Origin: a virus
Reading direction: 5' to 3' (one strand)
DNA length: 48,272 bases
IMG/VR virus record: IMGVR_UViG_3300030060_004007
Span: 1 to 48,272 of that record
The notes beneath the pieces are model-generated. The model searched no databases. It was not told the DNA's origin and was given only the letters and a program-made list of their open reading frames with translations. Both the position numbers and the translations under genes were made by a program. Positions 1 through 48,272 of this stretch are shown here, piece after piece. Numbering within the stretch: the first letter of the stretch is position 1; each line of letters opens with the position of its first letter.

Positions 1-45
1 GTAGCCAATGAGTAAAGAAAATATTGAACCCATAACTAAAGACAT
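1..45 (-). CDS. Start of a hydrophobic protein (partial)
   Basis: Only the first 15 codons lie in the window, reading MSLVMGSIFSLLIGY, and the gene runs off the left edge. The ATG at 45 follows a GAGG ribosome-binding core that overlaps the stop region of the upstream tail fibre gene, so it is the next gene of the same transcript. The visible peptide is almost entirely hydrophobic, which fits a membrane segment or signal-like N terminus. Proteins downstream of a tail fibre in such operons are often holins or small tail proteins, but nothing here identifies the function. Confidence 0.5.
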   Translation of the reverse strand, partial: MSLVMGSIFSLLIGY

Positions 46-51
46 ATTTCC

Positions 52-2385
52 TCAATTTAAAGTTAGCCAACCTGTTGTTCCTGCGGCTGGCCCTTGAGAA
101 ATCAAACCATCACTAAAAGCCATTAATGTAATCGACTGGAAAGGTGCTAAAACAATAGCACTAGCACTACTAATTAAAGCGTGAGTTGTTGCATCATGGT
201 CAATTTTCTCAGCACCATTAGGGCCTATTGTGGTGTTACCTGCCCCAACATTTTTGAAAGTAATAGTTCTACCAGATAATCCACTAGCACTTGGTAAAGT
301 ATATTGTTTAGTAGCACCACCAGCATCAGTAGATATTATTACGCTTTTATCTGCTGCAATAGCATCTGCACCACTTCCACTATAAATATCTTCAAAAGCA
401 CCGTTGTTAAAATAACCGTTAGTGTTTAATCCCGCAGTAGCAGTAATAGTAGTACCAGAAGTTATACTACCAGAAATAGTTACATTATCTGAAGTATCCA
501 TCGTAATTGTGGCTCCTCCATCAGATGCTTGAATTACGTTTCCTGCAACTCTTAATTTACCATCAGAAGTTATTCTAATTGCTTCCGTCAATGTGCCATT
601 TAAACTAGTTGAAAAAATCATAGCTGAATCTTGAGTAGTTCCGGTAGCAGTAAATGATTGTTCTTTCAAAACTTGTATTTTACCAGAATCAACAGCGTTA
701 CCACCAGTATCTTCTAAATCAAACTGTATTGATACTTTACCAGCAGTACTTGCTGCGTCACTTTGATTGGTTAATTTTAGAGCAATTAATTCAGCATCTG
801 TATCTTTACTTATTTCTAACATACTGTCAGGGGCTCTTGTCCCAATACCAACTAAACCTGTTTTAGTTATAGTAAAATCAGAATCAGTATAAGAACCAGC
901 ATCATCTGTAGCAGTGTTATATCCTATATGTAAAATATTATCTTGTGCAGTAGTTGCAGTGCCTATAGACCAATTATGATGAGTGGACCCATCTATATTT
1001 GTCATAATTATATTTGTACCATTATTACCTCCATTATTAGATACTAACTGCATTCTTGCATCATCGTCTTCTATGATGAAGTTTACATAATCATCAGGGT
1101 TATAATTTGATACGGCTGTTTCTTGAATATGTAATTGAGATAAAGGTGCGAAATCAGTTGCACCAATACCTACTCTATTATCTCTAATATGCATTATGTG
1201 GTTAACGCTACCACCACTCCTCGCTGCAAATATAAGAGCCCCATCTTCAGAACCATCTGTTTCATCATATATTCTACTGTATATGTGAGCATAATCAATT
1301 TCTTCATCAGCATCATTCATTCCATCAAAACTAATGTGACCTATGTAATCATTAACTGCTGGACTTGCACTTGTTCTTAGGAATTTAATATCAGGGGAAC
1401 TTGAACCAGAAGCATCTGTGCTTTCTATCATTAACGCTGGTGTGGCATCACTAACAGATGAATATTTAATATGTAGCGTGGCATCAGGGGCAGTTTCGCC
1501 AATACCTACATTTCCACCATTAAATAGAGCAGCGTAATTAGTATTACCACCAGAAACTGTAACATCAAGGCCAGTAACAGTCTGTGCTCCAGTACCAGCT
1601 CCTACAACATCAACATCCATACCTATTGCAGTTGAAGTTCCTTTACTCGATGAACTAACATCTAAATCAATTCCTATATCGTTATGAGCAGCAGTTCCAC
1701 TATCTTGAGTTACTCTATCAAAATCAATTTTTAATGAAGTAATATCTTCAGCACTAACAACAGTTGATGCTCTATCTTTGTCAATTATAACTCCACCAAG
1801 AGTTGGAGTAACGGTAATTCCAGAAGCAGAACCAGTAATATTACCCGCTTCAGTATATCCACTACTATTATAACCAAAATTAATAGAATTTGAACTCTTA
1901 TCAAAACCGTATAATTGAACAGGTCTATCTGTTACGTTCTTTGTACCTGTTGCTCCCGCTGTAACTTTAACTAACGCTACTGGAATATCTCCAGCAGTTA
2001 AATTATCAGGGACTCTTGGGGATGAAGCCGCTGTTCCTTGCCTAACAGCAAAAGCACCATCAGATACTTGAATAACAATCATATCATATCTATCATTAGA
2101 AGTATCAGGGTCTGCTCCTAATTCAACTGCGCTAGGAGTGGCACTAGTTACTACACCTTCTCTCATATATTTGATAGCCCCACTAACACCAAACTGTGTT
2201 CTTGTACTTCCTGCTGTTTGTTGAAATACAGAACTACCATAATCTAAAACTGCTGTACCAGCAGCCGCTAATTCTAATGCCTTTATTATACCACTATGGA
2301 TATTATCTGCTCCATCTTTTACTCCAGCAGTTGTTGATGTGGCACTTAATGATGATATATGTTGATGTTTAGTATAATTTACCAT
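52..2385 (-). CDS. Tail fibre-like protein with VGIG repeats
   Basis: This 777-residue protein is probably a trimeric tail fibre or receptor-binding component. It contains three copies of a repeat of the form VGIG-x(4-6)-P-x(3)-L-x-I (NVGIGETAPDATLHIK, RVGIGATDFAPLSQLHIQE, LVGIGTRAPDSMLEISKD), near residues 290, 400 and 510. This repeat is widespread in phage tail fibres and bacterial surface adhesins. Composition is rich in Ser, Thr, Gly, Ala and Asp with few charged clusters, as expected for beta-structured fibres. The C terminus (residues about 675-777) resembles a separate beta domain ending in GWLTLN. It starts one base after the stop of the preceding small tail gene, behind an AGGTGA ribosome-binding core. 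Fibre role is inferred from repeats and position at the end of the tail module; the receptor is unknown. Confidence 0.72.
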   Translation of the reverse strand: MVNYTKHQHISSLSATSTTAGVKDGADNIHSGIIKALELAAAGTAVLDYGSSVFQQTAGSTRTQFGVSGAIKYMREGVVTSATPSAVELGADPDTSNDRYDMIVIQVSDGAFAVRQGTAASSPRVPDNLTAGDIPVALVKVTAGATGTKNVTDRPVQLYGFDKSSNSINFGYNSSGYTEAGNITGSASGITVTPTLGGVIIDKDRASTVVSAEDITSLKIDFDRVTQDSGTAAHNDIGIDLDVSSSSKGTSTAIGMDVDVVGAGTGAQTVTGLDVTVSGGNTNYAALFNGGNVGIGETAPDATLHIKYSSVSDATPALMIESTDASGSSSPDIKFLRTSASPAVNDYIGHISFDGMNDADEEIDYAHIYSRIYDETDGSEDGALIFAARSGGSVNHIMHIRDNRVGIGATDFAPLSQLHIQETAVSNYNPDDYVNFIIEDDDARMQLVSNNGGNNGTNIIMTNIDGSTHHNWSIGTATTAQDNILHIGYNTATDDAGSYTDSDFTITKTGLVGIGTRAPDSMLEISKDTDAELIALKLTNQSDAASTAGKVSIQFDLEDTGGNAVDSGKIQVLKEQSFTATGTTQDSAMIFSTSLNGTLTEAIRITSDGKLRVAGNVIQASDGGATITMDTSDNVTISGSITSGTTITATAGLNTNGYFNNGAFEDIYSGSGADAIAADKSVIISTDAGGATKQYTLPSASGLSGRTITFKNVGAGNTTIGPNGAEKIDHDATTHALISSASAIVLAPFQSITLMAFSDGLISQGPAAGTTGWLTLN

Positions 2386-2386
2386 T

Positions 2387-2749
2387 TTATTTCACCTGCA
2401 CCACAATTGTAAATTCCAAAATATCAGTTGCTGTTATCGGCCCCACACCATCAAAATCAATTCTGTTTAACATATTACCACTACTATCAAAAATTCCTAC
2501 TTCTGTTATTGTATATCCAGTTAACGCCGTAGCACTTCCTAAGAAACTCGCCTTGAATTCCACTCCAGTATCATTTGCTAATGTAGATGAAATATTATTT
2601 GTTACTGTTGGTACTCCGTTTGTCGTTCTCGGTGAATCTAATTCATTTGCGCTTGGATTAGTACTATCTGTCCCTGTTCCTACATCCATACTGGCAAAAT
2701 TAGTTTTAATTAACGTTGCTATCTGTTTCTTTCCTTCTTCTGTTATCAT
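2387..2749 (-). CDS. Small tail or baseplate protein
   Basis: The 120-residue product starts MITEEGKKQIATLI and then has a GTGT segment followed by Thr/Asn-rich beta sequence and a GYTITEVGIFDSSGNML motif. This arrangement (an N-terminal helix, a V-G-T-G segment, then an ITEVGIFD-type strand) is familiar from small tail or baseplate proteins that sit next to fibre genes, where it may link fibres to the baseplate. The start overlaps the stop of the 3083-aa hub-like gene by an ATGA, so the two are probably translationally coupled. The family match is from memory of the pattern, not a search. Confidence 0.55.
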   Translation of the reverse strand: MITEEGKKQIATLIKTNFASMDVGTGTDSTNPSANELDSPRTTNGVPTVTNNISSTLANDTGVEFKASFLGSATALTGYTITEVGIFDSSGNMLNRIDFDGVGPITATDILEFTIVVQVK

Positions 2750-5700
2750 TCAAACGCCTTCCCTTTAGTTAAATCTAAATCCAACATTAATGTCTTATTG
2801 GATAGTGTTGCTGTTCCTCCACTCAAAGTAAATCCTAATGTGGTACTAAATCCTAATAATGCCCCTGAAGAGAAACCTAAATTTGTACTTGCATTGGCTG
2901 GACAATACAATAAGTCTCCTTTAGTTAAAGTGACACTGAGAGGAGTAACTAGAGTAATCTGAGTAGAACTTACTGATTCTATAACCCCTAAGTTAGTACC
3001 AGCATTTGTGTAGAGGTTCGCTCCAGCAAGGAAAGTACTACTGATATCAATAGTTGTTGAAATTTTATCACCACTAGATACAGTAGCAGCAACACCTGTA
3101 TAATTCATATCAGCACTAGTAGTTATTTTATGAACTTGTAATGTTACTTCTCCTATCTCTAATTCATCAAATAAGTCGATATCTTGGTTAAGAGTTTCTG
3201 CTATATCTTCTTTGAAGGTTCTATCTAATCGTTTAATTTCAGTAATATTTTCAGCCAACAATTGACCTAATCCCTTTGAATATTTACTCAAAGTTAATTT
3301 GACGATTCCATCTATAGAATAGTCAATTCCAGTTATCATATAGTTTGAACGAGGGATATTTTCAGATGGATAATGAACAACTACACTATCTGCAATCTTA
3401 ACTAATTCAGTACCTCTTCGGTCAGTTTCTATTTTTAATTCTATATTTTCAGAAGAATGTAATCTCAATAATTTTTGAGCCAATTGTTCTGCTTGAACTT
3501 TATCAGAAATTGTTCTATCTATTCTTTCTAATGTCCTTTTACCTTTTAACTTGATACTTTCTAAATCTCTTTTTCTGACTTTCAAATCTTTACCATATAC
3601 TACTACGTCATTGTATAACTCAAAGGTGTTTTTATTTTTGGAAGCCAACATAATATTTTGAGTATCTTTATTCATTTCATCTATTTCGATAGATGTATTA
3701 CGTTCAAAATCTTTAGAAGAAGATACTTCTATAGTATTATTATCGACATATAATTCAAGAGTTTTGTTACCTAATATACTATTTGAAGCAGAAAATAAAT
3801 TAGATTCTCCACCTAAGAATTCAGGAGCAACAAAATATCCTTTTTCTGTAGAAGTTACAGAAGTAATATCAGAGCGGCGAGTATAATCAATATCTTCTCT
3901 CTTTAAGATATTATTTACAATATCTTCACTTTCTGGTGCTATAATTAATGATGTTCCTATTGATGCTGAAGAAATATCAGGGAGAGATACTCTATCCTTA
4001 GTAGTCAATTCAAATATTTCCCCTATTGAAATAATACCAGCCATTTTATTCACTGAAGAAAAACTTAGAGTGGTTTTGTTATTAGCAGCCTCTACAATCA
4101 TAGTATCTTCTTTCTTAATTCCACCATCTGTTTTTAGAACATTATAACTGGTGTTGTGAACAAAGGGTTTAGGAGACGCACCAAATAAATCTCCTTTATC
4201 TCTACAAACAACGTAATCAGAATTATCTGTATCTACATCTAATGATACATACATAGATAGAAGCCCCTCATTGAATGGGCTATTAATAGAATTATTACTA
4301 TCTTTAGAATTAAAAGAATTAACAACGTTAGAATAACAAGTATCAGAGTAAGGCATTTTACTAGTTTCTTTACTCATTACATACATTGGTATATTTTGAG
4401 GGCTGAAATCATAAGTACATATTTCGGCTGGTTTCATGATTCTGAAATGAGTATTAGTTGGGATGTTATCAGTATTAGTAGAAGAAGTGGCGTTATCTAA
4501 ATACAAATAATGAACAATAACATCGTTATCATAAGCAGTATTACTACTAGAAGTATAACCACCACTACCTCTTGTAGAGTAACCAATTTCATGTGAAACT
4601 ACATAATAAATTAAATCTGGAGTAACTCCTTCCATTATTCTATTGTATGTATTACCATCAGTAGATAATAGACTTTTACTTGTAGCAGCATTAATATCAC
4701 TAGCAACATTAGAACTAGTAAATGTGGAATTAGCCGTAGTTGAACCATTTAATTTACCACTTTCTGAAACTAAATACATACCAGTCAAATTAACAAAATT
4801 AAGAAAACCATTCTGTCCAAATGTGTTATTTTCTGAATGAGAAGCAATGTGTTCTGTATCTATTTCTAATCTAACAAGTTGTTTACCATTAGGTGAATTT
4901 AACCAATCGCCTGTAGAGGATTGATAAGTTTCCATCATCATAAATTTTAATTTATTCAATGATGAATATGCCTTATGGGTAACTTTAGTAGAAGAAGCAT
5001 TAGTTATGGTAAAGGTAGAATCATATTTCCCTAATGGAATATCAGTGGAATCATTTCTACCTGTATTAGATAAATCAGTAGAAAACGCTCCCATATCTGC
5101 CAAAGAAATTCTTGTATTTAATTTAGGGTCAATAATTCCTGATGTAGTATTTTTACCACCAGTACCATTATTGTAATAATAAAAACTTCTTGGTTTACCG
5201 TTAGTAGCGTTATGTGGGTCGGGGTCTGTAACTTGTAAATCATTATCTGTAGAACCACTCATTGAAAGAACAAGGACTGGATATATCCCAAAAGTTCTTG
5301 TTGCCATGTGGTAAATTCCTTTATCATTACCCCAATTAGAAGTAGCAGCAATACCAGAAGCACTAGATGTGCTGTAATATAACCCAAAATTAGCATCAGA
5401 AAGGCCAGTTATTCCTCCACTACCATTAACACTACTCACTCTAAACACTGTACCTGTTATCATGTAGTTTGAACCCACACCCACATTCACCTTAGTACGG
5501 CCAATATTATGAGTAGCAACAGAGACAATATCCCCTACTTGGTATCCATACCCTGCCTGAGTAATACTTAATGATGAATATTCTCCTTTAGTTAATGAAA
5601 AGGTTCCAGAACCAGCGGTACTTGTTAAATCTATATGTGTTCCAGAAGCAGCAGCAGCACCAGATACGGCTAATTTTAATTGATTACTATTTACTGTAAT

Positions 5701-8700
5701 TACAAAATAAGTCACATTAGCATCTAATCCCCCTATTCTAGAAGTACCATCGACTAAATCGGTGTAAATAACGGGGTCGCCAGTGAGAAAATTATGTGAA
5801 GTTTCTGTAATTACATCTGTACTAGTGTTTACATCTGTATAATTGATAGTTGGTGATGGAGTACCCCCGCCCAATTCAACTTGACCTAATCTTCCATAAG
5901 CAGGATATCCAGAATTAGTAGTTATGGCTCTTGTACTAGCGGCATTACTAGTATTACCATCCCAAGTTCTAATCCCTAATACTTCATGTGTAACTTGTGA
6001 TTGATTAGCCCCCGCATTAGTATCATTTGGGGTTAAGAAATCAATTTTTGTACCTTCAATTAAAGGTAAGAATTCGTTCTCAATAGTAAAAACTTGGTTG
6101 CCAGAACCAGCACCTGTTAAGTTAATGGCTACCCCATCTATGGCATTTTCATATGTTGTTGCTAATTGAATAGTAGTAGAGCTTTTAACGATAGCATAAT
6201 ATTTTGTTCCTACCGTTAAACCACCAATTGCAGAACTAGATGTAGAACTATAAATTACTTCTCTACCAGTAAAATCAATATCATGGGGGTCACTACTACT
6301 TGTAGGGTTGAATGTTAAAACATCAGTACTAGTATTTACATCAGAACCACTAGCAACTGTATATGATGAATTAAGATACATATTATCTCTTTCTCTATGT
6401 AAATAGATGAAATCCCCACCAGTTATTCTCATCATAGTTTGGTCTATAACGTTACTAGGACTTGAACTAATTTTGTGATATGCTTGACCTTCTATACCTA
6501 CCAAATCAGGTCCACCGAGAGTTCTTATTCCGTTAATAGGCATAGTTGCCCCCGCCATAACAGTGAAGAAATTATTATCTAAATTAGAATACATTTTTTG
6601 ATTATCACTCAAATCTTCTAAAATTAATTGTATAGTAGAAGAATAAGGGTAAGTAGGAATTGAAGGTAATAATTCACTTGTATTATTTCTTAGTGTAACA
6701 AAGTCATCATGCAGCATTTCTTTACTGTATAACATTCCTTTTCTAACTAATGATGGTTCTTGTAATAATCTAGTTTGAGAATAAAAATTATAGAAATCAG
6801 ATACTCTATCAACACCAATTGTATTATAATTTTTAAATCCAGTCTTACCATGAAAATAATAATTATTGTAAGGGGATAAAAATGAGTTATGAATTGTATT
6901 AGTAGAAGAAGAATTATGGAATATTTCCATATACTGATGAACTAAAGGAGATAATTTATTTGATTGGTCATCTAAGGATTTATTATTATATCCATAAGGA
7001 AGCCAACCGAATTCAGAAATACTAGATGGATTTCCGTTATCCCCATAAAGTGATAATTTAATGTCATCTGGACTAAGTGAAAAGGTTTGGGTTCCGGTTC
7101 CAGTTCCGGTTATATTTACTGCGGTCCCACTTAATGCATTAGCGAAAGTACTTGCTAATTTTACTTGTAAATCATCTATAATAATTAAGTAATAACTAGT
7201 ACCAACACTTAGTCCAGTAATAGCAGCACTTGAAGTGGAATCATAATTTATCTTCTGTCCAGTGTAAAGGAATTGAGAAGGATTACTAGTTCCTTGTGGC
7301 TCAAGGAATATAATATCATTACTTACATCTACGGTGCTCGATGAACTACTAAGGTCAAAAGTAACTGAGTTACTCAATATTTCTCCAGTTAAAGTGCCAA
7401 TATAGACGAAATCAGTGTAACTAGTGTTATGGAAAGTACCAGCAGGTCCACCCTCATGTAATTCTATAAAATGCCCCGAAGCACCAGAAATAGGGTGAGT
7501 AGTAACATAATTATTTGCTTTACCAATCAAATCTCCAAATTTAGTAAATAGATAATGTCCATCAATACTTCCACTTGCTTCAGGGTCTGCATCTAAAGTA
7601 GCATACCCCATCCTTGTGCCTGAAACGCTATTTGTATAAGTAGTAATTTGGAAATTATTTAAATTACTACCATCAATATTATCAGGTAAATCTATTGGTT
7701 GATTCAAATAATAATTTTTAATTTGACTATTAAATAGACTATCTGTTATTTTTGGTGGATTTTCAGCGTCAACTGTATTAAAATTAAAATCATAAGTTGC
7801 TTCAACTAATCTCATCAAACCGAATCTTTTCATTTGATTAGGATTAATAGAAGATGAACTAATATCTACTGTCTGTTGAGTTTCATCCTTATATTCATCT
7901 CTAGGATTATTTCCTAAATATTTATCATGAGATAATGTTCCTACTTTTTCAGACGTTTTAGATTTAAGAATTAATGAAAAATCAGTAAAACTTGCTCCTA
8001 AATCTGAATAACCTATATGGTTAGGTCTTTGCATTGATTCTGGAAAAATATCAGATAATCCGAATAAGAAATAAGTAGGAGATTTAGGGTCAAAAGAAGT
8101 TAACATATCTCTTATTTCCATAATAGAGTTATACCCATATTGAGCGAGATTATCCGTACTATCATCATAATGAGCAGAACCTATATGCCCATTTAATTTA
8201 GGAATCATATAAATTGGAGGTAATAGATTAAGTTCAGTAGGGTCAACAATAAGATAATCTCCAAAGGCACTACCTAAAACACCAGATGTTCCCCTCTCAT
8301 ATGGATTACCTGATAAATATTTGATGACTAAAGTATCATTAACATGTAAAGAATTATATGAGGAATCACTACCATAATTTCTAGCAAGGGATTCTTCTAA
8401 AGTGATTAGACCAGTAGAAGCTTTAGGGAAAAATTTGACCGCTTGTGCAACTCCTTGTAGGCTAGAAGAAATAGTAGAATAATTAAGATTATGAGTGCTA
8501 TCTAATTTGTTTATCTTTTTAATTTCATTTCTATTAAGAACACCTTTATCAAAAGTATTCAAATTAATATATTTGATATACTTACCTTCGCAACTCATTA
8601 ACCCTGAATAGGTTAGTCCCACTGGAATCTTTTTTGCATTTGAATTATTAGAAGCCTTAACTGAATCTAAAGGCTGCATAATACCTCCATTTGACATTCC

Positions 8701-11700
8701 TTGAGTGTTCAATAAGTAAATATGACTTGTATTGTTTTCGCTCAATAATTTAATTGTGGTAGAACCACTAACTAAATCTTCAATATTTCTATCTACTTCT
8801 ACATTATATTTTACAGTAGCAGTATTTGTATAACTAGCATCATCTAAAATATGAGTTTCATATACCCTTAAACCTGTAGCAAGATAATTACCGTTAGCAT
8901 CATACATTGGTCCTAATAATTGTTTTAAGTCTGTAGAAGTTGGAAAACCAGCAATAATATTACCTTTAGAATGAGTCCCTTCAATAGTAATAGCGTCAGT
9001 TAATGTGGAGTAAGTAGTACTATGAGGATTAGTATCTAATCTACCTAAAACCACAGGAAAAGTAGGAGCAACTCTTATGATGGTTTCCTGAGAAGCAGTA
9101 GGAGAAAAAGAAATAATTTGATATTCAGATAGACTATTAGGGGAATGAACTACATCCCCACTAAAAGAACCGCTACTTTCATCACCTAATCGAGCATAAT
9201 ATTTTGTTTCACTTTTATGAACTGAAGATGGACTGTTAATATAAAAACCACGACTTTCGGTATCTATAGATTTGAGAGAAGACCCATTATTATTGTAAGA
9301 AGTACCAATTAAAGTATCACCAATAGAAGTTGAAGCATCTGTTGGTAATTGTTTACCAGAAGTAAATACTACACCTTTACCAGATGTCCCTCTTAAATTA
9401 CTAACAGTATTAGATGCTCCAGCATCAGCAGATATCGCCTTACCAAAATAGACGTTATTAGATAATGATTTATCGGCAAAATAAAGTTGAGTAGTTGTAC
9501 TAGCAGCAACTAATGATGAAGTTCTAAGGGTAATAGTAGTACCTGTAGCACTCGCAACTTCACCAATTAGTTTTCCACTGGCTAAAAATAGGTAATCTCC
9601 CTCTGCTGGTAAAGTATCTCCACTTCCAACTGTTACTGTTTTATCACCTATTTTCAATGCAGTTGTAGTAATTTGGGCCGCAGTACCACCACTACCTAAT
9701 GTAGCAATTTCCATTATTGGTCCTTGTGTAGAATAAATATAGTCTTCAGAATGAAGATAATTCTTGTTGACAACTGGACCTAATAATTTAGCCATTTTAT
9801 CCATTCCTAAGAAAGTTAAAATTGGCTGTCTGTCTTGTGTTTCCGTATGAATTTCTTCTACTTCTCCTTCATGAACCACCCTCTGAATTTTACATTGTCC
9901 TGAGAAGAAATCAAGATAATTACCAGCACCAGTAAATTGAGAATAAAGAACTTTATTTTCGTTCTGGAAATACACTACCCCGTTAGCCCTATCACCATAA
10001 TCAATTAATAGTCTATCACCGGAATATTCTGCATCTCGTAATACCATCTCTAAATTATATATCCTCGCTCTATTTTTAGATGTAGTAGTGTCATTTACTT
10101 TGTAAGTTGTAACAGCATGACTGACATCTAAATCTGTATATGTTAAATCTGTATCAATTTCAAAATCTACTATTAAATTCTGACAAACACTAGACCACTT
10201 TCTTCTATATGCTGTAGCAGCAGTATAATTTGCCTGTAAATTACCTGAAGCATAAGCACCTAAAGCGTTAACTGCTCTATAAGAACCAACGGTGATAGTT
10301 TGAGAACCGCCTGAAGGCGCAGTAATAGCAGATGGAATGTAAAAATAATCACCCAATTTGAATGATTCAAAAGTAGAACCATTCCTCAAAAGTGCTCTTA
10401 AATCTTGACCGTCTTCTAATTTAGTAACGGTTAGAGTGCTGCCACCACTACTACCAGTAAAACTTCCGAAAATAGCCGTATCTTTTTCTTTAGTTATTTC
10501 AAGTTCAAATAAATCTTGATACACTTTGAAAGTGTCCTGTTCTTGAATTTTACTTGCTAAAATTTTCTTATGGTCTAACGCTTGAACTTTACATAAATTA
10601 CCTACAGAGCCATACCCCTTTGATACACTTATATCTAGAACTGTATTTACTATGTTAGTCTTAGTTGGTGAGATTTCATAATGTAGATAACGAGTTGGTC
10701 CATTAAAATTACCATTAGCAGCACCACCACCAGAAGCATATAACCCATTACTACTTCTTTCACCATTAACCATAAAGGAGTGAGAAGCAGTAAATGAATT
10801 ACTGTAAGAAGTAACTCCACCCCTTAATCCACCATCAATAATATTACTATTGTATCTATCACTATCATATAATACATCAACTAACTGTGCTTGGGTGTTA
10901 TAGGGTCCAGTATCAATAATCTCTTTTTCAAAATCAAGTCTGGTTCTAAAGAATAATGAAGAGTGAGTAGGAGTTCCCCCTATTTCTTTAGATTGATTTA
11001 ATTGGTATTTAGTCCCTGCATCTAATACGTTGTTTTCATCTAATCTACCATTATAGAAATAAGTTGTAGGTCTAGAAAATTCTGTATATTTTAAATGCCT
11101 ATTATCAGAAGAATCCTGTATTAGACCATAAGCAACTGCTACTGTTTTCGTATCAGTGGTTAATGGGCCTTTGAAAATTCTAAATTTAGTATTAACATCA
11201 ATCTCGTTTTCCATCGCTGGCTCAAACTCAAAGGCATCACCGCTATCATCTAAAGATAATAACTTAGTTATTTTAGCCAAATGATGTTTCTTAGCGTCAT
11301 CGGAATGGACTAAAACGAAATAATCATTAGTAGCAATATCCATATTGCCATTGTGTTCGTAGCCTGTCTCTATTGTGGTACTACTAGACCCTAATTTTAT
11401 ACCAATATTAACCGCATTTTCTTGCCTATAACAATGTATTCTATTTTCTCTTGTGGTACTAAGATTAGAAAAATGTAAAGTTATTGTATCTCCAGCGGTT
11501 GCATCATAAGGAGCATATACGTTTAATTGTTCATCTTCATCTTTAGTATTACTTACTCCATTAACAGAAGCATCAGAAAGGTCAGCATCAAAAGTAAAGG
11601 TTTGATTAGTATTTGTAGCCGTTGTGTTAGCACTTAAAGTAAAACAAGTAGCGTTGTTAATAGAAGTAATGGTTGCTCCTGCCGGTATTCCTGTCCCTGT

Positions 11701-11997
11701 TACACTCATGCCTACAGCCAATCTTGAAGTTGAACCCATTGTAATATGACGTACACTAGTAGTAGAGCCATCAGATAATCCAGAGGTATGATTAGTATCA
11801 CAAGTATCATCTGTAAATGAATTATCTATACTTATTTCGTAAGAAGCAATACCTCCATTTGAAGGTGTAATAGCGTCGTCGTAATATATTGGATTTCTAC
11901 TACTATTCGTATTACAGTTAACTTGAGTTAAAGAAGCAAAATCTCTAACTAAAGTATCAGTTATTCTTACACCAGAATTAAGGATATATTGCGTCAT
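2746..11997 (-). CDS. Giant baseplate hub-like tail protein (3083 aa)
   Basis: This is the largest gene in the window. Residues about 640-745 look like the first part of a hub protein of the late-control-D/gp27 type: NRARIYNLEMVL, a short barrel with YLDFFSGQCKIQ, then TETQDRQPILTFLGMDKMA. Residues about 2815-2905 look like the closing part, with DKVQAEQLAQKLLRLHS and YMITGIDYSIDGIVKLTLSKY. About 2000 residues of Ser/Thr/Asn-rich beta sequence lie between. That insert contains three copies of a repeat of about 90 residues near 1550-1645, 1880-1975 and 2050-2140, with signatures such as TGxxVxY, IGGLxxGTxYY, LKLAxT and GTAINLTG. The N terminus also carries a TSRLAVGMSVTGTGIPAG segment. It follows the LamG-type gene with an ATGA overlap and an AGGTGA ribosome site. 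Hub identity is an inference from these fragments. Confidence 0.6.
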   Translation of the reverse strand: MTQYILNSGVRITDTLVRDFASLTQVNCNTNSSRNPIYYDDAITPSNGGIASYEISIDNSFTDDTCDTNHTSGLSDGSTTSVRHITMGSTSRLAVGMSVTGTGIPAGATITSINNATCFTLSANTTATNTNQTFTFDADLSDASVNGVSNTKDEDEQLNVYAPYDATAGDTITLHFSNLSTTRENRIHCYRQENAVNIGIKLGSSSTTIETGYEHNGNMDIATNDYFVLVHSDDAKKHHLAKITKLLSLDDSGDAFEFEPAMENEIDVNTKFRIFKGPLTTDTKTVAVAYGLIQDSSDNRHLKYTEFSRPTTYFYNGRLDENNVLDAGTKYQLNQSKEIGGTPTHSSLFFRTRLDFEKEIIDTGPYNTQAQLVDVLYDSDRYNSNIIDGGLRGGVTSYSNSFTASHSFMVNGERSSNGLYASGGGAANGNFNGPTRYLHYEISPTKTNIVNTVLDISVSKGYGSVGNLCKVQALDHKKILASKIQEQDTFKVYQDLFELEITKEKDTAIFGSFTGSSGGSTLTVTKLEDGQDLRALLRNGSTFESFKLGDYFYIPSAITAPSGGSQTITVGSYRAVNALGAYASGNLQANYTAATAYRRKWSSVCQNLIVDFEIDTDLTYTDLDVSHAVTTYKVNDTTTSKNRARIYNLEMVLRDAEYSGDRLLIDYGDRANGVVYFQNENKVLYSQFTGAGNYLDFFSGQCKIQRVVHEGEVEEIHTETQDRQPILTFLGMDKMAKLLGPVVNKNYLHSEDYIYSTQGPIMEIATLGSGGTAAQITTTALKIGDKTVTVGSGDTLPAEGDYLFLASGKLIGEVASATGTTITLRTSSLVAASTTTQLYFADKSLSNNVYFGKAISADAGASNTVSNLRGTSGKGVVFTSGKQLPTDASTSIGDTLIGTSYNNNGSSLKSIDTESRGFYINSPSSVHKSETKYYARLGDESSGSFSGDVVHSPNSLSEYQIISFSPTASQETIIRVAPTFPVVLGRLDTNPHSTTYSTLTDAITIEGTHSKGNIIAGFPTSTDLKQLLGPMYDANGNYLATGLRVYETHILDDASYTNTATVKYNVEVDRNIEDLVSGSTTIKLLSENNTSHIYLLNTQGMSNGGIMQPLDSVKASNNSNAKKIPVGLTYSGLMSCEGKYIKYINLNTFDKGVLNRNEIKKINKLDSTHNLNYSTISSSLQGVAQAVKFFPKASTGLITLEESLARNYGSDSSYNSLHVNDTLVIKYLSGNPYERGTSGVLGSAFGDYLIVDPTELNLLPPIYMIPKLNGHIGSAHYDDSTDNLAQYGYNSIMEIRDMLTSFDPKSPTYFLFGLSDIFPESMQRPNHIGYSDLGASFTDFSLILKSKTSEKVGTLSHDKYLGNNPRDEYKDETQQTVDISSSSINPNQMKRFGLMRLVEATYDFNFNTVDAENPPKITDSLFNSQIKNYYLNQPIDLPDNIDGSNLNNFQITTYTNSVSGTRMGYATLDADPEASGSIDGHYLFTKFGDLIGKANNYVTTHPISGASGHFIELHEGGPAGTFHNTSYTDFVYIGTLTGEILSNSVTFDLSSSSSTVDVSNDIIFLEPQGTSNPSQFLYTGQKINYDSTSSAAITGLSVGTSYYLIIIDDLQVKLASTFANALSGTAVNITGTGTGTQTFSLSPDDIKLSLYGDNGNPSSISEFGWLPYGYNNKSLDDQSNKLSPLVHQYMEIFHNSSSTNTIHNSFLSPYNNYYFHGKTGFKNYNTIGVDRVSDFYNFYSQTRLLQEPSLVRKGMLYSKEMLHDDFVTLRNNTSELLPSIPTYPYSSTIQLILEDLSDNQKMYSNLDNNFFTVMAGATMPINGIRTLGGPDLVGIEGQAYHKISSSPSNVIDQTMMRITGGDFIYLHRERDNMYLNSSYTVASGSDVNTSTDVLTFNPTSSSDPHDIDFTGREVIYSSTSSSAIGGLTVGTKYYAIVKSSTTIQLATTYENAIDGVAINLTGAGSGNQVFTIENEFLPLIEGTKIDFLTPNDTNAGANQSQVTHEVLGIRTWDGNTSNAASTRAITTNSGYPAYGRLGQVELGGGTPSPTINYTDVNTSTDVITETSHNFLTGDPVIYTDLVDGTSRIGGLDANVTYFVITVNSNQLKLAVSGAAAASGTHIDLTSTAGSGTFSLTKGEYSSLSITQAGYGYQVGDIVSVATHNIGRTKVNVGVGSNYMITGTVFRVSSVNGSGGITGLSDANFGLYYSTSSASGIAATSNWGNDKGIYHMATRTFGIYPVLVLSMSGSTDNDLQVTDPDPHNATNGKPRSFYYYNNGTGGKNTTSGIIDPKLNTRISLADMGAFSTDLSNTGRNDSTDIPLGKYDSTFTITNASSTKVTHKAYSSLNKLKFMMMETYQSSTGDWLNSPNGKQLVRLEIDTEHIASHSENNTFGQNGFLNFVNLTGMYLVSESGKLNGSTTANSTFTSSNVASDINAATSKSLLSTDGNTYNRIMEGVTPDLIYYVVSHEIGYSTRGSGGYTSSSNTAYDNDVIVHYLYLDNATSSTNTDNIPTNTHFRIMKPAEICTYDFSPQNIPMYVMSKETSKMPYSDTCYSNVVNSFNSKDSNNSINSPFNEGLLSMYVSLDVDTDNSDYVVCRDKGDLFGASPKPFVHNTSYNVLKTDGGIKKEDTMIVEAANNKTTLSFSSVNKMAGIISIGEIFELTTKDRVSLPDISSASIGTSLIIAPESEDIVNNILKREDIDYTRRSDITSVTSTEKGYFVAPEFLGGESNLFSASNSILGNKTLELYVDNNTIEVSSSKDFERNTSIEIDEMNKDTQNIMLASKNKNTFELYNDVVVYGKDLKVRKRDLESIKLKGKRTLERIDRTISDKVQAEQLAQKLLRLHSSENIELKIETDRRGTELVKIADSVVVHYPSENIPRSNYMITGIDYSIDGIVKLTLSKYSKGLGQLLAENITEIKRLDRTFKEDIAETLNQDIDLFDELEIGEVTLQVHKITTSADMNYTGVAATVSSGDKISTTIDISSTFLAGANLYTNAGTNLGVIESVSSTQITLVTPLSVTLTKGDLLYCPANASTNLGFSSGALLGFSTTLGFTLSGGTATLSNKTLMLDLDLTKGKAFE
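5578..5850 (-). repeat. Intragenic 90-aa repeat, copy 3
   Basis: Encodes the third copy of the beta repeat in the 3083-aa protein. Signatures are VNTSTDVITETSHNFLTGDP, IGGLDANVTYFVI, LKLAVSGAA and GTHIDLTSTAGSG. Boundaries are approximate. It is divergent from the other two copies at DNA level but similar in protein pattern. Confidence 0.6.
6068..6360 (-). repeat. Intragenic 90-aa repeat, copy 2
   Basis: Encodes the second copy, with VNTSTDVLTFNPTSSSDPHD, AIGGLTVGTKYYAIV, IQLATTYENAIDG and VAINLTGAGSGNQVF. Boundaries are approximate. Confidence 0.6.
7060..7350 (-). repeat. Intragenic 90-aa repeat, copy 1
   Basis: Encodes the first copy, with VDVSNDIIFLEPQGTSNPSQ, AITGLSVGTSYYLII, VKLASTFANALSG and TAVNITGTGTGTQTF. 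Boundaries are approximate. Confidence 0.6.
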
Positions 11998-13796
11998 TGG
12001 TTTTTCACCTCTTCAAATCTATAATACAGTAATGTGTCTCTCTTTCTTGGGGTTAAAGTGTAAAGAGTATCAAAGGTTTTTCTGGCTCCTTTTGTTATAG
12101 AAAAATCATGTAACTGTCCCATAAATTGAGTACTTCTAGCCGTTTTTCTATATCCATTCTCCCACGGATTATGAGTAGAAGGAACGTTATATTTGTTTGA
12201 TAAGAAACCAAAAAGTTCTATTCCATAAGCAGTTGAAAAATTACTATCTTCGCTTATTATCATAGCAGCAATTTCTAAATGAGTGTTTGCTTCTCCAGCA
12301 GGATTTGTTGTTTCACACCCAATAGCATTAATTGTTAATGTGCCTAATCCTGTCACGTTATCTGTTTCTATGAGATTACCATCACACCAATAATAAGCCA
12401 CATTTCCTACTTTTTGTATTCTTATAATTGAAAATCCTTCTCCAGAAGCAGGGAGAATATCATTACTACTTGTAATGGTGGTACTACCATCTGATAATAC
12501 TAAATTTCTACCAACAAATTTAATCACATGACTACCACCAGTATTACCTAATACAATACAATCATCTCCACTATTTTGAACAACCATAACAATATCATAA
12601 TTAGTAGCCAAACTCATTGTTCCACTACTTACTTCTTTAAGTCCAGCATCTTCAAAATCAAGAATCGGATAACCGTTAAGTGTATTATTATAATCTAAAG
12701 TAGGAAGACCAGTAGTTCCTCCCGATGCTGCTTCAAAATTAGCACCGCTACCAGCATTTGTAAGTGTTGAAAATGTGCCATGTGCTTGAGTAGCCACACC
12801 ATCACTATCTATCCAATATTCAGGAGTGGATTTACTAACACTTTGAGCAAGAGAAGCATCTTGTCCAATATACGAATCAACTTGACCCCAATCAAATGTA
12901 TCAGGATTAGCGTGAGTATCTATTTGTGCTCTAATTCCATTAATGTAAATAGCCATATCACCAGTTGATTTATCAAAAGTAGCAGCGATGTGAAATATAG
13001 ATTCAGCATATATTGCTTGTTTAGGTGCTTCAGTATAGACATTGCCAGAAACCCCACTTGCAGGTACTTCTGCTGGTGAAAAGGTAACAGTTGCTGATGA
13101 TAAATTAGAAACAGTTCCAATTAACACTCCAGCATTTGTGTATAATTTTTGATTAACAGCAATATATTCTTCAGCAGTATCACCAACTGTAATTTGAGAA
13201 GTAGAATCTCTACTTGATATGGCTAATTTGGTACTACCATCGTTAGTCACAGGAACATATTTCAATTCATCATTTGTGGCTGTATATACTCCATCTGTTA
13301 TATTATAATATCCAGTGGTTCTTGGTGAAATTAAGGCAGAACTTTCTATTGTTTTTGTGCTACCAGTTGTTATTACTTTGAATACTATTTTGTAATCTGC
13401 TGGTTGATTATGATTAGTAGAAGTAGTATTTTGTAAATATAACTGTACTTTAGAATTAGAGAATAACATCATTTTATGAGTAAATCTGTCGGCATAAGCA
13501 ATGTAATTTAAATCTTGATAAGTTACAGGAGTTGTATCTCTGGTATTTTTATCTAAAGAAGGCATAACTTTCTTAGAAGAAACAGACGTAGCATAATTAG
13601 TATCTAAGTCGGCTTCATCTCTTTCTTCCCCATATCCATTCACATCATATGGTGTAATTACAGTTTCAATAGTAAAAGAATCATCATGGTCCCAAAACCC
13701 TCTTACTTGAGAATCAAATGGAATCTTGATATAACCATTAGACATAACTGGAAATACAAGACCGTGTTTCTTTCCAACATAGGCTGTTAATGTCAT
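11994..13796 (-). CDS. LamG/concanavalin-like tail protein
   Basis: The 600-residue protein has two regions resembling concanavalin A-like lectin (LamG) folds. The first spans an N-terminal strand set (SFTIETVITPYDV, residues about 39-52) and a later block near 268-293 with HIAATFDKSTGDMAIYING, the classic LamG pattern of H-x-A-x-x-F-D-x-x-x-G-x-x-x-x-Y-I-N-G. The second runs from about 397 to 534, with YDIVMVVQNSGDD, YYWCDGNLIETDN and a closing helix FLSNKYN. Such domains bind glycans or proteins, so this could be a side fibre or adhesin attached to the distal tail. It lies between the distal-tail candidate and the giant hub, overlapping each by a few bases. The carbohydrate-binding role is inferred from fold resemblance only. 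Confidence 0.62.
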   Translation of the reverse strand: MTLTAYVGKKHGLVFPVMSNGYIKIPFDSQVRGFWDHDDSFTIETVITPYDVNGYGEERDEADLDTNYATSVSSKKVMPSLDKNTRDTTPVTYQDLNYIAYADRFTHKMMLFSNSKVQLYLQNTTSTNHNQPADYKIVFKVITTGSTKTIESSALISPRTTGYYNITDGVYTATNDELKYVPVTNDGSTKLAISSRDSTSQITVGDTAEEYIAVNQKLYTNAGVLIGTVSNLSSATVTFSPAEVPASGVSGNVYTEAPKQAIYAESIFHIAATFDKSTGDMAIYINGIRAQIDTHANPDTFDWGQVDSYIGQDASLAQSVSKSTPEYWIDSDGVATQAHGTFSTLTNAGSGANFEAASGGTTGLPTLDYNNTLNGYPILDFEDAGLKEVSSGTMSLATNYDIVMVVQNSGDDCIVLGNTGGSHVIKFVGRNLVLSDGSTTITSSNDILPASGEGFSIIRIQKVGNVAYYWCDGNLIETDNVTGLGTLTINAIGCETTNPAGEANTHLEIAAMIISEDSNFSTAYGIELFGFLSNKYNVPSTHNPWENGYRKTARSTQFMGQLHDFSITKGARKTFDTLYTLTPRKRDTLLYYRFEEVKNQ

Positions 13797-14434
13797 TAAC
13801 CTACCACCGTTGCTATTTCAAATTCTAAACTAAATTCAACAAAAGGGCTACCCCCTACTATAGTTGTAGAAAATGATTTAACAACTCCAGATAAACCACC
13901 ACTAGTTGAACTAGAGGGAAATTGAGAACCCAGTGTTGCGTTTAACAAATTACCAGAATTATCTGCTTCTCTTGTTTTCCAAGTAAAAGGAATATCTACT
14001 TCATCAGGAGAACTTCTTTGTGCGTAAGCAGCATCACCACCAGCAATACTACCAGTTTCAGAAACCTTTGAAGGATAAAGAATAGTTAACTCATCTAAAT
14101 TCTGGTCTTTTTGTAATGCTGAAGAATCAACAAAAGAATGAATTAATTGAGAAACTTCAATGGCACCCATAGTAACAGAAGCGGTATGGGTTTTATTGAT
14201 TATCTGTTCTGTAATAACACCACTTAGAGAAACACTCTTTGTTGACATACCTAAATCAATTCCTATTACTTGAGATTCCCCACTAATAAAACCTGAAGCG
14301 GGAATAGGAAATGTTGGGGCTACTTTATTCGTAGTTATTTGGATTTGTTCTGCCTGTAAAGCAATAGTATCTATCATGTTATTAGCGTTAGTTCTTCTAC
14401 CAAGACTAAGAAAAACATCGTGTGTTATTGCCAT
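13796..14434 (-). CDS. Distal tail or tail-associated protein
   Basis: The 212-residue product lies directly after the tape measure and before the adhesin and hub genes, the usual place of a distal tail (Dit-like) or baseplate attachment protein. The sequence is mostly beta-strand-like, with segments such as SKSVSLSGVITEQ and SPFVEFSLEFEIATVVG alternating with loops. A strand-loop-strand core with a C-terminal SLEFEI strand is reminiscent of tail tube/Dit folds. No catalytic motif is visible. The gene starts ATGGCAATAACAC and its stop abuts the next start. The assignment rests on synteny more than on sequence. Confidence 0.45.
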   Translation of the reverse strand: MAITHDVFLSLGRRTNANNMIDTIALQAEQIQITTNKVAPTFPIPASGFISGESQVIGIDLGMSTKSVSLSGVITEQIINKTHTASVTMGAIEVSQLIHSFVDSSALQKDQNLDELTILYPSKVSETGSIAGGDAAYAQRSSPDEVDIPFTWKTREADNSGNLLNATLGSQFPSSSTSGGLSGVVKSFSTTIVGGSPFVEFSLEFEIATVVG

Positions 14435-14436
14435 AT

Positions 14437-16089
14437 TCAGAACCTCACTGGAGTAGATGTACTCCTGCTAATATTCTTTAATACTTTATTTCCAATCTTC
14501 TTAGCAATTTCATCTAATTCTCTATCTGATGCACCAACCCTACCTTGAACATTAACTGTAATATGATTTCCACCCCTTGGTCCATTAATATTAGGAGAAG
14601 ATAATGGAGTAACTTGAACGTGTTCTCTTCCACCAGCATTATCTCCAACCAAAAGAGGAGTAGGACCACTGGTAATGAAATTAGCACCAGTTGCTGCTCT
14701 TTGTCCTCTAAATAATGCAGATATACCCCCACCAAGAAGCCCCTTTCCTGTGAAAATTTTCAAAACTCTATCTATAGCAATACCTATTGCAACAGAAGCA
14801 GCAACAAATGGACCAAATATTGGAGCAAGAACTGTTACTAATCCCGTAACAGCAAAGGTAAGAAGGGCCGCTTTAATTATTTTACCTAAACCTTCAGTTT
14901 TTTGATTTAGTAAACTGTCCATTCCTTTAATTATATTTTCAGGTAGTTCTTTAATAAAATTAGAACTAATATGTGCTGCTTCTGAAACAGTTTTTTGAAA
15001 TATTTTCGTAAGTAGATTAGCTAAACCTCCCACTATAGTACCTAATAATTGCAGAATTGACCCTAATGCATAACCCACAATATTAACTAAGCCACTATAA
15101 ATTCGCTCCGCTGCTCTTTCGGCTCTATCTGAATTACCTTGAAATAAACCAATAACTAAATCTACCATACTGAATAAAGTAGCAGCAGCCCAATACAGTG
15201 TTTTACCTAATGAAACTACAACTGAAAAGAGATTAGAACTTAACCATTTAACAGCGGAAAATATTGCATCTACAGTCCCCTTAAACGCCCCTCCTGATTT
15301 GTATAATTGTCTTAAAGTAAAGACGGCTAAACCTATGAGGGTTCCCCAAAACATTACTTTACCAAATATTATTAATCCTTTCTTTAAGTAACCCATCAAT
15401 AATTTACCCATAGCTTGAGTATCTTGAAATCTACTTCTAAATCCTTCAATAGATTCATCTATTTTCTTCTTTTCTTCCTTATACATTTCTAGTGCTTTAG
15501 CAACTCCATCCTTTCCTTGTAATAATACTAAAGATTCTGCTAAATCCATTCCAGCAACAGCTTCAGCAGCCTGTTTATCTGTCATACCTGTTACATCAAT
15601 ACCCTCTAATTTACTAACTATTTCTGTATATTCTTCCGAAGCACTCGCTAATTTACTCAAATTTTCTGCCTGCTCGATTAATCCTTTCTTATTTTTATCT
15701 TGAACTTTGTACAAAACAGCAAACCCATCTGCGACTGCTCTAATTTTATTTTGAACTTTCCATAAAGGGCTACCAGAAATTAAACGACTAACAGCCGTCC
15801 AAGCTTTACTTTCTGAAGATGCTTTTGCTAAAGTTCTTCCCCAACTATCCATACTTTGGGAAGAGACATCAACTAAACTGGAGAATTTAGAATATACTTT
15901 TATCTGTTTTTCTGTTTCTTTCGTCTGTTCTCTTAACTGTTTTAGTTCGTCTAATCTACTTTTTTTAATGGCTTTTCTTTGTTTTTCTTGTGTTGATAAT
16001 GCTTCTGTTAATGCGGGGAATATGGTATATACTAAATGTTGCATATCTCGACCTAATTGTTCTATACTCCCCGCAGCCAGCCCAATCAC
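14437..16089 (-). CDS. Tail tape measure protein
   Basis: The 550-residue protein spans the tail lumen and sets tail length. The N-terminal 220 residues are helical and highly charged (for example KQRKAIKKSRLDELKQLRE). At least four hydrophobic segments follow, near 228-258, 290-318, 335-360 and 400-440. The C terminus carries HITVNVQGRVGASDRELDEI, a tail commonly seen in tape measure proteins. It follows the tail assembly chaperone pair, which is the conserved order in long-tailed phages. The probable start is a GTG at 16089 that overlaps the TGA of the frameshifted chaperone; an internal ATG about 15 codons later is possible. By the usual rule of about 1.5 angstroms per residue, the length implies a fairly short flexible tail. 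Confidence 0.88.
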   Translation of the reverse strand: MIGLAAGSIEQLGRDMQHLVYTIFPALTEALSTQEKQRKAIKKSRLDELKQLREQTKETEKQIKVYSKFSSLVDVSSQSMDSWGRTLAKASSESKAWTAVSRLISGSPLWKVQNKIRAVADGFAVLYKVQDKNKKGLIEQAENLSKLASASEEYTEIVSKLEGIDVTGMTDKQAAEAVAGMDLAESLVLLQGKDGVAKALEMYKEEKKKIDESIEGFRSRFQDTQAMGKLLMGYLKKGLIIFGKVMFWGTLIGLAVFTLRQLYKSGGAFKGTVDAIFSAVKWLSSNLFSVVVSLGKTLYWAAATLFSMVDLVIGLFQGNSDRAERAAERIYSGLVNIVGYALGSILQLLGTIVGGLANLLTKIFQKTVSEAAHISSNFIKELPENIIKGMDSLLNQKTEGLGKIIKAALLTFAVTGLVTVLAPIFGPFVAASVAIGIAIDRVLKIFTGKGLLGGGISALFRGQRAATGANFITSGPTPLLVGDNAGGREHVQVTPLSSPNINGPRGGNHITVNVQGRVGASDRELDEIAKKIGNKVLKNISRSTSTPVRF

Positions 16090-16648
16090 CCCTTCATTTT
16101 CTTCTGTATCTCCTCAGCTTCTAACTCTTTCATTGTAATATGTATAAATAATAACTCCTTAAACATTGAATATGGTAATTGATAAAGTTCTAATGGGCTC
16201 ACTCCTAATCCTTTTGATAGTGTATATAATGCAACTTTGGATGTAATACTAAAGTCTTTTTTTCTACCCCTAATTACATCCGTTATTCTTTTTTTTCTTC
16301 TTCCTCGTTTCCACCCATAACGTTTGGTAAGATTTCTTTAATTTGATTACCAACATATGGGGTTAATCTAAGTAAATCTACTGCACTAAGATTTGGTTCA
16401 GTCTTTTCAATAAAAGTTTCAAATAAATATCTAGTGGCTTCAGCCATATTAATATCTACTTCTTGAGTTCTTGGGTTAACTTTTACTAATTTCATTTGTG
16501 CTTTTTCTACTTCCAAAAAGGTGGGTTCTTTAACCCAAACTTTCAGGTATTCATCCGAATCAGGTTCTACCCTGATATAATGCATTTCTGTTTCTTGTTT
16601 TGCAAACAAGTTCGCTTTATTACTAACAATTTTCTTTTCTTTTAACAT
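16086..16648 (-). CDS. Tail assembly chaperone, -1 frameshift fusion
   Basis: This is the longer product of the chaperone gene. Ribosomes that slip back one base at the run of eight A residues at 16289-16296 leave the short frame just before its stop at 16283. They then read 67 more codons, ending in a TGA at 16086-16088 that overlaps the tape measure start. The extension begins RITDVIRGRKKDF and continues through VALYTLSKGLGVSPLELYQL and FKELLFIHITMKELEAEEI. This is the expected chaperone-like helical content (compare lambda gpG/gpGT). The fusion would be about 187 aa. The extension has no convincing start and no ribosome site of its own at its beginning, which favours frameshifting over a separate gene. 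Frameshift efficiency cannot be judged from sequence. Confidence 0.78.
16283..16648 (-). CDS. Tail assembly chaperone, short form
   Basis: The 121-residue unshifted product corresponds to lambda gpG: a small acidic chaperone between the tail tube and the tape measure that keeps the tape measure soluble during tail assembly. The body has a short beta region (HYIRVEPDSDEYLKVWVKEP) followed by helices and ends in an acidic NEEEEKKE tail. I place the start at the ATG at 16648 rather than the in-frame GTG at 16660, because the GGTGGAG ribosome site lies six bases before 16648 and covers the GTG. The acidic tail is encoded by the same A-rich tract that serves as the slippery site. Confidence 0.75.
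   Translation of the reverse strand: MLKEKKIVSNKANLFAKQETEMHYIRVEPDSDEYLKVWVKEPTFLEVEKAQMKLVKVNPRTQEVDINMAEATRYLFETFIEKTEPNLSAVDLLRLTPYVGNQIKEILPNVMGGNEEEEKKE
16289..16295 (-). promoter_or_regulatory. Programmed -1 frameshift slippery site
   Basis: On the minus strand the coding frame reads GAA-AAA-AAA-GAA-TAA, giving the heptamer A-AAA-AAA followed by G, with the zero-frame stop only six bases downstream. This is a canonical X-XXY-YYZ slip site. Its position between tail tube and tape measure matches the conserved frameshift of long-tailed phages. I did not identify a convincing downstream stem-loop or pseudoknot by eye. Confidence 0.75.
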
Positions 16649-16709
16649 TTTTTTCTCCACCTTTTTTTACCAACAAACAAACAAACGGTGTTGGTGGAAT
16701 ATAACATTA

Positions 16710-16868
16710 TCAAGCAGATTTGGAATTCTCTTCCTTACCCTCCGCTTTAGCCGCTTTCTTCTCTGCGGCTTTCTTAGCCCTTTCAGCCTTAGCCGCTGCT
16801 TTTGCGGCTTTAACATCATTTTCTATTTTTAATTTTAATTTATCAGTATAAGAATAGCCTTGTCCCAT
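16710..16868 (-). CDS. Small Ala/Lys-rich protein (52 aa)
   Basis: This short gene fills the space between the tail tube and the chaperone. It starts at an ATG five bases after the tail tube stop; the GGGGTGATT before it provides a ribosome site. The peptide starts MGQGYSYTDKLKLKI and continues as an Ala/Lys/Glu-rich helix with repeated AAK/KKAAEK units, ending ENSKSA. A single strongly charged helix of this type could be a coiled coil or an RNA/DNA-contacting peptide. Its reading frame, spacing and ribosome site support a real gene; its role is unknown. A minor accessory to tail assembly is the contextual guess. Confidence 0.65.
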   Translation of the reverse strand: MGQGYSYTDKLKLKIENDVKAAKAAAKAERAKKAAEKKAAKAEGKEENSKSA

Positions 16869-16872
16869 TTAA

Positions 16873-18444
16873 TCACCCCATTAAAGCGGCATGAGTAATA
16901 ATAGTGCATCCGTTTTCTTTCAACTTTCTTGGCATTACAGTTGCTTCAACAGTTACTGGCCCTTTATCATCAGGAATAGTCCAATTAGCAGTATTTGTAA
17001 AGTAATTTTGAAACTCTAATTTAATTTGCTCACCATTTGATTTATCAAATTGTAAAGTAATATCATATGTTGTTTCTTCATCTGAACGAATAAATTCTCT
17101 AAATAATTTATCGTCTGTCACTAATGCTGTAAATGATAATTCATATGTTCTTTGAGCAGGTATTCCTTGTTTAATCCCTCTATCTTGCATTCCTACAAAT
17201 CTTTTATCTTGTATATTATTATTGATAGTTAAAGTAAGATTAGTTATTTTTAATAATTGTTGATTATAGATAGTAATTGTTCCATCAGTAAAGAAGAAAG
17301 GCTCAAGATGTCCTGATTGAGCACCCTTTCTATTAGAAAAGTTTTCAACTTCTTGATTTCTACGTGCATACATTTCTTCATCAATATCTAATTCAGTAAC
17401 TGCTGAAGTGTTTAAATCCATAGTCATTTTAACTTCTTCATTTTCATTAGCAGTTAATGTTAGAGTATTAATTCTATTACCCCTCGCTACCCTGACAAAA
17501 GTATGACTTTCTGTTGCCGCTGAATCAATATCAGTTTTGTAAGTATTAGTGCTCTCTAATTTAGAAATAGATTGTTCTAAAGCAAAAGATGGCAGTTTAG
17601 CAGTATCCTGTTCATTGATAATATAGGTAATAAAATTACTTTCAAAATTACTTGCGGATAATGCAGCCAAAGAAATTAATTGACCTACTGTTGTATCTGT
17701 TGGCATTAAAGGAGGAACTATTTCTGTTCCTATTGTTCTGTAAAAGATTGGCCCATCTTCAATATGTGCAGTATCATCATGTAAGAAAGTTGCTTGGTCT
17801 GCTGACGCCACATCAAAGGGAGCAGAAAAACCACTTGAAGTAGCGGCTGAACGAATACCCGCAGGAACCGTTGTTGTGCTACATTTACCTAAAGCATAGT
17901 AAAGCCAATGTCCTTGATTAGAAATTAAATTAATATTCCCACCAGAAGCAGTTTCAATCCCTTTGAACTGATGAGTAAAGTTTCTTGTACCACCAAGGGC
18001 CAAATTTAACTGCCTCATTTCTACATCTATATTAGGAAAAGTTGCACTCTCTACTAAACCTAAAGAATTATCAGCGTTTAAAGTCGCTATACTAGTATCT
18101 TGAGCAGGCGCAGGACAAGGTGCTGCATATCCTCTAATAACAAAATAATCATCTGCCGCAGTTGACTCTGCTTGTGGGGTAAAATCTATTGTGGCAGCAG
18201 CAGTACTATTACCTGAATTACCAGTAATAGTGTGGGTTGATTGTAATACATTAGAAGCATTATATCTATCAATAGTGCAGCCAACATATAAATCCTTAAT
18301 TAAACGAAAATGAGTTTGGTCACTATGAAATATAATTTGAGTTACATTTCCAGTTGCTGTTGTCTTCTTAATATAAAAATCAACTTCAGGAACAAAACTT
18401 AGTGTTGCTCCGCTTCCTAAGAATATTTCTTCATTTACTGCCAT
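16873..18444 (-). CDS. Major tail tube protein
   Basis: The 523-residue product is the best candidate for the tail tube subunit. Its C-terminal half has the typical tube-protein strand pattern, including ITNLTLTINNNIQDKR, a loop with GIKQGIPAQRTYELSFTALV and a closing NWTIPDDKGPVTVEATVMPRK. It sits upstream of the chaperone/tape measure pair and downstream of the terminator candidate, which is the standard order. At 523 residues it is longer than typical siphovirus tubes (about 150-350 aa), so the N-terminal 150 residues probably form an extra surface domain. No separate sheath gene is visible nearby. The start follows an AAGGTGAAAAATAA ribosome region. Confidence 0.7.
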   Translation of the reverse strand: MAVNEEIFLGSGATLSFVPEVDFYIKKTTATGNVTQIIFHSDQTHFRLIKDLYVGCTIDRYNASNVLQSTHTITGNSGNSTAAATIDFTPQAESTAADDYFVIRGYAAPCPAPAQDTSIATLNADNSLGLVESATFPNIDVEMRQLNLALGGTRNFTHQFKGIETASGGNINLISNQGHWLYYALGKCSTTTVPAGIRSAATSSGFSAPFDVASADQATFLHDDTAHIEDGPIFYRTIGTEIVPPLMPTDTTVGQLISLAALSASNFESNFITYIINEQDTAKLPSFALEQSISKLESTNTYKTDIDSAATESHTFVRVARGNRINTLTLTANENEEVKMTMDLNTSAVTELDIDEEMYARRNQEVENFSNRKGAQSGHLEPFFFTDGTITIYNQQLLKITNLTLTINNNIQDKRFVGMQDRGIKQGIPAQRTYELSFTALVTDDKLFREFIRSDEETTYDITLQFDKSNGEQIKLEFQNYFTNTANWTIPDDKGPVTVEATVMPRKLKENGCTIITHAALMG

Positions 18445-18473
18445 TTATTTTTCACCTTCTTTTACATACGTAC

Positions 18474-19061
18474 CTACACGGCTACGGCGAATTTTTTCAT
18501 TGTAACATTAACCTTGTAACCCAATAACCTTTTCGCCTTATTATTGGATTCCGTTCTTCCTCCTAATATTATATGGTTCATCTTTAAGGAGTCACTACCT
18601 ATTGTTACTGTTTCTCCTTTCCTTTTTGATTCTAATGTGTATCTAAGAGATTTATACAAGCTTTCCAATCTATGATGTGCATACATGTTATCGGCTGCTC
18701 TTGTGTCTCCTCCGCTAATTGTCCGTATATGACAAGTTATATTATATGTTTCATTCCTAACATCCCAATGTATAGTTGGATATTCTATATCTTGACCGTC
18801 TTCAAATATCACAATTAAATCAGAAGAAGTAGCAGAACCTATTGCTGGACTAGTCTGATTTAACAAACTATATTGTCTAGCTTGACCTCTACTTATTTTA
18901 CCAGATGTTCCATCAGTAGAACCACCAGAGGATAAATTCCTAATATCCAAAATTGTAGGTTTAACTCTATGAGCAGTGGCAATACCTAATGTATTTTGCA
19001 TAACACTAGCACTTGGCCAATGTGTTCTTATGAGATTAACTGCATAAGTGACTTCATCCAT
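18474..19061 (-). CDS. Tail terminator/completion protein candidate
   Basis: The 195-residue protein begins DEVTYAVNLIRTHWPSASV, followed by beta strands (DLIVIFEDGQDIEYPTIHWD, ETYNITCHIRTIS), a helix (MYAHHRLESLYKSLRYTLES) and final strands (KVNVTMKKFAVAV). This alpha-beta-beta-alpha-beta order fits tail terminator proteins, which cap the tail tube and join it to the head. The gene directly precedes the tail tube, the expected place. No motif is diagnostic, so the name rests on fold impression plus synteny. Confidence 0.5.
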   Translation of the reverse strand: MDEVTYAVNLIRTHWPSASVMQNTLGIATAHRVKPTILDIRNLSSGGSTDGTSGKISRGQARQYSLLNQTSPAIGSATSSDLIVIFEDGQDIEYPTIHWDVRNETYNITCHIRTISGGDTRAADNMYAHHRLESLYKSLRYTLESKRKGETVTIGSDSLKMNHIILGGRTESNNKAKRLLGYKVNVTMKKFAVAV

Positions 19062-19249
19062 TATATTCCACTTTCCTTCATTGATTTATCAACCATATTA
19101 GCTAGTTCTTTTTCTATTTTCTCAACTATGAAAGCCATTATTTCTTCATCAGAATAACTAAATTCTCCTAAACCTGTATCTTGAAATAATCTATTTCTTT
19201 CTTCGTACATTTCCTGTATTCTTTTAGTGATACGTATAATATCACTCAA
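19061..19249 (-). CDS. Small hypothetical protein in the head-tail joining region
   Basis: The 62-residue peptide MSDIIRITKRIQEMYEERNR is followed by an acidic middle (GEFSYSDEEIMAFIVEKI) and a helical end. It overlaps the connector candidate upstream by 8 bases and the terminator candidate downstream by one base, so it is embedded in a coupled set of head-tail joining genes. It is all-helical by appearance, without cysteines or a membrane segment. I do not recognise the family; a small connector or chaperone is the contextual possibility. Confidence 0.55.
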   Translation of the reverse strand: MSDIIRITKRIQEMYEERNRLFQDTGLGEFSYSDEEIMAFIVEKIEKELANMVDKSMKESGI

Positions 19250-20360
19250 TCAAGAACACCCCTTCTTGTTTACCATTAACAATTTCCATTGCCTCTGTTC
19301 TTAATATATCGTATTTCTCTTTAACAGATATTTGATTTCCAGACTCAGTAATAAGTACAGTTGCATCATCTGAACGTAGTATCTCACAAGCAACTAATTT
19401 AGTTGCAGCATCAGTAATAACTGCTGGGACTGTTCCACTACCAGCAAAATAAGTAGCCCTAACAGAATTAAGATGAATATATGGGTATTTATCTCTAAAG
19501 AAAATCCTACCTTCTCTACCTATTTTCCACCATTCTTCTTTTCTACCGCTTTCTTCTTTATCAGTAAATGAGCCAACCTCTACACCTTGAGTAGAAGTGG
19601 TAGCTGCATTTCCATTCATATATATGGTACAATTAGCACCATCATCACTTGGTAATAATGATGAAATCAGAACTTTACTTGAGTCCTCAGAATCAAGACA
19701 AGCATAGAAAAAATCTGAAACTTGTTTAGCACCAGTTGAATCTGTCTGTCCTTTTGCCTGAGTTGCTCCAGTTAATGCAGCAGTTTGAGAAGGATACTTT
19801 TCATTAATGAGTGAAACAAGTTCCATTGCTGCGGTTTTATTACCATAGGTAGTATCAAATCTTGAATTAGTAGTACCAGCAAGTAAATTGAACACTAAAC
19901 CATTATTAGGTAAACGAAGATTAATTGTGGTTGTTCCACTAACCATCGAGGTATAATCATTCATTGTTACAGAAGCCTCTGCTCCACAAATATTAGTCCA
20001 TTGAGTGCCTTCCCAAATATCTAATCTAATCATTTTAGAAATACTATGTCTATCTAACTGAACAAAACCGAGATAATCTCTCCATCTTCCAGCAGGATAA
20101 TGTCCTATTCCAGTTGTGAAATTATGATGTTCCTTTTCATATAACAGCCTCCTCCAAGAAGTTTTAGTTTTATTATCGATGAAATCCTCAATTCTTTTAA
20201 TGAATTCACCAACTTCAGAATGCATAGGGGTTGTATTGGCAGTGAAATTAGGAATCTGTAGTAGCTCTGCTACCTTAGAAGAAGTAGTATAATATCCATT
20301 ACCTGTAGAATAATCAGCATTAATAACGGTTGTATCTGAAGGAGACTTATATTGTGCCAT
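19242..20360 (-). CDS. Head-tail connector (adaptor) candidate
   Basis: The 372-residue protein has an N-terminal helical region (SSKVAELLQIPNF, VGEFIKRIEDFIDNKTKTSW) of the sort seen in head-tail adaptors that bind below the portal. A large beta-rich insertion follows, with GGTTTINLRLPNNG-like strands and an MNGNAATTSTQGVEVG segment. The C-terminal part returns to a helical ATKLVACEILRSDDATVLIT region, matching the helical ends of adaptor folds. It lies between head genes and the terminator. Adaptors are usually 100-150 aa, so the size implies an extra decorating domain. Confidence is moderate because no motif is diagnostic. Confidence 0.42.
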   Translation of the reverse strand: MAQYKSPSDTTVINADYSTGNGYYTTSSKVAELLQIPNFTANTTPMHSEVGEFIKRIEDFIDNKTKTSWRRLLYEKEHHNFTTGIGHYPAGRWRDYLGFVQLDRHSISKMIRLDIWEGTQWTNICGAEASVTMNDYTSMVSGTTTINLRLPNNGLVFNLLAGTTNSRFDTTYGNKTAAMELVSLINEKYPSQTAALTGATQAKGQTDSTGAKQVSDFFYACLDSEDSSKVLISSLLPSDDGANCTIYMNGNAATTSTQGVEVGSFTDKEESGRKEEWWKIGREGRIFFRDKYPYIHLNSVRATYFAGSGTVPAVITDAATKLVACEILRSDDATVLITESGNQISVKEKYDILRTEAMEIVNGKQEGVFLIE

Positions 20361-20362
20361 AA

Positions 20363-21427
20363 CTAATCCTCTATACCTTTTGGAATTTTATTTAAAACTC
20401 TTTCTATTTTCTCAAGTCTAGCATTTATAAATTTAAAATAATCAGCTCTAAACATCATTATTTTTTCATTTTCTTCTTTATTTCTACGTTTAACTGCTGC
20501 ACTACCAGCATCAGTAGTTTCCCCAACATTTTCTCGGATTTCATGATTCACTTTATGCCTTATATCAAACACTCTAAATTCTTTTATTTCTTTTCCATCA
20601 TGTATTATTTCTAATTTAAATTTAAACTCATTCAATAATAATGGGTTAACAATATAATTAGTACTATCATTATCCTGCATTATTTCTAATACAAATACAA
20701 ATTTATTTTCATCAATCCAATCGTTTACAATTTCCTCAAATGTTTTATCTTCTTCAATAGATATTATATCTTTAACATATGGTTTTTCCTTATCTAATTG
20801 TATTAAGTCTTTTGATTCTGGTTGTTTTCCTTTATAGTCAACCACTTCTATTTTAATACCAGTATTATCATATCTTTTTATTTTTATATCTCCATCAGAT
20901 GTAGACTCTAATTTTGCGTCTATAACTACACTAAAGTTTCCATCTTCAAGTTGATGAGGTTTTTTATCTTCAAAAACTATTGATTCTATTATATCGTTAA
21001 TTTTAATGGGTGTATTATCTAAACCCCCAAATAACTCTAACTCTTTATTAACTTTATTTTTATCTTCAACATCTTTTATTTTAAAATCATCAGATATTTC
21101 TTCATATCCAATGGATTTTTTAAGGGCTTCAATACCATCAATACTGTCCATTGTATCTTTTAATGATTTATCTTTAATTTCATTTAATAGTTCTTCTAAC
21201 TTATTTTTATACCAATCCGAATGTTTACTAGTATAAATCATATTTTTATTTTCAAAGGCATCATCTAAATTTCTAATAAATTTAGGAGCATAATTAGTAT
21301 GTCTTTGAATAATTTGGTTTTTAGCAACAATGTATTTTTCTATTTCTTCATCTAAAATAATATTTATTTTGTTACCTTCTTCTCTACTTATTACTTTTCT
21401 ATCCTTATCGTACCAAATTAATCTCAT
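20363..21427 (-). CDS. Hypothetical acidic/charged protein (354 aa)
   Basis: I do not recognise this protein. It begins MRLIWYDKDRKVISREEGNK and is very rich in Lys, Glu, Asp and Ile, with helices early (EKYIVAKNQIIQRH, WYKNKLEELLNEIKDKSL). A beta-like centre follows (GNFSVVIDAKLESTSDGDIK, FVFVLEIMQDNDSTNYIVN), then a C-terminal helix near IMMFRADYFKFINARLEKIE. No catalytic motif, zinc site or membrane segment is visible. It lies between a Gly/Met-rich protein and the connector candidate, so it is probably a virion or assembly protein. Confidence 0.5.
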   Translation of the reverse strand: MRLIWYDKDRKVISREEGNKINIILDEEIEKYIVAKNQIIQRHTNYAPKFIRNLDDAFENKNMIYTSKHSDWYKNKLEELLNEIKDKSLKDTMDSIDGIEALKKSIGYEEISDDFKIKDVEDKNKVNKELELFGGLDNTPIKINDIIESIVFEDKKPHQLEDGNFSVVIDAKLESTSDGDIKIKRYDNTGIKIEVVDYKGKQPESKDLIQLDKEKPYVKDIISIEEDKTFEEIVNDWIDENKFVFVLEIMQDNDSTNYIVNPLLLNEFKFKLEIIHDGKEIKEFRVFDIRHKVNHEIRENVGETTDAGSAAVKRRNKEENEKIMMFRADYFKFINARLEKIERVLNKIPKGIED

Positions 21428-21433
21428 GTTTTA

Positions 21434-22177
21434 TCACGCTAACCACTTGGCCCAAGCAGCACCCTTGGAAATCATTTTTCCTAATCCTAAGCCACTATTT
21501 GGTGGAGTATAAGACGCTTGACCAGTAGCGGGGTCAATCCAATATGGATTGTTATAATTATCATAACCAGCAGGGGGAACAGGATAACCAGATTGATTAT
21601 TCATTGCGTTTTGTTGCATCATCATTTGTTGATTCATACCACCTTGAGGTGGTGCTCCCTGAATGGGCATACCATTTGGACCCATTGCAGCAGCGGCTCC
21701 AGCAGCTCCTACACCCATTGCTCCAGCAGCCATTGGTGCTCCCATATTTCCTCCACCTTGAGGGTTAGAACCATCACCAAATCCTTGGGCTTCTAAATAT
21801 TGACTTTTAGCCATCTGTCTTTGGTAAACTACTTCTGAATTAACTGATGCCCCTAATATCTTTTGAATGTCTAATTCTATGTTTTCTTCAGTTATTTGTT
21901 GATATTTAGTAAGACAAGTTTTTTCTAGAATTATATCTCCCTGTGTGGCATCTAATTTAAAATGTAAATCAGCCAACATTTGACTTACTACTCTTTGTAC
22001 TACATCTTCTAATAGTTTTTCAAACGTAGTCAAAAAAGCCTCACCGTGATACAGTAAAAATTCTTCAACGTGATTATCCTGTAAAGTCAAAAGATTATTC
22101 ATTGCTTTGAAATTACTTTGACTATTATTATTCATTTGTGTAGCGAGCGCACCATTACTTGTTCCGAAAAGTCCCAT
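21434..22177 (-). CDS. Protein with helical N terminus and Gly/Met/Pro/Gln-rich tail
   Basis: The 247-residue product has two different halves. Residues 1-125 are helical, with EEFLLYHGEAFLTTFEKLLE and VVSQMLADLHFKLDATQGDI. Residues about 130-225 are low complexity: Gly, Ala, Met, Pro and Gln in runs such as GAPMAAGAMGVGAAGAAAAM and GGMNQQMMMQQNAMNNQSG. A final segment reads GLGLGKMISKGAAWAKWLA, amphipathic or weakly membrane-active in appearance. The low-complexity tail could act as a flexible linker or a condensation-prone segment. The gene sits directly after the zinc-binding gene that follows the GTPase. The function is unknown. Confidence 0.52.
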   Translation of the reverse strand: MGLFGTSNGALATQMNNNSQSNFKAMNNLLTLQDNHVEEFLLYHGEAFLTTFEKLLEDVVQRVVSQMLADLHFKLDATQGDIILEKTCLTKYQQITEENIELDIQKILGASVNSEVVYQRQMAKSQYLEAQGFGDGSNPQGGGNMGAPMAAGAMGVGAAGAAAAMGPNGMPIQGAPPQGGMNQQMMMQQNAMNNQSGYPVPPAGYDNYNNPYWIDPATGQASYTPPNSGLGLGKMISKGAAWAKWLA

Positions 22178-22179
22178 TT

Positions 22180-22818
22180 TTATTCACCTAATAATTCATC
22201 TATTTGTCCTATTTTTCCTTTTAATTCTGTTAACAATGAAAATAATTTTTCCTCTGCGGTAGTAGTGTCAGCCTCTGGCGGTGTTATTTCCCAGCCCTTA
22301 GAGGTTAATGAAATTATATCCTTTTCACTTAATGTTTGCATTGGGCCTCTATTCATAAGTTGTGGTACTTTTGGTCTAGGAATATATCTTTTAAATTCTA
22401 AACCGTGTTTTTCAGCAAGAACTTGTTGTTCTAACATTTCCATTTGTTTAAAGATAGAAGAATGTCTAGGACAGTATGTTCCTTGTAATGGTCTTCCTTT
22501 ATTTACGTGAGATAATGGAATAGGAGGTCTAAGATTATCCCCAGCTTCCCAAATGTGGTGTGCTCCACAAACAACACACCTATCCCTAATATTAAATCTA
22601 AATCCATACTTTTTGAATATAAATTTCTTTTTCTCTGGTAAAAGTACCTTTTTAATTTCCTTCATTTGTTTCTTTGTATCTATAGATTTAAACTCATAAG
22701 TTATAATAGGGCCAGATATTCTAGCATTATTACTTATTCTAGCACCATTAATCATTGTATTCATAGAACTATCATTCATTCCTATAATATTTGGCGTATA
22801 TACCATTTGTTGCGTCAT
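22180..22818 (-). CDS. Putative zinc-binding protein next to the GTPase
   Basis: This 212-residue protein contains a probable zinc site: C81-V-V-C84-G-A-H-H near the middle and C116-P-R-H119 about 30 residues later, a treble-clef or HNH-like spacing. A catalytic HNH motif is not clear. The N terminus is loop-rich (MNDSSMNTMINGARISNNAR), followed by a basic helix (KQMKEIKKVLLPEKKKFIFK), and the C terminus ends in an acidic amphipathic helix (EKLFSLLTELKGKIGQIDEL). It starts 2 bases after the GTPase stop with an AAGGAG ribosome site, so the two are probably co-expressed in fixed proportion. A partner or effector of the GTPase is one possibility; a structural zinc protein is equally possible. 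Confidence 0.55.
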   Translation of the reverse strand: MTQQMVYTPNIIGMNDSSMNTMINGARISNNARISGPIITYEFKSIDTKKQMKEIKKVLLPEKKKFIFKKYGFRFNIRDRCVVCGAHHIWEAGDNLRPPIPLSHVNKGRPLQGTYCPRHSSIFKQMEMLEQQVLAEKHGLEFKRYIPRPKVPQLMNRGPMQTLSEKDIISLTSKGWEITPPEADTTTAEEKLFSLLTELKGKIGQIDELLGE

Positions 22819-22820
22819 AT

Positions 22821-23498
22821 TCAGTACTCCTTAACCATTGTCATTATTCCTCTGTAGACCATTTCGGGGTCTGACTTGGCAGATACGATGTATTTGAAAC
22901 ATGGAATACCCCTATCCTGTAAACGTTGCATACCGAGCCTGAATGGCTCAAAGATGGGGTGTTTATCGATGGCCCCGTTGAATTCATATTTATCTTTCCA
23001 CAAATCGTATTTATTAGCCCATACTCCTACGGCTACTGGGAAGTCCTTCTCCTTCTTCTTTTTAGATTTATTCTTATTTAATCTCCAATACTCATCACAA
23101 ATAGTATCGACTAGAAACTGCCAACCTAATTGGTTTTCTAAATTATATGCTTCATTTAAATGCCTATCATCAATCATAAAAATAATATATTTTACATTTC
23201 TATTTTTCATATCTTTTTTCCAAGCATCCCAATAATAAGTCTGTCCACCTACATCAGCCGTTTTGATAGTTCTAGAATCTTTATCTATTTTTACTACCTT
23301 TCTAGTGGCTCTTTTTAATCCAACTGTTCTATCTTTAACTACAGGTACTTCACCTCTAGTTCTTAATTGATGATGCAAAGTAGTTTTACCAACCTTGGAA
23401 GCACCATAGACTCCAAAATTTAAAGCGTGTAATCTTTGGTATAATTTTGCTGCTGCCTCTGCTGCTAATATAGAAAATCCTGTTAATAATGTAGCCAT
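22821..23498 (-). CDS. Arf/Ras-like small GTPase
   Basis: The 225-residue protein has all conserved G motifs of the small GTPase superfamily. G1 P-loop is G32-A-S-K-V-G-K38-T39; a G2 threonine lies near residue 58 (DRTVGLKRATRK); G3 is D82-V-G-G-Q86; G4 is N162-K-Y-D165; G5 is S206-A-K208. DVGGQ is the form typical of Arf/Arl and G-alpha proteins, and Gln86 corresponds to the residue that positions the hydrolytic water. The N terminus (TLLTGFSILAAEAAAKLYQR) is a hydrophobic/amphipathic helix, as used by Arf proteins for membrane contact. A lysine-rich insert (NKNKSKKKKEKD, 141-152) precedes G4. It is embedded in the structural operon, one base from the stop of a membrane protein gene. Catalysis looks intact; the role in the virus is unknown. 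Confidence 0.88.
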   Translation of the reverse strand: MATLLTGFSILAAEAAAKLYQRLHALNFGVYGASKVGKTTLHHQLRTRGEVPVVKDRTVGLKRATRKVVKIDKDSRTIKTADVGGQTYYWDAWKKDMKNRNVKYIIFMIDDRHLNEAYNLENQLGWQFLVDTICDEYWRLNKNKSKKKKEKDFPVAVGVWANKYDLWKDKYEFNGAIDKHPIFEPFRLGMQRLQDRGIPCFKYIVSAKSDPEMVYRGIMTMVKEY

Positions 23499-23717
23499 TT
23501 AGCCCAATCCAAATAGGTGTTTGATTTTAGAAGCAAACATACCTAGGAAATTTATGCCGTTAGCTCCTAATATGTTACCAAGAAAAAAACACACAACAGA
23601 TACTATTGCTCCCCATAATAAAGCACGTATTTTAATAAAAAACACGTCTGCTGAATGTGCTCTCGATAAATCATAAGCTAATGATTGTTCATCAACGCCT
23701 AATAATCGGTCTAGCAT
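23499..23717 (-). CDS. Small membrane protein upstream of the GTPase
   Basis: I start this gene at the ATG at 23717, which is four bases after a GGTGAT ribosome site; the in-frame GTG at 23729 overlaps that site. The 72-residue product has a charged N terminus (LDRLLGVDEQSLAYDLSRAH), a strong membrane segment (ALLWGAIVSVVCFFLGNILG) and an amphipathic end (FLGMFASKIKHLFGLG). Its stop touches the GTPase start, indicating coupled translation. It could recruit the GTPase to a membrane, act as a holin-like protein, or be an internal virion membrane-active peptide. None of these can be decided from sequence. Confidence 0.65.
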   Translation of the reverse strand: MLDRLLGVDEQSLAYDLSRAHSADVFFIKIRALLWGAIVSVVCFFLGNILGANGINFLGMFASKIKHLFGLG

Positions 23718-23739
23718 TTTTATCACCAATCATTAATTA

Positions 23740-24126
23740 TCATTCCAGAGCCTTTAGAAATTGTTCAGAAACCTCATCATAAGGTCCACCTTCACCTGAA
23801 GCCCTATAGTAACTTAAGTTTCTAGAGCTCATAGTTTCACGAATTTTCTGTCTTTGTTGTTCATCTCTATTTTTCTTCTGCCAATACATGTCTATTTTTC
23901 TATTCAATAACCATGTTTCTAATCTCTCATTAACCGCTAAATCGAACAACGCCTTTTGTAGCATAATCACACCAACTGTAATTAAAGAAAATAATATGGC
24001 GTGAGATATTGCGGGGAAAGGTAATTGTGCTCCATATACTGAATAAAAATAAACATTCAATCCAGAAACTGCCCCCACATACATTATCGTCATTACTAAC
24101 CTTGTGTCTTTATCTATAGCCGCCAT
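23740..24126 (-). CDS. Two-span membrane protein with charged tail
   Basis: The 128-residue protein has two hydrophobic segments, about 11-32 (VMTIMYVGAVSGLNVYFYSV) and 38-60 (FPAISHAILFSLITVGVIML). A long charged helix follows (ETWLLNRKIDMYWQKKNRDE and onwards), ending with EQFLKALE. Two spans plus a charged cytoplasmic tail resemble some holins, but it lies in the head/decoration region next to the GTPase and another membrane protein, so a GTPase-linked membrane role is as plausible. The start follows a GAGGGATATGA sequence. Confidence 0.62.
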   Translation of the reverse strand: MAAIDKDTRLVMTIMYVGAVSGLNVYFYSVYGAQLPFPAISHAILFSLITVGVIMLQKALFDLAVNERLETWLLNRKIDMYWQKKNRDEQQRQKIRETMSSRNLSYYRASGEGGPYDEVSEQFLKALE

Positions 24127-24153
24127 TCATATCCCTCATTATTTTTTTATTCC

Positions 24154-24471
24154 TTAATTAAACTCTACAGTAAATGTTGTTCCTGTTCCACTAACATCTG
24201 TAACATCTGCAAATAAACCAGTAGTAAACCTTACCCCATGCATATCTGCTTCGTTATATGAATCTCCTTCAGATGCTAAACCAACATATAACATACCTAA
24301 CATATTAGCATCGTTACATGCTCCTTGTGATAAACAATCATGAATTGTTACATATCCGGTGTCTGTTCCGGTTGCAAATCCATGAATGCTAATTAGTTTA
24401 CCAACACCTGTATAAATCAATGTGTCAGCACTAATAGCCCCACTGCTTCTACATCCACCTATACCCGTCAT
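24154..24471 (-). CDS. Small beta virion protein, paralogue 1
   Basis: The 105-residue product is a tandem paralogue of the next gene upstream in transcription (24493-24825). Both share GGCRSSGA-x-SAD-x-L near the N terminus, then TGxGKLISIxG, HDCL, LYVG, EADMHGVxF and a C-terminal FN. The repeated strand pattern without charged clusters suggests a compact beta-sandwich. Such small paired proteins next to capsid genes are often head decoration, head fibre or tail-tip proteins. The conserved Cys in GGCRSSG and in HDCL could form a disulphide. The exact role is not established by sequence. Confidence 0.6.
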   Translation of the reverse strand: MTGIGGCRSSGAISADTLIYTGVGKLISIHGFATGTDTGYVTIHDCLSQGACNDANMLGMLYVGLASEGDSYNEADMHGVRFTTGLFADVTDVSGTGTTFTVEFN

Positions 24472-24492
24472 ATTCTCTCCTCATTTTCAATA

Positions 24493-24825
24493 TTAATTAA
24501 ATGTCACTAAGAATTTAGTTGCAGTCCCTGCTACATGAGTAATCTCAGCAAATATACCGTTTTTGAACGTGACACCATGCATATCTGCTTCAACAAAATT
24601 ACCAGCAGTTCCAGTAGTACCAACATATAACACGCCAATAGTATTTGCGGCACTAGCATCACCAGCAATTAAACAGTCATGTAAAACTACATATGCTGAA
24701 TTATCAACTGGCCCAGTAGTAACAAAAGACATACCAGTAATGCTAATTAATTTACCTGAGCCAGTAAAAAGTAATTTGTCAGCACTAAAGGCTCCGCTAC
24801 TTCTACAGCCTCCTATACTACTCAT
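24493..24825 (-). CDS. Small beta virion protein, paralogue 2
   Basis: This 110-residue product is the upstream copy of the duplicated pair. It matches its neighbour over its entire length, with a few-residue insertion in the loop after the first ISITG strand (TTGPVDNSAYVVLHDCL versus TDTGYVTIHDCL). The two genes are separated by about 20 bases, so the duplication is tandem, yet the proteins have diverged substantially, consistent with an old duplication and separate roles or a hetero-oligomer. Decoration or head fibre is the likeliest function by position. Confidence 0.6.
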   Translation of the reverse strand: MSSIGGCRSSGAFSADKLLFTGSGKLISITGMSFVTTGPVDNSAYVVLHDCLIAGDASAANTIGVLYVGTTGTAGNFVEADMHGVTFKNGIFAEITHVAGTATKFLVTFN

Positions 24826-24871
24826 TTACAATGCCTCACTAGTAAAGTCTAAAGAACAATATCGTATAAGT

Positions 24872-25273
24872 CTACTTATCGCTCTTTTCTTCTTCTGAAA
24901 CTGATTCTTTTTCTTCCTTAGCCGGTTTTTCTTCCTTTTTAGGAGCTGACTTTTTAGGTTTCCTAGAACCAGTTAATGATGATTTAGCTTTAGATGCCAT
25001 CGATTTTTTCTTAACAGGAGCTGGAAATAGGGTTTCTTCTACTTTACTAGCATCTGTCTTCAATTTTAAAGCAATATTTTCCAAAAGACCCGCATCAATA
25101 TCCTTAAAATCTGATTTATCAAATTCTACGGTTATATTATGTGAATCCATGTACATCATTGCGGATTTAATAGAAATATCAGTTTTAACATCTAATACCA
25201 ATTGAGTCCCATCAAGGGTGACGAAACCGCCACCACTTTGTTGGGTTGCCTCAATTAAAGTAGCCTTAGCCAC
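24872..25273 (-). CDS. Hypothetical protein with Lys/Glu-rich tail
   Basis: I place the start at the GTG at 25273 (AKATLIEATQQSGGG after the initiator), because GAGGTGAT lies just before it and overlaps the alternative GTG at 25282. The first 90 residues look like a small alpha/beta domain (FVTLDGTQLVLDVKTDISIK, SHNITVEFDKSDFKDID). The last 45 residues are Lys, Ser, Pro and Glu rich, as in SAPKKEEKPAKEEKESVSEE. A disordered tail of this kind suits nucleic-acid or capsid-lumen contact. The gene lies between the decoration candidates. Family unknown. Confidence 0.55.
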   Translation of the reverse strand: MAKATLIEATQQSGGGFVTLDGTQLVLDVKTDISIKSAMMYMDSHNITVEFDKSDFKDIDAGLLENIALKLKTDASKVEETLFPAPVKKKSMASKAKSSLTGSRKPKKSAPKKEEKPAKEEKESVSEEEKSDK

Positions 25274-25283
25274 TATAATCACC

Positions 25284-25859
25284 TCAAAGGTTTCCGGTTA
25301 CTTCTACTACGATATATCCCAAATCTCCAACAGCAGCATTAGCTCCTGAAGACATAACAGTTGCAGATAGTTCTCTTGTAGATGTGTCTTCCATAGTTGT
25401 GTCTCCATCAGCACCGACAACTTCTGTCCAGTGAAGAGTTTGGGTTTCTTTTCCCACAACCCTAATTGATGAGATTGTAGATAATCCAAATTCAGAAGCA
25501 GTCAATAATTCATAGGTTGGAGTTATTGTGATTTCATCGTTAGTTGCATCGGCTGTAATTCCATTAGATTCTACTGTAATTACTGTGGCGGTTGAAGCAG
25601 TTACTAATTTAACTCCATCATTTCCTCCAGTTGCAGCACTTCCAATTGTAATGTGTCTACCTACAGCGGGTTGTGTAAGAGCAGTTCCACTTGCATAAGT
25701 TATTGTCTCACCTGAATTAGCTAGGTTAACTGTACTTGTTACTTCAGCATCACGATATGCTGTAACGTTTACTTTTGCTCTAACTAAATACTCGTCACCA
25801 ACTACTTTCGCTCTACTCAATCCCTTGTGGTCTTCGATAAAGGTTACTGTGTGTGTCAT
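25284..25859 (-). CDS. Capsid decoration protein candidate
   Basis: The 191-residue product directly follows the major capsid gene. It is Thr/Val/Ala rich with alternating short strands (EYLVRAKVNVTAYRDAEVTS, GDLGYIVVEVTGNL) and an inner segment (PAVGRHITIGSAATGGNDGV) that looks inserted between outer strands. This position and composition suit a head decoration or cement protein on an HK97-type lattice. Two purine-rich ribosome-binding candidates (AGGAG and GGAGG) precede the ATG, consistent with high expression. Tail tube-like or Ig-like folds cannot be excluded. Confidence 0.52.
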   Translation of the reverse strand: MTHTVTFIEDHKGLSRAKVVGDEYLVRAKVNVTAYRDAEVTSTVNLANSGETITYASGTALTQPAVGRHITIGSAATGGNDGVKLVTASTATVITVESNGITADATNDEITITPTYELLTASEFGLSTISSIRVVGKETQTLHWTEVVGADGDTTMEDTSTRELSATVMSSGANAAVGDLGYIVVEVTGNL

Positions 25860-25896
25860 ATTTTTTTCCTCCTTTTTTTTCTCCTAAAGATAAAGC

Positions 25897-27264
25897 TCAG
25901 AAAAGGTTAGTAATCTTGCCTTGTCCCTTGAAGAAGGTACATCCAGTCTCACCCATTGTTCGGTAAAGTCCTCGGTTTCCGAGTACTCCAACACCGAATG
26001 GATTTCCGTGACTAATACCATCCTCAAAGTATTGGGTTGGTTTTAGTGTAGCGAACCACAAATGGTCTGTGTCTAGTAAGAGGATGTCAGAAAGTTTAGT
26101 TCCTGAGTATCCACCAGTTGATGGCATATCTTTTGCTGGAATTAGTGGGATATCGTAGTATGTTGCAACACGGAATCCTACTTCTGCTCCCTTTACACCC
26201 TTTACACCGTTATGGGTTGGCATTACCTCTTTAGAGTCCATGAATCGCTCTTGGCTCTGTAGAAGGTCAGAGATTGCCTGAATTGTGTCGTATCCTGTTA
26301 GCATAACTTTAGGTGCTCCACCATTCAATCGTAGGTTCTGTATTACACTGTTAATTATACTTAGTGTGAATTGACGACCAGCAGTTGCATAGCTTCCACC
26401 AAAGTTTACTTCAGCATCCAAGTAAGATGCAGCACTTCGGGTTGCTCCGTAAATGATTTTTGCATCATCGTCAGTATTTGCGTAGTTGTTTGTTCCACCG
26501 ATTGATGAAAGGTTGTGAATACCGACTGTATCTGCCAATTCTCCGAATGAGCTAACTATCTTCATTAGAGATGTGTATTGTTCACGGATTCTTCCGTTTG
26601 TTGCTGAAACATCTGCACCAAAGTCATCGTACATTTCTAGAGGCATAACTAGCATCTTAGATTGTGATTCAGCATGGAATTTACCCATGTCTTCACGGAT
26701 TAGCTTACGTAGGTCGCCAACACCGTCATCGATTTTTGCCATCTCAGAAGCCAATTCGCTGTAGTCAAACATGTGAGCTACAATCTTTGGGTTCATGTAT
26801 AGGTTAGCATACTCTGGAGCCATTGCAAGAAGAGAAGAAGAACCGAGTGCTTCGTTTTCTCCTACTCCACCAATTATATCTGCATCAGGTGCAGCAGTTC
26901 CTTGTGCAGCAGTTCCAGCAGTTGTTGATATTCCAAAAGCAGCTCCACTTCCACCTTGTGGCCTGTTTGTCATTACTCTCCATCCACTTGCTGTGTATGG
27001 CCTCTTTGGTAGAATTGAAAGTGGGTTGATTTCTTGGTTAATCATTGACCAAACTTTCTGTCCGTAAATGATATTGTAAAGGTTAGATGCACCAGTTGTA
27101 GCTGTACCGTTAAGGTTAATTGCATCTCCAGAGGAACCGGGGAAACCGCTTCCTATTGAACCAACAACTCCAGCAGCTTTCAATAGACTGTTACCTGCTA
27201 GTCCACCGAAGTTACCGTAAGTTGCGGCTTCCAAATCTTTCATTGTGTTAATGTATTTTGTCAT
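25897..27264 (-). CDS. Major capsid protein (HK97-fold)
   Basis: This 455-residue protein follows the prohead protease/scaffold gene and is the expected major capsid subunit. It has an N-terminal helical lead (YINTMKDLEAATYGNFGGLA) and a NPLSILPKRPYTASGWRV segment like the start of the E-loop/P-domain in HK97 proteins. A long helix-rich centre includes DLRKLIREDMGKFHAESQSK, and the C-terminal strands include TKLSDILLLDTDHLWFATLK. I prefer the ATG at 27264 over 27273, because AAGGAG abuts the first ATG but is well placed for the second. Arginine codons CGT/CGA and C-ending codons are clearly more common here than in neighbours, as expected for a very highly expressed gene. A cleaved N-terminal propeptide is possible. 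Confidence 0.85.
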   Translation of the reverse strand: MTKYINTMKDLEAATYGNFGGLAGNSLLKAAGVVGSIGSGFPGSSGDAINLNGTATTGASNLYNIIYGQKVWSMINQEINPLSILPKRPYTASGWRVMTNRPQGGSGAAFGISTTAGTAAQGTAAPDADIIGGVGENEALGSSSLLAMAPEYANLYMNPKIVAHMFDYSELASEMAKIDDGVGDLRKLIREDMGKFHAESQSKMLVMPLEMYDDFGADVSATNGRIREQYTSLMKIVSSFGELADTVGIHNLSSIGGTNNYANTDDDAKIIYGATRSAASYLDAEVNFGGSYATAGRQFTLSIINSVIQNLRLNGGAPKVMLTGYDTIQAISDLLQSQERFMDSKEVMPTHNGVKGVKGAEVGFRVATYYDIPLIPAKDMPSTGGYSGTKLSDILLLDTDHLWFATLKPTQYFEDGISHGNPFGVGVLGNRGLYRTMGETGCTFFKGQGKITNLF

Positions 27265-27302
27265 TCTTTTCATCTCCTTATTTTTATTTTTATTTATCTA
27301 GT

Positions 27303-28604
27303 TTAGAGTTGAGCCTCCAATCTCTCAACTAGAGCGTTAATGTCATTCCAGTCCATTTTTGCGAGTTCGTCGCTGTCTGGAAGGTTAAGTTCTGATACCG
27401 CTTCTTCTTGTTTGCGGATAACTTCTTCTTTGTTCTCATTAAGAGTAGATAGAAGGTCTGTAAATTGTTTCTTTAGTTCTGCTACTTCTGCTTTAGCATC
27501 ATAGTTAGCTTTCTCCATTTCTTCAGCCTTTGCTACCATCTCAGAATCGAATCTTGCTTGGAATTTATCTTTAATTGCACCATAAGCTGCTTTTTCTAGT
27601 TGTTCTGCCTTAAACTCTGCATAAGCTTTCTCAAGGTTTTCTGGAGAAAGGTCAAGAGTTGATTGGTCGTTAAACTTAGCCATATAGTTACTGTCCAATT
27701 GGTCAGGTGCTTCGCTTACTAAATCACCAGCTCCACCGTGTTCAATTTCTCCGGCGTCGTTGCTGTCTTTAGATTTCTGTTCCATTTCTTTATATTCCAT
27801 TGTAGAAACCTCTTCTGCTTCTGGAACATCCATTTCTTCAATCATTTCTTTTTCTTCTTCTTCTTTCACTACTTCGGTCATATTATTTGCCTCGTTGGAT
27901 ATTTCTTCCTTTTTCTCCATGTTCTTATTAAGTGTTTCCGTTAGTTTCTCCATATTATTAGAAATTTCACTATCTTTAGCCACTTCCGAGTTATCTTTTT
28001 CTAAAAGTTCGTTTAATGCATTTAATGCCTTTTCAATTTCATTCATTTCTTTTCCCTCATTTTCCATTTTTAATATGTCAAACTTTGCTTCAGGGTTAAT
28101 TCCCTTTTCACAAATTGTTACTTCATGGAGTTCTAATTTAGAGATTTCATTATAATCCCCATATTCTTTATGTCCTTTCTTTCTCTTTTCTAGGGCTTGT
28201 CCTCCTATACTAAAAGAACGAAGAGAACCATCTCTTATTTCTCTACTAACTTCCTTTGCTTTTTCTATATCTTCCCTCATTTTAATAACTACAAAGAAAC
28301 CAACATCATCAACTTCAGTTTTCCATAATCTACCAGATTTATCTCTATACTGAGGGATTACTTCACCAACTTGAACATTAGAATGGTTAGTCATTACATT
28401 TCTAAATTTACTTATTTTCATATATTTACTAACAGCTTCATCTAAAGCTCCTAATGTGATTAAATCATTCTGTTTATCTACCATTTCAATAGAAGCATAT
28501 CCTCCTATTACTAAGTCATCCGACTTAAGAATAGAAAAGGAATCATTTCTAATTGGGGAGATTGCGCCCATAATAGCAGAAGCACTCATTGAAGGGGCTT
28601 TCAT
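27303..28604 (-). CDS. Prohead protease fused to scaffold (S78-type)
   Basis: The 433-residue protein combines a capsid maturation protease (residues about 1-180) with a helical acidic scaffold (about 180-433). Protease features are GYASIEMVDKQNDLITLGAL, His74 in NVMTNHSNVQVGEVI, a serine in LRSFSIGG (Ser130/Ser132) and ELHEVTICEKGINPEAKFDI, the pattern of S78-type/XkdF-like proteases. The scaffold has coiled-coil composition with many Glu/Lys, and ends in PDSDELAKMDWNDINALVER-like sequence. That C-terminal peptide is shared with the 78-aa protein at 31313-31549, suggesting a capsid-binding tail. The gene lies immediately before the major capsid gene, the standard order. During maturation the scaffold would be cleaved and removed. 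Confidence 0.84.
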   Translation of the reverse strand: MKAPSMSASAIMGAISPIRNDSFSILKSDDLVIGGYASIEMVDKQNDLITLGALDEAVSKYMKISKFRNVMTNHSNVQVGEVIPQYRDKSGRLWKTEVDDVGFFVVIKMREDIEKAKEVSREIRDGSLRSFSIGGQALEKRKKGHKEYGDYNEISKLELHEVTICEKGINPEAKFDILKMENEGKEMNEIEKALNALNELLEKDNSEVAKDSEISNNMEKLTETLNKNMEKKEEISNEANNMTEVVKEEEEKEMIEEMDVPEAEEVSTMEYKEMEQKSKDSNDAGEIEHGGAGDLVSEAPDQLDSNYMAKFNDQSTLDLSPENLEKAYAEFKAEQLEKAAYGAIKDKFQARFDSEMVAKAEEMEKANYDAKAEVAELKKQFTDLLSTLNENKEEVIRKQEEAVSELNLPDSDELAKMDWNDINALVERLEAQL

Positions 28605-28616
28605 AAATTAACTATA

Positions 28617-31100
28617 TTAACTGTTCCTGAATTTTAAATCAGAAAACTTATCTTCTTTAATATCCCAAACACCATCATCTGTGTCTGAATCAACTGGTTT
28701 AGTTTCAATACCAGTCCAAGCTAACCAAGTATCTTTATCCTTAACTGGTATAACTCTAACATGAAATTTAGTATCAAATTTATTACCAGATAACATATAT
28801 TCGTGATATCCATCTCTTTGAACTCCTAATTCTACTTTACCTGAATCAATAAGTTTACCTTGTTTAAAATGGGTTTCTATTTGGGCAGGGAATTTACCAG
28901 ATTTACCGAATAAAGAAAATATATCTTCTTCATCTTCTATATCTATTTCCCACCCAAATAACTCATCACTTACATTAAACATTATACATAAATTATCATT
29001 ATCTTTTTTATAGATTTTAAATTCGCCTTTTCTATATTTATCGGGAGTAGAGTAATCTTTCTCTATCGTATCATCGGTGTGAAAAAAAGTATCTTTAGTT
29101 TTATCATAAGAGATATCCTGTAGTGTTTTCATCCAATTTTTTAATTTCATACCATCAGAATCAAACAAATTATTGAAAGCTGTGAAGTGTTTTTCTAACA
29201 CAAATTTTTCTATTAATTCAAAAGAAGACTCACCTGTATTTATTAAGAAATTCCTAAGTGATAATCTAAATTTTGATTTTTGGGTTTTCAACATCTCTTC
29301 TATTTCAGTCTTCCAAACATCAATATCTAGTAATGCATTTTTGGCCATTAAATTGTCCTCTTCAAAACCATAAAAAGTAAACCCGTCTAAATCTGATTTA
29401 ATAATAGCAGTAGTTTCACCATGTATAACATCAGAAATACGATACCCTTTTTCTAAAGCCTTTACATCATAATTTAATGAACGCTTTGTATCTTGCGATA
29501 ATAAATCTAATGTGATTAATTTTTCAGGTAATTCAACTTCGGGAATCTCTATAACTTTAGCAGAGAATAGTTTGTAACCACCATTCTTATCTTTCTTCAC
29601 TTCATCTATTTTCACTCTAATAATAGTACCAACTTCAACGTCTATTTTAGTATTCAATGCTTTACCTACTTCCAAATATTTTCTATCATTAATCACTTTA
29701 GTATTTTTAAATTCATCACTATCTGATAATGGTCCAGCACCTAGAGTATAAGTAAACATGTCTGATTTAGTAGTTTTCTTATCTAATACCATCATATCTA
29801 AATCTACAAATTTCTTCCACTTAATCCACTTTGGATTTTTCTTAGTCCCTATAAAATAAGTTGATGTAATGTCCTTTATTACTACCCCCTCAGCAGTAGG
29901 TATTTCCATTATTTCCTTTGAATACTCTTCTACTTCTTTAATAGAATCAGCATAACGAGTATCTTTCTTAGAAGGGAATGCTAGTTTCTCATCTGAATGG
30001 GTTGAATAATTATTGAAGAGTATAGCCACCCTTTCGGATAATTCTTCTTCATGTAATTCTCTGTCTTCATGTCTCATAATATCAAAGACATGCGCTCTTA
30101 ATTCTGAATCTTCTGCTTCCTTTCCTTTGAATATTCTAGCAACAACTTCAGCCCTATGTAATGGTTCTTCTTTCTGGAAAAGCATCAACTCAGCATCTAA
30201 TATACAATCACCAAAATGTTTAGCTCTCATTATTTTCTTCTGTTCAGGACATTTATCTGTAATGTCTTTACCATTAAAAGAGTAAATCTTAATTTGTTCA
30301 TCTATTTTATGAATCTGTATCCTCATACCATCATATTTTTCTTGAACTATCCACTTACCAGTAAAACCTCTTAACTCATTTAAATCATCTATCTCAAATA
30401 TCCTATACATTGGTTTGTTAGGTACTAAAAAATGAACATCAGATTTCTGTGCTTTTTTTAAACTAACAATATTGTCCCATTTAGACTGACCGTGATGAGA
30501 AACATAAATTTCCTCTAATAGTTTTCTAGCAGCTTTATATTTACCACCTATTCTTTTACTATCTTTACCATCAGCATAATGTTCTACAATAAAATCGATA
30601 ACATCTTTTTCAGCTAAATTGAGCCCTTTGTAACCTTCACTTATGGTATCTGGTTCTAAATCTTTAATTTCCCAAGCCTTATCACTCAACGATTTATCAT
30701 GTATTCTTATTGCCCAGTGTATAAATTTAGCAAAGAGAGAAGGATTGGACATTAAATTATCAAATGTTTCTTCTCCAAACTTTATACTAAAGGGGTCCTT
30801 TACCATATCAGAAGAATATCTTAATTCCTTTATTTGAGAATAAATCTCTCTTGCAATATCTGATTCTACATCTTCAGCTCCATCAGAAAATAAATCATCC
30901 TCAGATATCTTCGATTTTATTTCTTTACTAAATTCATCAATATCATCCCACTGTTCACGTAAAACCTTTATCTCAGATGACCATTTCTTGCCGTATTGTC
31001 TAGGGTCTGATAAAGCAGAAAGATATGACATTCGCATTTTTTCAAAAAATTGAATGACCCTGAGAGTTATTGGGGTATCTTTCGTAATAGAGACAGGCAC
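28617..31100 (-). CDS. ATP-dependent DNA ligase with C-terminal extension
   Basis: The 827-residue protein carries the nucleotidyltransferase motifs of ATP-dependent DNA ligases: motif I EKYDGMR with catalytic Lys255, motif III LDAEL (301-305), motif IV EGVVIKD (404-410) and motif V KWIKWKK (424-430). An OB-like region follows to about 530 (VGTIIRVKIDEVKKDKNGGY). Residues 1-230 form a helical N-terminal domain, likely DNA-binding. The extra C-terminal part includes a beta-rich block at about 670-790 (FKIYKKDNDNLCIMFNVSDE, YHEYMLSGNKFDTKFHVRVI) that faintly recalls the LigD phosphoesterase barrel but lacks its histidines; that comparison is speculative. Ligases normally sit with replication genes; this one lies between small head genes and the prohead protease. 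Nick sealing of packaged or ejected DNA is a possible role. Confidence 0.85.
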   Translation of the reverse strand: MPVSITKDTPITLRVIQFFEKMRMSYLSALSDPRQYGKKWSSEIKVLREQWDDIDEFSKEIKSKISEDDLFSDGAEDVESDIAREIYSQIKELRYSSDMVKDPFSIKFGEETFDNLMSNPSLFAKFIHWAIRIHDKSLSDKAWEIKDLEPDTISEGYKGLNLAEKDVIDFIVEHYADGKDSKRIGGKYKAARKLLEEIYVSHHGQSKWDNIVSLKKAQKSDVHFLVPNKPMYRIFEIDDLNELRGFTGKWIVQEKYDGMRIQIHKIDEQIKIYSFNGKDITDKCPEQKKIMRAKHFGDCILDAELMLFQKEEPLHRAEVVARIFKGKEAEDSELRAHVFDIMRHEDRELHEEELSERVAILFNNYSTHSDEKLAFPSKKDTRYADSIKEVEEYSKEIMEIPTAEGVVIKDITSTYFIGTKKNPKWIKWKKFVDLDMMVLDKKTTKSDMFTYTLGAGPLSDSDEFKNTKVINDRKYLEVGKALNTKIDVEVGTIIRVKIDEVKKDKNGGYKLFSAKVIEIPEVELPEKLITLDLLSQDTKRSLNYDVKALEKGYRISDVIHGETTAIIKSDLDGFTFYGFEEDNLMAKNALLDIDVWKTEIEEMLKTQKSKFRLSLRNFLINTGESSFELIEKFVLEKHFTAFNNLFDSDGMKLKNWMKTLQDISYDKTKDTFFHTDDTIEKDYSTPDKYRKGEFKIYKKDNDNLCIMFNVSDELFGWEIDIEDEEDIFSLFGKSGKFPAQIETHFKQGKLIDSGKVELGVQRDGYHEYMLSGNKFDTKFHVRVIPVKDKDTWLAWTGIETKPVDSDTDDGVWDIKEDKFSDLKFRNS

Positions 31101-31110
31101 ACGAAATCAC

Positions 31111-31311
31111 CTAGTCTTCTTTTTTAGAAATATTACCACTTGCGTATTCTCTCTTTCCTTCCTTAACGGTAGTACCTTCACCATTAGCAAGATGTCCAGT
31201 TCCTAATACGGGTGTGGTATCTTTCTGACCCTTTGTTCTTTCAATTTTAACTTCTTCGCCAATGACGAATTTCATCAGTTTTTCTACATACTCTGTTCTT
31301 TCATTTGTCAT
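31111..31311 (-). CDS. Small hypothetical charged protein
   Basis: The start at ATG 31311 is chosen because GGTGGTGA lies just before it, covering the GTG at 31323. The 66-residue product starts MTNERTEYVEKLMKFVIGEE and has a likely disordered Gly/Thr/Lys-rich end (GHLANGEGTTVKEGKREYAS). It follows the 78-aa scaffold-tail-like gene by one base and precedes the DNA ligase. No recognisable family, cysteine motif or membrane segment; probably a minor head-assembly protein by location. Confidence 0.5.
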   Translation of the reverse strand: MTNERTEYVEKLMKFVIGEEVKIERTKGQKDTTPVLGTGHLANGEGTTVKEGKREYASGNISKKED

Positions 31312-31312
31312 A

Positions 31313-31549
31313 TCATTCACCACCTAATCTACTAACTAAATCATTTATATCGTCCCAACTCATCTTAGAAATAGTATCTGAATCAGGCACATCAGTTCTT
31401 TTACCCATTGCTGGTACAGGGGAATCAGTCGTAACAATACCTGATTTCATTAAGATATTATCGTTATTATATACTGTCTTTTCTATTTTCTTTATTCTGC
31501 CTACTAATTCTTTTAGTAGGTCTACCATTTCATTATTTTCTTCTGTCAT
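31313..31549 (-). CDS. Small protein with scaffold-like C-terminal peptide
   Basis: The 78-residue protein has an N-terminal helix with coiled-coil character (NNEMVDLLKELVGRIKKIEK) and ends in VPDSDTISKMSWDDINDLVS followed by RLGGE. The last 25 or so residues match the end of the protease-scaffold protein: PDSD, three residues, then KM[DS]W[ND]DIN[AD]LVxRL. In tailed phages the scaffold C terminus commonly contacts the capsid protein, so this small protein may dock at the same site. It could be an auxiliary scaffold or an assembly regulator. It overlaps the upstream gene by an ATGA. Confidence 0.6.
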   Translation of the reverse strand: MTEENNEMVDLLKELVGRIKKIEKTVYNNDNILMKSGIVTTDSPVPAMGKRTDVPDSDTISKMSWDDINDLVSRLGGE

Positions 31550-31887
31550 TTTTCTTCCTCTCCTAAACCACCTGAACTTTTTGGATATACTACTTTTCTA
31601 ACTTGTCGGTATAGTTGCTCATACTGCTTACGTAGTTTGCTCGCAGTGGCAACCATATCAATATTCTGCTCACCAATGGATTTCATTTTCTTATCTAGTT
31701 TAGAGTCACCCTTAACTAAATCAAGAGATTGCATCATTTCAATTAAATCCCCTAATTTAGTAAAGTCCTGACCAAAATATTCTGATGGTTCAGCAGCTTG
31801 AAGTGTTTTCTTAAGTTTCTTTTTCTTTTTAGAATCTAAAGCATTAAGAATTTTATTCTCTTCTTTTAGTACATTTTCCCAAGTCAT
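31546..31887 (-). CDS. Helical protein with N-terminal MxWxxxLK tag
   Basis: This 113-residue protein opens MTWENVLKEENKILNALDSK, one of the recurring M-x-W-x-x-[IV]-L-K N termini. The rest is helical and charged, with KKKKLKKTLQAAEPSEYFGQ, a middle helix (TKLGDLIEMMQSLDLVKGDS) and a coiled-coil-like end (ATASKLRKQYEQLYRQVRKV). It sits between the coiled-coil protein and the scaffold-tail-like protein in the portal-to-protease interval. No enzymatic motif is present. By the tag it would belong to the proposed set of co-packaged or prohead-associated proteins. Confidence 0.58.
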   Translation of the reverse strand: MTWENVLKEENKILNALDSKKKKKLKKTLQAAEPSEYFGQDFTKLGDLIEMMQSLDLVKGDSKLDKKMKSIGEQNIDMVATASKLRKQYEQLYRQVRKVVYPKSSGGLGEEEK

Positions 31888-33177
31888 TTAATTCACGCTC
31901 CAAGTATATTCTCCTTCTTCTTCTATAGCTTCAGTAATTTCTTTAATTTCCTCAGATGAAATATTTTTCTCATCAGCAAGCCTTCTAGCCTCCTCAAACC
32001 TTTCACCATATTTTAACTCACTTAAAAAATTCTCATAATTACTTTCAGTCATTACTTTTTCCAAATAGTTTAACGAATCAATAACATTACCATGTTCTTC
32101 TAAAGGTAAATAAGAGATACCTTCTTTCTTAGTTTGAGAAGTAACATAAATAATAGCATCAAATAAAGATTCTTCTCTAGGTTTAACCTCTAAAGTATTA
32201 TATTTTATTTTTTCATTTAAAATCTTTTCAATCTTAGATACCAATCCAATCCATTCAGTTAACATGAATTCAGGAATATAATTAAAATCCTCTTTAATTT
32301 CTATTTCTTCTTGACCAATACCAGCTCTAATATATGCAATTAAATCATCTCTATCTTTATCTTTTAATTCCATTTTAACTTCTTTTATTTCTTCTTTCTG
32401 TTTTTCAGCCTGTTGTTTTAAGTCCTCAAGTAAACCTTCATATTTTTCCCTTATGGTTCCATCTTGATATTGTCTTAAAGCGTATATATTTTTATTTATG
32501 TCTTTAGGATTAATTATTTCATCTATAGACTCTTCAACATCTCTATCATAAATAGTAACACCTAGACCGTCTATATTCACGGCCCTTGTTATTTTAGTCT
32601 TGAAATCCCCTAATATCTTTTCCAATGCTTTTAGTCCATCTTTGTATTCCTTAGACTTACCAGCCTTTAGAGTCTTCAAGTATTTCTCATGGGATTTTGT
32701 ATCTTCAATAGTACGGAGTTCTACTAAAGCTACTTGTATCGCATCTTGAATTTTCTTTAAAACGGGGGCATCTTCTTCTTTTATTCCAGCTATTAATTGT
32801 TTAAGTTTCATTAAATTAGATTCTAACACTTCTATATGTAAAACATCATCACCATCAATAATTTTAGTTTTGGACGTTTCTTTACCTTCTCTACTTAGAG
32901 ATTCAACTTTAATTTCTTCTCGGCCACTAAACGGTTTAACTGTTTTATCGTCAGAATATATGTTTTTATTTTCTTCAAGTAATTTAGCTATCTTTACTAA
33001 TTGGCTATATAACTTAGATTCATTAGCAAAAATACCTTTTTTTGGTTTAACTTTAAGTCCAATAATAAAATCTTCCCAAGTTACATTACTTTGTTTTAAT
33101 ATATCTTCAATATAACATTTCATCATAATAAACGGGTCATTCGTTTTTATAAGATGTGCTTTAAGAAGAGTTGACAT
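31888..33177 (-). CDS. Coiled-coil protein of unknown function
   Basis: The 429-residue product is dominated by Lys/Glu helices, for example KQQAEKQKEEIKEVKMELKD near residue 260 and an acidic end EIKEITEAIEEEGEYTWSVN. Near the N terminus (about residue 36) it contains SNVTWEDFIIGLK, an internal sequence resembling the recurring W-E-D-I tag. No catalytic or metal site is visible. It lies immediately downstream of portal-associated genes and upstream of small scaffold-like proteins. A role in prohead assembly or as an internal core protein is inferred from helical content and location only. Confidence 0.52.
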   Translation of the reverse strand: MSTLLKAHLIKTNDPFIMMKCYIEDILKQSNVTWEDFIIGLKVKPKKGIFANESKLYSQLVKIAKLLEENKNIYSDDKTVKPFSGREEIKVESLSREGKETSKTKIIDGDDVLHIEVLESNLMKLKQLIAGIKEEDAPVLKKIQDAIQVALVELRTIEDTKSHEKYLKTLKAGKSKEYKDGLKALEKILGDFKTKITRAVNIDGLGVTIYDRDVEESIDEIINPKDINKNIYALRQYQDGTIREKYEGLLEDLKQQAEKQKEEIKEVKMELKDKDRDDLIAYIRAGIGQEEIEIKEDFNYIPEFMLTEWIGLVSKIEKILNEKIKYNTLEVKPREESLFDAIIYVTSQTKKEGISYLPLEEHGNVIDSLNYLEKVMTESNYENFLSELKYGERFEEARRLADEKNISSEEIKEITEAIEEEGEYTWSVN

Positions 33178-33187
33178 TTATTTAACC

Positions 33188-33412
33188 TCAATAGAATGGT
33201 CTATTCTCATGGTTCTGTTTTCTCTTTTTAGGTACATGTATATAGTTAGGCATATCTGAATTTGATTTAGGCTCTGGACGAACTTGATTATTATCTAAAC
33301 TCATTGGAGTTAAATCTTTATTCTTCGTTACTGTCTTTTCCTTTTGGGCTAAGATTCTCTCAGCAGTCATCAATTCTTTTCTCATTTTAGTTGCTTCTTC
33401 TCTTGTTGTCAT
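33188..33412 (-). CDS. Small hypothetical protein after the portal
   Basis: The ATG at 33412 directly follows the portal stop (TGA-T-ATG); the TTG at 33421 lies inside the portal end. The 74-residue product has a helical start (MTTREEATKMRKELMTAERI) and a disordered basic end rich in Asn, Pro and Lys (HVPKKRKQNHENRPFY). It might contact DNA or the portal through the basic tail. I do not recognise the family. Confidence 0.5.
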   Translation of the reverse strand: MTTREEATKMRKELMTAERILAQKEKTVTKNKDLTPMSLDNNQVRPEPKSNSDMPNYIHVPKKRKQNHENRPFY

Positions 33413-33413
33413 A

Positions 33414-35072
33414 TCATCCAACTCTCCTTTCTGTTCTTCTATCTACGTTATTATTAGCGGCTTCCTTGGGTAAACCTTTAGCCCGATTAGGTGGACCTAC
33501 ACTCATCTTAGGTTTAGGACTTTCTCCTTTTACTTCCGCAGGTTTACCTGCTTCAGCCATTGTTGGTCTAGTTCCAGCCTCCATCATTTGTCCTAATTGT
33601 GATTGGTCGATATCTGTTCCAGCATAAGGGTCTGATTCAAATACTTCTTCTTCCTTGGATTCTCCACCTTCTGTATCTGGTTTAGGTTCAGGTTTAGAAT
33701 AAATGAATTTACCATTTTCATCCATATCAACTTCAAATCCGAGATTCTTAATTTGACCAGCGATATTAACTTCAATTTCTCTTTTTCTCATAGTTGCTAT
33801 TTCATCTTCTTCTTCAGAAGGTGGTAGTACTATATCCCAATCAGTTACACCAAATTGTCTAACAATAAAAGGGAATACGTATTTATTCCAAACGTTTTGA
33901 GCCATTTCTACTGCTCTATTAGTAACAAGTATTTGCATCCCTTCGTTATTCAACCCACCACTAGTAGAGTTATCTGCCATGAAGATTTTACTTACACCAT
34001 AGAATGCAGCAACTCTATCTCTCAAGTCTTCTTTAACCGAAATATAATCCATTTCTTTTAATGAATCCATGAACTTAACCCACTCAACAGAACCCCTTCC
34101 GTTCTCTGCTTCTATTCCCATAACAGGAATAAAGTGGGCATCTTGCTCCATCTTTTCTTTAACTCCTCTCCAAAATGTTCTCATTGATTCAATATTCCTT
34201 GTTTGAACAGCAAGAAGACCCTTTGGCATTCTAGCCTTAGTATATGCTTGATTGATATAATTCTCCATAGCAAGTAAAGTAGTCAAATGATTCCACATTG
34301 TTACTACAGGACTTGTTCCATAAAGGCGGCTAGGAGAATATTTACTAAAGTGAAGAACTTCTCCTTTGATAAAATGCTGCTCAGAACCGTGAGCTCTATT
34401 TATGTAATGGACTGGATATAAATCACCATTACATTCTCCGCACTTCTCATGTGGTGAGACTACTGATACATGTCGATGGTGAATACAAGTAAAGGATTCA
34501 CTTCCTTTATTACCGTCTTCATCACAAACAATTGCCATAGAAACAGGGTCAGCACGATACATTTGTTTAATGCGGTGCGCTCTGATATTACCATTACCAT
34601 CAATAAAATATTCTTTAACTAATACAAGATAAGCGTCATCCATAATATTCAGGTCGTCCTCTAGTTCCTTTAGAACATCAATGAACATTTGTTCAGCATC
34701 ATTAACATAAGAAGATTGCATGAATTTATCAGCATATTTTTTCTGCATTTTATTTGGTTTATGTAAATTTAATGACTGGCACTCAGAACACTCTTTAACA
34801 AAATTATCATGTTCATTACCACAATCATGACATTTAACTTCAAACCTAGGGCTCCATTGATATCCTCTTCTGAAAATTTCATTCTTTAATTGTGTAATAC
34901 AGGTCCTTAAAATAACTGAACTTTCAGCTACATGGTAAACTAAAGGGCCAGTCATCATTAAAGGATGATGTCTTTCTTGTATTCCCATTTGATAGACTTC
35001 TCTATCAGCAGGGACAGGGGTAGTTTTTCTAAAGAAATTAGATATAGAAAACCTCCTTTTTTCTTCAGTCAT
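33414..35072 (-). CDS. Portal protein with Cys-rich inserts
   Basis: The 552-residue protein forms the dodecameric portal, by location after terminase and by internal sequence. Evidence includes HFIKGEVLHFSKYSPSRLYG and SPVVTMWNHLTTLLAMENYI, a stem-helix region of the kind typical of portals, then MPKGLLAVQT and VAAFYGVSKIFMADNSTSGG and MQILVTNRAVEMAQNVWNKY, all familiar from HK97/SPP1-type portals. Two probable zinc sites are inserted: C81-x2-C84...C95-x2-C98 (CHDCGNEHDNFVKECSEC) and C196-x2-H199...C211-x2-C214 (CIHHRHVSVVSPHEKCGEC). The C terminus is Pro/Gly/Glu rich and probably disordered. The start overlaps the stop of the LAGLIDADG-type gene by ATGA. Confidence 0.82.
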   Translation of the reverse strand: MTEEKRRFSISNFFRKTTPVPADREVYQMGIQERHHPLMMTGPLVYHVAESSVILRTCITQLKNEIFRRGYQWSPRFEVKCHDCGNEHDNFVKECSECQSLNLHKPNKMQKKYADKFMQSSYVNDAEQMFIDVLKELEDDLNIMDDAYLVLVKEYFIDGNGNIRAHRIKQMYRADPVSMAIVCDEDGNKGSESFTCIHHRHVSVVSPHEKCGECNGDLYPVHYINRAHGSEQHFIKGEVLHFSKYSPSRLYGTSPVVTMWNHLTTLLAMENYINQAYTKARMPKGLLAVQTRNIESMRTFWRGVKEKMEQDAHFIPVMGIEAENGRGSVEWVKFMDSLKEMDYISVKEDLRDRVAAFYGVSKIFMADNSTSGGLNNEGMQILVTNRAVEMAQNVWNKYVFPFIVRQFGVTDWDIVLPPSEEEDEIATMRKREIEVNIAGQIKNLGFEVDMDENGKFIYSKPEPKPDTEGGESKEEEVFESDPYAGTDIDQSQLGQMMEAGTRPTMAEAGKPAEVKGESPKPKMSVGPPNRAKGLPKEAANNNVDRRTERRVG

Positions 35073-36571
35073 TCTTCTTCAGCCTCCTGTGGTCCAACAT
35101 GTTCAAATAAATAATCAGAGGCATCATCTAAACTAGACCACTCCTCTTCACTTAATTCATATCCTTCAATTATACCTTCTAATTCATCAATAGCGTCATT
35201 TAAATCTTCTTTCACTATAACACTACCAATTTGTTCTAATTCATCCATAACACGCATTTTACTATTCTCCTTATATTTGTGAATCTGTTCTACATCTATA
35301 TTGTCTTTAGAAAAATCATAATTAATATGGTCAGCATGATTCGCCCATTTCATTAATTTAAAAAGCTCTTTCATTCTTCCTTTTGCCCAATCTTGCTTTT
35401 TATGGTTTTTCTTTATTCTAATTAATTCAGTAAGAATATCTGCATTATCACCCTTCATTCTGAAATAAGGACGACATTTTTCTAATAATTTAGTTATATC
35501 ATTTTGAGAATAAAAATTTAGCCGCTGAACAGCCCTTGTAGCTTGGGGTGATTTTTGGTCAAGGTGTAATTTACCAATACCTAATTCCTTATGTAATTCA
35601 GTAACAAACGCTTTACCTCTATTACCTGTAGCTATAATGCCTATTCTCGGATTATGGTTTCTATCCATTGTAATGTACCCATCAGAATCAATGAATGCAG
35701 CAGTATAAGCATAGAGGTCTTTCTTTATACCCATAGGTAATTTATAGTATTCCCCATCTACATTACTAATATTCATCTTATCTGCAACTTTACAAATTAT
35801 TTGAGGGGAGGCCCTTCTATGTAATTTATCAGGTAATCGGTCATATATCTGCCTAGCAGATATACCTTGGTTCTCACATACACTTTTTAAAACGAAATCA
35901 TCTAATTGTTTAGAAATATTATTCTTTATTACTTGATTAGGAATACCAGTTACAATTTTTCTAAAAGACCTTTTAGCATTAGTCATAGATTTAGTCAAAG
36001 AGGAATAATTACTATCATAATTGTCGCCTCTATGTAGCTCTGCTTCCCAATATTTACAAAGAGATTCTATAACTTCCCTCCTAGTTTTACCATCTTTAAT
36101 TGAATGTAATTTCTTTAAATCTGATTCAGTATATCTCATTTGTCTAAGAGGGGTTTCATATGGAGCAAGCCAATAAATAGATTTTATACAGTCACCAAGA
36201 TGACTAGAATAAGCCACAATTAAATTCTCTATAGCCTTAGTGAATATTTCCTTTTCTTCCCCCTTTAGGGTTCGTCTATGTTTCTTAAGTTCCTTGACTA
36301 TGGTTGGAATTGTTTTATCGTTAATTTTGTACTCTTTTGGGAAAGAAGAAAGAGTAGATTTAGCTTCCGTAACATTAATGTTATATTTTTTAGATACACT
36401 CATAGCCACTTCATAATCATCCATTATGGGTATAGAAGATATCCAATTTTTAATAGTAGAAAGTTCAGACATAATGTCTTCTTCTTCATCCTTTAGCTGG
36501 GCATATTCTTCTATATTTTTAGCCTGTTCTCTAAGATTATCTCCTTGTTCACCTTTAGAAATTAAGCCCAA
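35069..36571 (-). CDS. LAGLIDADG-type protein between terminase and portal
   Basis: The product is about 500 residues. Near residues 290-305 it has LYAYTAAFIDSDGYITMDRN, a single LAGLIDADG-type motif, followed by the alpha-beta body of such endonucleases (IGIIATGNRGKAFVTELHKE, QRLNFYSQNDITKLLEKCRP). One motif implies a homodimer. A winged-helix-like segment precedes it (DDFVLKSVCENQGISARQIY). The first 220 residues are helical and unfamiliar, and the C terminus is very acidic. I favour the TTG start at 36571, five bases after GGAGGTGG; the GTG at 36580 overlaps that site. The ORF overlaps the terminase end by 17 bases and the portal start by 4, so it is expressed with them. It may be a mobile homing endonuclease or one recruited for packaging-related cutting. 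Confidence 0.65.
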   Translation of the reverse strand: MGLISKGEQGDNLREQAKNIEEYAQLKDEEEDIMSELSTIKNWISSIPIMDDYEVAMSVSKKYNINVTEAKSTLSSFPKEYKINDKTIPTIVKELKKHRRTLKGEEKEIFTKAIENLIVAYSSHLGDCIKSIYWLAPYETPLRQMRYTESDLKKLHSIKDGKTRREVIESLCKYWEAELHRGDNYDSNYSSLTKSMTNAKRSFRKIVTGIPNQVIKNNISKQLDDFVLKSVCENQGISARQIYDRLPDKLHRRASPQIICKVADKMNISNVDGEYYKLPMGIKKDLYAYTAAFIDSDGYITMDRNHNPRIGIIATGNRGKAFVTELHKELGIGKLHLDQKSPQATRAVQRLNFYSQNDITKLLEKCRPYFRMKGDNADILTELIRIKKNHKKQDWAKGRMKELFKLMKWANHADHINYDFSKDNIDVEQIHKYKENSKMRVMDELEQIGSVIVKEDLNDAIDELEGIIEGYELSEEEWSSLDDASDYLFEHVGPQEAEEE

Positions 36572-37973
36572 ATAAACCACCTCCCGCTATCACTGGCTGT
36601 GGCTCCTTGTTATCAAAGATTTCCATGTCGTCCAACAAAATAAATGATTCTAACATATCATGAGTTGCAGAATTAGCAATAGCAAGCCCCATCACTAAAT
36701 CATCATGTGCTCCTACACCTTCAAACTTACCGTTATCGGTTATACTAAACATAGATAATTCTTCAACCACATTATCGGTAACTTTTCTTGATTCATCGTT
36801 ACCTCTAGGAAAAATAATTTTGCCGTTCTCAATATTCATCTGCAAATTTAAGATGATTTCTTCTTTCTTACGGCGGGTCATAGTAACATCTCTAATATTC
36901 AAATCAGTTTCATTACGCAACTCTTGAGTAAAAGATTTAGCAAAAGTATTAGTTTCAAAGTAAATAGCATCTGGCTCAAACAATTTACCAATCATTTTTA
37001 TTTTATTGATGTTTTCTCTAAATTCAACATTTTTCTGTCTATCAACATATATTATTCTTTTATTTCTATCCTCATCTACCTCTAAAACAATAATAACATT
37101 ATAGTCACCATCCGTTGAGATAGCAGGGTCAACGCCAACATAATATGTATATCCTGCATCCTTTCTATGTCTTAATCTAAGAATGTCACTTTTACCTAAT
37201 TGTTTACAATTGTCTATGTGCTCCTGCCCAAATAAGGCAGTTCCTGTAGATATAGGAATACAAAGATATTCTCTAGTAAACTTAAGAGAACCAACCTCTT
37301 GCTTCCTCTGCATTAAATTATCATAACTCCACCTTTCAGGCCAAAGTGGTTCATTGTTTTGATTAAGACAAGGATAAGTTCTAACGGTGTAAACTTTAGC
37401 ATACTCATCACTAGCTAATTGTGCAAAAATATCAGTATAAGTAAAGGGAGTTCCAATCATTCTAAGGGTTGCTGTATGGTGAAGTGTGGGAATCATGTCA
37501 CCAAAAAACCAATCAGTGACTTTCTTAATAGCAGTAAGACTGAATTCTTTCAAAGGGTCGTCAATAATTATTTCTTGAGGATGAAGCCCACGAATTTGAG
37601 AACCAACTGAACGCTCAAGGATAGAATTACCATTAGTGAGAGTAATGTTACCAACAGCCCATCCCCTTGATGGGCGAAAATGAGCAATAGTTTCATTGTT
37701 GAATATTTTATCAATTTCTCTCATGTGAACCATTGTCTGTTTATGGTTAGAAGAAATGTATAGCATCTGATATGGGGCAGGCTGAAAGCATAACTGCCAT
37801 ACAGCCCAAGAATGCATAAACACGGATTTACCGTGGTCACGACTACAGATTACAACAGTTCTATCAGTAGATTTCATTAAATCTAACCACTCTTGATGAA
37901 AAGAAGTAAAATCAAATCCTAGAACTTCAGTAAAAAAATATGGAAAGGAGTTTTTGGACATCTCCAAGTCCAT
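36555..37973 (-). CDS. terL: Terminase large subunit
   Basis: The 472-residue protein is the packaging motor ATPase/nuclease. It contains Walker A C43-SRDHGKS-50, Walker B EIIIDDP (134-140), a coupling segment MIGTPF (172-177), and the RNase H-like nuclease acidic residues Asp282 (YYVGVDPAIS), Glu340 (AIYFETNTF) and Asp424/425 (AHDDLVMGLA). The usual start signature SFPYFFTEVLGFDFTSFHQE is present. No intein interrupts the ATPase motifs. The ATG at 37973 lacks a ribosome site, while a CTG at 38003, ten codons upstream and in frame, sits five bases after GAGGGTGAT and would add LLEDLDFSKQ-like residues. The gene lies between small tagged proteins and the LAGLIDADG-type ORF. Confidence 0.92.
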   Translation of the reverse strand: MDLEMSKNSFPYFFTEVLGFDFTSFHQEWLDLMKSTDRTVVICSRDHGKSVFMHSWAVWQLCFQPAPYQMLYISSNHKQTMVHMREIDKIFNNETIAHFRPSRGWAVGNITLTNGNSILERSVGSQIRGLHPQEIIIDDPLKEFSLTAIKKVTDWFFGDMIPTLHHTATLRMIGTPFTYTDIFAQLASDEYAKVYTVRTYPCLNQNNEPLWPERWSYDNLMQRKQEVGSLKFTREYLCIPISTGTALFGQEHIDNCKQLGKSDILRLRHRKDAGYTYYVGVDPAISTDGDYNVIIVLEVDEDRNKRIIYVDRQKNVEFRENINKIKMIGKLFEPDAIYFETNTFAKSFTQELRNETDLNIRDVTMTRRKKEEIILNLQMNIENGKIIFPRGNDESRKVTDNVVEELSMFSITDNGKFEGVGAHDDLVMGLAIANSATHDMLESFILLDDMEIFDNKEPQPVIAGGGLFGLNF

Positions 37974-37990
37974 TTGTTTACTGAAATCTA

Positions 37991-38003
37991 AATCTTCTAA
38001 CAG
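37991..38003 (-). promoter_or_regulatory. Possible non-AUG (CTG) start region of terL
   Basis: A GAGGGTGAT ribosome-binding core ends four bases before a CTG at 38001-38003, in frame with the terminase. The downstream ATG at 37973 has no comparable site. The CTG-initiated frame is open from a TAA four codons upstream. This suggests a CTG start or an unusual coupling to the stop of the preceding gene at 38008. Confidence 0.35.
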
Positions 38004-38007
38004 GTTA

Positions 38008-38538
38008 TCACCCTCTTAGATTAATAAACCATTTTTGAACATCCCAATTATTACCATAATGTTCTCTAAAATGCTCAAGAACAGCATCTGGAATTACTTC
38101 ATCAACTTCAGGTTGTGTGCCTGTTTTCCATTGAGCTCCACCTCTAGTATATCCAGAAATAGTAGGAACCGATGGTTTGTTATCTATGGCTTTATCTCTT
38201 GCCATTTGTCCGTATTTCTTACCACCAACTGAAGCCTTAGTACCTCCTTTGTAAGCATACTCCTTACCTTCTTTACCTTGTTTTACAGCAAAACCACTAA
38301 TGGCTACTAATCTATGTTTATCTCCTTGTTGAATAATAACTCCAAACCATTCATCTACAGGATATTCTGCTGTTCTTGCATTATTACCCCTTAATTCATA
38401 AAGGTCATCTGGATTACTTACATCCCACATTTCCTTTACTTTAGATTCATCATTACCTAAAGCAATAACTTTCAGTTCTTCTCCGCCAGAAAGTCGTCTT
38501 AGTTCTGGATGGAATTTTAAAGCATCAAACCAATTCAT
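38008..38538 (-). CDS. N-tagged protein, possible GNAT-like fold
   Basis: The 176-residue protein begins MNWFDALKFHPELRRLSG, a variant of the recurring N-terminal tag. Its centre reads WFGVIIQQGDKHRLVAISGF followed by KGGTKASVGGKKYGQMARDK and ISGYTRGGAQW. A beta strand, a Gly/Lys loop of the form GGKKYGQMAR and a following helix are the arrangement of GNAT acetyltransferases, where that loop binds acetyl-CoA. This is a weak resemblance and catalysis is not established. The C terminus is helical (DAVLEHFREHYGNNWDVQKW). It directly precedes the large terminase. Confidence 0.5.
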   Translation of the reverse strand: MNWFDALKFHPELRRLSGGEELKVIALGNDESKVKEMWDVSNPDDLYELRGNNARTAEYPVDEWFGVIIQQGDKHRLVAISGFAVKQGKEGKEYAYKGGTKASVGGKKYGQMARDKAIDNKPSVPTISGYTRGGAQWKTGTQPEVDEVIPDAVLEHFREHYGNNWDVQKWFINLRG

Positions 38539-38762
38539 TATTTCACCTTGGTAGTCTCTTTACTTAAATGTCTAAGTGCCTTATCGTTTAATTCGTATAG
38601 ATGAAATAATTCTTTACTCTCACCTTCAACGTGCTCTTTACCAGTCATTAAAGTCCCATCAGGGTGTTTATGTGTAGGTCCAACCCATTGAACCGGTTTA
38701 CCATTTTCAAGATAAAAATGTCTTTCTCCTTTTCCTTTTCTCAGTATATCTTCCCAATTCAT
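38538..38762 (-). CDS. Small N-tagged protein
   Basis: The 74-residue product begins MNWEDILRKGKGERHFYLEN, another copy of the recurring tag. The rest, KPVQWVGPTHKHPDGTLMTG and KELFHLYELNDKALRHLS, looks like a small His-containing domain with a C-terminal helix. It overlaps the next gene by a single base and the upstream gene by 4 bases, so it is coupled to both. Function unknown; a small internal virion protein is the working guess from the tag. Confidence 0.55.
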   Translation of the reverse strand: MNWEDILRKGKGERHFYLENGKPVQWVGPTHKHPDGTLMTGKEHVEGESKELFHLYELNDKALRHLSKETTKVK

Positions 38763-39130
38763 GTTCCTTTCCTCCTCTTGTAAGTTTTACATGCGGCGCA
38801 TGTGGGCCTACATCTTTGTTTAGTCCCTTTAGAAGCATCTTTTCTTCCACAAGGTTTTGTTCCCTCTTTATCGTCTTCACAGGATTGACAGGAAACCCAA
38901 CCTTTCTGACCATCTCCACCTCTTCTTGAAAACCAACCATGAAGACCTTCTTTCTTTTCTCTAGCAAAATTATCTCCGGCTTTCTTTGTAGATTCTCCCC
39001 AATTAGCAGCACCAACTTTTCTACATTGAACTAATGCACCACTCGCATAAGCACTGGGCCATTTTTTATAACGAGATTTAACCTTGTGATAACAAGCATC
39101 CCTTTCTTTCTTTAATACTTCAAACCACAT
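38759..39130 (-). CDS. DUF5872-like basic Cys-rich protein
   Basis: I place the start at ATG 39130, just after the stop of the 763-aa gene and with AGGTGAT five bases upstream, giving 123 aa beginning MWFEVLKKERDACYHKVKSR. The longer in-frame start at 39169 would overlap that gene. The sequence HKVKSRYKKWPSAYASGALV with QCRKVGAANWG matches the pattern I know from DUF5872 proteins of marine phages and large DNA viruses. A C-terminal Cys-rich basic block follows: GWVSCQSCEDDKEGTKPCGR and CRPTCAACKTYKRRKG. Cysteines suggest zinc binding; net positive charge suggests DNA or RNA contact. The function of the family is not established. Confidence 0.72.
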   Translation of the reverse strand: MWFEVLKKERDACYHKVKSRYKKWPSAYASGALVQCRKVGAANWGESTKKAGDNFAREKKEGLHGWFSRRGGDGQKGWVSCQSCEDDKEGTKPCGRKDASKGTKQRCRPTCAACKTYKRRKGT

Positions 39131-39134
39131 ATTA

Positions 39135-41426
39135 TCACCTGAATAACGCCTTAATAGTGTAAACAGCATCCTCGTTTATTCCGAAGTCACTAGCAATAGA
39201 CTGATAAGAAGAAACAGCCTTAACTATTTTATTTACTTCCATTGAGGTTAAATCCATTTTCTTTTCCTTGTGTAATTTATTAATAACTAAGTCCATATCA
39301 GTTATAGAATTTAAAGACAATCTAGCCTTAACAATAGTTTCATTATTCATTTTTCTAATTATATCGTGAGCTTGGAGCATAGATAAATTAATTTCATCAG
39401 CTTTATGGAAATCATCAAATTCTTTATCTAATTCCTTATAGGCTTGAATTAAATCATCACTAATGTCATAAATTGGTTTATTAGTTTTAGAATCTCTTTC
39501 TCCTCCAATCCCTAAATAAGAAGTAAACTCAGGTGTATTGAGAATGTGTCTTAATTTAGTAAGTGGATAATTAATTGTAATACTTTCCTCTAAAGGTTTA
39601 ATGTATCCTTCCCATTGAGGGAATTTAGAAATAGACTCTTTAAGTTGTTCATCTGATAAATCTAATTCTTTCTTTATTTGAAAGAGTATATTACCAACAG
39701 ATTGCATGTTTTTATCATTCCATTCTGGACCAAATAAATCATCTAAAGCTTCTACTGCTTCTAGACCCTCTCTTAGAAATTTATCGCTCCAATATGTAGC
39801 ACCACTTTTTCTGGCCATTTTAATAAAGCTAGTTAATTCTTTAAGAGTATCAACATCAACAGCGTGTATTCCCTTTTCTAAAGAACGCCTTAAGAAACTA
39901 CCAACTGGGTCTTTGGGTTTTCTTTCACCAGATTCATCTTCTTCAAATCCTGATATCAGAGAAGTTAACATTGCAGCGTGTTTTTTAACCCATCTCGGTT
40001 TTTCTTTTTGTTGTACAAAATAAGGACTTGATACTGGAATAAGATAATATTCATTTATGGCATCTAAAAAATCATAAAATTCAGACCTTTCTTTTCTTTC
40101 TTCTGCTGAAAACTCAAGAGATGACCCCATTTGAGAAGGATACATAATCGCCCCTGCTGTTTCTGCTTCTTGTGTAGTAGCCGGGCCTTGACCTCTTCCA
40201 ACTCCAGATGGAGAAGTTTGATATGTAGTAAATTTGGTCCTGTTCTTTTCATCTGGTTCTAAAATTTTATCTAACTCTTCAAAGAATCCATCTAAATCAG
40301 TATTGATATTTTTATATTCGTCATTTATTCTCTCAACAAAAGGAGAAATGGGCAAAAAATAATTAGTAGTTTTATCTTTCTCATCTCTCCCCGCCTCTCT
40401 TAGAAAATCCTCAAACCACTCATCAAATTCATTAATGTTTGATTGAGATACTCCTATATTTTTAAGACCAGCAACTACTCCCTTACCTTCTTCCTGTTTG
40501 CCTTCTATCCACTCTTTAATTTCATCGATTTGTCCTTGAGGTATAGCTAGTTTACTGTAATCTTTATTATAATAATAATGGAAAATGGGGTCAACATCAG
40601 CTTCTGTCACCACTTTAGGTATTCTTTCTGAAACTACATTTCCTTCTTTTCTAGGAACTTGATATACCCCTTGTAATTCAGAAAAATACTTCAATATTTT
40701 AAGTGCATTATGCCATGATTTAGGTACATCTAGCTTCATAGGGTTTAACTTTACAATATATTTGATAGGTTTTGATAATTCCCCTTTAATTTCTTCAGGT
40801 AATTTCCCATATTTTTCCTCCACCTTACTGTATTTTTCATCAATTTTAGCCCAATATTCATACATGGCTTTTCTATTTGACCAATTACCTAAAGGTAAAT
40901 CTCCTACTTCTTTAGCAAAAGTAATGCGAATTTTACTTTTTACTTCCTTTGATTCTTTTTGTTCTTGTTTTTCTCCTGCCCAAGTGACTAAATTATCGAT
41001 ATTATCGTTTAACATCCCTCCAATATCAGGGTTAGCTTTCACTTCTCCAGCCATATACATTATAAAATTAAAGGGAGTTATCATTCCATCTTCATCTTTA
41101 CCTTCAATGTTTGAAGTAATTTTTAATTTTTTAAGTCTTAGTTCTAATTTATTAGTATCAATTTTTTGGGAATTAAGCATATCAAAAGTTAATGGCTGCC
41201 CACCATACTTAAAAAATAACTCTATTTCGTCTTTAAATTTAAAATCAGACTCAGTTAATTTGTCATATATGTCATCTGCCGCTTCTTCAGCGTCAGCCTC
41301 ACTCATACCTTTTTCTTTTAATAAACTAATAATTTTATCAGTTATGTCAAACTCATCACTACCTTGTGTAAACATGGTGTCTATTTCTTCTCTTTCTTCT
41401 GGAGTTAATTCTTTTTCAATAGCCAT
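39135..41426 (-). CDS. Large helical protein of unknown function (763 aa)
   Basis: The 763-residue product is acidic/helical throughout, beginning MAIEKELTPEEREEIDTMFT, with segments such as EADAEEAADDIYDKLTESDF and SLEKGIHAVDVDTLKELTSF. No signal peptide, membrane segment, metal site or catalytic motif is evident. It lacks the recurring N-terminal tag of its neighbours. Its size, lack of cysteines and proximity to another large helical protein (41426-43459) suggest a pair of internal virion or core proteins, or a protein injected with DNA. The TAATG overlap with the preceding gene indicates coupling. I do not recognise the family. Confidence 0.55.
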   Translation of the reverse strand: MAIEKELTPEEREEIDTMFTQGSDEFDITDKIISLLKEKGMSEADAEEAADDIYDKLTESDFKFKDEIELFFKYGGQPLTFDMLNSQKIDTNKLELRLKKLKITSNIEGKDEDGMITPFNFIMYMAGEVKANPDIGGMLNDNIDNLVTWAGEKQEQKESKEVKSKIRITFAKEVGDLPLGNWSNRKAMYEYWAKIDEKYSKVEEKYGKLPEEIKGELSKPIKYIVKLNPMKLDVPKSWHNALKILKYFSELQGVYQVPRKEGNVVSERIPKVVTEADVDPIFHYYYNKDYSKLAIPQGQIDEIKEWIEGKQEEGKGVVAGLKNIGVSQSNINEFDEWFEDFLREAGRDEKDKTTNYFLPISPFVERINDEYKNINTDLDGFFEELDKILEPDEKNRTKFTTYQTSPSGVGRGQGPATTQEAETAGAIMYPSQMGSSLEFSAEERKERSEFYDFLDAINEYYLIPVSSPYFVQQKEKPRWVKKHAAMLTSLISGFEEDESGERKPKDPVGSFLRRSLEKGIHAVDVDTLKELTSFIKMARKSGATYWSDKFLREGLEAVEALDDLFGPEWNDKNMQSVGNILFQIKKELDLSDEQLKESISKFPQWEGYIKPLEESITINYPLTKLRHILNTPEFTSYLGIGGERDSKTNKPIYDISDDLIQAYKELDKEFDDFHKADEINLSMLQAHDIIRKMNNETIVKARLSLNSITDMDLVINKLHKEKKMDLTSMEVNKIVKAVSSYQSIASDFGINEDAVYTIKALFR

Positions 41427-43459
41427 TAAACCGCCTCAATTAATTTTTTATTTATTAACTTAACAATAATGTTATTTTTCCCACCAATGTACTTACTATA
41501 ATTTTTAGCTATCTCTTCTACCTTCTCTTTAATATCATCAAATGACTTCTTTCTTATAGAAATGATAGCTTCATCTAACATTTTTACAAATCTTTTTATT
41601 TCATTAGTAGTGTCTTCTGAAGAAAAATCACCCTTAGATATATTCTTTATTAAAGAGAATAAGTTACCGTCGTAATAACGAGTAGATAACAACACAATAC
41701 CATTAAGTATTCTCTCAGGGGTTAATTCTAATTTAAAATTAACTTCTCCCAACAAAATTTCTACAAAATCTTTCTGTTCATCATTAATCAAAGTGTAGAA
41801 TAACAAAGCTGTATCTTTCTCCACCCCTTCTTGGAACTCATCTAATTCTTGCAAATCTTGAACCTGAACTTGCGGTAAATTATTTTTAAAATCATCTAAA
41901 CTTTCAGTATCTGTCGTTTCTCCTTCTGCCTTCCTCTTGTCTCTTATTTTACGATTTTCACGTCTAAGTTTTAATTTAACTGAATTAAAATTAAAGAATT
42001 CTTTAACCTCATCTACTAAAGAATTAGGTCTTACAATAAAAATATCTTTACCTTCGTATTTTTGTGGGGTATATTCAATATCACGTAAACTAGAAACTAT
42101 CTCTTTAAGTTCAGGGTCCTTCATTATAGCCAAAGCGATTTTTGAATCTGGATTCTCAATAAAGGCTTCTATGACTTCTTTCTCTGACGTAGAAACAGAT
42201 TGGTTTAATTTTTTAGCAACATTATAGTTACGCTTAATATTAATATATTCCCCGCTTAACTCACCATTAAGTAAATCTTTTATTTTACTTTTATTTTCAT
42301 TGAATGAACCTTTGATGTTTTTAACATATAATGGGTAACTGGGGTCATCTCTCTTATCGTAAATTTCTCTAACATAATAATCTTTTAATGCTTCATCATT
42401 AAGGTAAACATTTTCTTTCACATCATCTAAGAAATCAGATATTAGATTATCATCATAGTCTTTATATGTGTCACTTAATAAAGGACTCAATAATTTAGCT
42501 AGTTGTTGATATTCATTATAATCTGTACCTGTTGGGACTCCTTTTGGTAGAACCCCTTTGGGAAAATTAAATCTACGTATCAATGTAAGATACTTCCTAG
42601 CATCTTCAGTGCTAAAACCATCTTTGATTTTATATTTCATAGCCTCAATTTTTTCATCATCTTGACCGCTAAACATAACCCAAAGTGGGTGACTTCTAAT
42701 ATCAATATTTTTTGGTTCAATCGATTCATCTTTCTTTACAGCTTCCTCATAAATTACTGATTTATCAGGACTCTTCTCATACTTTACCCAAGATTTTGCT
42801 CCTTTCTTTTCATAACCTAATGAACCCAAATCAGAAGTGGTGGTTATAGTAATTGCTTTTATTTTATCATATTCTTCTTCAACTAAATCGTTCTTAATAT
42901 TAGGGAATTCAGGATTAGAACTACCGTAATTTTGTCTTAAAAAGGGATAAAATTTTTGGATTACATCCCTAGATAAACTCATTAATTTTTTATAAATTTC
43001 TTTTTGTTCTTCGTCAGTTTTTTCATAAAAATTATCTAATAGTTGCATAAGTTTTTCTTCAGTCATTGACGAGCTAACTGTTGGTTTGCGAGTTGTTTTT
43101 GTTTCCTGCATTTTTAATTTTAAAACAGGTAAAGTTTCTTTGACTATTTCTTTAAGTCTCTTTTCTATTTCACCCATCTTATTTTTATCATTCAAATGTA
43201 GCTGTCCTATCTCTGGCTCTCTATTGATACTACCATAATCATCTTTATATTTTTGAAGAAACTCAATAGTTTTAGTAATGCCTTTATTTTCAAAATTACC
43301 ATTTTTTATAGCAGTAATAAAAACATTAGAATTGCCCTCAGAGGATAGGTGGTTTGCCCATAATGTGAGGTTATTACTAGGAAGTTTCACATTTTCATTT
43401 TTAGTTATTAAACGCATATCAGGGTATCTAGTTTTCTTTAATACCTCTGTCCAATGCAT
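41426..43459 (-). CDS. Large N-tagged helical protein (677 aa)
   Basis: This 677-residue protein begins MHWTEVLKKTRYPDMRLITK, a clear copy of the recurring tag on a large protein. The remainder is highly charged and helical (EEKLMQLLDNFYEKTDEEQK, VKLKLRRENRKIRDKRKAEG, FVKMLDEAIISIRKKSFDDI). No known domain is recognisable. The tag on a protein of this size argues against the motif being part of a small conserved domain. Possible roles are internal core protein or packaged effector. The neighbouring 763-aa gene is similar in composition and may be its partner. Confidence 0.55.
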   Translation of the reverse strand: MHWTEVLKKTRYPDMRLITKNENVKLPSNNLTLWANHLSSEGNSNVFITAIKNGNFENKGITKTIEFLQKYKDDYGSINREPEIGQLHLNDKNKMGEIEKRLKEIVKETLPVLKLKMQETKTTRKPTVSSSMTEEKLMQLLDNFYEKTDEEQKEIYKKLMSLSRDVIQKFYPFLRQNYGSSNPEFPNIKNDLVEEEYDKIKAITITTTSDLGSLGYEKKGAKSWVKYEKSPDKSVIYEEAVKKDESIEPKNIDIRSHPLWVMFSGQDDEKIEAMKYKIKDGFSTEDARKYLTLIRRFNFPKGVLPKGVPTGTDYNEYQQLAKLLSPLLSDTYKDYDDNLISDFLDDVKENVYLNDEALKDYYVREIYDKRDDPSYPLYVKNIKGSFNENKSKIKDLLNGELSGEYINIKRNYNVAKKLNQSVSTSEKEVIEAFIENPDSKIALAIMKDPELKEIVSSLRDIEYTPQKYEGKDIFIVRPNSLVDEVKEFFNFNSVKLKLRRENRKIRDKRKAEGETTDTESLDDFKNNLPQVQVQDLQELDEFQEGVEKDTALLFYTLINDEQKDFVEILLGEVNFKLELTPERILNGIVLLSTRYYDGNLFSLIKNISKGDFSSEDTTNEIKRFVKMLDEAIISIRKKSFDDIKEKVEEIAKNYSKYIGGKNNIIVKLINKKLIEAV

Positions 43460-43468
43460 AATAATCCC

Positions 43469-43735
43469 TTAAAAATTTAGATATTCCTCTATTCTAGTTC
43501 GCACACTACTATTATCTATTGCCTCTGTTATTGACGCCTTTTTACCATAAAATATCTCTATTTGAGTAAGAATATCTTCATATTGTTTCTGCCATTTGTA
43601 GGGTTTTTCAAAATATCTTAAAACATCTTCGACACTATTCAACTGACCAAATTCCACTAATACTTGAGCGAAAGCAACTGTATTATCATGAGAACCTAAT
43701 TGGTCTGCCTTCACAAGCTCATCTTCCCAAGTCAT
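43469..43735 (-). CDS. Small N-tagged helical protein
   Basis: The 88-residue product begins MTWEDELVKADQLGSHDNTV, a divergent tag (DELVK instead of DILKK). The rest is a helical region (FAQVLVEFGQLNSVEDVLRY, YEDILTQIEIFYGKKASITE). It is the first of a run of five consecutive small tagged genes with very short spacers. No cysteine pairs or membrane segment. Function unknown. Confidence 0.55.
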   Translation of the reverse strand: MTWEDELVKADQLGSHDNTVAFAQVLVEFGQLNSVEDVLRYFEKPYKWQKQYEDILTQIEIFYGKKASITEAIDNSSVRTRIEEYLNF

Positions 43736-43740
43736 ATAAT

Positions 43741-44061
43741 CTACTCCGCAAAAAAAGCAATTTGTTCTTCAATTTCCGGTTCATATCCTTCTGCAACCGC
43801 TACCCAATCAACATCAGAAAGACCATCGGACGGGTCCCTTTCTGTTAATTCTTCCATAAATCCATCTAAATGAGCCATAATCTCAGGAAGATATTTAGTT
43901 AATTCATTAAAGATTTCATCTTTATCTAAACGGCCACTTCTTGCCTTTTCTTTAATCCAATTCACAACATTTTGATATACATCATAATCATTCATAGCCC
44001 ATAATTCAGCAGAGCGTGTAGCTGTTGCTATTCCTTTTTTTAATTGATTTTTCCAACTCAT
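43741..44061 (-). CDS. Small acidic N-tagged protein
   Basis: The 106-residue product starts MSWKNQLKKGIATATRSAEL. It is helical and strongly acidic at the C terminus (DPSDGLSDVDWVAVAEGYEP, EIEEQIAFFAE). The first residues fit the recurring tag with a basic variant (KNQLKK). Its start overlaps the preceding gene by ATGA. It has the look of a DNA-mimic or chaperone-like acidic protein, but that is speculation; no family is recognised. Confidence 0.52.
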   Translation of the reverse strand: MSWKNQLKKGIATATRSAELWAMNDYDVYQNVVNWIKEKARSGRLDKDEIFNELTKYLPEIMAHLDGFMEELTERDPSDGLSDVDWVAVAEGYEPEIEEQIAFFAE

Positions 44062-44315
44062 TCTAACTCCTCCTTTGGATGAAACTTCAATGTGACCTTT
44101 TCTGCATCTTTTTTAATAGATTCCCCATCAACTAGAACTTCTATTGGATATGGTTTATGTTCATTAAACCAGTATTCAACCTCATAACCTCCATTTTTCA
44201 ATAATTTAACAAGAAGACCTCTTTCGTAGTCTTTATCTTCCGCCTGAAGAACCATCTCCTTTCCTCTAGGTAAAACTAAATCTACTTCTTCTTTCAATAT
44301 ATTTTCCCAACTCAT
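44058..44315 (-). CDS. Small N-tagged beta protein
   Basis: The 85-residue product begins MSWENILKEEVDLVLPRGKE, the best consensus form of the tag. After the tag there is a compact beta-rich domain (MVLQAEDKDYERGLLVKLLK, GYEVEYWFNEHKPYPIEVLV, KKDAEKVTLKFHPKEELE). This body has no obvious relation to other tagged proteins, supporting the idea that the N-terminal peptide is a transferable module. Role unknown. Confidence 0.55.
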   Translation of the reverse strand: MSWENILKEEVDLVLPRGKEMVLQAEDKDYERGLLVKLLKNGGYEVEYWFNEHKPYPIEVLVDGESIKKDAEKVTLKFHPKEELE

Positions 44316-44325
44316 TGTAATCCCC

Positions 44326-44574
44326 CTAAATTGACGCCTCTAATTTTTCTTTAAATTCTTCTAATGTTTCTTCTATTTTACTAATAGTGGGTTTTTGTAT
44401 AGTTGTAATCAGACTTCTTGCTTGTTCCATAACCAAGCCCGTCTCTTTATTCATCTTAATGGCGGCTTCTTCTATATCTTCATACAGCCTTTCTAGTAGT
44501 TTTTCCACCTTTTCAATTTGGCTGAGATAGAAGGAATATTGTTCTAATCCCTTCAATATATTTTCCCAACCCAT
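44326..44574 (-). CDS. Small N-tagged coiled-coil protein
   Basis: I start this gene at ATG 44574, seven bases after AGGAGT; the longer start at 44595 would place 7 residues before the tag and overlap the preceding gene. The 82-residue product begins MGWENILKGLEQYSFYLSQI and continues as one or two long helices (LLERLYEDIEEAAIKMNKET, KIEETLEEFKEKLEASI). The body is a simple coiled coil and could oligomerise. Function unknown. Confidence 0.55.
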   Translation of the reverse strand: MGWENILKGLEQYSFYLSQIEKVEKLLERLYEDIEEAAIKMNKETGLVMEQARSLITTIQKPTISKIEETLEEFKEKLEASI

Positions 44575-44585
44575 TATAATTACTC

Positions 44586-44786
44586 CTAATTCCATGCTGA
44601 TGAAGTAGGAGTTTTTTCTCCACTAATATATTCTATTCTTTTATCAAAAGTTCCTACTTTTTTTAATTCTGCTGCAATTGAATCTTTAGTATATGGGCCT
44701 CTTCCATCAACATGGCCCATAATTTTCTCTTCACTAAGCCAATTGATTACGGGGCCTTCTTCTTTTAACACACTTTTCCAACTCAT
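44586..44786 (-). CDS. Small N-tagged protein with GPV extension
   Basis: The 66-residue product begins MSWKSVLKEEGPVINWLSEE, the tag followed by GPV. The same tag-plus-GPV arrangement occurs internally in the 97-aa protein at 47037 (WFNMLKEGGPVTTG). The remainder (GRGPYTKDSIAAELKKVGTF) looks like a short helix-turn segment. It overlaps the preceding gene by ATGA. Function unknown. Confidence 0.52.
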   Translation of the reverse strand: MSWKSVLKEEGPVINWLSEEKIMGHVDGRGPYTKDSIAAELKKVGTFDKRIEYISGEKTPTSSAWN

Positions 44787-45445
44787 TGTAATTGCTCCTG
44801 CATCTTTTCTTTAATATCCAACCAAACTTGAGGGTGTTGTTGTGCTAACACCTCTTGAACGACTTGCATCTGATGAACAATAATTGTATCTTGTCTCTTA
44901 TGCACAAGTTGCCCTTTGAATTCCAACATATACTTCAGAGATTCACGAATCTCTTTTGCAAGTTTGGTTAAACTATCAATGTATTTCGGATTAAGGTCAT
45001 CTTCTTCAAATAATAATTCTATTTTATCTTCCAATCTATGAATATTATCTGAAAGTAAATCTATCTCATTCAAATCTCTTCTCATAATTTCAACCGCTGC
45101 GGATTTCTGAACAAGAGGTTTGAGGTGCTTCGACATATGTTTCATAATTTGCTGTCTCGTCGTCTCTAAATCATTAGCTGCTTTCGTAGGTGATAACTCC
45201 CCCTCATGTATTGCTATTTCTAATTCCTTTCTCTGTGGGCTTACACATAAAGCACATCGAGGGTTTGATTGGTCTGTATATTCGGTATTCATATGATTTC
45301 TCAAATGTCTTGCTGAAACACCACTTGTCCAGCCCATCTCATTATCCAAATCATCTGGAGTAACATTTGCAGAAGAGAGTCTTTCTTCTAACTGGTCCCT
45401 ATCTTCACTCTGACATACTTTACAATGCCTTCTAGTTTTAGACAT
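44783..45445 (-). CDS. Double zinc-finger/HTH protein, small terminase candidate
   Basis: I favour the ATG at 45445, which shares a base with the preceding stop and sits five bases after GGTGAT, over the ATG at 45448. The product has two tandem units of about 45 residues: C-x2-C (C8, C11) with a helix-turn-helix and RHLRNHM, then C-x2-C (C64, C67) with a helix-turn-helix and IMKHMSKH. This C-x2-C ... H-x3-H plus HTH arrangement is frequent in small proteins encoded near terminase genes. Residues 110-220 are long helices (SDNIHRLEDKIELLFEEDDL, HQMQVVQEVLAQQHPQVWLD) suited to oligomerisation. TerS-like DNA recognition is the best guess; it is about 7 kb from terL, and a transcription factor is the alternative. 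Confidence 0.58.
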   Translation of the reverse strand: MSKTRRHCKVCQSEDRDQLEERLSSANVTPDDLDNEMGWTSGVSARHLRNHMNTEYTDQSNPRCALCVSPQRKELEIAIHEGELSPTKAANDLETTRQQIMKHMSKHLKPLVQKSAAVEIMRRDLNEIDLLSDNIHRLEDKIELLFEEDDLNPKYIDSLTKLAKEIRESLKYMLEFKGQLVHKRQDTIIVHQMQVVQEVLAQQHPQVWLDIKEKMQEQLQ

Positions 45446-45756
45446 CATTCATCACCCGTAGGATAAATTACATTTAAGTCCTTTCCGAACTCTTCATTCC
45501 AAGTTCTAATCCAAGCTTTCAGTTGTTCTCCCTCGGGACTATAACCTAATATTTTCCCTCTAGGGGTAGTAATTAATTCTAAATGTTCTTTATCATTGAA
45601 GCCTTCTCCTCCAATCTCTGCATCATCTCTTGCTTTTTGAGACTGCCAAGCCCAACTTCTATACGTTAAAAAATCAATGAGTTCTTCTGGTTCAACATCT
45701 ACTTCTCTACCATCAGAAGTCTTACCTTCCAATTTTAGAATACTTTCCCAACTCAT
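45445..45756 (-). CDS. Small N-tagged protein
   Basis: The 103-residue product begins MSWESILKLEGKTSDGREVD, a clear tag, then a body with VEPEELIDFLTYRSWAWQSQ and HLELITTPRGKILGYSPEGE. It ends in an acidic DLNVIYPTGDE whose codons include the ribosome site of the downstream zinc-finger gene. The body looks like a small alpha/beta fold without a recognisable active site. Function unknown. Confidence 0.55.
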   Translation of the reverse strand: MSWESILKLEGKTSDGREVDVEPEELIDFLTYRSWAWQSQKARDDAEIGGEGFNDKEHLELITTPRGKILGYSPEGEQLKAWIRTWNEEFGKDLNVIYPTGDE

Positions 45757-45762
45757 CTTTAT

Positions 45763-47040
45763 TCATCCCCATAATGAATCTATCCAACTTTTCTTAACTT
45801 TAGATTCTTCTATTGCTCGGTTATAATCAGCAGTCCAAGAATATCCTTCTGTTTTTCTACCCTTACCTTCACTAGATAATATGAAGGGTTTACCTTTATC
45901 CTTTAAATGAGGTGGAATTAACAATTTATCTCTAACTGTTTGGTTGATTAATCTGTTAATTACCGCCTTAGTAAATTTAATTTTAAATTGTTTAACATTA
46001 TCTCCACCAACTATCTCATCTAAATGGTCACTAATCGAATCTAAATATCCTTTTCCTTCTTCACCACTAAAGGTCAGTCCATTCATTTTAGTTAAGATAC
46101 CTGTTGCTCCTCCATAACTAACATACGCTTCAGAAGTACCTCCTCTATAGGTATCTCTTTCTTTCATAAACTTCAACAATTCACTTTGAACTTTAGGAAT
46201 ATTAGAAATAGCCTCTACTTTACCAGCTATATCCCCAACATCGTTAAAAATAACCATTGGTATGTATGCTCCATCTAATGCTTTTTGGTAATCTTGTAGG
46301 ATTTTTAGAAGTCCTTCTTTCATTAAATTTCCTGAACCAGTAGGTCCCTCTATATCCTTAGCACCAGAAAAAATAGCCTGCCATAAGGGTGGTTTAGCAC
46401 TATTTTTAGTATCACTATACCAACTACTATCAACTGGAGAAAGTTCATTCTTAGATTTATCTATTTCTTTTCTAGCTTCCACATAGCCCGGTGTTCTATA
46501 ATGACCATAGTAATCTTTTCTATCAGCTACTACCCATTTACCATCTTTTTTCCTTAACTGAACTGGTACTTGTGTAAATGGTATATTACAAGGATTTGAA
46601 TCACCTGTAGACATTTTAACTAAATCTTTAATAAATTTAGAAACTTTCTTTTCATCTTCTACAGTAAGTAAAGATGTTGTATCTGTAATAATCTTATCCA
46701 TATCTATTAATGCCCTTTGTTTAACTCCCTTTCTAGAGCCTTGTCCGGGCCTCTGTACTTCAGGAATAACGTGCCTTTCTACTTGGTCATAAAGATTAAC
46801 ACCATCATCAGGAGATGCATCTTTTTTATGCCCTCTACCTGTTATTCCCATAGCTTTAGAACCAATCCCCTTACAGTCATTTTTCCAATCAAGAAAAGCT
46901 TGCTGTATAGGTTTAACTTCCTCGCCTAATTCTTGGTCAACTAACATATCTTTGTAAGTAATTGTTCTAACTTTCTTAACAGGTTTCTTTTTTAAAATTC
47001 TAGAAGGAACACTTTTCCTTAACAATAAACTCCAATTCAT
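45763..47040 (-). CDS. N-tagged protein of unknown function (425 aa)
   Basis: The 425-residue protein begins MNWSLLLRKSVPSRILKKKP, a divergent tag followed by a strongly basic segment (KKKPVKKVR). The body has mixed alpha/beta features, for example QQAFLDWKNDCKGIGSKAMG, GAYIPMVIFNDVGDIAGKVE and IKFTKAVINRLINQTVRDKL, and ends SKVKKSWIDSLWG. No known catalytic motif is visible; the ordered-looking middle suggests an enzyme or structural domain not recognisable by eye. The start overlaps the upstream stop by ATGA. Confidence 0.52.
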   Translation of the reverse strand: MNWSLLLRKSVPSRILKKKPVKKVRTITYKDMLVDQELGEEVKPIQQAFLDWKNDCKGIGSKAMGITGRGHKKDASPDDGVNLYDQVERHVIPEVQRPGQGSRKGVKQRALIDMDKIITDTTSLLTVEDEKKVSKFIKDLVKMSTGDSNPCNIPFTQVPVQLRKKDGKWVVADRKDYYGHYRTPGYVEARKEIDKSKNELSPVDSSWYSDTKNSAKPPLWQAIFSGAKDIEGPTGSGNLMKEGLLKILQDYQKALDGAYIPMVIFNDVGDIAGKVEAISNIPKVQSELLKFMKERDTYRGGTSEAYVSYGGATGILTKMNGLTFSGEEGKGYLDSISDHLDEIVGGDNVKQFKIKFTKAVINRLINQTVRDKLLIPPHLKDKGKPFILSSEGKGRKTEGYSWTADYNRAIEESKVKKSWIDSLWG

Positions 47041-47330
47041 TCGTCTTCATCCTCCTTCTTCTTTTTCTTTCTACTGAAAATTGGTCTTGTTCCTATTCCA
47101 GCACTCCCAGTTGTAACTGGTCCTCCTTCCTTTAACATATTAAACCAACGATTTTCGTTTCTAGTTAATTTCGCCAATATGGACAAATCGTTCTCTTTAG
47201 CAACTTGCAACTCAGCTTCTGGTTGAGACATAGAACTCATCTTCTCTTTCAAATCCCCAACGAATTGCGGATATTGCTTAACAAAATCAGTCTCAACAAT
47301 AGCCCCTTTCAAACTAATATCCTTACTCAT
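47037..47330 (-). CDS. Protein with internal tag-like motif and basic tail
   Basis: The 97-residue product starts MSKDISLKGAIVETDFVKQY after a GGTGAT site. The tag-like element is internal, at about residues 61-74: RWFNMLKEGGPVTT, followed by GSAGIG and a C-terminal KKKKKEDEDE. The first 60 residues are helical. The motif position raises the possibility of proteolytic processing between the N-terminal helix and the motif, or of a fusion of a helical module onto a tagged protein. Function unknown. Confidence 0.52.
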   Translation of the reverse strand: MSKDISLKGAIVETDFVKQYPQFVGDLKEKMSSMSQPEAELQVAKENDLSILAKLTRNENRWFNMLKEGGPVTTGSAGIGTRPIFSRKKKKKEDEDE

Positions 47331-47334
47331 ATTA

Positions 47335-47622
47335 TCACCACAACTTCTTACACGCTAAACACTTAGGCGTAGTTATTCTACCTTTACACTGGTCACACTT
47401 ATGCCTCGCTCTAAAACTCGCTCTCCTTTTAGGATTTTTATGAGTACCACCACCACGGTTCTTACCCTTCCCTTTCCAATTACCCATCCCTTTTGCACCC
47501 GCATGAATCTTTTTACCCTCATGCGTTAGCATCATAATTTTCTTGCCAGCCCTATCACTAGGATATACACGACCTACACGCATATCCTTCTTATCTTTCT
47601 TTAGGACTTCTTCCCAACTCAT
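47335..47622 (-). CDS. N-tagged DUF5754-like basic protein
   Basis: The start is placed at ATG 47622, five bases after GTGAT, giving 95 aa beginning MSWEEVLKKDKKDMRVGRVY; the GTG at 47631 overlaps the preceding gene. After the tag, the sequence PSDRAGKKIMMLTHEGKKIH and HKNPKRRASFRARHKC follows the pattern I know from DUF5754-type proteins of marine phages and large DNA viruses. The C terminus has C76-x2-C79 and C88-x2-C91, a likely zinc ribbon. High Lys/Arg/Gly content suggests nucleic-acid binding. The fusion of the tag to a known phage domain supports the tag being a separate module. The family has no established function. Confidence 0.7.
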   Translation of the reverse strand: MSWEEVLKKDKKDMRVGRVYPSDRAGKKIMMLTHEGKKIHAGAKGMGNWKGKGKNRGGGTHKNPKRRASFRARHKCDQCKGRITTPKCLACKKLW

Positions 47623-47627
47623 GTAAA

Positions 47628-47981
47628 TCACTTTCTTGGTTTATGAGTATAAATATCTCCATCACTGTGCATGAAAATTACTTTCTTTCTTTTCATAGCA
47701 TCTAAGACTCTTTTCAAATCTTTAGGAGGACAAATTGCTTTTAGGTTCTTCATACCTAATGCACCTCCTTCTTTTTTGATTTCAGCAAGGATTTCCTTTT
47801 CAATGTCAGAATCGCTCTTTACTGCTTTCTTTTCATCTCTAAGCATCTTGAAATCCTTTCCACTTATTTTTCCATCACCATCAGCATCAATTCTTTTTTG
47901 ATTACCAGTTAGTGTCTTTTCTTCATAATCTGTCTTTTCATGCGTTCCACAATGTATTTTCAATATATCTTGCCATGTCAT
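47628..47981 (-). CDS. N-tagged EF-hand protein
   Basis: The 117-residue product begins MTWQDILKIHCGTHEKTDYE. Residues 32-43 read DADGDGKISGKD, a canonical EF-hand calcium loop with Asp at positions 1, 3, 5 and 12, followed by a helix (FKMLRDEKKAVKS). A single loop of this form also occurs in dockerin-type proteins. The C-terminal part (LGMKNLKAICPPKDLKRVLD, AMKRKKVIFMHSDGDIYTHK) looks like a small winged-helix. Its start shares bases with the stop of the upstream Cys-rich gene (TAATG). Calcium binding is predicted from the loop alone. Confidence 0.65.
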   Translation of the reverse strand: MTWQDILKIHCGTHEKTDYEEKTLTGNQKRIDADGDGKISGKDFKMLRDEKKAVKSDSDIEKEILAEIKKEGGALGMKNLKAICPPKDLKRVLDAMKRKKVIFMHSDGDIYTHKPRK

Positions 47982-48272
47982 TATTGTTCACCTCTTTGTT
48001 GGTTTTCCTTCGACCTTTTATCGTCTGTTATTGGGCCACCCTTAGCCCAAGTATAACAAGTTCTCGCTGAATGACATTTGAAATGATGCATCCAACAATA
48101 ACCTAAACGACCATCATCATCTAATTCTAGGGGCATACATTTTTCCATTCTAGGAGAAATGTCGAATGCTACACAATTACTACAATTAGATTTCCTTGCT
48201 ACTTCAGGAGTGGTATTCCATCTATCAGCATACCTTTTCCAATAATCTTCATCACTTAAGTTAAGGGGGCCA
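47981..48272 (-). CDS. Cys-rich (possible Fe-S or zinc) protein, partial
   Basis: The gene enters from the right edge; 96 codons plus stop are visible and the N terminus is missing. The sequence has a compact Cys pattern: C30-S-N-C33, C45, C59, C66 and C72, including RKSNCSNCVAFDISPRMEKC and GYCWMHHFKCHSARTCYTWA and KGGPIT. A conserved GYCW-x-x-x-F-x-C-x-S-A-R-T-C core resembles a small Cys-rich family I recall from marine phages, sometimes likened to high-potential iron-sulphur proteins. Zinc binding is the alternative. The stop (TAA) overlaps the ATG of the next gene. Whether the gene starts with the recurring tag cannot be seen. Confidence 0.55.
   Translation of the reverse strand, partial: GPLNLSDEDYWKRYADRWNTTPEVARKSNCSNCVAFDISPRMEKCMPLELDDDGRLGYCWMHHFKCHSARTCYTWAKGGPITDDKRSKENQQRGEQ

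Follow-up and report, generated by a model that had tools for sequence, protein, structure and literature searches.

A gene that, by its motifs and predicted fold, encodes a small GTPase of the Ras superfamily forms a cassette with four neighbouring genes, two of which encode small membrane proteins, in one clade of the magroviruses. That a GTPase-membrane cassette is conserved in abundant archaeal viruses, and defines a clade among them, is the larger result of the analysis reported here, which started from a single GTPase gene in the window (the whole stretch of DNA analyzed, 48,272 nucleotides of IMG/VR virus record IMGVR_UViG_3300030060_004007). Magroviruses rank with the most abundant viruses of the sea (PMC10160649); for the exit of tailed viruses from archaeal cells, no holin-type system has been found (PMC4456609). 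A GTPase and membrane-protein cassette carried by one magrovirus clade, but not by the sister clade, is a defined candidate for a membrane step.

The GTPase gene and its relatives

Judged on its motifs, sequence matches and fold, the ORF at 22821-23498 encodes a genuine GTPase of the Ras superfamily, with the following features:

22821-23498, minus strand: small Ras-superfamily GTPase, ATG start, 225 amino acids
23430-23495, minus strand: N-terminal hydrophobic helix, residues 2-23, probable membrane anchor (AlphaFold2 secondary structure, hydrophobicity, conservation)
23382-23405, minus strand: G1/P-loop GASKVGKT, residues 32-39 (GxxxxGKTT in 129/129 homologues)
23325-23327, minus strand: G2 switch-I Thr58 (conserved in 129/129)
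23241-23255, minus strand: G3 DVGGQ, residues 82-86 (position 86 Glu in 90/129, Gln in 39/129)
23046-23078, minus strand: Lys-rich loop, residues 141-151, an alpha3/beta5 insertion relative to Ras/Arf
23004-23015, minus strand: G4 NKYD, residues 162-165 (NKxD in 129/129)
22875-22883, minus strand: G5 SAK, residues 206-208 (129/129)

The first-pass annotation had described a complete series of G motifs in a gene of the structural operon, and both points are borne out: the motifs, from GASKVGKT through Thr58, DVGGQ and NKYD to SAK, follow each other in the claimed order, and the gene lies between capsid and neck genes. Relatives of the GTPase are encoded on at least 322 and at least 202 IMG/VR contigs in two overlapping scans, both counts being lower bounds, and 129 distinct homologues were extracted. 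Pairwise identity among them goes down to approximately 49%, and GxxxxGKTT, R57-T58, D82, G84-G85, N162-K163-x-D165 and S206-A207-K208 are each invariant (129/129), far more than chance would give. No third residue occurs beside Glu and Gln at position 86, that of the catalytic Gln; Glu, which is found in relatives L016-L025 and in most others, is apparently the commoner state of the family. From the sequence, we infer that the protein would bind and hydrolyze GTP.

Sequence comparisons indicate that the gene is inherited vertically under strong constraint: its median dN/dS is 0.056 (429 pairs; strongly purifying), that of the major capsid protein is 0.111 (542 pairs), and pairwise identities of the GTPase correlate with those of the capsid protein (r = 0.81). 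The GTPase is a core gene in its own virus lineage, and not a rare one there. The wider rarity of small GTPases in tailed viruses, as first suggested, is supported by the databases searched. The window GTPase had no match among 50,697 INPHARED phage records, in which a divergent relative gave chance-level matches only; no convincing homologue was found in 72,556 plasmids, and PHROGs held no real match, its weak matches to Sak4 and guanylate kinase being rejected as homologues on account of P-loop similarity. Among the 50 matches listed from the BFVD predicted viral structures, all that carry a name come from giant eukaryotic viruses and none from a tailed virus, making the Ras/Rab-like GTPases of giant viruses the sole virus-encoded structural relatives among these matches. 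Those GTPases were acquired from eukaryotic hosts and belong to a different virus realm, and we know of no comparable cassette around them.

A scan of cellular genome contigs with family-specific peptide patterns, which distant host GTPases would escape, returned just two contigs with the viral GTPase, both binned as Maricaulis. These contigs (NZMJ01000101.1 and NZMJ01000024.1; our loci L094 and L095) carry it at 62-66% identity and appear to be magrovirus sequence that contaminates the genome bin. The magrovirus, Poseidoniales-virus and archaeal tailed-virus papers examined make no mention of a GTPase; some supplementary annotation table of earlier work could conceivably contain an entry for it.

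Fold and placement within the Ras superfamily

At the sequence level, the window protein is matched by Pfam Ras (1.5e-4, 21.8 bits, barely above the cut-off of 21.6) and by Arf PF00025 (2.5e-4, 21.0 bits, under the curated cut-off of 22.3), with further weak but consistent Pfam and NCBIfam matches to MMR_HSR1, Roc, SRPRB and TIGR00231 small_GTP. Among solved structures, sequence matches were obtained to Arl8 (approximately 3e-4) and to 8oun, a GTP-binding protein. A profile search of the GTPase alignment against PDB sequences gave no match, and the superfamily assignment therefore rests on the motifs, the single-sequence matches and the fold. The latter was modeled with AlphaFold2 using 69 sequences from the window and related loci (mean pLDDT 78, pTM 0.78), and in this model the helix formed by residues 2-23 runs straight into beta1. 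A structure-based search, which had been proposed along with the first-pass annotation, led to Ras, Rab and Arf structures: Foldseek matched the model to the PDB 1,421 times at E <= 0.001, and the best 50 of these 1,421 matches are all Ras/Rab/Arf/Galpha-type GTPases or complexes containing them. Named matches include Rab33 (3e-9), Rab10, Rab6, KRAS, Arf6 (TMt 0.76) and the Asgard protein GerdArfR1.

These matches bear on a different reading, in which the protein would be a P-loop NTPase from outside the Ras superfamily that acts on DNA or in packaging, a placement that the first-pass annotation had set against its own. Fourteen of the 69 members match a Sak4-like P-loop family weakly (best 6e-4); the invariance of all G motifs, including NKxD and SAK, and fold matches that are Ras-superfamily proteins with E values down to 3e-9 make such a role highly improbable, and the protein did not fall into a packaging family of this kind.

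The more specific description of the protein as Arf/Ras-like holds in part. It belongs to the Ras superfamily, and the family carries signatures like those of Arf and G-alpha in G3 and switch I (DxGG in 129/129 and TxG in 128/129, with Gln in 39/129 and Glu in 90/129 at the position that follows DxGG). The short Arf-type interswitch is missing from it, since the distance from the switch-I Thr to the G3 Asp is 24 residues in the viral family, versus 19 in Arl8A and 23 in Rab11 (lengths taken from sequence alignments); the anchor-like helix is a further difference. Five families are the best represented among the Pfam matches of the 69 members (MMR_HSR1 59, Roc 48, SRPRB 37, Arf 29, Ras 17), so that no single family wins. 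The viral GTPase mixes an Arf-like signature (G3 DxGG) with a Rab-like one (interswitch spacing); we place it as a distinct, deeply divergent family of the Ras superfamily, which is not demonstrably an Arf.

The order and identity of G1-G5, the antiparallel beta2-beta3 between the switches and the AlphaFold2 fold are common to the viral GTPase and to Ras, Rab and Arf. When compared to the generally known spacings of Ras and Arf, the viral protein is longer by approximately 20 residues from G3 to G4 (Lys-rich loop) and by approximately 11-15 from G4 to G5; its catalytic Gln is mostly Glu, and its hydrophobic N-terminal helix leads directly into beta1. Arf/Arl proteins (PF00025), including Asgard ArfR (8oum/8oun), also carry TxG, DxGG and a helix right before beta1, but differ from the viral GTPase in the interswitch (19 versus 24 residues), in an amphipathic rather than hydrophobic helix and in the Pfam score, which is under the cut-off for the viral protein. 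The SRP receptor beta subunit (PF09439) has a G domain of Arf type preceded by an N-terminal membrane anchor, an arrangement that the viral GTPase probably shares, and 37 of the 69 viral members match it weakly; the window protein, however, scores far under the Pfam cut-off (16 versus 25 bits), and occurs without SRalpha or SRP context.

The N-terminal helix had been described at first pass as amphipathic, as in Arf proteins. A helix is indeed predicted (residues 2-23), but it is hydrophobic and not clearly amphipathic, with family means of 0.61 for Eisenberg hydrophobicity and 0.21 for the moment. A 19-mer with a Kyte-Doolittle value of at least 1.6 is present in this helix in 55% of the homologues; the helix of the window protein is borderline hydrophobic, with a best 19-mer of 1.33. 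Glu14 is found within the helix in 128/129 homologues, and the C-cap consists of Tyr/Trp followed by Lys/Arg. The combination of a hydrophobic helix, Glu14 and a Tyr/Trp-Lys/Arg end suits a membrane anchor with a cytoplasmic G domain, which we consider the probable arrangement.

The virus is a group A-like magrovirus

The virus is a magrovirus, group A-like, and, together with its long relatives, has in common with magroviruses a Druskaviridae-related capsid and portal, a split PolB, a ligase beside the protease and a chaperonin. The major capsid protein and the portal are approximately 26% and 27% identical to those of HVTV-1, with Druskaviridae as the nearest relatives; a relationship of magrovirus capsid and portal to Druskaviridae has been reported (PMC8651126, PMC12999244). 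The window is a 48-kb fragment. All 20 long relatives (86-103 kb) encode a family-B polymerase, which is carried by two ORFs in 15 and by one in 2, with only the first half detected in 3, in keeping with the 90-110 kb genome and virus-encoded PolB of magroviruses; published Aoguangviridae maps show separate PolB parts (PMC10768690). The chaperonin, which has served to connect MGII viruses with their host (PMC5332604), is present in 12 of the 20 long cassette-bearing relatives and in two sister-clade records. On the basis of the magrovirus literature (PMC12999244), the host is presumably a member of the Poseidoniales.

The structural operon also includes an 827-residue protein with an ATP-dependent DNA ligase core (28617-31100, minus strand; PF01068, 2e-28). 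Its gene adjoins that of the prohead protease in both magrovirus clades and lies further upstream in three sister loci; a DNA ligase beside the prohead protease has been reported for a group A magrovirus (PMC7318539). Druskaviridae have, in the comparable place, a 1313-residue 'zeta toxin' protein (HVTV-1 gp115).

A five-gene cassette separates magrovirus lineages

The partners of the GTPase and the genes that flank them are as follows:

25897-27273, minus strand: HK97-fold major capsid protein (SU10_MCP, phrog_24667), upstream of the cassette
23740-24126, minus strand: 128-residue membrane protein with a charged cytoplasmic-type tail; 160/160 loci, two TM segments in most homologues
23499-23729, minus strand: 76-residue single-TM protein with a near-invariant RAHSAD motif; 161/161 loci, 0-bp gap to the GTPase start
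22180-22818, minus strand: 212-residue protein with a putative CxxC...CxxH Zn site, no known family; 151/153 loci
21434-22177, minus strand: 247-residue protein with a helical N-terminal part, a low-complexity linker and a WW-like motif; 141/141 loci
19242-20360, minus strand: conserved protein, putative head-tail (neck) protein from its position, phrog_17057, downstream of the cassette

The five cassette genes are separated by gaps of 0-10 bp. Nearly every locus of sufficient length has the four partner genes near the GTPase, and in all spanning loci the cassette lies between decoration/capsid genes and neck/tail genes. Since these neighbour counts came from loci that had been found through the GTPase, an independent survey anchored on the capsid gene was made. 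Among its 50 loci, 43 are without all five genes, 7 carry the complete set and 0 a partial one. In a capsid tree, built quickly and with some long branches that lie away from the relevant part, the carriers group as a single clade (SH-aLRT 96), and one change suffices to account for the distribution. The sister clade has one long ORF of 600-1000 residues in the cassette slot, and a relocated GTPase was looked for in 11 non-carrier records, of which one is 88 kb long, and was not found. As the sister clade has the same capsid and ligase order without the cassette, the latter separates lineages inside the magrovirus radiation. We infer that the five proteins form a physical complex.

In the 76-residue protein, RAHSAD precedes the TM segment and is strictly conserved in approximately 125 homologues. 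The C-terminus of the 247-residue protein is amphipathic, and this is conserved. An I-BAR-like domain was considered for this protein on a single profile match (E 0.087) and rejected, the fold being unsupportive (poor model, pTM 0.32). Residues 196-223 (21509-21592, minus strand) form the WW-like motif PPxGYDxxxxPYWIDPxTGQxxYxPP. Pfam WW matches 11 of 39 members of this family, under the cut-off and over the second half only (best E 4.9e-4, in a relative), and no conserved PPxY partner was found among the virus proteins; we regard the WW domain as a lead.

A possible GTP-switched membrane complex

We tentatively favor, while rating it below an even chance, a reading in which the cassette encodes a complex that acts late at the host membrane under the control of a GTP switch, most likely to remodel this membrane for virion exit. 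The GTPase would be anchored to the host cytoplasmic membrane through its N-terminal hydrophobic helix, and would work with the two small integral membrane proteins, the Cys/His protein and the helical adaptor. When loaded with GTP, the switch would bring the membrane proteins and the helical protein to the membrane or arrange them there, and hydrolysis of GTP would reset it; most likely, the archaeal membrane would be remodeled or opened in order for virions to exit. As the cassette is part of the late structural operon, with capsid genes on one side and neck genes on the other, it is likely to act late in infection, and late expression would be expected. Virion exit as the purpose is our preferred guess. 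A stronger form, in which all five genes make up a complete GTP-switched machine by which the host membrane is shaped so that virions can exit or be wrapped, appears somewhat unlikely.

A membrane role is made more likely by the two co-inherited membrane proteins that adjoin the GTPase, whose genes are adjacent to it in 160/160 and 161/161 loci. Vesicle formation in Haloferax is driven by a small GTPase whose N-terminal helix is amphipathic (PMC10927574), and archaeal viruses have no known exit system of the holin type (PMC4456609). The Haloferax protein, ArvA (OapA), resembles the viral one in being an archaeal small GTPase with an N-terminal helix, encoded in an operon with a Zn-type protein (PMC10927574); this comparison is one of published descriptions, and the viral neighbours differ in including two TM proteins. 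No Pfam match to DUF2073 (ArvB) or DUF2072 (ArvC) was found in the genes next to the viral GTPase, and the cassette neighbours show no detectable relation to ArvB/ArvC or to membrane-remodeling folds.

Use of related small GTPases by archaea for vesiculation (PMC10927574) would also fit a host-directed mimic, by which the cassette would interfere with a host small GTPase pathway (e.g. vesicle shedding) or would exclude competing viruses through a change in the membrane. We consider this distinctly improbable, given that five co-inherited genes in a late structural operon are more suggestive of a machine than of an accessory decoy, and that the pattern-based scan found no host homologue that is close enough for mimicry.

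The position of the cassette, between decoration/capsid and neck/tail genes in all spanning loci, and the tracking of capsid protein divergence by the GTPase (r = 0.81) are also what would be expected of a GTP-dependent assembly checkpoint. Here, the membrane GTPase and the two membrane proteins would provide a site for procapsid nucleation or docking, and GTP hydrolysis would license, for instance, the incorporation of the portal or the joining of head and tail. Viruses with a homologous capsid and portal, namely sister magroviruses and haloviruses, however, assemble without the cassette, which weakens this explanation and argues against a general need for the cassette in building such capsids. 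We know of no tailed virus that needs a small GTPase for assembly, and rate a checkpoint as rather unlikely. The absence of the cassette from related magroviruses that make particles also qualifies the preferred role in virion exit, which would have to be lineage-specific or otherwise replaced in those viruses.

Location among head and neck genes could, in addition, point to a virion component for entry, the membrane proteins, GTPase and helical protein being packaged or placed at a vertex and delivered to the membrane of the new host, where they would aid genome entry. HVTV-1 encodes a short one-TM protein, gp124, at the matching place, but without detectable homology to the cassette, and a nucleotide switch with an invariant active site would be an unusual virion protein; a role in entry thus seems improbable.

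A GTPase that is probably tethered to the membrane, and whose gene always comes with the four partner genes, suggests that this lineage controls a membrane step, e.g. release, in a manner that is new for tailed viruses. If the membrane-complex reading is correct, Ras-superfamily membrane switches would extend from cells and giant viruses to archaeal tailed viruses, which would bear on the early history of these switches. In the stronger form, that of a complete five-gene machine, the cassette would be a functional parallel to the Arf/Rab systems of eukaryotes, and would have no known precedent as a small-GTPase membrane machine among viruses of prokaryotes.

Other genes of the structural operon

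A large protein that changes rapidly is encoded between the cassette and the putative neck gene. In the window, it is 354 residues long (20363-21427, minus strand) and has no homologue in 131 loci; in relatives L196-L253, the same slot is occupied by a protein of 600-1027 residues. It is possibly a capsid fibre or other surface protein. Two adjacent small proteins encoded at 24154-24471 and 24493-24825 (minus strand) are tandem duplicates that both begin with M..IGGCRSSGA.SAD, and are probably capsid decoration proteins. Finally, two short ORFs that follow the tail tube gene (16283-16868, minus strand) could encode a tail assembly chaperone pair; at the matching position, HVTV-1 carries a joined (frameshifted) chaperone pair.

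Follow-up and report, generated by a model that had tools for sequence, protein, structure and literature searches.

The window analysed here – the whole 48,272-nucleotide stretch of virus DNA – represents the late operon of an archaeal tailed virus of magrovirus-like type, one of the viruses of marine archaea. Its assignment to Magrovirales is based on the genes of the window and on its close relatives: there is a late module that contains terminase, portal, S78 protease and capsid protein, a replication module lies on the opposite strand, and the close relatives measure 86–95 kb, compared with ~90–110 kb for Magrovirales, the window itself being a 48-kb fragment. Magroviruses rank among the most abundant viruses infecting surface-ocean archaea and, to our knowledge, metagenomes are the sole source of what is known about them. 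A scan of genome contigs returned just three contigs, all within one ‘Maricaulis’ MAG.

All features described below lie on the minus strand. The major capsid protein is encoded at 25897..27273 (Pfam SU10_MCP, 5e-7; PHROG major head protein, 3e-24; no solved structure matched in a sequence search), and a 433-residue protease-scaffold at 27303..28604. The N-terminal part of the latter is an S78 maturation protease (Pfam Peptidase_S78, E 1.3e-10, residues 31–179, at 28068..28514; PHROG head maturation protease, 6e-15; Foldseek matches to prohead proteases), fused to a coiled-coil scaffold domain with helices 187–227 and 321–405 in the structural model. Further upstream, between the portal gene and a ligase-like gene, a conserved core gene (31313..31549) encodes a 78-residue, auxiliary scaffold-like coiled-coil protein.

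A C-terminal peptide on two late proteins

The scaffold and the 78-residue protein carry the C-terminal peptides that a preliminary description of this DNA had attributed to them: PDSDELAKMDWNDINALVERLEAQL in the scaffold (residues 409–433, 27306..27380, with the core MDWNDI at 27339–27356) and PDSDTISKMSWDDINDLVSRLGGE in the small protein (residues 55–78, 31316..31387, with the core MSWDDI at 31346–31363). Both had been said to end with the quoted stretch, which is present but is followed by a few further residues (EAQL, GGE). Across the shared stretch, 14 of 21 residues are identical, and when the scaffold was searched against the window’s own record, the 78-residue protein was the only second match, aligning there with scaffold residues 406–430 (56% identity, E 2.9e-4).

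Conservation of the scaffold tail is close to complete. All 77 complete scaffold tails among the first 80 relatives have M.W within their last 25 residues, and nearly all further magrovirus and sister-clade scaffold genes with a complete end have M-x-W-x-[DE]-[IVL], which is the conserved core of the tail; the PDSD motif is clade-specific. W419, invariant in 52 sequences, is one of the few invariant residues in the C-terminal half of the protein. AlphaFold2 models the tail as a helix–turn–helix (helices 411–416 and 419–432, block pLDDT ~75–88), preceded by the coiled coil and then a disordered linker.

The small protein tells much the same story. A homologue lies upstream of the scaffold gene in 95 of the 95 relatives whose loci include at least 7 kb of upstream DNA; these homologues are coiled-coil proteins of 75–130 residues, and the exact tail pattern is found in 88 of the 95, the remaining seven having variants such as KSWGELH or MSFDEM. 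The Trp is replaced by Phe in the small protein of two loci (L051 and L278). M63 and W65 make up two of just four invariant columns among 29 diverse homologues, and no part of the protein is better kept than the tail in homologues with as little as 16% identity.

The similarity of the two peptides exceeds chance, which is ruled out by the self-search match, by conservation and by restriction of the tail to two families: among 2016 distinct late-strand genes, only the scaffold and small-protein families carry it. Both tails are also kept in a sister clade, despite a scaffold identity of only ~36%. Moreover, with shuffling confined within clades defined on the S78 domain, the tails of scaffold and small protein from one genome score higher against each other (19.0) than shuffled pairs do (16.97 ± 0.61 at clade cut 0.3, reached in 0 of 3000 shuffles; 18.0 ± 0.44 at cut 0.2, in 52 of 3000). 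Much of this match is shared descent, because the two tails show only a small partial correlation (0.16) once S78 distance is removed. In the L014 group, W-x-E-L-H is found in both tails; the change to A6 in some scaffold clades is not matched in their small tails. The proposal of a shared, conserved peptide of docking type on the two proteins, more alike within than between genomes, is thus borne out.

A predicted nested scaffold

Behind the protease domain, at 28044..28058, there is a predicted internal ribosome-binding site (GAGGG, 28054–28058) with an in-frame ATG (28044–28046, M187), which opens helix 187–227 of the scaffold model. Of 117 distinct scaffold genes, 107 have an ATG preceded by a Shine–Dalgarno (SD) sequence at the equivalent position, compared with 44.7 expected from synonymous codons; the A- and G-rich sequence of the region accounts for this already high expectation. 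The conserved start, a signal in the DNA, predicts a nested, protease-free scaffold of 247 residues (27303–28046) that would carry the same tail.

N-terminal tags of the late proteins

About a dozen proteins in the window begin with the pattern M-[STN]-W-x-x-[IV]-[LI]-K or close to it. One such tag, MTWENVLK (31864..31887), opens a 113-residue protein just upstream of the 78-residue gene, for which a fold search gave no significant match; another, MHWTEVLK (43436..43459), opens a protein of 677 residues. Further tags are MNWEDILR (38739..38762), MSWENILK (44292..44315), MGWENILK (44551..44574), MSWKSVLK (44763..44786), MSWESILK (45733..45756), MSWEEVLK (47599..47622) and MTWQDILK (47958..47981).

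The first 80 loci contain 126 distinct tags, in which L7 (102/126) and K8 (116/126) are nearly fixed. No conserved residue follows position 8, and the tag therefore has no visible protease site. An alignment of 51 tagged proteins gives the consensus MxWxxILK, with all else unconserved, so that this short N-terminal peptide is common to otherwise unrelated proteins; Pfam and PHROGs leave these proteins mostly unknown, with weak matches to EF-hand/dockerin, DUF5754 and DUF5872. In fused genes, the tag is found at the new N terminus in two fusions and is absent in others, and in one tag family an insertion splits the tag (MTWDYYGEGEDFILK), unlike in any tail. The sister clade is tagless, and a search there for an alternative N-terminal motif found none that stood out. 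All tag matches lie on the scaffold strand, both in 10 records (62/62) and in three fully read genomes (34/34), where 38–52% of the predicted genes are on the other strand. This strand restriction shows late expression, not packaging.

Docking, tagging and head assembly

Our best explanation of these observations as a whole, towards which we lean slightly, is that the scaffold, the nested scaffold and the small protein each carry the shared peptide as a docking plug, and that the tags are a separate address signal. In the plug, M-[SDE] would form the turn that separates a short first helix from a second one led by the near-invariant Trp. During prohead assembly it would most likely bind the major capsid protein on its inward-facing side – the portal or another region of the scaffold could be its partner instead – and so keep the coiled-coil scaffold attached to the shell until that scaffold is destroyed or freed by the S78 protease. 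Three carriers of the plug can be proposed: the protease-scaffold, the predicted protease-free scaffold made from the internal ATG and the separate coiled-coil protein of 75–130 residues. The latter is too short for a full scaffold; acting, for instance, as an auxiliary scaffold, it may share the plug sites or compete for them. The tags, whose Trp-led helix start is partly like that of the tail, would mark other late proteins, probably for loading into the prohead, and the tag probably works through a site of its own. Together, the conserved, presumed docking tail carried by two proteins from separate genes, the nested scaffold predicted above and the tags of many late proteins amount to a testable scheme of magrovirus head assembly, which also suggests a possible route by which cargo might be loaded into the head of an archaeal virus.

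It has to be asked whether the common tail could be a mere relic of duplication or gene fusion with no docking role. The two genes lie ~3 kb apart in one operon, where duplication would be easy, yet such a relic would hardly be expected to be the best-kept part of strongly diverged small proteins, nor to persist in both genes throughout the sister clade, and we consider this explanation very improbable. A further question is whether the tag mimics the tail, such that tagged proteins would bind the pocket of the scaffold tail and gain entry to the prohead as mimics of the scaffold, as the preliminary description had suggested. The likeness noted there is real, though limited to a few positions: M, S, W, D/N and I agree, and M-[ST]-W-x-[DN]-I fits the tail, whereas L7 and K8 do not. 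When the internal windows of a locus (~4900) are scored with a tag profile, the scaffold tail has a median rank of 2nd, or 8th if the Met is left out. The tail is present in every tag-bearing locus that includes the end of the scaffold gene – so that the refuting case named in that description, tags alongside a scaffold lacking the motif, was not seen – and both peptides are predicted to open a helix at the Trp. The similarity of tag and tail within a genome is 5.07, compared with 4.83 ± 0.13 after shuffling (149/5000), relatedness being uncontrolled in this comparison. However, among the 49 Trp windows per locus the tail is only about the 2nd to 4th most tag-like; where tags have their near-fixed L7–K8, tails have H/N/E/D and K/N/A/D, and the second hydrophobic pair of the tails (positions 9–10) is missing from the tags. 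Furthermore, tags retain I/V6, then L/I/V and K8, where the scaffold tail turns to A6 or E5-L6-H7, and the tagless sister clade retains both tails. Docking of the tag at the site of the tail is thus unsupported, and we regard it as unlikely.

There is about an even chance that the likeness reflects convergence on a helix N-cap – a capping box S/T/D-x-x-D/E plus hydrophobic M...I – together with a Trp, the scaffold and small tails forming one module and the tag binding elsewhere, for example to the scaffold core. In both models the Trp opens a helix directly after S/T/D, the likeness is modest beyond the Trp, and the insertion that splits one tag family has no counterpart in the tails; on the other hand, an N-cap does not demand that two short signals of one virus should have a conserved Trp at equal offsets. 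It is also conceivable, if doubtful, that the tags serve not in head loading but elsewhere in late infection, at the host membrane, the nucleoid or in translation. The lack of a visible protease site after position 8 would fit such a role, whereas the confinement of the tag matches in the records and genomes above to the scaffold strand speaks against it. Quite unlikely, finally, is the boldest arrangement, in which one prohead pocket would read the Trp-led helix code of the scaffold, the auxiliary scaffold and a dozen-odd variable cargo N termini, cargo loading having copied the scaffold’s plug.

The proposed scheme parallels head assembly in herpesviruses and lambda. In herpesviruses, the C termini of scaffold proteins bind the capsid protein, and the protease-scaffold UL26 and the nested scaffold UL26.5 have a common tail (PMC12474303). 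The likeness to magroviruses extends to the N-terminal serine protease–scaffold fusion, the shorter scaffold from an in-gene start and the common C-terminal tail; by contrast, binding of the tail to the capsid protein, known in herpesviruses, is inferred in magroviruses, whose protease matches Pfam S78 and which add a third, separately encoded tail carrier. In phage lambda, the scaffold gpNu3 is nested in frame within the gene of the protease gpC, much as predicted here; gpC is not known to belong to the S78 proteases, nor is lambda known to encode a separate small protein that shares their tail. Contacts of Nu3 with C and with E have been described for this phage (PMC3224144).

For the tags, the closest parallel in kind is the capsid-targeting sequence of T4 IPII and IPIII, a short N-terminal peptide of ~10 residues common to internal head proteins (PMC9958956). 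The magrovirus tags differ from it in sequence and mark more proteins per genome. The haloarchaeal tailed viruses HVTV-1 and HCTV-1 (Druskaviridae) have scaffolds ending in ...GPAAQQLYD(L), without the W-tail, and neither a small tail protein nor tags were detected in them, but they share with the window a homologous S78 domain (~29–32% identity) and the gene order protease–capsid protein.

The C-terminal peptide of the scaffold and the 78-aa protein

The two C-terminal peptides quoted in the preliminary description – one on the 433-aa S78 protease-scaffold (27303-28604, minus strand), the other on a 78-aa coiled-coil protein (31313-31549, minus strand) – are present as given, with a few residues trailing them (EAQL, GGE). 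Their shared element, here called the tail (core M-x-W-x-[DE]-[IVL]), is real and widespread in this virus group. With the scaffold as query against the window's own record, the sole second match was the tail of the 78-aa protein (E 2.9e-4), and all 77 complete scaffolds among the first 80 relatives carry M.W within their last 25 residues. The 78-aa protein, built of a coiled coil (LLKELVgRIKxLExxVYnxDNLLMKSG), a Pro-rich linker and the tail, is a core gene, found upstream of the scaffold at 95/95 loci with enough DNA; it was recognised by the tail pattern in 88 and by homology in the other seven, which have variant tails. Just four positions are invariant across 29 homologues with identities as low as 16%: L15 and G37 and, within the tail, M63 and W65. 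No third tail-bearing family was found among 2016 distinct late-strand genes.

Within genomes, the two tails resemble each other more (19.0) than after shuffling inside clades cut on the S78 domain at 0.3 (16.97 +/- 0.61; 0/3000); at cut 0.2 the shuffled value is 18.0 +/- 0.44 (52/3000), and the partial correlation is small (0.16). One group of loci (L014/L016/L017/L258/L277) has W-x-E-L-H in both tails, despite which its N-terminal tags (discussed below) stay MSW/MTW-x-x-I/V-L/I/V-K. Where scaffold tails read MSWxEAH (L228, L248, L252-L254, L264), tags still have I/V6 and small tails have I or L at the A position, so these clades do not show joint change of the two tails either.

Probable docking and a predicted nested scaffold

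The shared peptide is probably a docking plug. In the scaffold, a coiled coil and a disordered linker precede it, W419 is invariant, and AlphaFold2 predicts a helix (411-416), a turn and a second helix (419-432), with a block pLDDT of about 75-88. In herpesviruses the capsid protein is bound by the scaffold C terminus, which the protease-scaffold and a nested scaffold have in common (PMC12474303); by analogy, the tail would dock onto the capsid protein.

This analogy is strengthened by a predicted internal start signal behind the protease domain: an in-frame ATG after AGGTG, AGGAG or similar occurs there in 107/117 distinct genes, whereas synonymous codons would give 44.7, and the codon phase of the SD varies. 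In the window, GAGGG and the ATG of M187 (28044-28058, minus strand) lie directly behind the S78 domain, and M187 is the first residue of a predicted helix (187-227). Judged from sequence, the conserved SD and ATG predict a nested protease-free scaffold, of 247 aa in the window; should translation begin there, the plug would be present on three products. Some scaffolds (L010, L026, L028, L045, L071-L073) are about 510-540 aa long, compared with about 430, with the extra sequence behind the protease domain.

N-terminal tags and their likeness to the tail

Other late proteins bear an N-terminal tag, M-[STN]-W-x-x-[IV]-[LI]-K, and it had been proposed that small tagged proteins enter the prohead by mimicking the scaffold tail at the same docking site. 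The tag pattern gives 62 matches in ten magrovirus records and one match in all when reversed; in an alignment of 51 tagged proteins, MxWxxILK alone is conserved. W3 is invariant in 37 sequences of a tagged 113-aa family (window 31546-31887, minus strand), some clades of which have a split tag, MTWDYYGEGEDFILK, with an apparent seven-residue insertion between W-D and I-L-K. Tags are confined to the late strand (34/34) in three genomes where the opposite strand holds 38-52% of the predicted genes, which fits a putative prohead-loading signal comparable to the T4 capsid-targeting sequence (PMC9958956). Neither tag nor tail strings occurred in the literature searched.

How closely the tail resembles the tag was assessed by ranking each locus' sequence windows against a profile built from distinct tags. 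The scaffold tail has a median rank of 2nd of about 4900 per locus (8th without Met). Among 49 Trp windows, it again ranks only 2nd (4th without Met), so Trp is the source of most of this ranking. At positions 7-8 tags have L (102/126) and K (116/126), tails mostly H/N/E/D and K/N/A/D; tails, in contrast to tags, have a second hydrophobic pair at positions 9-10. In both, AlphaFold2 opens a helix at the Trp, with S/T/D immediately before it and D/E/N two after, which we take to be a helix N-cap arrangement; on these models, an N-cap alone could be enough for much of the likeness.

The sister clade (L217-L224, L230, L235, L243, L244, L247, L249, L259, L263, L266, L269, L271, L273, L279, L281-L283), whose scaffolds are about 36% identical and also have the internal SD, keeps tails on both proteins (in L281, scaffold MSWDEVHNLA and small protein MSWDDIHDLA). 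The tag is absent from six of its records (29-79 kb), and the clade showed no other conspicuous recurring motif at the N termini; haloviruses have neither tail nor tag. Tails thus do not depend on tags. Extending the docking role to the tag is conceivable, but the evidence here does not favour it.

Genomic setting

On the minus strand, the window's large genes make up a late module: terminase (36555-37973), portal (33414-35072), scaffold, capsid protein (25897-27273) and, at the low-coordinate end, tail genes. The longest relatives are marine viral contigs of 86-95 kb with late and other modules oppositely oriented, as likewise described for magroviruses of Poseidoniales (PMC12999244; PMC10160649). 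In the GenBank phage collection, scaffold relatives were haloarchaeal viruses only, matched via the protease domain. Three magrovirus-like contigs (L085-L087) inside a 'Maricaulis sp.' MAG (NZMJ01) are probably contamination of that genome.

Within the head module, flanked by the small protein and the scaffold, lies an ATP-dependent DNA ligase domain (28617-31100; Pfam 2e-28); three genomes also encode another ligase-like protein, about 505 aa long, on the opposite strand. The ligase position is taken by a giant 1860-2390-aa protein in the sister clade and by a 'zeta toxin' gene in haloviruses, two of which (L083 3174-7569, L084 4474-8106) have a different short motif (YVDSPDEAPEGVQVQQG, GGYFYY) recurring in neighbouring head-region genes. 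Between terminase and portal, a 503-aa protein (35069-36580), with homologues in many relatives, includes a segment, AYTAAFIDSDGYI, that on visual inspection looks like a LAGLIDADG-type domain. The structural module also includes a Ras/Arf-like small GTPase (22821-23498; Pfam 1.5e-4), 61-88% identical in relatives.
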